A DNA stretch of 43,346 bases from positions 1 through 43,346 of the forward strand of contig NZ_LQAQ01000088.1 of assembly GCF_001583495.1 (NCBI RefSeq), given 5' to 3'. Below, one piece after another: positions 1 to 43,346 of this stretch (its first letter is position 1; each line of letters opens with the position of its first letter). The notes beneath the pieces were generated by a model. That model saw nothing but the letters and a program-made list of their open reading frames with translations, made no database searches and was not told where the DNA came from. This stretch comes from Flammeovirga sp. SJP92. GTDB taxonomy: Bacteria > Bacteroidota > Bacteroidia > Cytophagales > Flammeovirgaceae. Both the position numbers and the translations under genes were made by a program.

Positions 1-2
1 AT

Positions 3-632
3 ATAGATATTTCTGAAAGAGCAGATGGAATGGAGACAGACACTTCAGAAATTCCAGGTTTTGATGGAGGTAAAGTTTCAGGGATAGGTCTTGTATATAA
101 GTGGGATAGTAGAGATTATGTAATTGCTCCTACGAGTGGACATTATATAGAAGCAAGGTTTGAAACGAATCAATCTTGGATGGGATCGGAGTATAGCTTT
201 AATCGTTTCTTTTTAGATGCAAGAAAATACATGGACCTTACTAAGGAAAAAGAAGGTAAAACAGTCTTGGCCTTGCAATGTGCTTTACAGACCACAAATG
301 GTGATGTTCCTTTTAGGGAAATGTCATTAATGGGAGGTATGTATATGATGAGAGGGATTTATGAAGGTAGATATCGAGATAATAATATGTTGACTTTCCA
401 AGCTGAAGTAAGACAGCATTTATTCTGGAGGATTGGTATGACAGGCTTTGTTTCTACTTCGAATGTATACAATAATCAAGATGGTTTTGATTTTAATCTA
501 ATAAAAGTTGCTGGGGGCGGTGGATTTAGATTAGCTTTTAATAAAGATGATAAAGCATCATTAAGAGCTGATTATGGTTTTGGCCCAGAAGGGAACTCAG
601 GGCTTTACCTTACCTACGGAGAGGCTTTCTAA
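3..632 (+). CDS. Omp85/D15-like outer-membrane barrel, 5'-truncated by window edge
   Basis: This is the C-terminal part of an outer-membrane beta-barrel protein. The frame is open to the left edge (IDISERADG precedes the first ATG at 30), so the true start lies outside the window. It aligns along its whole length with the complete paralogue at 928-2034, for example LVYKWDSRDYVIAPTSGHYIE against LVYKWDKRDFVLAPTTGHFIE. The motif MMRGIYEGRYRD resembles the conserved loop-6 RGF/RGY motif of the Omp85/D15 surface-antigen family, and the chain ends in an aromatic residue (GEAF), as barrels recognised by the BAM machinery do. Its role is probably an outer-membrane channel or translocator; the substrate cannot be told. 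The tandem position with a paralogue suggests local duplication. Confidence 0.75.
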   Translation: MDISERADGMETDTSEIPGFDGGKVSGIGLVYKWDSRDYVIAPTSGHYIEARFETNQSWMGSEYSFNRFFLDARKYMDLTKEKEGKTVLALQCALQTTNGDVPFREMSLMGGMYMMRGIYEGRYRDNNMLTFQAEVRQHLFWRIGMTGFVSTSNVYNNQDGFDFNLIKVAGGGGFRLAFNKDDKASLRADYGFGPEGNSGLYLTYGEAF

Positions 633-873
633 GTTTTTGAAGAAACTGTTGTTTCATAATTGCTAACAATAAGTACAAATTCAAAATTATCTCATACTAA
701 TTCTATTTATTGTTTTGCGATTACTTCCTTCAAAAAACTTTTAATAGAACCACTATTAATACGTTTTTTAGCGTTGTACTCCCAAAAAATAAATTAGAAT
801 TAACTACGATTTATTTTTGACTTTGTACTTAGATTGAAAAATTATAACAAAAACACACCTTAATTATTTTTAT

Positions 874-881
874 TACATTTG
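874..881 (+). promoter_or_regulatory. Possible -7 promoter element for the second barrel gene
   Basis: TACATTTG fits the Bacteroidota -7 consensus TAnnTTTG and lies 47 bases before the ATG at 928. No convincing -33 TTTG is visible at the usual distance, so the call is tentative. The rest of the 633-927 gap is AT-rich with nothing recognisable. Confidence 0.35.
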
Positions 882-927
882 AAAAGACTGAACATAGTCA
901 AAAATTTAAACTATTGATTTTTTTATT

Positions 928-2034
928 ATGCCTTTAAGAATAGCATCTACCTTTTTCTGTTTATTTGTACTTTCAAATTTTATTTTTGCTCAGTCAGAGG
1001 TTGATACCTTATATAGATCTCAATTTACGGCATTCCCATATCCTGCATATGCCCAAGAAACAAGTTGGGAATTTGGTGCTGTAGGTGTATATCAATTCAA
1101 AACAGCCAATGCTACTTTTGGTACACGGCCATCCAACATTTATTTTATAGGTTTTTACACTTTAGAAAATCAAATGAGATTTAAACTAGAACATACTCTA
1201 TTTACAAATCATGAAGATTGGGTTTTGGAGGGGCTGTTGGAATATTCAAAATACCCTGAGAAGTATTATGGAATCGGAAACAATACGCCCAATGATAATG
1301 AACAATTGATGGATTGGTCAAAAGTGGAGTTAAGACAGCAGTTATTGAAAAAACTCACAGACAAAATGTTTTTGGGGGTACAGTATCGATTGGTCAACTT
1401 TTGGAATATTAGTGTAGAAGAACGAGCAGATGGTACAGGAAGTTTGGAAGAAATTCCAGGTTATCAAGGAGGGATTAATTCAGGTTTAGGATTGGTGTAC
1501 AAATGGGATAAGAGAGATTTTGTGCTGGCACCAACCACAGGTCATTTTATTGAATTCAGAGCCGAAAGTTATGGAAGTTGGCTGGGGAGTGACTATCAAT
1601 TCAATGCATATAAACTGGATATGAGAAAATACCTTTCTCTCAACAAGAAAAAACCATATAATACGGTATTAGCTTTTCAAGGAATATTAAATCAAACTTA
1701 TGGTGAAGTACCATTCAGAGAGTTGTCTTTGATGGGAGGCTTGCAGATGATGAGAGGTGTATATGAAGGAAGGTTCAGAGATCGTCATATGATGGCTTTT
1801 CAAGCTGAAGTGAGACAGCATCTTTTCTGGAGGCTTGGAGCCACCGCATTTTTTTCTACTGCACAAGTAGCACCGAATTGGAACGCTTTTCTTTTTGATC
1901 AATTTAAATTTGCAGGAGGGGCAGGGCTCCGATTGCTGATCAACAAAGATGACCGTGCAACTTTAAGAGCAGATTTTGGAATGGGACCTGATGGAAGTTC
2001 AGGATTGTATTTAACTTTTGGAGAAGCTTTCTAA
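928..2034 (+). CDS. Omp85/D15-like outer-membrane barrel protein without POTRA domains
   Basis: This is a complete outer-membrane barrel protein of 368 residues. An N-terminal signal peptide (hydrophobic core FFCLFVLSNFIF, cleavage probably after FAQ) is followed directly by barrel-like sequence. The C-terminal half carries the D15-family pattern, including MMRGVYEGRFRD around residue 275 and a terminal GEAF ending in Phe. Family members such as BamA and TamA have periplasmic POTRA domains before the barrel; at this length there is no room for them. It is therefore a short barrel-only member, probably a porin-like or lipid/protein-handling channel. It follows its truncated paralogue after a 295-bp gap and is probably transcribed separately. 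Confidence 0.75.
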   Translation: MPLRIASTFFCLFVLSNFIFAQSEVDTLYRSQFTAFPYPAYAQETSWEFGAVGVYQFKTANATFGTRPSNIYFIGFYTLENQMRFKLEHTLFTNHEDWVLEGLLEYSKYPEKYYGIGNNTPNDNEQLMDWSKVELRQQLLKKLTDKMFLGVQYRLVNFWNISVEERADGTGSLEEIPGYQGGINSGLGLVYKWDKRDFVLAPTTGHFIEFRAESYGSWLGSDYQFNAYKLDMRKYLSLNKKKPYNTVLAFQGILNQTYGEVPFRELSLMGGLQMMRGVYEGRFRDRHMMAFQAEVRQHLFWRLGATAFFSTAQVAPNWNAFLFDQFKFAGGAGLRLLINKDDRATLRADFGMGPDGSSGLYLTFGEAF

Positions 2035-2428
2035 TTTATTTAGACTGTTTCTTACTTATTCATATTTTTTTGAAAAAATCAATACCTTTTTAATGATTGT
2101 AAAAAAGATACAATAGTGTATGAAGTACGCTTAGTATTATTTAATATGTAATTCTAATTACAATATTTTTAAGCAGACAATAAAACAATTCCTATTTAAC
2201 TATAGTTTATTATTTTGTTCCCATTTTGGAAAATTTTCCTTTTTAAAATAACTGTTTTTTGACGTAATCAGCGCAAGTGTTACAAAGTTGTATACTGAAT
2301 TGTTGTTTTTGAGTAGTCTTAGAAAAATACAATAAATCAGCAGATGAAAAAGTAATTTATATAGCGCTTTATATTGAAGATTTCAAGAAAAAAAGATAGA
2401 AATTTTTTAAAAAAAAGAACCTCGAAAA
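2035..2428. other. Gene-free AT-rich spacer
   Basis: About 390 bases between the barrel gene and the nrd promoter. It is very AT-rich, has no open frame of coding character on either strand and no strong hairpin. I see nothing in it. Confidence 0.6.
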
Positions 2429-2430
2429 AG

Positions 2431-2462
2431 TTTGCAATACTCCGTAAAACAATCTTAATTTG
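2431..2462 (+). promoter_or_regulatory. Bacteroidota-type promoter for the nrd operon
   Basis: TTTG (2431-2434), a 20-base spacer and TTAATTTG (2455-2462) match the -33 / -7 arrangement (TTTG and TAnnTTTG) with one mismatch in the -7 element. It lies just upstream of the cobalamin riboswitch, where the leader should start. Confidence 0.5.
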
Positions 2463-2467
2463 CTAGA

Positions 2468-2655
2468 ATAAAGGTGCTCTAAGTGACGCTTAAAAACTTA
2501 GAGTGAAAAGGGAAATAGGTGTAAATCCTGTACTGTACCCGCAGCTGTAAGTAAAGAGAAAATACTTCATTTTTAACCACTTTGGTAGATGATAAAGGGA
2601 AGGTGGAAGTATTGAATTTTACAAGTCAGAAGACCTGCCTTTATCTGCTCGTTAT
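2468..2655 (+). ncRNA. Cobalamin (B12) riboswitch
   Basis: The leader has the conserved blocks of an adenosylcobalamin riboswitch in the right order: AAGGTGCT at the 5' side (from 2471), GGGAAATAGGTG followed by AAATCC (2510-2527), CTGTACCCGCAGCTGTAA (B12-box region, 2533-2550), CCACTTTGG, GGGAAGGTGG (2597-2606), and finally AGTCAGAAGACCTGCC (2624-2639). These elements of the family normally shut off expression when B12 is bound. Here the riboswitch stands about 155 bases before nrdB, so it should repress the B12-independent ribonucleotide reductase when B12 is plentiful. I could not assign the expression platform with confidence. Confidence 0.93.
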
Positions 2656-2809
2656 TCTTTTTCGGGTTAAAAAAGGAGCAACATCCTATCATCTAAAAAA
2701 TAATACGCTTGTTTTTTTGTGTAGGAAATCACTTACTCTATTTTTTTAGAGTGCCTTAAATTTAAGTGTTTTTTCACTTGTGTGTTGTACTAAGAAACGT
2801 AAATAGAAA

Positions 2810-3787
2810 ATGAGCTTACTTGATAAACGTGTAGCTTACAAACCATTTGAATATCCTCAGGCTCAGGATTTTATAGATGCCATTCATCAGACATTCTGGA
2901 TCCATTCAGAAGTGAATTTTGATGCTGATATTCAACAGTTTAAAACGGATCTGTCAGATAACGAAAGAGAGGTTATTGGTAATATCCTTAAGACTTTTGC
3001 ACAGACAGAAACAAACGTTCAAGATGATTTCTGGGGTGTTGTTGGACAGTTCATTCCAAAACCTGAAATAGCGGCTATGGCTATTACTTTTGCCGAAAAT
3101 GAGGCAAGACACGCTTCTGCTTATGCACGTTTAAACGAATTGTTAGACTTGGATAACTTTGAAGAGTTCTTAGAGGATGAAACGGCTATGGAAAGATTAG
3201 AAATGCTTTCTAAAGTAGCAGTAGATGAAAAAGGGAAACCATCTCCATCAGACCTGTTGCAAAGTATTGCTATCTTTTCTTGCTTTACAGAAAATGTAAA
3301 TCTATTCTCTCAGTTTGCAATCTTATTATCCTTCAAAAAGTTCAAAAACCAACTAAAAGGAATAGGAAACATCATTAAATGGAGTGCTAAGGATGAAAAC
3401 TCACACGCACGTGCAGGAATGTGGTTATACAATACTTTAATTTCTGAATATCCTGAGTTGAATACTCCTGAGTTGCAAGAGCGTATCTATGAAGCAGCAA
3501 AAATATCACATGATGTAGAAGTCCGTCTTTTGACAGGAATCTTTGAGAAAGAAGAATTATCATTCTTACCATTGGATCACCTCATTCACTTTATGAGAGA
3601 TCGTCTAAATAGAAGTTTACACGAAATTGGTTTGAAGCCAATTTTTGAAGTAGATCAGCCAACACTTCAGAAAATGCAGTGGTTTGATGAAGAAGTTTTT
3701 GGTCATGCACATGACGACTTCTTTGCGGTAAGACCTACAGAGTACACTAAAAAATCTCAATCTGTTACTGCAGACGATTTATTCTAA
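2810..3787 (+). CDS. nrdB: Class Ia ribonucleotide reductase small subunit
   Basis: NrdB (R2, beta subunit) holds the diiron centre and tyrosyl radical that start nucleotide reduction by NrdA. All ligand positions can be placed against E. coli R2: E67 (for D84), E98 and H101 in ENEARHASAY, E161, and E196/H199 in DENSHA. The spacing from E67 to E98 (31 residues) equals D84 to E115 in E. coli. The radical tyrosine is present as Y105, in the Y122 position. The protein is 325 residues long and begins with the catalytic helical domain, so it has no N-terminal ATP-cone of the kind known in some Bacteroidota NrdB proteins. It is the first gene after the B12 riboswitch and lies 92 bases before the likely nrdA start, so the two form an operon. 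Confidence 0.95.
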   Translation: MSLLDKRVAYKPFEYPQAQDFIDAIHQTFWIHSEVNFDADIQQFKTDLSDNEREVIGNILKTFAQTETNVQDDFWGVVGQFIPKPEIAAMAITFAENEARHASAYARLNELLDLDNFEEFLEDETAMERLEMLSKVAVDEKGKPSPSDLLQSIAIFSCFTENVNLFSQFAILLSFKKFKNQLKGIGNIIKWSAKDENSHARAGMWLYNTLISEYPELNTPELQERIYEAAKISHDVEVRLLTGIFEKEELSFLPLDHLIHFMRDRLNRSLHEIGLKPIFEVDQPTLQKMQWFDEEVFGHAHDDFFAVRPTEYTKKSQSVTADDLF

Positions 3788-3879
3788 AGCTTTAGAAAAT
3801 CATCTACGTGCAAAAGGCATTACCTGCCCTTTTGTACGCTCAATACTATATATTACCACCCTCAGTTCTAAATATTTTT

Positions 3880-5568
3880 ATGTCTGATATTAACATGACT
3901 ATCGAGACTTCACAGTTAGATTCACACCCGAAATGGATGACTGATGAAGGACTCCAAACCCTAAAAAGCGGTTACCTTCTAGAAGGTGAAAATGTCCGTG
4001 ATGCTGTAACAAGAATTGCAAAAGCAGCTGCTTCTCGTTTAAAAAGACCAGATTTTGAAAAAAGGTTTTTTGATGCAATATGGAATAATTATTTATGTCC
4101 TGCATCACCTGTGTGGTCCAATATGGGTACCGAAAGAGGCTTGCCAATTAGTTGTTTTGGTAGTTATGTCCCTGATAGTATTGCAGGTATTGGCAGTACA
4201 TTGGCAGAAGTAATGATGATGTCCAAAATTGGTGGAGGTACATCAATCAATGTTTCAGACGTTAGACCTAGGGGCTCTGATATTACGAATAATGGTACAA
4301 GTAATGGTGTATATCCTTTCTTAGAAATGTTTGATTCTGTGATTAATGGAACAAATCAAGGAAACACAAGAAGAGGAATGTTAGCCGCTTACCTTGATGT
4401 AGAACATGGAGATATTGATGAGTTTTTAACGATCAAAGATGTTGGAAAATCAATCCAGAATATCTTCATGGGTGTTTCTGTTTCTGATAATTTTATTCAA
4501 AAAGTAAAAGAAGGAGATCAACGCAGCAGAGAGGTATGGGCCAAAGTCATCAAGTCAAGAATCGAAAAAGGTATTCCTTATATTTTATATAAAGATAACG
4601 CTAATAATCAACGTCCAAGATGGTACAAAGACCAGGGTATGGAAATTAAAGCTTCTAACCTTTGTTCTGAAATTATGTTGCCATCAAACGATGAAGAATC
4701 ATTTGTGTGCTGTTTATCGTCATTAAACCTAGTGAGATACGATGAATGGAAGGACATAGACTTGGTTGAAACTGCTATTTTCTTCCTAGATGCTGTAATG
4801 GAGGAGTTTATTGCGAAAGCAAAAGACATCCCTCATATGGAAAGAGCTGTGAATTTTGCAAAAAACCACAGAGCGTTAGGTTTAGGAGTTTTAGGATGGC
4901 ACAGTTTCTTGCAGAAGAAGAAAATTCCTTTTGCAGGTATAGCAGCTGATTCTTGGACTAGAATTATCTTCAAACAAATCAAAGAGCAATCTATCAGAGC
5001 TTCTGAGAAATTAGCATCAGCTTATGGAGAACCTAAAGTAATGATGGATACAGGTAGAAGAAACTCAACGTTGTTGACAGTGGCGCCTACTACTTCTAAT
5101 GCTTTGATTGCAGGCGGGTACAGCACAGGTATTGAGCCAATAGCGAGTAACTACTATGTGATGGATTCAGCAAAAGGTACATTCTCTCGTAAGAATAAAA
5201 ACTTAGAAGCTTTATTGGATGAAAAAGGATTGAACACACCGGATGTTTGGAAACAAATATTGGCAGATGGCGGTTCTGTTCAAAATATTGGAGGATTGAC
5301 AGAAGAGGAGAAAGAACTATTTTTAACTTTTAAAGAAATCAACCAATTACAGATTGTAAAACAAGCAGCATTACGTCAGTCTTATTTAGATCAATCTCAA
5401 AGTTTGAACTTGAACTTCCCTCCAACAACACCTGTAAAGGAAATCAATAAAGTAATGCTTGAAGCACATGCTTTAGGAGTAAAAACTCTTTACTATCAAA
5501 GAAGTGAGAGTATTCTAAGAACTCAAATGAATGTGACAGGAGACGAATGTATTTCTTGTGAAGGTTAA
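3880..5568 (+). CDS. nrdA: Class Ia ribonucleotide reductase large subunit
   Basis: NrdA (alpha subunit) reduces ribonucleoside diphosphates. I chose the ATG at 3880 (MSDINMTIETS, 562 residues). The frame is open back to 3808, but that extra stretch is not family-like. Active-site residues are visible: C92 in LPISCFGS and C277 in CCLSS (the redox pair), and N260, C262 and E264 in NLCSE, where C262 is the thiyl-radical cysteine. Radical-transfer tyrosines Y538/Y539 lie in LYYQRSES, and a C-terminal CISCEG provides the re-reducing cysteines. E. coli NrdA has about 130 more residues before the first active-site cysteine, including the ATP-cone; here that module is missing. The gene shares the B12-riboswitch leader with nrdB and ends before a strong terminator. 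Confidence 0.95.
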   Translation: MSDINMTIETSQLDSHPKWMTDEGLQTLKSGYLLEGENVRDAVTRIAKAAASRLKRPDFEKRFFDAIWNNYLCPASPVWSNMGTERGLPISCFGSYVPDSIAGIGSTLAEVMMMSKIGGGTSINVSDVRPRGSDITNNGTSNGVYPFLEMFDSVINGTNQGNTRRGMLAAYLDVEHGDIDEFLTIKDVGKSIQNIFMGVSVSDNFIQKVKEGDQRSREVWAKVIKSRIEKGIPYILYKDNANNQRPRWYKDQGMEIKASNLCSEIMLPSNDEESFVCCLSSLNLVRYDEWKDIDLVETAIFFLDAVMEEFIAKAKDIPHMERAVNFAKNHRALGLGVLGWHSFLQKKKIPFAGIAADSWTRIIFKQIKEQSIRASEKLASAYGEPKVMMDTGRRNSTLLTVAPTTSNALIAGGYSTGIEPIASNYYVMDSAKGTFSRKNKNLEALLDEKGLNTPDVWKQILADGGSVQNIGGLTEEEKELFLTFKEINQLQIVKQAALRQSYLDQSQSLNLNFPPTTPVKEINKVMLEAHALGVKTLYYQRSESILRTQMNVTGDECISCEG

Positions 5569-5596
5569 TCTCTTTTTGAAGAGTTTTATATAAAGA

Positions 5597-5630
5597 AAAG
5601 GCTATTCTATATCATAGAGTAGCCTTTTTT
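5597..5630 (+). terminator. Rho-independent terminator of the nrd operon
   Basis: AAGGCTATTCTAT pairs with ATAGAGTAGCCTT (13 positions, one T-G wobble) around a 3-base loop and is followed by a run of T. It lies 30 bases after the nrdA stop. Confidence 0.85.
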
Positions 5631-5678
5631 AGAATTAAACATGCAGTTTATTTATACTATCGCAAACTAAAATTTCTT

Positions 5679-6030
5679 GACAAGACCCCCCATGTACGGT
5701 GAGTACTTGGGAGGCTTGTCTATAAGTATGGCGGGTGAGTGTCCCCGCGCTCATAAATGAGCCAAATTAATTAGTTGCTTTGACCTACAAAGCTTAAGAC
5801 CTACAAGAGGTATTGATAATTAACAGCAAACTGTAATTATTGCCTTCAATTCCTTATTCTAATTAATAAGTACTTATTGATTTTTTCTTTTGACGGATTT
5901 TAAAAGGAGAGAAATAAATTCTTTACCTTAAGTAAGGTGATAGAAAGGGAACCTCAGAGGAGCATGTCTCCTCTGAGGTAGAATAGAACTATAGACAAAA
6001 TTTCTACTCTATATACCCGCCATATATTTT
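5679..6030. ncRNA. Highly structured gene-free element of unknown type
   Basis: There is no coding frame here but many hairpins in an otherwise AT-rich gap. H1 at 5679-5720: GACAAG/CTTGTC outer stem, a mostly paired CCCCCC/GGGAGG inner stem and a GTAC/GTAC tip. H2 at 5731-5748: GCGGG/CCCGC. H3 at 5749-5762: GCTCA/TGAGC. H4 at 5777-5793: GCTTTG/CAAAGC. H5 at 5925-5938: ACCTTA/TAAGGT. H6 at 5951-5979: a perfect 12-bp stem with a CATGT loop. In addition TATGGCGGGT (5727-5736) is exactly complementary to 6015-6024, and GTCTATA (5718-5724) to 5990-5996, in interleaved order. It could be a structured RNA (strand unknown) or a small non-autonomous element with 10-bp inverted ends (5727-6024). Confidence 0.5.
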
Positions 6031-6570
6031 TAGAGCACCTAATAGTATTAATCTAAGAGGTGTACATACATTCTTATATTCATTTTGACTTAAGCATTCA
6101 TCTCAGTTATTGTATTGTTAAAAAATACTAATCGAGAATATGCTAATTTTGCACTGTGTTTTGAGGAGTGATGTTGTTTTTATTTCATTTTCATATATGC
6201 AATTTTACAACAGTTTTACCTTTTTTACAAATATTAAGCAAGGGTGAATAAATGGTGAAATTTTAATTTTTTTGTACTATTCTTATAAGTATACTGTGTT
6301 AAGTTAGTAAATATATCAATCGGTTTCGGAAAAGATGATTTTAAAGAAAACAAAGAATGGGAGTCACTAAATCGGTTGCATAAAATTACCTATTTTTATA
6401 TTAATTGTATAAATTACAGTTTTAACTTGTATAATTTTTATGAAACCATAAAATGAAAAAAATGAGATTATTTTAATTTTTTTTCAGTGGATTGAATATT
6501 CTATCTATTTTACACTGAATGACTTACTATTTTAATAATTTTTGATCTATTCTTAATTTCACAAACTACT
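6031..6570. promoter_or_regulatory. AT-rich upstream region of the dehalogenase gene with LacI-like half-sites
   Basis: 540 bases without a gene, extremely AT-rich. Two similar short motifs stand out: CAATCGGTTTCGG (6318-6330) and ATCGGTTGCATAAA (6371-6384). CGGTTGCA and CGGTTTC resemble half-sites of LacI-family operators, and the second is nearly repeated upstream of susC (ATCTGTTGCATAAA, 13339-13352). They are probably regulatory for the following gene. No clear -33/-7 promoter was found. Confidence 0.35.
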
Positions 6571-7455
6571 ATGGAAATCCAATCCGCAGACCTGTCTTCG
6601 TTTACTAAATTGACTGAATACCCTTTTTCTCCACATTTTAATGAGTATAATGGAATAAAGATGCATTATATTGATGAAGGGCAAGGAGAGGTAATACTGG
6701 CTCTTCATGGGGAGCCCTCTTGGAGCTATTTATACCGAAACTTTATACCTGTTTTATCCAACTATCGCTTTATTGCTCCAGATCTGATAGGGTTTGGTAA
6801 ATCAGATAAGCTGTCTTCTAAAAAAGATTACAGTTTTGAACTGCATTATGAATCTTTAAAAGACCTGATCAATACATTAGAATTGGATAACATAACCATA
6901 GTGGTTCAAGATTGGGGAGGCCTTTTGGGATTGAGTTTATTAGGAGAATTTCCTGAAAAGTTTAAAAGGGTAGTGATTATGAATACCTTCTTGCCAAAAG
7001 GAAACAAGCTGTCTCTATTTTTTAAAATGTGGCAACTTTATGCTAAATATCACCCCTTCTTATCCATAGATGGAATCATACAGAAAGGTACCTATGCAAA
7101 ATTGGATAAAGAAACATTAGAAGCTTATCGCCTCCCATTTCCGAACAAAAAATCCAAGGCTGGTGCAAGCATTTTTCCTTCGTTGGTACCTTCAAAACCA
7201 ACAGATGACGGTGTCTTTGAAATGACAAGGGCAAGAGATGTTTTATCGAAATGGGATAAGCCTGCCTTGGTGATGTTTTCTGATAAAGATCAAGTACTTG
7301 GTGGAATGGAGAAGTTCTTCTATAAACTTATTCCAGATGAAGTACAAACACGAATTATGATTCACAATGCCGGTCATTTTCTTCAAGAAGAGAAAGGGGA
7401 AGAGATTGCAAATCATATAAAAGCATTTATTGAAAACAATAAATTAAATGGCTAA
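6571..7455 (+). CDS. Haloalkane dehalogenase (alpha/beta hydrolase, HLD-I-like)
   Basis: Haloalkane dehalogenases cleave carbon-halogen bonds to give an alcohol and halide in the cytoplasm. The 294-residue sequence follows the Xanthobacter DhlA plan closely: HGEPSWSYLYRN (residues 46-57, oxyanion region), nucleophile D114 in VQDWGG with halide-binding W115 next to it, acid D240 in FSDKDQVLG, and base H269 in NAGHFLQEE. The acid placed after strand 7 is typical of subfamily I. A cap domain lies at about residues 145-215. The second halide-stabilising residue in the cap cannot be fixed by eye. Other HLD-like hydrolases with this motif set exist, so activity and substrate are inferred. It stands alone on its strand, convergent with a lipoprotein gene. 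Confidence 0.82.
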   Translation: MEIQSADLSSFTKLTEYPFSPHFNEYNGIKMHYIDEGQGEVILALHGEPSWSYLYRNFIPVLSNYRFIAPDLIGFGKSDKLSSKKDYSFELHYESLKDLINTLELDNITIVVQDWGGLLGLSLLGEFPEKFKRVVIMNTFLPKGNKLSLFFKMWQLYAKYHPFLSIDGIIQKGTYAKLDKETLEAYRLPFPNKKSKAGASIFPSLVPSKPTDDGVFEMTRARDVLSKWDKPALVMFSDKDQVLGGMEKFFYKLIPDEVQTRIMIHNAGHFLQEEKGEEIANHIKAFIENNKLNG

Positions 7456-7487
7456 TTAGGATGATATTTTCTATATGGTTCTTTCTG

Positions 7488-8015
7488 TTAACGGTGCAGA
7501 TAAAAATCTTTCATATTATTGATACAGAAAAAATTATAAGTGATTTCAGTAAAAGAGCCTTTTCGTGAATATTTATTGGTATCAAAATATTTCTTCTGTT
7601 CATTAAATCGAAGGTTTTTAACATAGTCGTGGCACTCGTTACTTTCATGGTTTCTGCCTGAAAGTTGAATTCTATCAGAACTGCCTATAGTATATTCAAT
7701 GATTCCATTACTTCCGTTGGCCCAACTGCCTTGATATGAAGTAGCAGAAAAAGTGTGTATTTCGTTTTTAAACTCATATATCCAGTCATAACGATAGAAT
7801 TCTCCATTGTGTTTGAGAATCATTTGCGTAGTGGTGTTTAATCCAAAATGCCCATGAGCGATATAGTACCTAGTATTATTACTGCTAGATGAACTGCCAT
7901 CTCCATTATCTTCAATGGTATTATATTGCCGTTTGGGCTCAATCTCATGAGAACCACATGATATAACTGAGAAGATGAATAAGGAAGAGAGTAATAGTAT
8001 TGTTAGAGATTTCAT
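7488..8015 (-). CDS. Hypothetical small lipoprotein
   Basis: A 175-residue secreted lipoprotein of unknown function. The N-terminus has a hydrophobic signal (LTILLLSSLFIFSVIS) ending in a lipobox with Cys at residue 20 (VISCGS), followed by a Ser/Asn-rich linker (DGDGSSSSSNNT). The rest looks like a small beta-rich domain (FYRYDWIYEFKNEIHTF). No domain is recognised. It converges with the dehalogenase gene 32 bases away, with no obvious shared terminator. Confidence 0.7.
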   Translation of the reverse strand: MKSLTILLLSSLFIFSVISCGSHEIEPKRQYNTIEDNGDGSSSSSNNTRYYIAHGHFGLNTTTQMILKHNGEFYRYDWIYEFKNEIHTFSATSYQGSWANGSNGIIEYTIGSSDRIQLSGRNHESNECHDYVKNLRFNEQKKYFDTNKYSRKGSFTEITYNFFCINNMKDFYLHR

Positions 8016-8379
8016 TTCTTGAAATTATTGATGTTTAACTAAGCTTTGATTGGTAAGATACGCTTTAAATTTAGACAAAAAATCCTACTTCTGAAATTAA
8101 AGTAAAAGACCACCCTGAAACATTCAAGGCGGTCTGAATAGCAATTTCCGTTAGTAACTGTATTATGAATTACGTTCTATTCGTCCTATAGTACATAATC
8201 AAAAAGATATGATTCGATGTTAACAATTTTAATTTCAACACAATTTAAGAGGTCGGGGTTATTCTTAAATTGATTTTATTTTGATGAATTTTGTCGAAAT
8301 GATGTAGGTACAAACCCATGTCTGTACCTACTTTTTTAAACTACACTATTTAATTAAATCTATAATAAGGGGAGCAATC
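8016..8379. other. Gap downstream of susD with two hairpins
   Basis: 364 bases without a gene. It contains the probable minus-strand terminator at 8101-8135 (separate entry) and a second hairpin at 8304-8331, GTAGGTACA/TGTACCTAC with a 10-base loop. The latter is followed by six T on the plus strand only. Because the upstream gene on this side is susD on the minus strand, the second hairpin may protect the 3' end of its mRNA rather than terminate it. Nothing else is seen. Confidence 0.5.
8101..8135 (-). terminator. Probable terminator of the susCD operon
   Basis: On the minus strand AGACCGCC pairs with GGTGGTCT (one mismatch) around a 13-base loop and is followed by TTTTACT. It lies about 245 bases after the susD stop codon. 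Confidence 0.55.
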
Positions 8380-10017
8380 TTAGTACCCATCATTTTGATT
8401 CAAGTTAGGATTAGCCGCTACTTGAGTAGGAGGAATAGGGAATAAGTATCTATGAGACCCATCACTAGCTTTACCTTTACTTGGGAGCCAGAATAAATAA
8501 GAGTTGCCGTTTTCGTCTACTCTTTCCTCAAAAGCGTCAGCATCATTTTCCATTTGTTTGTTTTGCCAAGCTTCTAAGTATTTACCATGACGGATGATAT
8601 CCTGTCGTCTTACGCCTTCCCAGCATAATTCCCAGCCTCTTTCCATCAAAATAAAGTCTAAGATGTCATTTACTTTTCCATCACTTTGAAGTTGAGTGAA
8701 ATGAGCATTTGCATCTGCTATTGGAGATGAAGAGTCAAATCTATTGCCTTCAGTTCTCAATTTATTGATCATTGAGATGGCCTCTCCATTCATTCCTTTT
8801 CGAGCTAATGCTTCAGCATGCATTAACAATACATCTGCATATCTGATGATTGGAAAGTCATTACCTGACCAACCACCCCAAGATACTCCAATAGAACCTA
8901 AGTCTGGCTCCCATTTCATCAGGCGGACACCTTGTGTTTTATTGGCATCGAACAATGGAAGCTCTTGCTCATGTTGGACCATTGTTCCATCTATTTTTTC
9001 AAACTCTGTATAGAATTGATTTTTTCTACTATCAGCATCATCAAATGACTGATAACGGTCTGTCATAATTGAGAAACCATTCCACTTAGAAGGTACACCC
9101 CACTCAATACCTTTTACTTTGTAAGTGTCGTAGTGTACACCCCAGCTATTACCGTGATTTCCTAGTGGATCATCCGCAGTATAAGTAATGGCAAAAATAT
9201 AGTCAGTGTTATTTTCTTCATTTGCAAGCTTAAATGTTTCAAGATAATCAGGGTATACAGCATATCCCATTCCCTCAATTACTTCACTATACTGAATTAC
9301 TTTGTCCAGCTGTTCATCCGTAGGGTCTACTACTTTACTTCCATCTTGGAAATATACACCTGCATTGAGGTATATTTTGGTCAATAAAGCATAAGCTGCA
9401 CCTTTACCAACTCTTGCATAGTTTGGCTTTTCAGGTAGACCATCTTTGATCGCTTCTAACTCATCCACGATGAATTGTGTTACTTCAGGACGTGTACTTG
9501 CTGGTGTATCTCCATTGTGTTTGGTTGTCAACACTAATGGCACATTTCCGAACATATCCATCAAATTGAAGTAATAAAATGCTCTTAGAAATCGAACCTC
9601 ATTGGTAGTTGAAACTATTTCATCTGTTTGTTCAAAACCTTTTAAAGATTCAATTAAACCATTTGCCCTTGCTATACCTGTGTAAGGTGCATTCCATAAT
9701 CTAGGTAGGTGAGGATGATTTTCATTCCAAGTATGTGCATTCAATTGAAGCCATTTTCCACCGTCATACCAGTCACCGCCTCTTGTTGGTACTAGCGTTT
9801 CATCTGAACAAACCTGAGAGAAACCCCAAGCATTTTCATGGTGATAAAATGATCTTAAAGATGCATAAACAGGAGCAACTGCTGAAGGTAAGTTTTCAGG
9901 GTCTTGAAAGTACTCATCAGTAACCGAACTGTAGAGTTTTTCATCAAGATTTGTACATGAAGTCGAAGATATTAATGCACCTGCAGCAAGTGCAATCATC
10001 AATTTATTTCTTAACAT
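8380..10017 (-). CDS. SusD/RagB-family outer-membrane nutrient-binding lipoprotein
   Basis: SusD proteins sit as a lid on the SusC transporter on the cell surface and bind the incoming glycan or peptide. The 545-residue protein has a lipoprotein signal (LAAGALISSTSC, lipid on Cys 22) and the standard helical TPR-like N-terminal part (SAVAPVYASLRSF and RANGLIESLKGF). The typical SusD C-terminus is present: ELCWEGVRRQDIIRHGKYLEAW, then a block ending YLFPIPPTQVAANPNLNQNDGY. It lies 35 bases downstream of susC on the same strand, so they are co-transcribed. No glycoside hydrolase, sulfatase or peptidase neighbours the pair, so the substrate cannot be inferred. Confidence 0.93.
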   Translation of the reverse strand: MLRNKLMIALAAGALISSTSCTNLDEKLYSSVTDEYFQDPENLPSAVAPVYASLRSFYHHENAWGFSQVCSDETLVPTRGGDWYDGGKWLQLNAHTWNENHPHLPRLWNAPYTGIARANGLIESLKGFEQTDEIVSTTNEVRFLRAFYYFNLMDMFGNVPLVLTTKHNGDTPASTRPEVTQFIVDELEAIKDGLPEKPNYARVGKGAAYALLTKIYLNAGVYFQDGSKVVDPTDEQLDKVIQYSEVIEGMGYAVYPDYLETFKLANEENNTDYIFAITYTADDPLGNHGNSWGVHYDTYKVKGIEWGVPSKWNGFSIMTDRYQSFDDADSRKNQFYTEFEKIDGTMVQHEQELPLFDANKTQGVRLMKWEPDLGSIGVSWGGWSGNDFPIIRYADVLLMHAEALARKGMNGEAISMINKLRTEGNRFDSSSPIADANAHFTQLQSDGKVNDILDFILMERGWELCWEGVRRQDIIRHGKYLEAWQNKQMENDADAFEERVDENGNSYLFWLPSKGKASDGSHRYLFPIPPTQVAANPNLNQNDGY

Positions 10018-10052
10018 AATAATTTCTTTAATCTTTTTGGGAATGGGACAAT

Positions 10053-12980
10053 TTAGAAGCCTACTGATATACCGCCGATAAATGTTCTTGCAGCAGGGTA
10101 GTTGTTGTAATCAATTCCAATTGGAGGAACTTGACTACCGCCAGCAGGAGCGTTCACTTCTGGGTCATAACCTGAGTAATTTGTGATTACAAATAAGTTT
10201 TGACCTGAAACATATAATCTTAGATTACGGATATGTTTCACATTTTCCATTCCGAACGTGTACCCTAAAGTTATGTTTGAAAGACGGATGAATGTAGCGT
10301 CTTCAATGAATCTTGAGTTGTAACCTGTTTGTCTGATTCCTTCATCAACAGCAGGTTTTACGACGTTGTAAGTACTGTTTTCACCATAAAGGTCATTAGT
10401 TGAAGAAAACTCTAAAGCAGTATTATTGAATACTTGATGTCCTGTTGCTGCATTAAAGAAGAAGTTGAAATCCCATTTTTTGTATCTAAATGTGTTATTC
10501 AAACCAAAAGTCCATTCAGGTAATGCTTGACCTAACACTTCATTCTCCTCAGAAACTAAAGCATTGCCACTTTCATCCAATCCAATGTAACGAGGACCCC
10601 AGAAAGTACCGTAGGGTAAACCTGGCTTGATCACTTGAGAGAATTGACCTACTTGACCACGGCCACCTACAGCACCTGTAAGTATCTCTTCATAATCACC
10701 AATGTTTTTCACTTCGTTTTTGTTATAAGCAGCTACTAAACCAGTTTCCCAAGTGAAGTCATTTTTGCTGAAGTTCAATGTATTGATTGAAATCTCAATA
10801 CCTTGGTTTGTTAACTCACCAACATTTTGAAGGTAAACATCAACTGGAGCAGGTTGTGGGGCTTGAAGTTCTAACAATAAGTTGTTTGTGTTTTTTTGAT
10901 AGAAATCTAAAGTACCATACACAATACCGCTGAATAATTCATAGTCAAAACCAAAGTTCAATTGAGTAGTTTCTTCCCACTGAAGGTCTGGATTAGCGTA
11001 GTTGTTGTAAGTTACACCAGAACCAATTCCAACAGCACTGTATTCTTTATTTCCAGAGAGAGTAGGTAATGATCTATAGTTGCCAATTTCTTGAGAACCT
11101 GTAACACCCCAACCTGCTCTAAGTTTTAAGTTGCTCACTACACTGCTTGAGCTTAAGAAATCTTCTTCCGATAATCTCCAAGCGGCAGAGAATGAAGGGA
11201 AAACACCCCATTTGTTATTTGCTCCAAATCTTGAAGAGCCATCAGCACGGACAGTAGCAGTGACAACGTATTTATCTTTAAAAGATAAGTTGGCTCTACC
11301 AATCCAAGAAATCAGCTTACTTGATTCCTTGTATGAATCTACAAGTATAGCACCATTGGCCGCATTTAGATTGTTTTCTGCTGTTTCGTCGATATCAAAA
11401 CCAGTTGCATTTGAAGAATTGTAATCTCTACCAAATTCTTGGTAAGTATAACCTGCTAAAGCATTCAGCTTAAGGTCTCCAAACGTTTTTGTATAGTTAA
11501 GTGTTCCTTCTAAAAGGATATTATGTAAATTATTATTTCTTACATCAGCAGAACCATTTCCTTTGCCCACCCATTCGATTGTACCAGGCAAGTAAGCTTT
11601 TCTTTTGGCTGAAGTGATATCACCACCAAGGTTTAATTTACCTGTTAAGCCTTCAATGAATTGAGCTTCAATGAATACATTACCCAATACACGCTGAGTG
11701 TTTGTAAAATCACGAACAGAATTGGCCATGATGTATGGATTTTTCTCTAACTGATTTGAAGAAGAGAAATCTTCAGGTAAAAGTGGAGACATACGCAGCA
11801 TATTGTTGATTACACCTCCGTCAAGAGCACCACCAACACCATAAGGAAGGTTGTTGTTTTTTGTGAATGCACCCATCATGTTAGCGCCTATTTTCACTCT
11901 GTCGCTTAACTTCTGAGTGATATTCATTCTACCGCCAATTCTTTCCATGCCAGAATTGATCATAATACCTTCTTGATTAAGGTAATTGACAGAAAATCTG
12001 TATTGCGTTTTTTGAGTGCCACCAGAAACCCCAATGTTGTGATTTTGAGTGATGGCATCACGTGTCATCAATTCTTGCCAGTCTGTATTAGCTCCTAAAT
12101 CAAGAGGGTTAGAACCTTCAGCGGCAGTAGCTGCTCTGTATTCGCCTGCATCTAATACATCTACTTTTTTCGAAATCGAAGAAACACCAAAATAAGCGTC
12201 ATAATCTACTTTTGCAGTTCCTTCTTTTCCTTTTTTAGTAGTGATGATGATTACACCGTTAGCACCTCTTGCTCCATAAATTGCAGTAGCAGATGCATCC
12301 TTCAAAACATCAAATGATTCGATGTCGTTAGGGTTGATTGATGCTAAAGGGTTTTTTGACGCTGATGCAGAATAAACACCTGAAGTCCCAGGGTCTGAAG
12401 CAGTATTATCAATTGGAAAGCCATCAATCACATACAAAGGCTCATTGGAAGCAGTAAGTGATGTACCACCTCTGACTCTGATATTCACGCCTGCACCAGG
12501 TTCACCAGAAGATGGAGTCATTTGTACACCGGCAATTTTGCCTTGAATCAGTTGATCAGGAGAGGCCATTACACCTTGGTTGAAGTTCTCAGATTTAATA
12601 GAAGCCATTGCTCCAGTTACATCCTTTTTCTCCATTTGACCGTAACCAACAACTACGACTTCTTCAAGTTGTTCTGCATCAACTTTAAGTTGGATAATGA
12701 AGTTGCTTTTGTTGCCAATTGTAACTTCTTGATCAAAGAAACCAATATAAGTAACTAATAAAGTTTCATTTTCTTCTGGGACGTTTAGACTAAATTTACC
12801 TTCAAAATCTGTGGTTGTTCCAAGTGTTGTTCCTTTGATAATTACGTTTACACCTGGTAGTGGAGAATTAGTATCATCATTTACAGTACCTGTGATAATT
12901 CTATCTTGAGCATGAGCTCTAAAAATAGTAAGTAATAGAAATACAGATACAATACAAATTAGTTGTATACCTTTTTTCAT
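10053..12980 (-). CDS. SusC/RagA-family TonB-dependent outer-membrane transporter
   Basis: SusC imports oligomers through a 22-strand barrel using TonB energy. Features of the 975-residue chain in order: a signal peptide (cleavage near AHAQ, residue 25); a carboxypeptidase-D regulatory-like domain at about 29-105 (ITGTVNDDTNSPLPGVNVII); the TonB-box region EEVVVVGYG near 110; a plug domain with VRGGTSL and YVIDGFPID; then the long barrel ending in an aromatic residue (GGISVGF). The length is at the upper end of the usual 950-1100 range for SusC. It is first in a two-gene operon with susD. The 740-bp upstream region holds palindromes that may be regulator sites. Confidence 0.95.
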   Translation of the reverse strand: MKKGIQLICIVSVFLLLTIFRAHAQDRIITGTVNDDTNSPLPGVNVIIKGTTLGTTTDFEGKFSLNVPEENETLLVTYIGFFDQEVTIGNKSNFIIQLKVDAEQLEEVVVVGYGQMEKKDVTGAMASIKSENFNQGVMASPDQLIQGKIAGVQMTPSSGEPGAGVNIRVRGGTSLTASNEPLYVIDGFPIDNTASDPGTSGVYSASASKNPLASINPNDIESFDVLKDASATAIYGARGANGVIIITTKKGKEGTAKVDYDAYFGVSSISKKVDVLDAGEYRAATAAEGSNPLDLGANTDWQELMTRDAITQNHNIGVSGGTQKTQYRFSVNYLNQEGIMINSGMERIGGRMNITQKLSDRVKIGANMMGAFTKNNNLPYGVGGALDGGVINNMLRMSPLLPEDFSSSNQLEKNPYIMANSVRDFTNTQRVLGNVFIEAQFIEGLTGKLNLGGDITSAKRKAYLPGTIEWVGKGNGSADVRNNNLHNILLEGTLNYTKTFGDLKLNALAGYTYQEFGRDYNSSNATGFDIDETAENNLNAANGAILVDSYKESSKLISWIGRANLSFKDKYVVTATVRADGSSRFGANNKWGVFPSFSAAWRLSEEDFLSSSSVVSNLKLRAGWGVTGSQEIGNYRSLPTLSGNKEYSAVGIGSGVTYNNYANPDLQWEETTQLNFGFDYELFSGIVYGTLDFYQKNTNNLLLELQAPQPAPVDVYLQNVGELTNQGIEISINTLNFSKNDFTWETGLVAAYNKNEVKNIGDYEEILTGAVGGRGQVGQFSQVIKPGLPYGTFWGPRYIGLDESGNALVSEENEVLGQALPEWTFGLNNTFRYKKWDFNFFFNAATGHQVFNNTALEFSSTNDLYGENSTYNVVKPAVDEGIRQTGYNSRFIEDATFIRLSNITLGYTFGMENVKHIRNLRLYVSGQNLFVITNYSGYDPEVNAPAGGSQVPPIGIDYNNYPAARTFIGGISVGF

Positions 12981-13495
12981 TTGTTACATGCGGTTTATTA
13001 ATCGGTAATGAATAGTTAGAACACATGAAGGACCATGTATATTTAGTTATTTCATTTCCATTTTTTCATTCCATAGTTATAGACTAGTAGAGCTGCTTTA
13101 ATTTTAAAATTTAATAGATCTCGAGATTTGAGCTTTAGCTGTCTGTTTTACAATTCTAGGGGTAATTCTATGATTTTGCAAATTTTAAAATTGTCTTAAA
13201 AGTGTTTAAAAACATCTGAAAATTGAATAATTCAAAGTGTATGATGAAGAATTCTTTAAACTATTGAAAAGTTGGTGTTTCAACCGGTTTCAATCATTAA
13301 ATAACGTATTATGCTATACGTTAGAAACCTGTTGCGCGATCTGTTGCATAAATTTTAAAAACGTCGATAATACGCTTTAAAATTTGTACAATTCCTGTTT
13401 GAGAGAAATTTCAAAAAAGATAAAAAAAGTCATATTTTTTTATTGATAAGCCTTATTTTCTTCCTTATAACTGTTCAAATTTCTAAAAATGTGTC
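12981..13495. promoter_or_regulatory. Divergent regulatory region between susC and metH with operator-like palindromes
   Basis: More than 500 bases without a gene. Three signals are visible. TTTCAACCGGTTTCAA (13278-13293) is a near-palindrome centred on ACCGGT, the shape of a LacI-family operator. TAACGTA (13302-13308) and TACGTTA (13317-13323) form a perfect 7-bp inverted repeat with 8-base spacing. GTTGCGCGATCTGTTGCATAAA (13331-13352) contains two GTTGC half-sites, and its second half resembles the motif at 6371. They are close together and upstream of susC on its strand, so control of susCD is the simplest reading. I found no clear susC promoter. Confidence 0.4.
13278..13293. promoter_or_regulatory. 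LacI-family-like operator palindrome
   Basis: TTTCAACCGGTTTCAA is symmetric about the central ACCGGT with one mismatch in the flanks. LacI/GalR-family operators typically have such a CG-centred AACCGGTT-type core. No lacI-type regulator gene is present in the window, so this is an inference from the site alone. Confidence 0.4.
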
Positions 13496-13503
13496 TATCT
13501 TTG
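13496..13503 (+). promoter_or_regulatory. -7 promoter element of metH
   Basis: TATCTTTG is an exact TAnnTTTG match placed a few bases before the SAM riboswitch, as expected if the aptamer forms the start of the leader. The -33 element is weak. Confidence 0.6.
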
Positions 13504-13505
13504 CC

Positions 13506-13670
13506 ACGTGCTTATCAAGAATGGCAGAGAGAACGGGCTCGTAGATGCCATGGCAACCGTTGTTCCCAGCGAAAGGTGCCAAGTCCCGCTTCGGAAGTGT
13601 CCGAGAAAGATGAGCTAAATGCATTCGTTCAAGAATGATTATCTCGAAAAATTATTAAGCACGTTTTTAT
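13506..13670 (+). ncRNA. SAM-I (S-box) riboswitch controlling metH
   Basis: The leader has the SAM-I core in order: P1 5' strand GCTTATC (13510-13516) with CAAGA, then AGAGAACGGGC, GATGCCATGGCAACC (13543-13557), AAGGTGCCAAGTCC (13573-13586), GAAAGATGAGC ending in the P1 3' strand GATGAGC (13609-13615). P1 matches the GGCUUAUC/GAUGAGCC pairing of known aptamers. The 5' segment ACGTGCTTA (13506-13514) is also exactly complementary to TAAGCACGT (13656-13664), which is followed by TTTTAT, so an alternative fold competes with P1. Riboswitches of this family usually lower expression when SAM is abundant, which suits a methionine synthase. Confidence 0.92.
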
Positions 13671-13746
13671 CCTCTTAAGTGGTAGGAGTCTTTATCTTAT
13701 CTACTTAGTATAGGGGTATGTGAAACGTAACTTTCAGAATATACTT

Positions 13747-16700
13747 ATGTCAAAAAAGCTCAAAGAGTTAGCGAAAGAGCGTGTCTTGATTTTGGATGGT
13801 GCAATGGGTACTATGATCCAAAGACACAAATTGGGAGAAGAAGATTACAGAGGAGAAAGATATAAAGATCACCCTTGTGATGTGAAAGGGAATAATGATA
13901 TGCTGTCCATCACACAGCCGGATATCATTAGAGACATTCACAAACAGTATTTTAATGCAGGTGCTGATATTGTAGAAACAAACACTTTCAGTGGTACTAC
14001 CATTGCCATGGCAGACTACGAAATGGAAAGTGATGTGTATGAGTTGAACTATGCTTCAGCAAAACTAGCGAAAGAAGCAGCGGAAGAGTTTACTGCAAAG
14101 GAACCTAACAAACCTCGTTTTGTGGCGGGTGCCGTTGGTCCTACCAACAGAACAGCGTCTATCTCTCCTGATGTAAACGATCCAGGTTATAGAGCGGTAA
14201 CTTTTGATGATCTTGTAGAAGCTTATTACTTGCAAGTACAAGGTTTGGCAGAAGGTGGTGCAGATACAATTTTGATCGAAACAGTATTTGATACCTTAAA
14301 CTGTAAAGCAGCTCTTTTTGCAGCAGACAAGTATTTCACAGATGTAGAAGAAGGAAAAGTAGTCTCAGCGGCTCCGGCAGGAAGAGAAGACGAATTTCCT
14401 AATTTATATAAAGGAGAGCGTTTGCCATTGATGGTGTCAGGTACGATTACCGATGCCTCGGGTAGAACACTTTCAGGACAAGTAGTAGAGGCATTCTGGA
14501 ACTCTATCCGTCATGCCGACCTATTCAGTGTTGGTTTGAACTGTGCTTTGGGTGCCGATTTACTTCGTCCATATATCCAAGAATTATCTCGTGTAGCAGA
14601 TATCAACGTTTCTGCTTATCCAAACGCGGGTCTTCCAAATGAATTTGGTGAGTATGACCAAACTTCAGAAGAGATGGGTAAAATCCTTGAATCTTTTGAT
14701 GGTTTAGTGAACATCATCGGTGGATGCTGTGGTACTACTCCTGATCATATTGGAGCGATTGCAGAGACTTTCAAACAAGCTAAAGTAAGAGAGATCCCTA
14801 CGCAGGAAGCTTTCCAACGTTTGAGTGGTTTAGAACCTGTAACGATCAAGCCAGACAGTATTTTTGTGAACGTGGGTGAAAGAGCCAACGTAACAGGTTC
14901 TGCTAAATTCCGTCGTTTGATTGAGAACGGACAGTTTGAAGAAGCCATTGAAGTGGTAAGACATCAAGTAGAAGGTGGAGCTCAAGTGATTGACGTCAAC
15001 ATGGATGAAGGGATGTTGGATTCTAAGGAGTGTATGACACGTTTCTTGAATTTGATCGCTTCTGAACCAGATATCGCCAAGCTTCCAATCATGGTCGATT
15101 CTTCAAAATGGGAAGTTATCGAAGCGGGTTTGAAGACCTTACAAGGTAAAGGTATTGTGAACTCGATTTCATTAAAAGAAGGAGAGGAAGACTTTATCGC
15201 GAAAGCAACATTGATTAAAAAGTATGGTGCGGCAGCCGTTGTAATGGCGTTTGATGAAGATGGACAAGCAGACAACTTTGAAAGAAGAAAAGAGATCTGT
15301 GGTCGTTCGTATGATATTCTTGTTAATAAAGTAGGTTTCCCTCCTCAAGATATCATTTTTGACCCAAACATCTTAGCAGTTGCAACAGGTATTGATGAGC
15401 ATAATAACTATGCAGTTGATTTCTTTAAGGGTACAAAATGGATCAAAGAAAACTTACCACATGCATTAGTTAGTGGTGGTGTTTCTAATATCTCTTTCTC
15501 ATTCAGAGGTAATAATGCTGTAAGAGAAGCGATGCACTCTGTATTTTTATACCACGCTGGTAAAGCTGGTATGGACATGGGTATTGTAAACCCAGGTATG
15601 CTTGAAGTGTATGAAGAGATTCCAAAAGACTTATTAGAGCATGTTGAAGATGTTCTTTTAAACAGAAGAGAGGATGCAACTGAACGTTTGGTTGATTTTG
15701 CTGAAACTGTAAAATCAAAAGGGAAGAAAAAAGAAGTAGATCTTTCTTGGAGAGAAAATCCTGTAGAGCAGAGATTGTCTCATGCCTTAGTAAAAGGTTT
15801 AGTTGAATTTATAGATGAAGATGTAGAGGAAGCTCGCCAGAAATTTGACCGCCCAATTGAAGTGATTGAAGGTCCTTTGATGGATGGTATGAACGTGGTA
15901 GGTGATTTATTTGGTGAAGGTAAAATGTTCCTTCCTCAAGTAGTGAAATCTGCCCGAGTAATGAAAAAGGCGGTAGCGATTCTTATTCCATATATTGAAG
16001 AAGAAAAAGCGAACAACCCTGATTTGGAAGCTTCTTCTTCAGCCGGTAAAATCTTAATGGCCACTGTAAAAGGAGATGTGCATGATATCGGTAAAAACAT
16101 TGTAAGTGTAGTTTTAGCTTGTAACAACTTTGAGATCATCGACCTTGGTGTGATGGTACCATTAGACAAGATCATTAGAACTGCCGTTGAAGAAAAAGTA
16201 GATGTAATTGGTCTTTCAGGCTTGATTACGCCTTCATTGGATGAGATGGTTTATGTTGCTGATGAATTGGAACGTCAGGAATTAGACATTCCAGTGATGA
16301 TTGGTGGAGCAACTACTTCAAGAATCCATACAGCAGTGAAAATTGATCCTAAATACTCAGGTTCAGTAGTTCACGTATTGGATGCTTCTAAGTCAGTGCC
16401 AATTGCTTCAGCATATACATCTGAAAACAAAGAATACCGTCAAGAGGTGATTCAAGAGTTCAAAGACGAATATGCGGCACTTAGAGAATCGCATGCAAAA
16501 CGTCAAGGAGCGAAGAAGTTATTACCGATAGAAGAAGCACGTAAGAATAAGGTGCAAATTGATTGGGAAACAACGCCAATTACAAAGCCTTCTTTCTTAG
16601 GTGTGAAAACATTTGAGGATTATAGCTTAGAAGAAATCTCACACTATATCGATTGGACTCCATTCTTCCAAACTTGGGAGTTGGCAGGTAAATTCCCTGC

Positions 16701-17553
16701 TATCCTTAAGGATGAAGTGGTAGGAAAAGAAGCAACTGATCTTTACAATGATGCGAAAGCGTTATTAAAAGAGATTGTAGATAATAAATTACTTCAAGCC
16801 AATGCAGTAGTCGGTTTCTTCCCAGCCAACAGTATCAACGATGATGATATTGCTTTATATGACTTTAAAGAAGAGGATGTAGAGTTGCCAGATGCAGAGC
16901 ATCATCATTCTACTTTCTACAGAGAAGACAGAGAGAAGCAAGTGGGCACACTTTGTCACTTAAGACAGCAAAACAAAAAAGCGGCAGGGAAACCAAACTT
17001 CTGTTTGAGTGACTTTGTAGCACCAGTAGAATCAGGTAGAAGAGATTACGTTGGTGGTTTTGCAGTAACAGCCGGAATCGGAATTGATGCTTTAGTAGAG
17101 AAATACGAAGCGGATCATGACGATTACAACAGCATTATGGTAAAAGCTTTAGCAGATCGTTTAGCTGAAGCATTTACTGAATTGATGCACGAAAAGGTAA
17201 GAAAGGAAATCTGGGGTTATGCGAAAGATGAGATCCATAACAATGAAGAATTAATTGATGAAAAATATCAAGGTATTCGTCCAGCGCCAGGTTACCCTGC
17301 ATGTCCTGATCATACAGAAAAAGACAAGTTATTTGCTATGCTAGATGTAGAGAAAAACATTGGTGTTTCACTAACATCAAGCTATGCAATGACACCTGCA
17401 GCATCTGTAAGTGGTTGGTACTTTGGTAATGAGAATTCTCGTTACTTCGGTTTAGGAAAAATCAACAAAGACCAATTACAAGACTACGCCAAACGTGTGG
17501 AGAAAGAGGAGAGAGAAATGGAACGTTGGTTAGGCAGTGTGTTGAGTTACTAG
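13747..17553 (+). CDS. metH: Cobalamin-dependent methionine synthase
   Basis: MetH transfers the methyl group of 5-methyltetrahydrofolate to homocysteine through methylcobalamin. The ATG at 13747 ([21 protein letters not shown], 1268 residues) fits the family; a GTG at 13720 would add nine atypical residues. All modules are present. The homocysteine domain carries zinc ligands C266 (GLNCAL) and C327/C328 (GGCCGTTP). The pterin domain follows at about 360-620, then the cap helices at about 650-740. The B12 domain has the cobalt-ligating H779 in GDVHDIGKN. The C-terminal reactivation domain carries [12 protein letters not shown]. The length is that of a full four-module enzyme. It is a single-gene unit between the SAM riboswitch and a terminator. 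Confidence 0.97.
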
Positions 17554-17576
17554 AATTTCAATTCATTGATATAAAG

Positions 17577-17613
17577 AGACAACTTGAGAGATAATTTCAG
17601 GTTGTCTTTTTTT
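17577..17613 (+). terminator. Rho-independent terminator of metH
   Basis: AGACAAC pairs with GTTGTCT (with extra TGA/TCA pairing inside) and is followed by seven T, 24 bases after the metH stop. Confidence 0.8.
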
Positions 17614-17853
17614 GTGGCTCTATTTTTAAAACAACTATTGAGAATTAAAGAGGCTTCTCGGAAATTTGTAATATATATTAGAATAATGATGTCTTAGTTT
17701 GAATATAGTATGCTGTTTATTACTTTGAGAGAAGTAAACTATTTTTTAATGGAGTAAATGTGATGATTAAGCTAATACAGTTTCTATCAAGGAGGGGTAC
17801 CTTTTAATTAAAAAGATTACCCCAATAATAGAAGTAAGTTTAGTCAATACATT

Positions 17854-18393
17854 ATGAATAATCAAATGAAGACATTATATAAAATTCTATTACTTACAAT
17901 AATTGATTTTGGGTTGATCTGGTTATGGGTTTATCTAATGGACCCAGATCCTAGTATATCGATTACAATCATTTTACTTGTTCCTTTGGTTTTAGTAATT
18001 AACTTGATAATAGGAGGGTTATTACTCTATTTCAAGAAAAAAGATTATTCTAAATTGTTTTTTATAAACTCAATTTTGGCTTCAATAATAATGAATTATC
18101 TGTTCGGTAAGGGAATTGATAGACATCTAAATACTAGATTCGAAAGTTGGGAATTTCAAAAAGCTGATTCAACCTTTAGGCTAAATAGGAAGAAAAAAAC
18201 GGATGAGTTTAGTATGTCCTACAGCTTAAGTCCTAGTTCATCTACGGTTTTTTTATATGGAAAGTGTACTGAAAAAAATGGAGAGTGGCACTTGAGTGCT
18301 GATTCATTAAATATGAAAATAATCAATGATACGGAACTTATCGGATTTAGAAACCAGACAGATACTATAAAGATGAATAAATTAGTTCGGTGA
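17854..18393 (+). CDS. Hypothetical membrane protein
   Basis: Not recognised. A 179-residue protein with three predicted membrane segments in its first half (about residues 10-28, 36-58 and 66-84), then a soluble, strand-rich C-terminal part (WEFQKADSTFRLNRKKK, SLSPSSSTVFLYGKCTEKNG). A second possible start is Met5. The AATACATT upstream is AT-rich with no Shine-Dalgarno, as usual here. It opens the accessory island after metH. The C-terminal part could be a small lipocalin-like or reporter domain outside the membrane, but this is a guess. Confidence 0.6.
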   Translation: MNNQMKTLYKILLLTIIDFGLIWLWVYLMDPDPSISITIILLVPLVLVINLIIGGLLLYFKKKDYSKLFFINSILASIIMNYLFGKGIDRHLNTRFESWEFQKADSTFRLNRKKKTDEFSMSYSLSPSSSTVFLYGKCTEKNGEWHLSADSLNMKIINDTELIGFRNQTDTIKMNKLVR

Positions 18394-18450
18394 AAACTAT
18401 ACAGCTAAAACATTATTCAATACAGACTCACTCAAAGTCTTCCAAGATCA

Positions 18451-18594
18451 ATGAAAAGTAAATTGTACTTAGCAATCCTTTTTTGTTCTTTGATAAATAC
18501 CCTGTTTATAGGTTTCATTATGAGAGACAGTTCATTTAGTGTAAATGATATAGTGTATTCAACTGTAACAGTACTAGAAGTGATGAATCCTTAG
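18451..18594 (+). CDS. Short hydrophobic ORF, possible gene remnant
   Basis: A 47-codon ATG frame encoding a basic start, one membrane segment (LYLAILFCSLINTLFIGFIM) and a short tail ending in VLEVMNP. It lies between two membrane-protein genes and has no recognised relative. After the stop, other frames also close quickly. It is either a real small membrane protein or the truncated front of a longer gene. Confidence 0.3.
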   Translation: MKSKLYLAILFCSLINTLFIGFIMRDSSFSVNDIVYSTVTVLEVMNP

Positions 18595-18666
18595 GTTGTT
18601 CAATCAAAAGCTGTAATTTTGGGAAATTAAGCATTGACACTATCGATGTGAAATAAACGCTTTACT

Positions 18667-19383
18667 ATGAACACTAACAATTACAGTAAATCTTTCTATT
18701 ATTTTGTAGGGATTGCATTTTTATGGATTCCCATCTTATTTTTTGACTCTCCTTACTTTGATGAATATTTCTTCGATGGGAAAATAATCTCCACAGTATC
18801 TGTTTTAAGCATATTTGTCATCATATTCTTCTTGTCGTCATTACGTATTCGATTTTTAATGACAGTCATGGTGCCTTTGTCATGGTTAGGTGAAATGTTG
18901 TGTTGTGTATGGATGGATATGTATGATTACAGAGGTGGACAAATTCCGATGTATGTGCCCTTTGGTCATGCTGTAATATTTGCATTGGGATGGAATATTA
19001 CTCAAAAAAGCCCAATTCTTGCCAACGCCCTTCAATTCAAAAAATGGATGATGGGTTTTTATATTTTACTTTTCGCAGTAGTAATTTTATACTTCAAAGA
19101 CACATTGAGTTTAGCCCTAGGAACATTATTCTTCTGGGCCTTATGGAGAAGAAATTACATGCCCTTTTACCTTGTAATGAGTGCATTGGTGTTATATTTG
19201 GAAATAATCGGAACGTATTACGGAGTATGGAAATGGGATAAAAAACAGTGGATCTTCCAAACTGTCAACCCACCCATAGGAGCCATGTTTATTTATATTG
19301 GCGGTGATATGATTTTAGGCAGATTATGCAGGTATTTGTTAAAGGTTCTAAGGAAAAGAAAGGTCGTTTATGTGAGAAATTAA
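18667..19383 (+). CDS. Multi-pass membrane protein of unknown function
   Basis: A 238-residue protein with about six to seven hydrophobic segments. Polar conserved-looking motifs sit in or between the helices: GEMLCCVWMDMYDYRGGQ, YVPFGHAVIFALGW, EIIGTYYGVWKWD and NPPIGAMFIYIGGD. The arrangement of Glu, Trp and NPP-G motifs in a small multi-helix protein is seen in several integral membrane enzyme families, including carotenoid-modifying ones, but I cannot assign one. The C-terminus is strongly basic (KVLRKRKVVYVRN), which suggests it lies inside the cell. It is followed at 19.44 kb by one copy of the dispersed two-hairpin element. Confidence 0.65.
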   Translation: MNTNNYSKSFYYFVGIAFLWIPILFFDSPYFDEYFFDGKIISTVSVLSIFVIIFFLSSLRIRFLMTVMVPLSWLGEMLCCVWMDMYDYRGGQIPMYVPFGHAVIFALGWNITQKSPILANALQFKKWMMGFYILLFAVVILYFKDTLSLALGTLFFWALWRRNYMPFYLVMSALVLYLEIIGTYYGVWKWDKKQWIFQTVNPPIGAMFIYIGGDMILGRLCRYLLKVLRKRKVVYVRN

Positions 19384-19443
19384 TTATTATGATTAGTCAA
19401 TAAGAGATCTATCTAATTGTCTCAATCGCATAAAGCCTCCAAC

Positions 19444-19515
19444 TGTTCGTGATGTCAAGCCGAAAGGCGTCATTACGAATTTTAGAATTGTATAAGTTTG
19501 AAACTTATAACAATA
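19444..19515. repeat. Dispersed two-hairpin element, copy 1
   Basis: Hairpin A: TTCGTGATG (19446-19454) pairs with CATTACGAA (19471-19479) through nine positions including one G-T, and encloses an inner GCC-GAAA-GGC stem-loop. Hairpin B: TATAAGTTTGAAACTTATA (19491-19509), 9-bp arms. It has the same layout and similar spacing as four copies at 41.7-43.3 kb, where the stem bases differ but pairing is kept. It lies between two hypothetical genes. Confidence 0.7.
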
Positions 19516-19603
19516 AAATATATCCATGATTTCTTAAGTGAAGGATCAAAAACAAAACAGTAAATAACTAATTGAAAACGTAATCTAAGAACTATTAGAA
19601 AAT

Positions 19604-20017
19604 ATGAAGAGTAATGAAGTTAGTACGATGATATTTGAGGCTTTAGAATATCTGGCGCCAATAAAAACGCCTTTGGTGGATATGCTTTCAGGAAAAAATA
19701 TTTATGGCCGCCCTCCATTTCTTAGATTTAGATTTGATATTCCAGATGAAAATGACGAATTATATATAAAGGTTGAAAATATAATAAGTAATTATCATGG
19801 GAAATTGAAATGGATCTTGATTAGACGGAAAAATAATTATTTCTTGATGCCTTTTCTTTTATCAAAATACATAGATTCACCTTCATTTCTTAAGCAAGGT
19901 TTCCTTTCTCATGAACTGGGGGAATTTAAGTACAAAGAGATTATTGACCAGGCAATTGATGATATTCCACTTCTAGCTAGTTTGATCATTGAAAAATCAA
20001 ATATATCAGGTCAATAA
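19604..20017 (+). CDS. Hypothetical protein
   Basis: Not recognised. A 137-residue soluble protein, moderately charged, with an N-terminal helix (SNEVSTMIFEALEYLA), a strand-rich middle (LRFRFDIPDENDELYIKV, LKWILIRRKNNYFLM) and a C-terminal helix. It overlaps no neighbour. A hypothetical membrane-protein gene starts four bases after its stop, so the two are probably co-transcribed. Size, orphan character and position beside the dispersed repeat resemble the small genes of the second island. Confidence 0.6.
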   Translation: MKSNEVSTMIFEALEYLAPIKTPLVDMLSGKNIYGRPPFLRFRFDIPDENDELYIKVENIISNYHGKLKWILIRRKNNYFLMPFLLSKYIDSPSFLKQGFLSHELGEFKYKEIIDQAIDDIPLLASLIIEKSNISGQ

Positions 20018-20020
20018 CTG

Positions 20021-20263
20021 ATGAAAAGAGAACTTATCAAATCACTCATCATTACAGTTCTAATTATTGTAATCATTCTGATTGGAGACATATTTCAAGT
20101 TCCTTTTCTAAGTGACTTTTTCTTTTACTTAGTTATTTTACCATCAGCGTATAGTTTTTCAGAAGGGCCTTTAATAGGCACAATTATTTACTTAGAACCG
20201 TTTATTCTATGGGGAATTATTTTTCTTTATAGTATTTTCTCAACTAAATTGAATATTCAATAA
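20021..20263 (+). CDS. Small hypothetical membrane protein
   Basis: Not recognised. An 80-residue protein with two or three hydrophobic segments (SLIITVLIIVIILIGDI, FFFYLVILPSAYSF, FILWGIIFLYSIFS) joined by short loops. It starts four bases after the preceding gene stops and ends 13 bases before the uracil-DNA glycosylase gene. That makes a compact three-gene unit. Confidence 0.55.
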   Translation: MKRELIKSLIITVLIIVIILIGDIFQVPFLSDFFFYLVILPSAYSFSEGPLIGTIIYLEPFILWGIIFLYSIFSTKLNIQ

Positions 20264-20276
20264 CCCAAAAAATATA

Positions 20277-20858
20277 ATGGACTCAGCTGAACTATTATTA
20301 AATGAAATTATCAACTCGGATATCTGTAGAGGATGTGAGCCTCCAAATTCAAAACCACTATTGAATTTTTCATCAAAATCTAAAATACTGATTGTAGGTC
20401 AAGCCCCAGGAGTTAAAGCCATTGAATCAGGAATTCCCTGGAATGATGCAAGTGGGAGAAGGCTAAGAGAATGGATGGGTATATCGAATGATGATTTTTA
20501 TGATAAGGAAAAAGTAGCCATTGTACCCATGGACTTCTGTTTTCCTGGTAAAGGAAAATCAGGTGATTTACCACCACGACCGATATGTGCTCAGAAGTGG
20601 TTGCCAAAAATCATGAAAGAGCTCAAAAATGTAGAGTTCACCCTCTTAATAGGGCAGTATGCACAAAAACACTTTCTTGGCGAACTCAGAAAACCCAACT
20701 TAACCTCTACAGTCAAAAATTGGAGGGAATATTACCCAAAATATTTTGTGATGCCTCATCCTTCTCCAAGAAACAATATTTGGCTAAGAAAAAACGAATG
20801 GTTTGAAGTTGAATTATTACCTGTTTTGAAAAGTGAGATAGAGAAGATATGCTATTAA
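20277..20858 (+). CDS. Uracil-DNA glycosylase family protein (family-4-like, Fe-S)
   Basis: Uracil-DNA glycosylases remove uracil from DNA in base-excision repair. The 193-residue protein shows motif 1 as VGQAPGVKA (residues 40-48) followed by SGIPWNDASGRRLREW. Motif 2 is MPHPSPRNN near residue 160, including the catalytic-loop His. Cysteines C17 and C20 (CRGC), C88 (MDFC) and C104 (RPIC) match the CxxC ... C-x15-C pattern that holds the [4Fe-4S] cluster in family 4 enzymes. Family 4 usually has GEAPG; here the position is Gln, so this is a divergent subgroup of COG1573 whose exact substrate is uncertain. It is last of three closely spaced genes. Confidence 0.8.
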   Translation: MDSAELLLNEIINSDICRGCEPPNSKPLLNFSSKSKILIVGQAPGVKAIESGIPWNDASGRRLREWMGISNDDFYDKEKVAIVPMDFCFPGKGKSGDLPPRPICAQKWLPKIMKELKNVEFTLLIGQYAQKHFLGELRKPNLTSTVKNWREYYPKYFVMPHPSPRNNIWLRKNEWFEVELLPVLKSEIEKICY

Positions 20859-21011
20859 TAGTTGATGTTGAAAAATGCTGGTTTAAACCTGAAGCAAAAT
20901 GAAGTTGTATACTACATGATTGATTTTCATAGCAATATTAAGAAGCTGACAAATATTTAATTCAAAAGCCATGAGCAATTGTAAATCAATTTTACTTCAA
21001 TTAAAGAAATA

Positions 21012-21599
21012 GTGAAAAAGGGCGAATACAATCTTGCATACAATAAATATCATAATTCATATTATGAGTATTCAAACTATTTAGGGGGGGATATTCTTGA
21101 AAAGAACAAACTATGTAAAGCAGTTGAGCATAACTTAGATAATACAATCAATAGTTATTTGACGTATATTTCTTCCAGCCATATCAACCCTCGCCAAGAC
21201 TTTATTTTAAGATTAAAGAGGGCAATAAAAAGTAAAGATCTTTATGCTCTGCGTTTTCTACTGTTTCTAACAGAAAAGTTAGATCTAGAAGATTTGAGTG
21301 ACGAATTTGTACAAGTAATTAAAATATTTGAGATAGATAAAGAACTGAACAATCTAGAGTTATCTGTCATTGAGTGGATAATTGAATATTGGTTAGAATT
21401 TGATAATCATATGGTAATAGACTCTTTGAAACACATTTATTTTATAAAACCTACTAATTATCTAAGCCTTCATATTAAGTCATTAACACTGTTGTCTTCA
21501 ATAGCAACAAAGGAAGCTGTTGAAGTTATAACCATGTATTTGAATCACCCAGAAGAGTACATCCGTGAAGAAGCTGAAGAGTGTTTGAAATATATATAA
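21012..21599 (+). CDS. HEAT-repeat-like hypothetical protein
   Basis: A 195-residue, mostly helical cytoplasmic protein with no signal peptide. The last segment (IATKEAVEVITMYLNHPEEYIREEAEECLKYI, residues about 164-195) has the paired-helix pattern of a HEAT-like repeat, and earlier helices look like diverged repeats. Such proteins mediate protein contacts, and some serve as immunity proteins to secreted toxins; that role is only suggested by the island context. The start is GTG at 21012, since a stop codon at 20982 closes the frame upstream and no in-frame ATG precedes it. The gene ends just before the 23-bp repeat array. Confidence 0.55.
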   Translation: MKKGEYNLAYNKYHNSYYEYSNYLGGDILEKNKLCKAVEHNLDNTINSYLTYISSSHINPRQDFILRLKRAIKSKDLYALRFLLFLTEKLDLEDLSDEFVQVIKIFEIDKELNNLELSVIEWIIEYWLEFDNHMVIDSLKHIYFIKPTNYLSLHIKSLTLLSSIATKEAVEVITMYLNHPEEYIREEAEECLKYI

Positions 21600-21694
21600 G
21601 TGAAGGATATTTTCAGGTCCCTCACAGTTTGTAAGTATCAACCTGTAGGCGTCTGAACATCCGTACGTGCCAGCATGTACGACGGATACATCTA

Positions 21695-22016
21695 CTGGTG
21701 GGAGTCGTCCCATACTCATGGGAAAGAGGGTCTCATAGTCATGGGAAAAGGTGTCCCTTCTATATGGGAAACCCTTTCCCATGTATAGGGGAAAGAGTTT
21801 CACCTTCTAGCCTCCAGTTTGACACTTGCACCAATGGAACCAAAAACTCTTGTGGAGTACACTATTCACCGTACACACTGTACGGTGTATAGTGTACAAG
21901 CAGTACGGTGAATAGCGAACGGTGTGTACGGTGGGTAGTGTACGGATAGTATGGGCAGGTAATACACCCTGTATCGGGAAGAAGCATCTACATAGTAAGG
22001 GTGAAATGTTCGACAT
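21695..22016. repeat. Degenerate 23-bp tandem-repeat array (about 14 units)
   Basis: A strict 23-base period runs through a gene-free, relatively GC-rich stretch. ATGGGAAA begins at 21718, 21741 and 21764, with GGGGAAA in register at 21788 and ATGGAA at 21834. GTACGGTG begins at 21880, 21903 and 21926, GTATGGGC at 21949, TATCGGGA at 21972 and GTAAGGGTG at 21995. Both motif groups keep the same 23-base phase. The second halves of the early units also agree (GTCCCATACTC, GTCTCATAGTC, GTCCCTTCTAT, TTCCCATGTAT). An 18-bp inverted repeat with one mismatch (arms 21858-21875 and 21879-21896) lies in the middle. Units have diverged strongly, and there are no spacers as in CRISPR. Confidence 0.7.
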
Positions 22017-22075
22017 TATTTGACCTAAACCAAACTAAAAATTCACTATATTTACCCTATAAGCGAACAACATCA

Positions 22076-22198
22076 ATGTGTACTTTACATTATGTCAGTA
22101 CTTTGGATACCAGAGAAGCAAACGGAAAGAAGGAAGGTATTGAAATAGGTACTGGTTTGACAATTGCTGAAGTAAAAGAATTGTTTGAAAATCGATAG
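22076..22198 (+). pseudogene. Possible C-terminal remnant of an Rpn / PD-(D/E)XK-type nuclease
   Basis: The last 35 codons read REANGKKEGIEIG then LTIAEVKELFENR. This resembles the C-terminal tail of recombination-promoting nuclease / PD-(D/E)XK transposase proteins, which end in Glu-Gly-rich repeats and a short GLSIEEIAKL-type helix. The upstream part runs into the 23-bp array and has no coding character (first ATG at 22076), so the catalytic domain is missing. This rests on a short, low-complexity match. Confidence 0.3.
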
Positions 22199-22285
22199 TT
22201 TTTTGAATAACATAAAACATGATGGTACTACAAAATGCTATGATTTCATTCATCTATATGTCAAATTAACTTTAAGGGTAGGAAT

Positions 22286-23386
22286 ATGAATTTCAACATT
22301 TTCAACTTCTTGAGTATTATGGGGGCTATTCAAGGAGTCTTTTTTTCATTGGTCATATTATTTCTGCAGAGAGGAAGGAAAATCTCAAATTACTTGCTTT
22401 CAGCATTGATTGCCTGCATTGCGGTAACTATGGGACGTCATGTGTTGTCCGATATGCAAGTTCTACAACAGCACCCCTTATTAGAAAGTGTCCCCTTGAC
22501 CTACCTGTTATTGATTGGTCCATTGCTTTTTTTATATACAAAATCAATCTGTACCCCCAATTATTCATTTGATTTTCAGTCGGCCAAACATCTTCTGCCT
22601 GCTTTTATATTTTTCATTGCCAGAGTGATCAATCTTTTAGATCAGTTTTATTTTGAAGTGGGAATTTTTGAAGTATTCAACGGTTATGGAAAATTTGAAG
22701 TGATTGTAGGAGTAATTTCTATGAGTATTTATGCTTTTATGACTTTTAGAACTATCAATCGTGAAGAGGAAATCTCTGATGCTGATGTGCAGAATAGGAT
22801 TTGGATGAAAAAAATTATCTATGGGTGGGCTATTGGGTGGATATTATTTGCCTTACTGACTTTTATAGACCTGTTTTTCTTTGCATATGAAAGACCTTAT
22901 TCAGATTACTATATCTTATTCCTTTATTTGGCTTTTGTAATCTATTGGCTAGGAATGAAAGGCTTTTATGAACGGATCACACATTTTACAAAAGAGATGA
23001 AGGAAGAAGAAAATGAGCGTACTTTCAAGACCACAATTCTTCAAAGTGATATGGAAGTTTTACAAACGGTGATGGAAGGAGAGAAGCTATACCTTGATCC
23101 AGAATTAAATCTTGAAAAACTATCATCGAAAGTAGGTTTCCCAACCAAGAAAGTTTCGGTTATCCTTAATCAAGGATTTGAAAAGTCATTTTACCATTTT
23201 ATCAATACATACAGAGTAGAAGAATTTAAAAAGAGAATTTCTGAAAATCAAAATCAGACGTTGTTGAATATTGCCTATGACAGTGGTTTTAATTCCAAGT
23301 CAACTTTTAACTATATCTTCAAAAAAGAAACAGGAGAAACACCTTTGCAATACAAAAAGAGAATAAAGGGAAAAATGTCCCTCTAA
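22286..23386 (+). CDS. Membrane-anchored AraC-family transcriptional regulator
   Basis: A 366-residue regulator with about seven transmembrane helices (residues 8-225) and a cytoplasmic C-terminal AraC-type DNA-binding domain (about 265-360). The first helix-turn-helix reads LNLEKLSSKVGFPTKKVSVILNQ; the second carries the family signature SGFNSKSTFNYIFKKETGETP, then LQYKKR. Bacteroidota have many such one-component sensors, in which the membrane part is thought to sense an envelope signal. It is a single-gene unit without an adjacent operon on either strand, so its targets are unknown. Confidence 0.9.
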   Translation: MNFNIFNFLSIMGAIQGVFFSLVILFLQRGRKISNYLLSALIACIAVTMGRHVLSDMQVLQQHPLLESVPLTYLLLIGPLLFLYTKSICTPNYSFDFQSAKHLLPAFIFFIARVINLLDQFYFEVGIFEVFNGYGKFEVIVGVISMSIYAFMTFRTINREEEISDADVQNRIWMKKIIYGWAIGWILFALLTFIDLFFFAYERPYSDYYILFLYLAFVIYWLGMKGFYERITHFTKEMKEEENERTFKTTILQSDMEVLQTVMEGEKLYLDPELNLEKLSSKVGFPTKKVSVILNQGFEKSFYHFINTYRVEEFKKRISENQNQTLLNIAYDSGFNSKSTFNYIFKKETGETPLQYKKRIKGKMSL

Positions 23387-23604
23387 TGATTTTATATATC
23401 GCTCTTCAACCTAAAACCAGCCAATTTTTGTCATTTAATTGAAAATAGATTTAAATTTTAAATGATTCTCCGTTTTTTTCAAAATCAATCCTCCTACTTC
23501 CAATAAAATCTATTATTTTCGCCTTTTGAAATTGTGCAGTAATGTATGGTAACCGAAGGGGTTTTCGGTTATGCATTTCTGACGTTGAGCAAAAAACAAT
23601 CAAA

Positions 23605-25359
23605 ATGCAAATTCTTAGCGAACAAGAAGTACTCCGTAGAGAAAAGAGACAACAGTTGATGGACTTGGGCATTGACCCATATCCAGCGGAAAAGTTTGAT
23701 GTAAACGTTTCAGCAGCACATATTCTTAAGAATTTTGAGCGTCGTCCAAATGATTATGGTACGATCTCAATTGCTGGACGTATTATGAGTGTTCGTGCGA
23801 TGGGTAAGGCAGCATTTGTTGAATTACAAGATGCCTCTGGTCGTATTCAAGTTTATGTAAATAGAGATGAGATCTGTCCTGGTGAGGATAAGACTTTATA
23901 TAATACGGTATTTAAGAAGCTTTTAGATAGAGGTGATTTTATCGGTATTGAAGGTTTTGTTTTCAAAACAGAAGTAGGCGAAATCACAGTACACGCAAAA
24001 TCACTTAAAGTTTTATCAAAAGCCTTAAAACCACTTCCTGCCGTTAAGGTAACGAAAGACGCTGATGGAAATGAGACAATGCACGATGCATTCTCTGATC
24101 CTGAGTTAAGATACCGTCAACGTTATGTGGATTTAGTAGTAAATAAAGACGTTAAAGATACTTTTATCAAAAGAACAAAGATCATTAACGCAATGCGTAA
24201 CTTCTTCAACGACCACGGTCACTTAGAAGTAGATACGCCAGTTTTACAAGCAATCCCAGGTGGTGCGGCGGCAAGCCCGTTCATTACACATCACAATGCT
24301 TTGGATATTCCATTGTATTTAAGAATTGCCAACGAATTATATTTGAAAAGATTAATCGTAGGTGGTTTTGATGGTGTATATGAGTTCTCTCGTAACTTCA
24401 GAAATGAAGGTATGGACAGAACACACAACCCTGAGTTTACAGCCGTTGAGATCTATGTAGCTTACAAAGATTACAACTGGATGATGGAATTTACTGAGCA
24501 ATGTTTAGAGCACGTAGCAATTGCTGCAAACGGTTCTACAGATGCTAAAGTTGGAAACAACGAAATTTCATTCAAAGCACCATACCGCCGTGTAACTATG
24601 GCTGAGGCGATCATGGAACATACAGGTAAAGATATCAACGGCAAATCTGTTGAAGAATTACGTGTATTCTGTGACGAGTTAGGTATCGAGCATGATGAAA
24701 CAATGGGTAAAGGTAAATTAATCGATGAGATTTTCGGTGAGAAATGTGAGGGTAACTATATCCAGCCAACATTCATTACTGATTATCCTGTTGAGATGTC
24801 TCCTTTATGTAAGCGTCATAGAGACAATCCTGAATTAACAGAGCGTTTCGAGTTGATGGTCAATGGTAAAGAGGTTGCGAATGCTTACTCTGAGTTGAAT
24901 GATCCAATCGATCAAAGAGAGCGTTTTGAGGAGCAAATGAAGCTAATGGAAGCAGGAGATGACGAAGCAATGTTCATCGACCAAGACTTCTTAAGAGCAT
25001 TAGAATACGGTATGCCTCCAACATCAGGTTTAGGTATCGGTATCGACCGTTTAGTAATGATGTTGACGGACAATGCTTCTATCCAAGAAGTATTATTCTT
25101 CCCTCAAATGCGTCCTGAAAAATGGCCTGTAGCTTCTTCGGAACAAGAGTGGGCGGCAATCGGTGTTGAGAAAGATTTGATTAACGTGATGCACAAATTA
25201 GGTTTCTATATGATTTCTGACCTTGCTGATAAAGCAGTAGGTAAATTGATGAATGACTTCATCGGTATGAAGAAGAAATTGAAGCTGAAGCAAATCCCTA
25301 ACCCTTCAAAAGACGCGGTTCAAGGATGGATTGACAAGGCTGCAGAAGCCAACAACTAG
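23605..25359 (+). CDS. lysS: Lysyl-tRNA synthetase, class II
   Basis: LysRS charges tRNA-Lys. The ATG at 23605 ([18 protein letters not shown], 584 residues) is preferred; the frame is open to 23542 but that stretch is not family-like. The OB-fold anticodon-binding domain is at about residues 35-140. The class II core follows with motif 2 [15 protein letters not shown] and motif 3 [13 protein letters not shown], and [13 protein letters not shown] comes next. Most bacterial LysRS end soon after motif 3; this one carries about 80 extra residues ([18 protein letters not shown] to KAAEANN), a tail known from Bacteroidota enzymes that resembles a helix-hairpin-helix module. A small hairpin (AACCGAA/TTCGGTT, 23550-23570) lies in the leader. 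Confidence 0.95.
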
Positions 25360-25393
25360 ATAAAAATACTACCATCAGTAGTTGATTATATTG

Positions 25394-25424
25394 AGCTACC
25401 TTCAGCAATGAAGGTAGCTTTTTT
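25394..25424 (+). terminator. Rho-independent terminator of lysS
   Basis: AGCTACCTTC pairs perfectly with GAAGGTAGCT around a 6-base loop and runs into six T. The stem covers the first ATG of the next frame (25408), which argues for a later start of that gene. Confidence 0.9.
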
Positions 25425-25476
25425 GTTTTTAGCAAAAAAACAATTCGTATCTTCAATCTATAAAACTATTACAAAC

Positions 25477-25779
25477 ATGATATTAGAAATGGCAACCCTT
25501 CAGGTAAAAGAAGGGATGGAAGAACAATTTGAGATTGACTTCAAAACGGCTGGTCAATACATCAGTTCAATTAAAGGGTATCAAGGACATACTTTGAAAA
25601 AATGCCTGGAACACAAAAATAAATACCTCTTACTTGTTCATTGGGATTCAGTGGAAGCACATGAAATTGGTTTCAGGAAATCAGATGTTTATTTGAAATG
25701 GAAGGAACTTTTACACCATTATTATGAGCCTTTTCCGGAAGTAGAGCATTATTCTACAGTTTTGGATAATAGTTTATAG
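25477..25779 (+). CDS. Antibiotic-biosynthesis-monooxygenase (ABM) domain protein
   Basis: A 100-residue cytoplasmic protein of the dimeric ferredoxin-like ABM fold. The start at 25477 (MILEMATLQVKEGMEEQFE) is chosen because the upstream ATG lies inside the lysS terminator; 25489 is also possible. The pattern is that of the family: first strand, helix KEGMEEQFEIDFKTAGQYI, GYQGHTLKKCLEHKNKYLLLVHWDS, helix, and the C-terminal strand FPEVEHYSTV. Such proteins include heme-degrading and quinol-oxidising enzymes, but most have no assigned reaction. It is a stand-alone gene. Confidence 0.75.
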   Translation: MILEMATLQVKEGMEEQFEIDFKTAGQYISSIKGYQGHTLKKCLEHKNKYLLLVHWDSVEAHEIGFRKSDVYLKWKELLHHYYEPFPEVEHYSTVLDNSL

Positions 25780-25958
25780 TATAAATTCGTTCTTTTAGAA
25801 AATATTGAATAACTTATATTTCGTAAACAAAATTTAATAACCAAGCGTAAAATTATTTTATCAACAAAACTAATTATTATATGTAAAACAGTGTCTAATC
25901 AATTTTCCTAACTAATTATATTAAATAATAAGCTTAAAGCTTCAATAACTCTTAAATA

Positions 25959-28604
25959 ATGAAAAACGTACTTTTAATCTATTTATCCCTAATAGTATTT
26001 ATGGGAACTAAATCCTATGCTCAAAATAAAGAAGTTCCTTTACTGGATAGAGAAATTTTCTTTGGTAACCCTGAAATAGCTGGAGGACAGCTAAGTCCAG
26101 ATGGTAAATTTATCTCTTTCTTAAAAGAGTATAATGGAACCCTGAATATTTGGGTGAAAAAATTCGATGAGCCTTTTGAAAATGCAAAACCTCTCACCGA
26201 TAATGAACGTCCAATTGGAGGTTACTTTTGGACTTATGATGGGAAATATATCCTTTATGTAAAAGATAACAAAGGGGATGAAAACTACAATGTTTATGCT
26301 GTAGATCCATTGGCAGAAGTCAAAGAAGGAGTTCCAGAGGCGAAGAACCTAACACCGTTAAAAGATGTAACCGTTCAGATTTATCAGGTAAGTCGTAATG
26401 AGCCTAATATCATGATGGTAGGTATCAATGACAGAGATAAAGCATGGCATGACCTTTACAAGGTGGATATTGCTACAGGCGAAAGAACATTGATCTTTGA
26501 AAACAAAAACCGTATTACTGGTTGGAATTTTGACTGGGACGAAGAGCCAAGACTAGCCTACAGAACAAACGATAAAGGGCATTCTGAAATCATGCGTATT
26601 GATGGTGAAAATAAATTCACTAAAATATATGAGACCAACCTTGAAGAAAGTGCTTACGTAAGTGGATGGAATAAAGACAATTCACAGTTTTATTTAGTGT
26701 CAAATAAAGGTGATGTAGACTTGACAACATTGTACTTGATGAATCCAAAAACTGAAGCCATTGAAAAAGTAGAAAGCGATCCTAAAAACAAAGTGGACTT
26801 TGGTGGTGTATTTTTAGATGATAACACCAGAGAACTTTTGTACACTTCTTATACTTACGACAAGCGTGAACGTCTTTGGAAAAATAAGAAATGGGCAAAG
26901 TTATTCAGTCACTTGGAAAAGCAGTTTAAAGGGAGAGAAGTTGGTTTCTCAAGTTTCACAAAAGACTATAAGCAGATGTTGATCTCTGTAACAGGGGACA
27001 AGTATGCACCAGATGTATACTATTACAACAGTGATACAAAAAAACTAATCCACCAATATACACCAAAGCCAAAACTGAAAGAAAATGAGCAGTATTTGGC
27101 AGAGATGAAACCCATCACATATAAAAGTAGCGATGGATTAGAAATTCCAGGTTACTTATCCATTCCCAAAAATAAAGAAGCGAAGAATCTTCCACTTGTA
27201 GTATTAGTACATGGAGGTCCAAAGGGTCCTAGAGATTACTGGGGTTACAACTCATATGTCCAAATGCTGGCCAATAGAGGTTATGCTGTATTGCAACCTA
27301 ACTTCAGAGCAAGTGGCGGCTATGGTAAATCATTCCTAAACGCTGGTAACAAGCAATGGGGTAAATTGATGCAAGATGATATCACTTATGGTGTAAAATA
27401 CTTGATCAGTGAGGGAACTGTAGATGCTTCCAAAGTAGCCATTATGGGCGGTAGTTACGGTGGATATGCTACACTAGCAGGTTTAGCATTTACTCCTGAT
27501 TTATACACTTGTGGAGTGGATATTGTAGGTCCAAGTAATCTATTCACGTTGCTGGAATCTATTCCTCCATATTGGGAAGCTTTCAGAAAATCACTGTATG
27601 AAATGACGGGTGATCCAGAGACAGAGGAAGGAAAGAAACTGATAGAAGAAACGAGCCCATTGTTCCATGTCGATAAAATGAAAAAGCCACTTCTGATTGT
27701 TCAGGGAGCCAATGACCCAAGAGTAAAGCAAGCGGAGAGTGATCAGATTGTGATTGCATTAAGAGATGCGGATAAAGAGGTAGAATACCTACTGGCTGAC
27801 GATGAAGGACACGGTTTCAGAAAGCCAACCAATAATATGGCCATGTGGGTAGCCACTGAGAAGTTTTTAGCCAAACACTTAGGTGGGAGATATCAAGAAG
27901 GAGGTTCGGATGAAGTGATGAAACGTTTAGGAGAAATCACGGTAGACGTTTCTAAAGTGACTTACACACCAAAAGAAGAGGTAGAGACTTCAGCTTCAAT
28001 TAAATTCACAACAACAGATATCATCCCAGGTGAGTATGATTATACTGTAACCATAGAAGTACAGGATAAAACTATTCCTATGACTTCGCACCGATCGGTG
28101 AAAAAAGAAGGGGAGTTTACAACTATCACTGACAAGGCGCAATCTCCAATGGGAGAGGTAGTTGATAAGTTATTTGTGAAAGATATGAAGCCAGTCAAAA
28201 GAGAAATTCAGCAAGGAGGACAAACTTTCTTGATGAACTTTGGGGAAGATAACATTGAGATGGAAATGATGGGACAGAAGTTCAATATTCCTGTTGAAGG
28301 AGCAGTGTTGTGTGGTGATATTGCTTTAGATTTATTCATCTCAAGAATGCCATTGAGAGAAGGTTTTGAAACGGTTTTCCTTTCACCAGATTTGATGACA
28401 CAAAAAATGAAACAGCTTCAAGTTAAAGTGAAAGAAAAGAAAGAAGAAAAGATTTATGTTGTAAGTTTAACTAATCTTGATAATACCAATGAAGTGACAG
28501 AATACACTATCAACGTTGAAGATATGATAGGTGTTCAAGAAACCAAAATTGTTCCTCAAATGGGTAATGCAAAAATTACAACTGTTTTGAAGCAAGATAA
28601 CTAA
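25959..28604 (+). CDS. Secreted S9-family (prolyl oligopeptidase-type) peptidase with C-terminal extension
   Basis: A serine peptidase of 881 residues exported by a signal peptide (cleavage near SYAQ, residue 22). Residues about 30-400 form the beta-propeller ([28 protein letters not shown]). The alpha/beta-hydrolase domain follows, with oxyanion segment LVHGGPKGP and the triad S499 (GGSYGGYA), D586 (GANDPRV) and H618 (DEGHGF). S9 enzymes of this layout cut dipeptides or short peptides after Pro or acyl residues in the periplasm. Unusually, about 230 residues follow the hydrolase domain (from about 655), strand-rich and without recognised motif. The gene has its own terminator. Confidence 0.9.
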
Positions 28605-28636
28605 AAACTTTAGTACTGCAGATTATATGATTCATG

Positions 28637-28665
28637 GCCACTCCATCAATGGAGTGGCTTTTTTT
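28637..28665 (+). terminator. Rho-independent terminator of the S9 peptidase gene
   Basis: GCCACTCCAT and ATGGAGTGGC form a 10-bp perfect inverted repeat followed by seven T, about 30 bases after the stop. Confidence 0.9.
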
Positions 28666-28872
28666 GTCCTAATTTATTTTAAAATATGACATTAGAAGAT
28701 AATTTATCTTTTTGATTGTTAATACTGCCTTTATGGTGTGATATGCATTGTTATTTGATTTGTAGTGTGTTATGTGGGTTTAAGATAAGATTGATATTTA
28801 ATGTTAGATATCTAAATGTTTATACGCAAACTATATTTGTTGTCTACTAAATTTATAATAGAATCAATACGA

Positions 28873-29883
28873 ATGAGACAGCAATTATCGATTTTTATAC
28901 TTGTGTTATTTTCTACTCAATTATTTTCTCAGGAACATATTGTGATCAATGAAAATGACTCTACAAATCAATACCCATACACCTTTCCAATTTGGGGAGA
29001 CAAACTTGAAGAAAAAGGAATTGATTTTCCATTACCGGCAGGTATCTCTTTGCATTATGTTTATAATGAAATGTATTTAGGGATCTCAGAGTTTGGTATG
29101 GGTATTAATGGTACTGACCTTTCATCAATTTTGAATGAACAAACACTTGGTTTTCAAACAACACGTGCTTATTCAAATGGAATTAATTTAAGGGGAGATT
29201 TATTTACCCTGCCTTTCTTAAACTTTTATGGCTTATTTTCTTATGTGGAAGGAGGAACAGAAGTTGCTCTACAACCTGACTTTGGAATGGGAGCAATGCC
29301 ACTTTTTAAATCTAGTGTAGTTTTTAACGCCATTTCATTTGGTGGTGGTATGACGTTCAATTATGGTTACAAGGATTATTTCTTTTCTGCAGATGTCAAT
29401 TATTCAGGCACGCGAACTGATTTATTAGAAAACGAAGTCAATGTTGTTGTTTCTTCATTTAGAATCGGTAAAAAGTTTAATCTTAAAAAGAAGGATCGTT
29501 TTGTCAATTTTTATGTAGGTGCAATGTATAGAAACTTTGTGAGTAGAGGGATCACTGCAGGTGTAGTCCAAATCAAAGAAGTGTTACCAGATTTAGACGA
29601 TCATTACAATATATGGTACAATCAATTAACTCCAATTCAGCAACGTTTATTGGACAAAACCATTGAAGGTGTTAATGAAGAATACAATTTAGCAATTGGA
29701 GAAGGTGGAGTAATGAATTCAACAGTGGATTATTACATTAAAAAAGACCTGATTAAAAAATGGACTTTCCAATTTGGTGGACAATTTCAATTAAGTAAAA
29801 GAATTTGGATAAGAGGAGAATATGGTGTTTCTGATTATTCAAAATTTATCATGACAGGTATTAATTATAGGTTCGGGATTTAA
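28873..29883 (+). CDS. Outer-membrane beta-barrel protein of unknown function
   Basis: A 336-residue protein exported to the envelope. The start at 28873 gives a standard signal peptide (RQQLSIFILVLFSTQLFSQ); the frame is open from 28816 but those residues precede the signal. The sequence alternates polar and hydrophobic residues in short strands with Gly-rich turns (FGGGMTFNYGYKDYFFSADVNYSGTR is one stretch), and the C-terminus repeats this (IWIRGEYGVSDYSKFIMTGINYRFGI region). The chain ends with a short YRFGI strand. A barrel of about 12 strands is likely. No family is named with confidence, and its substrate is unknown. Confidence 0.65.
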   Translation: MRQQLSIFILVLFSTQLFSQEHIVINENDSTNQYPYTFPIWGDKLEEKGIDFPLPAGISLHYVYNEMYLGISEFGMGINGTDLSSILNEQTLGFQTTRAYSNGINLRGDLFTLPFLNFYGLFSYVEGGTEVALQPDFGMGAMPLFKSSVVFNAISFGGGMTFNYGYKDYFFSADVNYSGTRTDLLENEVNVVVSSFRIGKKFNLKKKDRFVNFYVGAMYRNFVSRGITAGVVQIKEVLPDLDDHYNIWYNQLTPIQQRLLDKTIEGVNEEYNLAIGEGGVMNSTVDYYIKKDLIKKWTFQFGGQFQLSKRIWIRGEYGVSDYSKFIMTGINYRFGI

Positions 29884-29994
29884 TTAATAAAGAAGAGGCA
29901 ATAGGATTCAAAGAAGTACATTCTCTATTTATTTCTGAAATAGTTTCAAGTAGATTGATTAAATTAAGTGATCTTAAAACTAAATATTGATGTA

Positions 29995-31014
29995 ATGAGA
30001 TATAAGTTATTTGGCAAGTCTGGCTTGAAGGTTTCGGAGCTTTGTCTAGGAGCAATGACATTCGGAGAAGAATGGGGTACAGGAGCTGACTTTAATACTT
30101 CAAGTAAAATCTTTGATACTTTTGCTGATGCAGGAGGAAATTTTATTGATACTGCTAACTTTTACACCAACGGCACTTCAGAGAAATTCTTAGCTGATTT
30201 TGTAGGGACTGAAAGAGATCGCTATGTATTGGCTTCAAAATATACATTAATTGAAGATGCAAGTCACCCTAATGGGACAGGGAATTCAAGAAGAAATATG
30301 ATGAGAACAGTGGAAGCATCTTTAAAAAGAATGAACACTGATTATATGGATATTCTCTGGGTACATATGTGGGATTTTACGACAAGAGTAGATGAAGTAC
30401 TGAGGGCCATGAATGATTTAATATCTCAAGGAAAAGTATGTTACATTGGTATATCAGATACGCCTGCGTGGGTGGTCTCCAAAGCCAATATGATGGCAGA
30501 ACTGAGAGGATGGGAGGAATTTGTGGGTTTGCAGGTGGAGTACAGTCTTATCACCCGTGATATTGAGAGAGAATTACTGCCAATGGCCAATCACTATGGA
30601 ATGTCAGTGACTACTTGGTCACCTTTGGGAGCAGGATTGTTGTCTGGAAAATACAACAATGGAATGATCGATGAAGGAAGGTTGTCTGAAAAAAGCGTAA
30701 AGTTCAATCCGCAGAATATTGCGATTGCGAAAAAGGTAGCTAAAGTTGCAGAGAAGTTGGGTAAATCACCTTCACAAGTTGCCTTGAATTGGTTGAGAGC
30801 TCAGGATAAAAGTATCATTCCTATTATAGGTTCTAGAAAACCTCATCAAATAGAAGATAACTTGAAATGTTTGGAATGGGAGTTGCCTCAAGAAGACCTT
30901 CAAGAATTGTCTGATATCAGTAAGATAGATTTAGGTTTTCCAACAAAGTTTTTAAAAGAAGACAATGTGAAGAACTATGCATTCGGGGGTTGGTATGATA
31001 AAATTGATTTTTAG
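29995..31014 (+). CDS. Aldo/keto reductase
   Basis: An NAD(P)H-dependent reductase of the TIM-barrel aldo/keto reductase superfamily, 339 residues from the ATG at 29995 (MRYKLFGKSGLKVSEL); the upstream ATG at 29968 lacks family similarity. The catalytic tetrad is complete: D52 and Y57 in FIDTANFY, K82 in LASKYTL, H124 in ILWVHMWD. Cofactor-binding parts are GLQVEYSLI, TWSPLGAGLLSGKY and IIPIIGSRKPHQIEDN. It resembles the bacterial AKR branch related to potassium-channel beta subunits and YajO/YghZ types. The physiological substrate cannot be told. A terminator follows. Confidence 0.92.
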   Translation: MRYKLFGKSGLKVSELCLGAMTFGEEWGTGADFNTSSKIFDTFADAGGNFIDTANFYTNGTSEKFLADFVGTERDRYVLASKYTLIEDASHPNGTGNSRRNMMRTVEASLKRMNTDYMDILWVHMWDFTTRVDEVLRAMNDLISQGKVCYIGISDTPAWVVSKANMMAELRGWEEFVGLQVEYSLITRDIERELLPMANHYGMSVTTWSPLGAGLLSGKYNNGMIDEGRLSEKSVKFNPQNIAIAKKVAKVAEKLGKSPSQVALNWLRAQDKSIIPIIGSRKPHQIEDNLKCLEWELPQEDLQELSDISKIDLGFPTKFLKEDNVKNYAFGGWYDKIDF

Positions 31015-31342
31015 TATTTCTTCTAACATTCAATAATAAAATGTCATTCAGCCTTTTTGATGACGTATTTCACTATTTAAAGAAAGCAGTACTGTGATTT
31101 AAAGTTACATTACTGCTTTTTTGTTTTCTGAATTAGAACATAACCCAAGTATTTACGTATATTAACGAAAACCGAAGCTACTACTGAATTAAAAAATCTG
31201 CCTCCAAACATAAATGAAATCAATTGTAGTCATTTAATATTTTACATTTATATTTCAATTAACTGACTGATACATAGATGTGAAAATTCAAATGGATAGA
31301 TTTTTTTTGTTATTTGTTTTGTATGGCTGTTGAACCTGAGAT
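31015..31342. other. Gap upstream of the giant adhesin gene
   Basis: 328 bases without a gene. The first part holds the aldo/keto reductase terminator (31083-31123). The rest is AT-rich with a T-rich run just before 31320. It must contain the promoter of the giant gene, but I could not pick a convincing -33/-7 pair. Confidence 0.5.
31083..31123 (+). terminator. Rho-independent terminator of the aldo/keto reductase gene
   Basis: AAAGCAGTA pairs with TACTGCTTT, with TGT/ACA continuing inside, and the stem runs into a T tract. Confidence 0.75.
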
Positions 31343-34300
31343 ATGATAAGACATAAATACTTTATTCTACTATACTTTTTATTAAGCTTTTTACTTGTAG
31401 TGAACATAGCAAACGCACAAGTAGATTCTTTTACACAAATTGGGAGTTCGCCCACACAAAGTGTGATCTTGTCATGGGATTTTGAAGTGACAGGAATTAC
31501 CCCTTCATCTTCTGATTTTACAGTGACTGAAGATGTTGGAGGTACAATTACAGATGTCACATCAAGCTGTGAAGTTACGGTTGTTGAAATCAACCCAAGT
31601 TCAGATTATACTATCTATGTAAATGTAGGTGATAATTTTGCAGATGGGACAATATTTACATTGGAGTACAACCGTATGCCTCATGCTACGACTTCTTCTG
31701 ACACTTATACAATTGATACAAGTGCAGGATTAGAATCTGATGTGACAACATTTTCTTTGAGCACTGTTTCAGACTTGGGAGAGTTGAACAATGATGGGGT
31801 AACAAGCTTAAGTAATTTATTGTTTACCGTTAATTCCACAGCTACTAATATTGTTTATTTAAAATCAGGAATTACAACAATAGGAACTACCATAGCAACA
31901 GGTTCTGCAGACTTGATAGTTTCTTCTTCCTTGTCAGATGGAGACCATTTAATATATGCCTACGGTGTGGATACAAATGGAGACCTGACTTTTACTTCAG
32001 AACCGATAAATGTAACCATAGATACTTCAGTGCCAACAACACCAGGCACTTTAGACTTAAAAGCCACAAGTGATTCGGGAGGTGATGATACCGATGATAT
32101 CACGAACATAGATACACCAGAGATCAATGTAGCATCACTTACGGTTGAAGCTGGCAATGAAATCGTTTTTGAAAGTGATATTGATGGAGAAGTAGGCCGT
32201 TTTAATTACAGTTCCTCTCCCTATGATTTTACATTGAATAGCTTGTCAGATGGAGACCATGATATCACTTGTGTTGTTGTAGACTCAGCAGGGAATGAAA
32301 GTGTAGCTTCATCTACTTTAACGATTACTATTGATACAGATGTTCCTTCAGATCCGGTATTAAGTTTTCTGTCAAGTTCTGATACAGGCAGAGATGATAC
32401 GGATGGAAAAACCAATGATGATACTCCTGTTTTTAATGTGGTTTCAGAATCAGGAACTACTATTGAATTATTTGAAGGGTCCAACCCAGATGGAACTTTG
32501 ACAAGTACAGGTGACGATGATATTACAGCTTCTACATCATTGACAACCAATGGTGTTTATAGCTATACCGTAAAAGTAACAGATGAAGCAGGTAACGAAT
32601 CCAATGCTTCTAATACTGAAGCAGTAGACTATAAGTCTGTAACAGTAAGCACACTGTCTACGCCAACTTTAGATGCAGGTTCTGATTCAGGAACAACAGG
32701 TGATAATAAAACCAATGATCAAACGCCCACCTATTCTTTTTCGAGTTTAGATGATTCAGATGATAAAGAGCTTATTGTCAGTAGTAATTTGGATGGGGAA
32801 GTGGCAAGAGTGACAATCACAGGAACGAGTCAAGATGTTACTTTAAGCACTTTGTCAGAGGGTACACATACTTTGACCTATCATGCAGAAGATGTTTATG
32901 GAAATGTGGGAGCTACCGATAATGTCAGTTTGGAAATTGATATTACACCACCAACTTTAACGAATGTCACAATTGCTTCTAACAATTCTTCTAATACATC
33001 AATGGTGGCAGACGGAAATACATCAACCTTGACTTTTGTAAGTGATGAAGACCTTCAATCTTCATTTAATGTAACATTAGGAGGAGTATCTATAGCACCT
33101 TCAAAATCAGGATTGACGTATACAGCAGCAAATACATTTTCAACACCTGGAGCTTATACGGTTTTAGGAATTTCAATTCCAGTAGTGGATGAAGCTGGAA
33201 ACGTAGGTTCAACAGTGACGACTACGACTAATAGTTCTACAAATACATTTTTTCCAGCACTTACTAATACTGTCACCGCTCCAGGAACAATTAATTATTG
33301 TAATTCAGAGAGCTACACCTATACTATTTCTGGAGGAACAGCATCGGGTGGTTCAGGTACCTATACTTATTCATGGCAAAGAAGTAAAGATGGTGGCTCA
33401 TTTTCTGCTCTCAATTCTTATGGCGAAGATTATACTGAATCTTCAGGATTGGCTAGTGGAGTATACCGATATAGAAGAGTGGTCACAAGTGAAGGAATTT
33501 CTATCAATTCCAACGAAGTGATCGTGAATGTAAATCCAGATATTGCCTCCAATTCTATAAGTTCGAGCAGTGCCTCAGGTTATTGTAACTCAATTGCCGC
33601 AAATACTCTAGTATTCACAGGTTCAACTCCAACGGGTGGTAATTCATCTTACACCTATAGATGGCAAATGAGTACCGATGGCGGAAGTAACTGGTCAAAT
33701 TTATCAGGCACCTCTGCTTCTTATACACACGCCTCTACGATTTCTTCTTCAGGAACTGTAATGTTTAGAAGGAGAGTAATATCGGGTGGGTGTACTTCCT
33801 ACTCCAATGAGTTGTCTTATGTAGTCACAGCGTCCATTTCAAGTAATACAGTAGCCAATTCTACAGGAACATTAGTGTGTTTGAATGAGCCAATTATTTT
33901 AGTGGGTTCAGTTCCTGCAGGAGGTAATTCTACTTACACCTATCAATGGCAACAGAGTTTTAATAGTGGAAGCTATACCAATATTTCAGGAGCCACTTCA
34001 CAGAGTTATTTTCTGTCCAATGTGACGACTGCAGGAAATTATACCTTTAGAAGGGTGGTAACATCAGGCAATTGTACCTCTACTTCTTCGGCAACCTCAA
34101 CAATTACTGTCCCTTCAGAAGCAAGTGGATATACATTGTCACCAACTACAACCAACTATAGTGATCAGCAATCAACAGGTGTAGCTTTAGCAGCCTCAGG
34201 ATTGGTGGCAGGAGAAGATTTCTATTGTTCTGGTCCAGGTGTAGTAAGCACGGGAAATGGTGCAGGTGAAAATACTTTTTATCCCAACCTAGCAGGACAA

Positions 34301-37300
34301 GGTACACACATTGTCAATTATCACATCACAAAGGGAGGATGTGAAAAAGTAGACCAAGTATCATTTACAGTTTATGATGGTTCGAGTGTGATAAACCTTA
34401 ATCCATTGTATTGTGAAGATGATCCAGCGGTGGCTTTATCAATTCCTGGCGGAACACCATCATTTGTGGGCGGTGTACCTCCTTATACTTTAGTAAGGTT
34501 TGAAGGAACAGGTACATCAGGAGTAGGAATGCCATCTGGAGCCACTTTTACACCTTCTACAGTAGTAACTTCTACCGCAGATGGACAAAATGAAACGGTT
34601 ACAATTACAGCCGTTTATCAAGATAATACACCTCTTGTACCATTAGAATTTAGTGTTTCACAAGCGGTAACAGTGACTAAAAACCACGTGGCAGACATCA
34701 ATATGAGTCAATTGAATTATTGTATTGATGCTGCTGATTTCAATGTAACAGCAAATGTAGATGGTTCATTGACTACAGATGGAACATTCCAATTGGATTC
34801 CAATATACCAACCTCAAATCCTATTACAATTTCACCTTCGGGCTTGTCGTTAGGAAGTCACACGTTGACTTATACTTATACAGATGGTAATGGCTGTTCG
34901 GCTACAGATGTTGTAAATTTCTCAATCAATCCATTGCCTACAGTTAGTTTTGATTATGTATCAGCTACAGATGATGGTGATTTCTGTTTTGATGCCGATA
35001 CAGTATTTCTTCAAGGTAAATCAGGAGGATCAAATGTATCCTCGGGTGTTTTCTCTTCTTCTGATGCAAATGCAGGAGCAATAGTGAGTTATGGAGATGG
35101 AACTGGAGCGTTTATCCCATCCATGGCCAATGGAGATGAATTCAACTTGAATCAAGATTTTAAAATTACATTTACTTATACTGATGGTAATACTTGTGTC
35201 AATGCTGTAGATTCTACTGTTAATGTATACGGGTATGACCAAGTCACTTTGGCAAGAAGTTCTGCTACTGATTCGGTTTGTTATAGTGATGGAGATGTGA
35301 GAATAAGACCAATGGAAAGTGGTGCATTGTATTCAGGTTCGGGAGTAACTTGGAGTGTGGATACGGGAGCAAGTGGATTTACAACTCGTATGGACGGAAC
35401 GATTGATTTTCATCCTTCTATAGCGGCTGCTAATGCAGGAGAAACAAGTACAAGTGATTATTCAACTCATGTGATTACCTATTCCTATGAAAATTCAGAA
35501 GGATGTACAAGGGAAGTGAAAGATACGTTGTATGTAAAGCCATTGCCTTTGGCCCCAACATTAATTTCTTCAGTTCCTTCTTATTGTTCTCAAGACACGG
35601 GATTAGGTGATTTAGAGGTTTCAGGAGTTGTAGGAGCACAATTTTCATGGTCTTCTGATGCTTCATTCTCCTCAATTTTAAGTTCAACAAATACATTAAC
35701 TCCAGCAGATGCACCAACAGTTTCTACAGTGACAACAGTATCTTATTGGGTAAGACAAACTAATACAGAGTCATGTACTTCTGCCGCACTGAAGATAGAT
35801 ATTACAATTTATCCTAAAGCAACGGCTCCAACTTTATCGGCTTCTAATCAGACCACTTATTGTTCTGGAGCTACAATTTCAGCCTTGTCCGTGGCCACTG
35901 CAGGAAATAGTATAAAATGGTACTCGGATGCAGGGTTAACCACTCAAGTTGGGTTTGGAGATACTTATACACCAGCTGTAAATACAAATGTTGCGGCAGA
36001 CTCTACCATAACTTACTATGTAACAGAGACCACTAATGGTTGTGAAGGATTGCCAACATCTATTACACTCACTATCTATAAAACGCCCGATCCACCAACT
36101 TTCAATCCCGTTGCACAGCTTTGTTCAGGAGATGCCTTATCGAGTTTAAGTATTGCATCAGGTTCTAATGTCAGGTGGTATTCTGATGCAGCAGGAACAT
36201 CCTTATTAGGTACCGGTAATAATTACTTGCCTTCTTTTGCAACAGATGTGGTCAATGACTCCACCGTAACGATTTATGCAACGAGTAGATTGAATGGGTG
36301 TGAAAGTGTTACCTCTTCAGTTGATATTAATATCAATGCATTGCCTCCTCCACCTACAGTACCAGCAATCACTCCTTATTGTGAAGGAGATGCAATAACG
36401 GCGATGACTGCATCAGGAGAAACAGGTGCTTCTTTTGAGTGGTATTCCGATGAAACATTATCCACCTTGGAAGCGACTACAGCGACTTATGACCCAATGA
36501 TGAATGCTCCAAGTTATCCAACGTTAGATACATTGAATTTTTGGGTGATTCAAATAGCAACAGATGGTTGTGAGAGTGAACCTTTAGAGGTAGATATTCC
36601 TGTTTATCCTAGACCATCGGCACCATCCTTATCCGCAAGTAACCAGCTGGTTTACTGTTCAGGAGATGCGATTACTCAACTTTCTGTGGCAACAGCAGGC
36701 AATAGCATTAAGTGGTATTCGGATGCAGGACTTACTAATCAAGTAGGTTTTGGAGATGATTTCACCCCAGCTTTGAACACCAATGTTGCGGCAGATTCTA
36801 CGGTGACTTATTATGTAACCGAGACCACCAATGGTTGTGAAGGTGCCGCGACATCAACAACACTGACCATCTATAAAACGCCTGATGCTCCAACTTTCAA
36901 TCCTGTAGCATTAGTCTGTTCTGGAGATGCACTATCTAGTATAAGCGTCGCTACAGGTTCCAATGTACGTTGGTATTCAGACGCCGCCGGAACTAGTTTG
37001 CTTGGAACGGGTAATAATTATTTGCCGTCTTTTGGAACAACAGTAGTCAATGACTCTACCGTGACGATTTATGCTTCTAGTACCTTGAATGGTTGTGAGA
37101 GTGTAACTTCTTCTGTAGCTATCAATATCAATGCTTTGCCAGCAGAACCAACAGTGCCAACTATTTCTCCTTATTGTGAAGGGGATGTTGTGGCATCAAT
37201 GACTGCATCAGGAGAAACGGATGCAGACTTTGAGTGGTACTCTGATGAAAGTTTAACAACGAGGGTAGCCACTACTGCTACTTTTGATCCTATGATCAAT

Positions 37301-40300
37301 GCTCCTAGTTATCCTTCTTTGGATACTTTGAATTATTGGGTATTACAAATTGCAACAGACGGTTGTATCAGTCCAGCTTATAAAGTGGATATTCCAGTTT
37401 ACCCTAGACCTTTGGCTCCTTCATTAGACGTCAACAACCAATTGGTGTATTGTTCTGGAGATATTATTTCATCTCTATCAGTAGCAACACCAGGTAATAA
37501 TATAAAATGGTATTCAGATGCAGGACTTACCAATCAAGTAGGTTTTGGAGATGATTTTACCCCAGCTATTAATACCAATGTTGCGGCAGATTCAACAGTT
37601 ACTTATTATGTGACAGAAACCACGAATGGTTGTGAAGGCGGAGCAACCTCAACGACTTTGACCATTTTCAAAACACCAGACGCTCCAACGTTCAATGCAG
37701 TGGCTCTAATTTGTAGTGGAGATCCATTGCCAAATTTGAGTATTGCCACAGGGGTTAATATTAAGTGGTATTCAGATGCCTCCAAAACAAATTTATTGGG
37801 ATTGGGCAATAATTACCTGCCAACGTTCTCATCTATTGTAACAGCAGATTCCGTTGCAAGTTTGTATGCTACGAGTACTTTAAATGGGTGTGAAAGTGAA
37901 GTGGGTCAAGTTGATATTTCTATCAATGCATTACCTGAAGCTCCAGTTGTGGCGGCCATTGCTCCTTATTGTGAGGATGATGTGATTCAACCTATTTCTG
38001 CTTCCGGTGAAAGTAATGCCAATTATGAATGGTACACAGATGAAGGCTTGACATTAAGAATTTCAACAGATCAAGTATTTGATCCAGGTATAAACGCTCC
38101 AGGTTTTGCCTCTCTTGATACCATCAATTATTGGGTAGTGCAAATCACACCAGATGGCTGTAGTAGTTTGGCTACCAAAGTAGATATTCCTGTCTATCCA
38201 ACACCTTCAAAACCTGTAGTAGATAACAGAAGCCCGGTGTATTGTTCAGGTGATGAAATTCAACCTATTACCGTTACTTCTGGAAGTAACATTAGGTGGT
38301 ATGATGACGATCAATTGTCGAGTATTGTATCCACCAACACATCATTTACACCTCCAGATCCAAACAGTACGGAAGATTATTCAAAAACATATTATATCAC
38401 ACAAACAGTCGATGGATGTGAAAGTGATACTACAGAAGTCACGATGACCATTAATAGAAGACCGGATATTCCAACAGTAGCCGCTACGTTGAGCTATTGT
38501 TCGGGAGATGCTCTTCAACCTATGATTGTTTCAAGTATTGCAGAAGATGTAACTTGGTATAGTGATGCAGCAATGACGCAAGTGGTGGGAACCACCAACT
38601 CATTTACACCTACAGATTCTACACTTGTTACGGAAACAACAACTTATACTTATTATGTGACAGATGCTCATTTGGGTTGTGAAGGAGATCCACTTCAATT
38701 GGATATTGTAATACATCCATTGCCAATTTTTGATCTATTTGGTATTGAAGAAGGACAAGTATTTTGTCAAAGTGATGATAATCCATTAGTAATTACAACA
38801 GTGTCCGGTGGTGTTCTTACTTCATCAACAGGTGCATTAATTCGTTCGAATAATGAAGTAGTATTAGAAAATTCGCCTTTAGGCAATCATACCATTCGTT
38901 ATACCTATACCAATGAAAATAGTTGTGTGAATTATGTAGAGAGGAACTTTACAATTGTGGATGTGCCAGATGTGAACTTTGATTATGATGTATTCTGCGA
39001 TACCAAAGTTGTTCAATTCAGAGACTTGACAACAACACAAGATTCAACGATCATCACAAGTTGGTTCTATGATTTCGGTGCTGGTGAAGGTTCTAAGTTT
39101 ATTACAAGTGCAGATTCAGCAGCTTCTTATGAACATACTTTCTCTACCAGTGGTTTCAAAACCATTACACTCACTGTAGAGACTAACGCAGGATGTACCA
39201 ATATTTCTACCTCAAAAAGTGTTTTCATAGGCACACCTCCAGAGGCGGATTTTGAATGGAAGATTTCTGAATTTGGTGCTGATATGGAATTTGAGGAGAT
39301 GTCATCAGCGGTGAATTTTGATACTCTATCTTCTTGGGAATGGGACTTCGGTGATGGTACAACTGTTTTCATTGATGCCACCACAAGCTCAAGTGGAGCC
39401 ATCATTCACAGGTACGGTCAAATTGGTACATATGATGTAGATTTGACAGTAACCACAAAGAGAGGTTGTTCTAAAGTGATTTCTAAATCTGTCTATGTCA
39501 TCCCAAGAGTTTTCTTGACCAATGAAGAGGATCAATATTTTGAAGACTTCAACGGTACAGATGGTGGTTGGATACCTAGAGGTATTGCATCAAGCTGGGA
39601 ACATGGTGTGGCACAAGGTGAGAATATTATTACAGATACTAAAGTTTGGGTGACCAATTTGACCACTAACTATAATGTAAGTGAAGATTCTTATCTTAAT
39701 ACACCTTCTTTTGATATCTCTGGATTAAGCAGGCCTGCCATTATTTTTGATATGCAGTTGGATGCCGAAGCCCATATTGATGGGGTGACACTTCAGTATT
39801 CATTAGACTCCGGTCAAACTTGGAATATTCTTGGAGATGTAAGTGATCCTATCAATTGGTACAACAGTTCCAACATTCTTTCAGACCCTGGAAATCAAGT
39901 AGGGGGTAGTAATACAGACTCTAAAGGTTGGACAGGTAATACTCCAGAATCGGGAGGTATTTTCAGAGAAAACAGATCAATACGTCATAATTTGGATCAA
40001 TTTATTGGAGAAGAACACTTGAGGTTGAGGTTTGCCTTTAAGTCCAACTCAGATCTAGAAGATGAAGGGGTATCCATAGATAACGTATTCATTGGAAACC
40101 GTAAAAAAGTAGTGGTCGTGGAAACAATGACCAATGCAGGACAGCAAGAAGACAGCAGAGAGCTTCCAGATCTTGATTCAGTATTGAATAGAATTGACTT
40201 GGACGTTTTGGCAATTAATTATCATATTAAAGTAGATGGAAAGAGCGATTCATTGAACATTGATAATCCAGAGCCATCAAGTGGTAGAAGGTTCTATTAT

Positions 40301-41092
40301 GGTATTACTGATGCCCCAAGTACAATTATAGACGGTAATGGTTTTAATGGACATACCGAAGATTTTATCAATGATTATAGAAATATCATTGCCAAAAGAG
40401 CATTGCTGGATCCAGAATTTGATATTGATATAAGTTTACCAAATCCTTCGGAAGCGGATGAAATAGAAGTAACCTTAACATCAAATGGCAATTTCTCTCC
40501 TGATTCATCTGAGATTGTAGTGCATGTGGTCACCATAGAATCAGAAATATTTGGAGTGGAAGTAAGTGAAGGAGTCTTTACACACCATAGTGTTATGAAA
40601 TCTATGAGCCCAGCACCTGGGGCAGAAGGAACTAGTTTCTTCGGAAGAACATGGTCGCCAGGAAGCCAAGAAATATTTACAGTAGCATGGGATAACCCTC
40701 AGGTTTATGATACGGATAAGGCCGAAGTTGTAGTCTTTGTACAAGACAATAATACCAAAGAAATCTTCCAAGCCATCCGTAGAGATGTCTCTCATTTGGT
40801 ATCAACAGACCCTAAAGATGTGACCAGTAATGATCCTCTTAACGGAGAGGTTGAATGGACAGTATATCCAAACCCAACCTCAGGGATAATTACCGTAGAA
40901 AGCCCTTCTACATTATTCAACTGTCAGTGGATATTGACAACCTTGGCAGGGAAAGATATTAAATCTGGTCATTTCACGGGAAATAGTTATTCCATAGATT
41001 TGAAAAACCTACCGTCTGGTATTTATTATATCAATCATCTTGATGAAAGAGGACCAATAGGAAAAGCTCAGAAGGTAGTTGTAATGAAATAA
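31343..41092 (+). CDS. Giant T9SS-exported multi-Ig-domain surface protein
   Basis: A 3249-residue secreted protein, probably an adhesin. In order: signal peptide (cleavage near ANAQ, residue 26). A SwmB-like strand domain to about 120. Three Ig-like units near 231, 333 and 436, each with SDSG..D-T/KTN-D-TP. Three SYTYRWQ-type Ig domains at 645-925 and further Ig domains to about 1490. A repeat region at about 1490-2450 built of YC(S/E)GD...WYSD...NGCE domains. Two PKD-like domains (near 2546, and WEWDFGDGTT near 2666). A jelly-roll-like EDFNGTDGGW segment near 2733, a thioredoxin-like/Omp28-like domain at about 2920-3055, and a type A T9SS sorting domain from 3172 (VYPNPTSGIITV to KVVVMK). 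It should be cut and anchored at the cell surface or released. Roles in adhesion or gliding are inferred. Confidence 0.9.
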   Translation: MIRHKYFILLYFLLSFLLVVNIANAQVDSFTQIGSSPTQSVILSWDFEVTGITPSSSDFTVTEDVGGTITDVTSSCEVTVVEINPSSDYTIYVNVGDNFADGTIFTLEYNRMPHATTSSDTYTIDTSAGLESDVTTFSLSTVSDLGELNNDGVTSLSNLLFTVNSTATNIVYLKSGITTIGTTIATGSADLIVSSSLSDGDHLIYAYGVDTNGDLTFTSEPINVTIDTSVPTTPGTLDLKATSDSGGDDTDDITNIDTPEINVASLTVEAGNEIVFESDIDGEVGRFNYSSSPYDFTLNSLSDGDHDITCVVVDSAGNESVASSTLTITIDTDVPSDPVLSFLSSSDTGRDDTDGKTNDDTPVFNVVSESGTTIELFEGSNPDGTLTSTGDDDITASTSLTTNGVYSYTVKVTDEAGNESNASNTEAVDYKSVTVSTLSTPTLDAGSDSGTTGDNKTNDQTPTYSFSSLDDSDDKELIVSSNLDGEVARVTITGTSQDVTLSTLSEGTHTLTYHAEDVYGNVGATDNVSLEIDITPPTLTNVTIASNNSSNTSMVADGNTSTLTFVSDEDLQSSFNVTLGGVSIAPSKSGLTYTAANTFSTPGAYTVLGISIPVVDEAGNVGSTVTTTTNSSTNTFFPALTNTVTAPGTINYCNSESYTYTISGGTASGGSGTYTYSWQRSKDGGSFSALNSYGEDYTESSGLASGVYRYRRVVTSEGISINSNEVIVNVNPDIASNSISSSSASGYCNSIAANTLVFTGSTPTGGNSSYTYRWQMSTDGGSNWSNLSGTSASYTHASTISSSGTVMFRRRVISGGCTSYSNELSYVVTASISSNTVANSTGTLVCLNEPIILVGSVPAGGNSTYTYQWQQSFNSGSYTNISGATSQSYFLSNVTTAGNYTFRRVVTSGNCTSTSSATSTITVPSEASGYTLSPTTTNYSDQQSTGVALAASGLVAGEDFYCSGPGVVSTGNGAGENTFYPNLAGQGTHIVNYHITKGGCEKVDQVSFTVYDGSSVINLNPLYCEDDPAVALSIPGGTPSFVGGVPPYTLVRFEGTGTSGVGMPSGATFTPSTVVTSTADGQNETVTITAVYQDNTPLVPLEFSVSQAVTVTKNHVADINMSQLNYCIDAADFNVTANVDGSLTTDGTFQLDSNIPTSNPITISPSGLSLGSHTLTYTYTDGNGCSATDVVNFSINPLPTVSFDYVSATDDGDFCFDADTVFLQGKSGGSNVSSGVFSSSDANAGAIVSYGDGTGAFIPSMANGDEFNLNQDFKITFTYTDGNTCVNAVDSTVNVYGYDQVTLARSSATDSVCYSDGDVRIRPMESGALYSGSGVTWSVDTGASGFTTRMDGTIDFHPSIAAANAGETSTSDYSTHVITYSYENSEGCTREVKDTLYVKPLPLAPTLISSVPSYCSQDTGLGDLEVSGVVGAQFSWSSDASFSSILSSTNTLTPADAPTVSTVTTVSYWVRQTNTESCTSAALKIDITIYPKATAPTLSASNQTTYCSGATISALSVATAGNSIKWYSDAGLTTQVGFGDTYTPAVNTNVAADSTITYYVTETTNGCEGLPTSITLTIYKTPDPPTFNPVAQLCSGDALSSLSIASGSNVRWYSDAAGTSLLGTGNNYLPSFATDVVNDSTVTIYATSRLNGCESVTSSVDININALPPPPTVPAITPYCEGDAITAMTASGETGASFEWYSDETLSTLEATTATYDPMMNAPSYPTLDTLNFWVIQIATDGCESEPLEVDIPVYPRPSAPSLSASNQLVYCSGDAITQLSVATAGNSIKWYSDAGLTNQVGFGDDFTPALNTNVAADSTVTYYVTETTNGCEGAATSTTLTIYKTPDAPTFNPVALVCSGDALSSISVATGSNVRWYSDAAGTSLLGTGNNYLPSFGTTVVNDSTVTIYASSTLNGCESVTSSVAININALPAEPTVPTISPYCEGDVVASMTASGETDADFEWYSDESLTTRVATTATFDPMINAPSYPSLDTLNYWVLQIATDGCISPAYKVDIPVYPRPLAPSLDVNNQLVYCSGDIISSLSVATPGNNIKWYSDAGLTNQVGFGDDFTPAINTNVAADSTVTYYVTETTNGCEGGATSTTLTIFKTPDAPTFNAVALICSGDPLPNLSIATGVNIKWYSDASKTNLLGLGNNYLPTFSSIVTADSVASLYATSTLNGCESEVGQVDISINALPEAPVVAAIAPYCEDDVIQPISASGESNANYEWYTDEGLTLRISTDQVFDPGINAPGFASLDTINYWVVQITPDGCSSLATKVDIPVYPTPSKPVVDNRSPVYCSGDEIQPITVTSGSNIRWYDDDQLSSIVSTNTSFTPPDPNSTEDYSKTYYITQTVDGCESDTTEVTMTINRRPDIPTVAATLSYCSGDALQPMIVSSIAEDVTWYSDAAMTQVVGTTNSFTPTDSTLVTETTTYTYYVTDAHLGCEGDPLQLDIVIHPLPIFDLFGIEEGQVFCQSDDNPLVITTVSGGVLTSSTGALIRSNNEVVLENSPLGNHTIRYTYTNENSCVNYVERNFTIVDVPDVNFDYDVFCDTKVVQFRDLTTTQDSTIITSWFYDFGAGEGSKFITSADSAASYEHTFSTSGFKTITLTVETNAGCTNISTSKSVFIGTPPEADFEWKISEFGADMEFEEMSSAVNFDTLSSWEWDFGDGTTVFIDATTSSSGAIIHRYGQIGTYDVDLTVTTKRGCSKVISKSVYVIPRVFLTNEEDQYFEDFNGTDGGWIPRGIASSWEHGVAQGENIITDTKVWVTNLTTNYNVSEDSYLNTPSFDISGLSRPAIIFDMQLDAEAHIDGVTLQYSLDSGQTWNILGDVSDPINWYNSSNILSDPGNQVGGSNTDSKGWTGNTPESGGIFRENRSIRHNLDQFIGEEHLRLRFAFKSNSDLEDEGVSIDNVFIGNRKKVVVVETMTNAGQQEDSRELPDLDSVLNRIDLDVLAINYHIKVDGKSDSLNIDNPEPSSGRRFYYGITDAPSTIIDGNGFNGHTEDFINDYRNIIAKRALLDPEFDIDISLPNPSEADEIEVTLTSNGNFSPDSSEIVVHVVTIESEIFGVEVSEGVFTHHSVMKSMSPAPGAEGTSFFGRTWSPGSQEIFTVAWDNPQVYDTDKAEVVVFVQDNNTKEIFQAIRRDVSHLVSTDPKDVTSNDPLNGEVEWTVYPNPTSGIITVESPSTLFNCQWILTTLAGKDIKSGHFTGNSYSIDLKNLPSGIYYINHLDERGPIGKAQKVVVMK
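35821..38240 (+). repeat. In-frame 795-bp tandem super-repeat inside the giant surface gene
   Basis: Matching codons for the YCSG cysteine lie at 35861, 36656 and 37451, exactly 795 bases (265 codons) apart, with a diverged fourth start at 38243. Each unit encodes three different Ig-like domains in the same order: SIKWYSDAGLTNQVGFGD, then NVRWYSDAAGTSLLGTGNN, then FEWYSDE with APSYPTLDTLN. Units two and three remain close at DNA level (for example around 36719-36815 versus 37511-37610). The order-of-three conservation shows duplication of the whole block rather than of single domains. Confidence 0.9.
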
Positions 41093-41135
41093 TTTGAGCA
41101 ATAGCAAAGTAGAAGTGCTTCTTGTTAGGTGCTTT

Positions 41136-41175
41136 AAAGGGCATGTGATTTTAATAAAATTGCATGCCCTTTTTG
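41136..41175 (+). terminator. Rho-independent terminator of the giant surface gene
   Basis: AAAGGGCATG pairs with CATGCCCTTT around an AT-rich loop and runs into T residues, 44 bases after the stop codon. Confidence 0.85.
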
Positions 41176-41280
41176 AATGTAATTTCACTAGCCATATAAA
41201 AAATAATAAGACCATGAACGTTTGTTTTCTAATAGACATTGTCATCATTGATCACGCCATCATTACCCCACGACCTAAGA

Positions 41281-41415
41281 TTAATGATAAGAAAAAACTT
41301 TGTAAGTCATAATAAATGCTATGTGAAATACTACAACCCATTTGGTATGAATATGGTGGGTATTGAGAAGGAAGGTACGCCGGATCAAAAAATATTAATC
41401 ATATTTAAATTATAG
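41281..41415 (+). pseudogene. Fragment of an RHS-repeat core
   Basis: The plus-strand frame through 41329-41391 reads YYNPFGMNMVGIEKEG and then TPDQK. This matches the YYPFGM...G.....PD.K(F/Y) segment that, in RHS/YD-repeat proteins of Bacteroidota, stands just before the YNGKE motif of the conserved core, where variable toxin tips begin. The match then breaks off, and a stop follows at 41413. No start codon or rest of the RHS protein is present. It looks like a displaced core fragment left by exchange of toxin tips. Confidence 0.5.
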
Positions 41416-41420
41416 GAGGA
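41414..41420 (+). promoter_or_regulatory. Strong Shine-Dalgarno sequence before the zinc-ribbon gene
   Basis: AGGAGGA ends nine bases before the ATG at 41430. None of the other genes here has so complete a site, as is usual for the phylum, so it stands out and supports that start. The stop codon of the RHS fragment (41413-41415) overlaps it. Confidence 0.6.
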
Positions 41421-41429
41421 AATCAAATT

Positions 41430-41669
41430 ATGCCAGGAATAAAATGTAAATGTGGGAATGTAATTAAGTTTGGAGAAATTCCGAATTCTAATGAATGGCT
41501 ATTTATATCTGATGTGGAATATGATAAATATTCAGGTAATGTAGATTCTGAAAAATTATATATGGATTTAAAAAGTATGCTTATTTGTCAGAAATGTAAA
41601 AGAATTTGGATTTATTGGAATGGTTATGATAATGCTCCCACTCCTTATAAATTAGATGTTGATAATTAA
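41430..41669 (+). CDS. Small zinc-ribbon-like hypothetical protein
   Basis: A 79-residue soluble protein. Two cysteine pairs, C6/C8 (IKCKCGN) and C53/C56 (ICQKCKR), are spaced like a zinc ribbon. The segment between is acidic (SDVEYDKYSGNVDSEKLY) and the end has aromatic residues (IWIYWNGYDN). No family is recognised. It directly follows an RHS-core fragment and precedes a copy of the two-hairpin element, so an immunity or accessory role next to a lost toxin is possible. That is context only. Confidence 0.65.
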   Translation: MPGIKCKCGNVIKFGEIPNSNEWLFISDVEYDKYSGNVDSEKLYMDLKSMLICQKCKRIWIYWNGYDNAPTPYKLDVDN

Positions 41670-41710
41670 TTTCTACTATTCCGAATTTCCAGTTTTTTAT
41701 TGCAAATCCA

Positions 41711-41845
41711 GTTCTGAAGTTATGAGTGTTAGTTTCACTTAGAACTAGGCTATAGAATAAGTTTCCAACTTATAACTTCAAATAAAAAAGAAGATAGGTA
41801 AAACATAAAGGTCAATTTTTGATAACTATACATTCAAAATTGACC
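41711..41845. repeat. Dispersed two-hairpin element, copy 2 (with conserved tail)
   Basis: Hairpin A: GTTCTGA(A)GT from 41711 pairs with ACTTAGAAC ending at 41745. Hairpin B: ATAAGTT-TCC-AACTTAT (41757-41773). The tail AAACATAAAGGTCAATTTTTGATAAC continues as in copy 5. The inverted repeat GGTCAATTTT (41810-41819) / AAAATTGACC (41836-41845) closes the element. Confidence 0.75.
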
Positions 41846-41982
41846 ATTATCTACTTTTATGTAGAAAGTTGTATTTGGGAGTTCAAATCATCAGGGGATT
41901 TTACGAATCCCACTTCATTATCAACCTGAAGATGGTCCATCAAATTCATCACGTAAAAATGAACATAAATCAAAATAATAAT

Positions 41983-42582
41983 ATGAAATATACAGATCAA
42001 AATAAGTTTAATAAATTAAGAAATTGTATTGTAGATAACCATGTTGATTCTTTTAAAAAAATAATTGACTCTGAAATTAGTAATAGAAATATCCTAACAA
42101 TAATTGATGAGTATACTAATCAATCATTATTACATAAGGCAACTTTTTTTAGAAATCTAGAAATAACAACTTTTTTGTTAGAACAAAATATACCAGTCAA
42201 TACCCAAGATTATAAAGGCTTTACATGCCTTCATACCTTTGTGCAAGGTATGGAAAATAGCTTCGTATTTAAGCCAAAGTTAAGAAATGAAGATTATATT
42301 TTATTTCATCAACTTATAGAAAATGGTGTAAATCTAGACATTAAAAATGATTACGGAGTAGGGGCTTTGTCATTAGCTATTTTTACTTGGCGAAGGGGAA
42401 AGTGTGATTATGATCTCGTAGAATTATTTTTGAATCAATCTACAAATATTGAAGAAATGGAAGAACGAATTAATTCTTATAATGAGCAAATAAATGATTC
42501 AAAAAATGAAGGAGCTATAAATAACATTATTCATATTAGAGATTGTATTCAAAAAAGGATAGACGAGCTAAAAAAATTATAG
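41983..42582 (+). CDS. Ankyrin-repeat-like protein
   Basis: A soluble protein of about 199 residues from the ATG at 41983 (MKYTDQNKFNKLRNCIVD). The frame is open back to a TTG at 41869, with further ATGs at 41932 and 41959. Ankyrin-type units can be followed: NQSLLHKATFFRNLEITTFLLEQNI (about residues 42-66), PVNTQDYKGFTCLHTFVQ, and LIENGVNLDIKNDYGVGALSLAIF. A coiled helical tail follows. Ankyrin proteins bind other proteins, and in toxin islands they often act as immunity proteins. Flanking copies of the two-hairpin element and the nearby RHS fragment fit that, but no partner toxin is visible. Confidence 0.65.
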   Translation: MKYTDQNKFNKLRNCIVDNHVDSFKKIIDSEISNRNILTIIDEYTNQSLLHKATFFRNLEITTFLLEQNIPVNTQDYKGFTCLHTFVQGMENSFVFKPKLRNEDYILFHQLIENGVNLDIKNDYGVGALSLAIFTWRRGKCDYDLVELFLNQSTNIEEMEERINSYNEQINDSKNEGAINNIIHIRDCIQKRIDELKKL

Positions 42583-42887
42583 ATGTTTAATAATACTTCC
42601 ACCGTTCCGAGTGTTAAGTGCTAGCGTCACTCGGCTATTGAATAAGTTTTCAACTCTATACTTTGTTCGAAGATTATAAAAAACCTCAATATTTAATAAA
42701 AGCACTTCCTGGTCAATAAAAGAAGAAAAATGTATATTATTATTATTTTAAATTCTCTGAGAAAATCATACCTATTTATAATTTTATTCATGGTAAAGTT
42801 ATACTCTGATATTATTCCAATAAATGAAGGTTTTTTATTGGTATTATCATTTTTAGAATTATTTCAGTAATAATAGATGATAAGTAT
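42583..42887. other. Gap after the ankyrin-like gene
   Basis: 305 bases holding hairpin-element copy 3 (42607-42660) and a 46-codon hydrophobic ATG frame at 42730-42870, which ends inside the region of the next gene and may be its displaced 5' part. Nothing else is visible. Confidence 0.45.
42607..42660. repeat. Dispersed two-hairpin element, copy 3
   Basis: Hairpin A: CCGAGTG (42607-42613) pairs perfectly with CACTCGG (42628-42634). Its stem sequence is unlike copies 1, 2 and 5, yet it is paired. The loop TTAAGTGCTAGCGT aligns with TCAAGCCGAAAGGCGT of copy 1. Hairpin B is shortened: AAGTT-TTC-AACT. Confidence 0.65.
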
Positions 42888-43106
42888 TTGTTGACATTTT
42901 GTGATAATAAAAAATATAAAATAAAATATTATTCTATGTTTAAAAAGAGAGTTATGTATCTTGATAGATTTGAATCTATTGATATTAAACAAACTAACTT
43001 TTTTTTCACAATTCAAGAGATAACAATCAACGGAAAAAAAGAAAATACTTTTTTTGTTATTGATGAAGAGTTACAAGAGGAATTAATGAAAAAGTTAAAT
43101 CTCTAA
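42730..43106 (+). pseudogene. Possible frameshifted small membrane gene
   Basis: Two consecutive frames carry coding-like sequence. The first, from ATG 42730 to 42870, encodes a membrane-type N-terminus (KSYLFIILFMVKLYSDIIP, then GFLLVLSFLELF). The second has no ATG at its head. It is open from 42828, with a possible TTG start at 42888, and reads IIIFRIISVIIDDKYLLTF then a basic soluble part ending EELQEELMKKLNL at 43106. They overlap by about 40 bases around a run of six T (42831-42836), a typical slippage site. Either the gene is broken by one frameshift, or there are two tiny genes. Function is unknown. Confidence 0.4.
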
Positions 43107-43109
43107 TTA

Positions 43110-43168
43110 CTCTATGTGTTAAGTGTTAGTGTCACTCAGAACTCTCCAATTGATTAAGTCTTTGACTT
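43110..43168. repeat. Dispersed two-hairpin element, copy 4
   Basis: Hairpin A is weak (TCTATGTG opposite CACTCAGA, six of eight paired). Hairpin B reads AAGTC-TTT-GACTT (43156-43168): compared with AAGTT...AACTT in the other copies, both sides of the stem have changed together. It follows the stop codon of the preceding gene by a few bases. Confidence 0.65.
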
Positions 43169-43216
43169 ATAGTATTATGTAAGAAAGAAAATAATAAGAT
43201 ACACTCTCTTCCCCCA

Positions 43217-43346
43217 CTGTTCTGTGTATCAAGCCGTCAGGTGTTACTTAGAACTTGTCTATTGTATAAGTTTCCAACTTATAACATCAAATTAAAAAAG
43301 AGGATATGTTAAAACATAAAGGTTAATTTTTGATAACAATATAATA
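43217..43346. repeat. Dispersed two-hairpin element, copy 5 (runs off the window)
   Basis: Hairpin A: GTTCTGTGT (43219-43227) opposite ACTTAGAAC (43246-43254), eight of nine paired, with an inner GCC/GGT. Hairpin B: TATAAGTT-TCC-AACTTATA (43265-43283). The tail AAAACATAAAGGTTAATTTT matches copy 2. The element is cut by the window end. Confidence 0.7.

Follow-up and report, generated by a model that had tools for sequence, protein, structure and literature searches.

A two-hairpin intergenic repeat of Flammeovirga is a probable atypical REP element of subclass 2.6 RAYT transposases

The window, meaning the whole stretch of DNA that was analysed, comprises 43,346 nt of Flammeovirga sp. SJP92 (assembly GCF_001583495.1, contig NZ_LQAQ01000088.1, positions 1 to 43,346, forward strand) and contains five copies of an element of about 75 nt built from two hairpins, A and B. 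One copy starts about 60 nt past the stop of a 238-aa gene (18667-19383), and the other four lie at 41.7-43.3 kb, all four in the same direction, among small genes and a remnant of an Rhs-type core. The elements and their neighbors are given below, with bit scores from R1, a covariance model made from 32 aligned host copies that include copies 1 and 5 and exclude the other three window copies.

19444-19516, forward strand: element copy 1 (19444), intact, subfamily I; hairpin A 19445-19480, hairpin B 19488-19513; R1 match 19436-19522, 93.8 bits
41329-41394, forward strand: Rhs-type core remnant, read from the sequence, at the start of the array stretch
41430-41669, forward strand: 79-aa gene, no Pfam family above cut-off, possibly an immunity-type gene
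41710-41787, forward strand: element copy 2 (41711), decayed, about 40-50 nt past the 79-aa gene; R1 36.5 bits
41788-41909, forward strand: spacer also present next to elements of sister Rhs arrays, partially repeated at 43298-43340
41932-42582, forward strand: ankyrin-repeat gene, 216 aa from ATG (PF13637, 8.5e-8)
42595-42667, forward strand: element copy 3 (42607), hairpin A intact and hairpin B decayed, about 22 nt past the ankyrin gene; R1 27.5 bits
42888-43106, forward strand: doubtful small ORF, 72 aa, TTG start, no family
43100-43184, forward strand: element copy 4 (43110), hairpin A decayed, directly past the doubtful 72-aa ORF; R1 45.2 bits
43210-43296, forward strand: element copy 5 (43217), intact, subfamily I; hairpin A 43219-43254, hairpin B 43262-43287; R1 84.7 bits

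All five copies are present where an earlier sequence-only reading had placed them, and R1 recovers 5/5. That reading had assigned them one shared architecture, which holds for the two intact copies; the other three are decayed. When each window copy was folded alone as RNA, the described fold was taken by 19444 (z -4.8) and 43217 (z -2.9) only, while the 41711 copy preferred a different fold (z -2.6), the 42607 copy retained hairpin A alone (z -1.1), and the 43110 copy folded no better than its shuffles (z +1.6). Each copy had also been said to follow a small gene, and this is the case for four of them, with the ORF before 43110 being doubtful; 43217 directly follows the previous copy. At the gathering threshold Rfam yielded no family at the repeats, and its only matches in the window were a cobalamin riboswitch (2455-2656) and a SAM riboswitch (13509-13616). 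Upstream of the array stretch lies a 3249-aa reading frame (31343-41092), the first 1000 residues of which match Big_13 and PKD-like domains and the end of which we take to resemble a type IX secretion sorting tail.

Covariance-model searches found further copies throughout the host and its genus. On the 8.49-Mb host genome R1 gave at least 135 matches at E<=1 (best 150 of 4841 candidates scored), and across 569 kb of host loci it gave 169 matches at E<=0.02, the best 150 of which were aligned; with the best copy as BLAST query, the host genome returned 46 matches at E<=10, the weakest of which are probably due to chance. All nine Flammeovirga genomes, the host included, carry copies, with at least 22 to 73 matches each (58-genome set, at most 76 candidates scored per genome). 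Outside the genus, 4 of 49 genomes showed one to three R1 matches in the whole-genome search (best E 4.3e-6), a low number because R1 is tuned to Flammeovirga, and R1 searches of short transposase loci were more sensitive than the whole-genome search. Clustering of the 150 aligned copies gave subfamilies I (66, with small side clusters), II (72), III (7), and IV (5). Four window copies are among the 150, three of them in subfamily I, and the copy at 42595 is outside; 19444 shares a CTGTTC stem with the subfamily I copies of the window. A separate dispersed repeat of about 350 bp was seen at L130:12776-13125 (host contig C116), its first part being a subfamily-III-like element, and as a query it returned 51 to 59 rows each in three sister genomes (G003, G004, G005), a high copy number that includes ordinary element matches.

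The subfamily I consensus reads CCCACTGTTCGTAGTGTTAAGCCGAAGGCGTCACTACGAACT and, after about 7 nt, TTGTTTAAGTTTGTAACTTATAACAA. The stem of hairpin A is 10 bp long, with a small asymmetric internal loop and a short tip rich in GC, and hairpin B is shorter and starts about 7-12 nt after hairpin A; an AGT/ACT step is conserved in both (per-pair counts over the 150 copies). Immediately 5' of the stem the adjoining base is T in 147/150 copies, the second base is C or A in 146/150 and never G, and the third is G in 3/150. The canonical REP foot GTAG/GTGG, looked for 0-2 nt 5' of the stem in these 150 copies, is absent and is excluded by the near-invariant T and the C or A before it. For other genera 32 elements were read by eye, and T likewise adjoins the stem in 27 of them.

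The sequence-only reading had noticed that stem bases change in step, and counts over larger sets of copies confirm this. Neither of the findings that would have overturned that reading, a lack of further copies or of covariation, came up. The 32 better host copies were aligned with MAFFT, the structure was written by hand, and pairs were counted against 500 shuffles. In this alignment 91.5% of cells pair compared to 85.4 in shuffles, 46 cells are changed on both sides compared to 14.8, and the covariation score is 0.234 compared to 0.134 +/- 0.008, with 0/500 shuffles as high for each measure; when partners were slid, 29-50% of cells paired. Two other measures on the 32 copies showed no excess, namely pairs with two-sided change (6 compared to 5.8) and further pair types (16 compared to 17.9). 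Over the 150 copies, in an alignment that leans towards the model structure, all five measures exceed all 500 shuffles, two-sided changes occur in 23 of 25 pairs, and the covariation score is 0.416 compared to 0.169. Taken by themselves, the five window copies would offer little ground for covariation: hairpin B is decayed in 42607 and hairpin A in 43110, and only two of the five fold as described.

Selection on folding may act on RNA as well as on DNA, and covariation fits both. One explanation is that the element works as RNA within 3' untranslated regions, for example as an mRNA stabilizer, attenuator, or terminator, and is selected on the transcript. Of the 57 single copies with calls for both neighbors, 42 are located 3' of a gene on the same strand (median 49 nt), 21 of these between convergent genes, and only 5 lie between divergent genes; these figures are rough because they rest on simple ORF calls and some singles have a diverged partner. 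Terminator-like hairpins also follow some copies. The arrangement of neighboring copies weakens the idea that all copies are 3'-UTR signals. Adjacent copies less than 150 nt apart are oriented tail-to-tail in 30 of 40 cases, head-to-head in 4, and direct in 6, and on a larger local list tail-to-tail pairs make up 40 of 50; with tail-to-tail pairing, one member necessarily faces against transcription. The orientation bias is also modest for the 31 singles in gaps between tandem genes, where 21 point with the genes and 10 against. With the lack of an Rfam family noted above, and with the species turnover and transposase linkage described below counting against it as well, we consider the reading of the element as a 3'-UTR signal very improbable.

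Single copies are common (61/135), and none of the five window copies belongs to a recognized inverted doublet. In subfamily I, copies in doublets are nearer the consensus than singles (0.827 compared to 0.783, p 0.006), while the difference in subfamily II is not significant (0.803 compared to 0.786, p 0.13).

Comparison of close sister species shows that element sites turn over. Of 11 compared orthologous sites 7 are polymorphic, with one site (L117:14545) counted neither as shared nor as polymorphic. At frr the host carries a doublet and the flanks in G004 are nearly continuous without it; at hemE and hutH a doublet is found in G000, G004, and G005 and G003 is without it. At C116:54945, C93:94968, and L117:17871 some species carry the element and others a different hairpin-rich repeat in the same gap. 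The orthologous copy of 19444 is common to G000, G003, and G005 and missing from G004, and at C116:62696, L117:7537, and L117:13038 the element is present in every species located. None of the compared sites revealed an insertion with a fixed target sequence, and frr (G000 compared to G004) was the sole near-clean empty site. Another multi-hairpin repeat (GTGCACCATAG...CTATGGGCAGGTGATAC...GTATCACCTGCCC) fills sites of host elements in sister species (L291, L292, L293, L294) and adjoins the host element at L117:13038.

The sequence-only reading had proposed a search for a tyrosine HUH transposase with the element on its flanks, and the host has one outside the window. This protein of 183 aa (contig C62:49870-50421) matches the NCBIfam family NF047646 “REP-associated tyrosine transposase” (RAYT) with 106 bits compared to a cut-off of 80, and elements at 49721-49807 (forward) and 50428-50512 (reverse) flank it at distances of 63 and 7 nt with their tails towards the gene. 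In fold the RAYT is a Y1 HUH protein like the E. coli REP-binding nuclease (structure 4er8). Nine aligned proteins of 182-184 aa carry the signature of RAYT subclass 2.6, defined as NH[LIV]H, WQ, and YIH[QN]NP in about 179 aa; they show NHIH/NHVH/NHLH and WQ, with YIHQNP or YIHNNP in RAYT lineages 2 and 3 and a deviating D at a variable place in lineage 1 (YIHDNP, once YTHDNP).

The same linkage recurs in sister species. Across 18 distinct Flammeovirga RAYT loci checked, which include six named Flammeovirga loci and G004:C24 and count L090 and L168 once as the same locus, 17 have an element within 350 nt. The tails-inward layout, at 2 to 77 nt, is found at G004:C457, G005:C202, two G006 loci, G008:C1:1327k, and host C93:113k; the host C61 RAYT has an element on either side, the nearer ones both on the forward strand. 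Two loci with RAYT remnants also have elements, on one side at host C93:567k (136 nt) and on both sides at G001:C1:3990k (261 and 94 nt). For the F. pacifica RAYT at G007:C1:2161601-2162152 the nearest element is about 4.3 kb away. Ownership of the element by IS200-type Y1 transposases is unsupported, as 0/9 such loci of the genus that were run, assigned to this type by judgement from their reading frames, had an element within 1.5 kb. The element is also absent from the 1.5-kb flanks of L098 and of the fragment L093. This linkage, together with the inverted doublets, bears out REP/RAYT repeats as the closest known idea.

Flanking elements also match their RAYTs in lineage. For 14 Flammeovirga RAYTs, protein distance and distance between flanking elements are correlated (r 0.916, Mantel p 0.0001), a p value that overstates independence because loci of the same block in different species may be orthologous. 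Four matching blocks were distinguished, three of which coexist in the host genome:

C62-type RAYT: elements that begin CTGTT, with C or T next in the stem
C61 and OC4 contig 5 RAYTs: TATCGCAAGTG elements
OC4 contig 12-type RAYT: CTAGCGCAAGTCTT or CTAGCGCAAGTGTT elements
C93:113k-type RAYT: CTAGCGCAAATG elements

None of the host RAYTs read is a partner of host subfamily IV. Beyond the genus, a search with R1 covered 80 RAYT loci of Bacteroidota, chosen as the best among at least 472 confirmed relatives and including 7 from Flammeovirga, and gave 66 matches at E<=1. Outside Flammeovirga, 39 of 45 matches fall within 350 nt of the RAYT, a region making up 9.0% of the bases, and 32 of these 39 have their tail towards the RAYT gene. 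Folded without the model, 34 of the 39 form at least two hairpins and 33 reach z<=-2; a few matches in other genera have a single hairpin (L189, L219), and in some weak ones hairpin A is not evident (L161, L176, L209). Nearby matches occur at 26 of the 73 non-Flammeovirga loci, and the other 47 have no R1 match near the RAYT; many of these R1-negative loci carry other repeats on both sides (two flanks compared for 59 of the 80 RAYTs). Element types that track RAYT lineages and flank RAYTs across genera are a further argument against a transcript signal in 3' untranslated regions.

The four copies at 41.7-43.3 kb lie in an array of small genes. The peptide of the Rhs-type core remnant at 41329-41394 recurs in reading frames of sister arrays, and four such frames (G004, G003) match TIGR03696 (Rhs_assc_core) at 58-72 bits compared to a cut-off of 32.5. 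Rhs-core fragments, small genes, and elements alternate at G004:C87, G001:C2:272-290 kb, and G007:C1:1290-1306 kb, where the elements are one-directional (8/8, 4/4, and 7/7, respectively) in the direction of most reading frames there; the spacer next to the element is conserved in the G004 array and part of it in the G007 array. At L275, L276, L278, and L279 in Flammeovirga sister species, Rhs-core fragments form arrays together with small genes that are probably of the immunity type.

One-directional copies in these three sister arrays and in the window stretch (4/4) could suggest attC-like sites of an integron-type cassette array, as could the two-gene segment after copy 19444, which differs in two sister species. 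An attC site is one long imperfect hairpin, unlike the two hairpins here, neighboring copies genome-wide are mostly inverted pairs, and 0/15 matches in the host draft genome exceed the TIGR02249 cut-off for an integron integrase. The integron reading was set aside on the integrase result and the inverted orientation, and we regard it as extremely improbable. The segment itself (19540-20240) lies between copy 19444 and a uracil-DNA-glycosylase-like gene; in G003, and by DNA match in G005, a different pair of small genes takes its place, with conserved genes on both sides.

A further explanation is that the elements were once moved by RAYTs and now serve mainly as passive homology blocks through which Rhs-type arrays grow or are swapped by homologous recombination. 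It would suit the 19/19 elements (8+4+7) that point one way among repeated Rhs-core fragments in the sister arrays, and the decay of 3/5 window copies. The array copies probably spread with their modules and not by transposition. As a general account we find the homology-block explanation very improbable, as it covers array copies and not doublets. In addition, a detectable Rhs core is present within 2.5 kb of only 5 of the 150 aligned copies from the host loci, and three of these 5 are window copies, so that the notion that most copies are tied to Rhs arrays failed in the host loci and the Rhs-array link is a side story.

In total, the evidence makes it very probable that the repeats are atypical two-hairpin REP elements recognized by subclass 2.6 RAYTs, with tail-to-tail doublets that would be moved in trans on single-stranded DNA. 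The mobile unit would most likely be the tail-to-tail doublet (REPIN), which in single-stranded form would expose four hairpins. By analogy with the E. coli and Pseudomonas systems, the RAYT, a Y1 HUH protein, would attach to the hairpins of the single-stranded doublet, make its cut close to the conserved 5' foot, where C or A and then T directly precede the stem, and mobilize the doublet in trans, and strand and target choice may follow those systems as well. Solitary copies, including those of the window, would be remnants of doublets or would have been carried along by duplication of neighboring gene modules. Several observations count against this interpretation: the foot is not GTAG/GTGG, singles are common, one F. 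pacifica RAYT has no near element, only 26/73 loci of other genera show a nearby R1 match, a fixed target sequence did not emerge at the compared sites, the agreement of RAYTs and elements is in part inherited together with orthologous loci, and the mostly downstream position of singles relative to same-strand genes (42/57) is what a 3'-UTR role would give likewise. A bolder proposal, which we think unlikely, is that Bacteroidota RAYTs might read hairpins A and B together as a bipartite signal, a doublet then offering four sites, and that the Flammeovirga elements might act as fixed borders of Rhs-type and other accessory modules, aiding their exchange.

Under the REP/RAYT interpretation the poorly described subclass 2.6 RAYTs gain a specific candidate substrate: a two-hairpin element of defined form and with a foot of its own, which adjoins RAYTs in several Bacteroidota genera and is matched to RAYT lineage. 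What RAYTs recognize outside Proteobacteria can thereby be tested directly, with the several RAYT-element pairs that occur naturally in one genus serving as built-in swaps, and a large class of Flammeovirga intergenic repeats would be explained. In the accessible literature, searched by title and the start of the abstract, neither a two-hairpin REP nor REPs in Flammeovirga were found, nor were this foot, the pairs of RAYT and element, or a plan of two hairpins that recurs in several genera.

The REP/RAYT kind, RAYT subclass 2.6, and the atypical nature of its repeats are already in print, in those parts of PMC6006769 available to us, so that the family the sequence-only reading did not recognize has a known class, while its two-hairpin plan was not found there. 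That paper describes subclass 2.6 TnpAREP/RAYT (group 5 of Bertels) in Bacteroidetes, with repeats called “atypical”, of weaker secondary structure and found by hand; its main text, to the same extent, does not mention Flammeovirga, and its passages give no two-hairpin plan. The Flammeovirga system resembles this description in its RAYTs (NHxH, WQ, YIHxNP, about 180 aa), in its Bacteroidota hosts, and in repeats that flank the RAYT, have copies elsewhere in the genome, and lack a GT[AG]G foot, and it differs in that intact copies fold well. Compared to the CGTC-tagged repeats, in the portions available of PMC3733652, both are short palindromes, occurring in Bacteroidetes too and often as dimers; those repeats carry CGTC as an unpaired end tag with no flanked RAYT found, whereas in Flammeovirga CGTC is located inside hairpin A, not as an unpaired end, and RAYTs are flanked. 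With the E. coli REP/BIME and TnpAREP system (4er8) the element shares a Y1 HUH partner, a bulged hairpin, and a 5' foot adjoining the stem, and it differs in foot sequence, the extra hairpin B, RAYT subclass, and phylum. As in the REPINs of Pseudomonas fluorescens SBW25, so far as the available portions of PMC3116915 describe them, inverted doublets are the likely mobile unit, several repeat groups each lie beside their own RAYT, and singlets are more decayed than doublets, here clearly so for subfamily I only; unlike those REPINs, the Flammeovirga monomer has two hairpins and is without the GTGG/GTAG foot.
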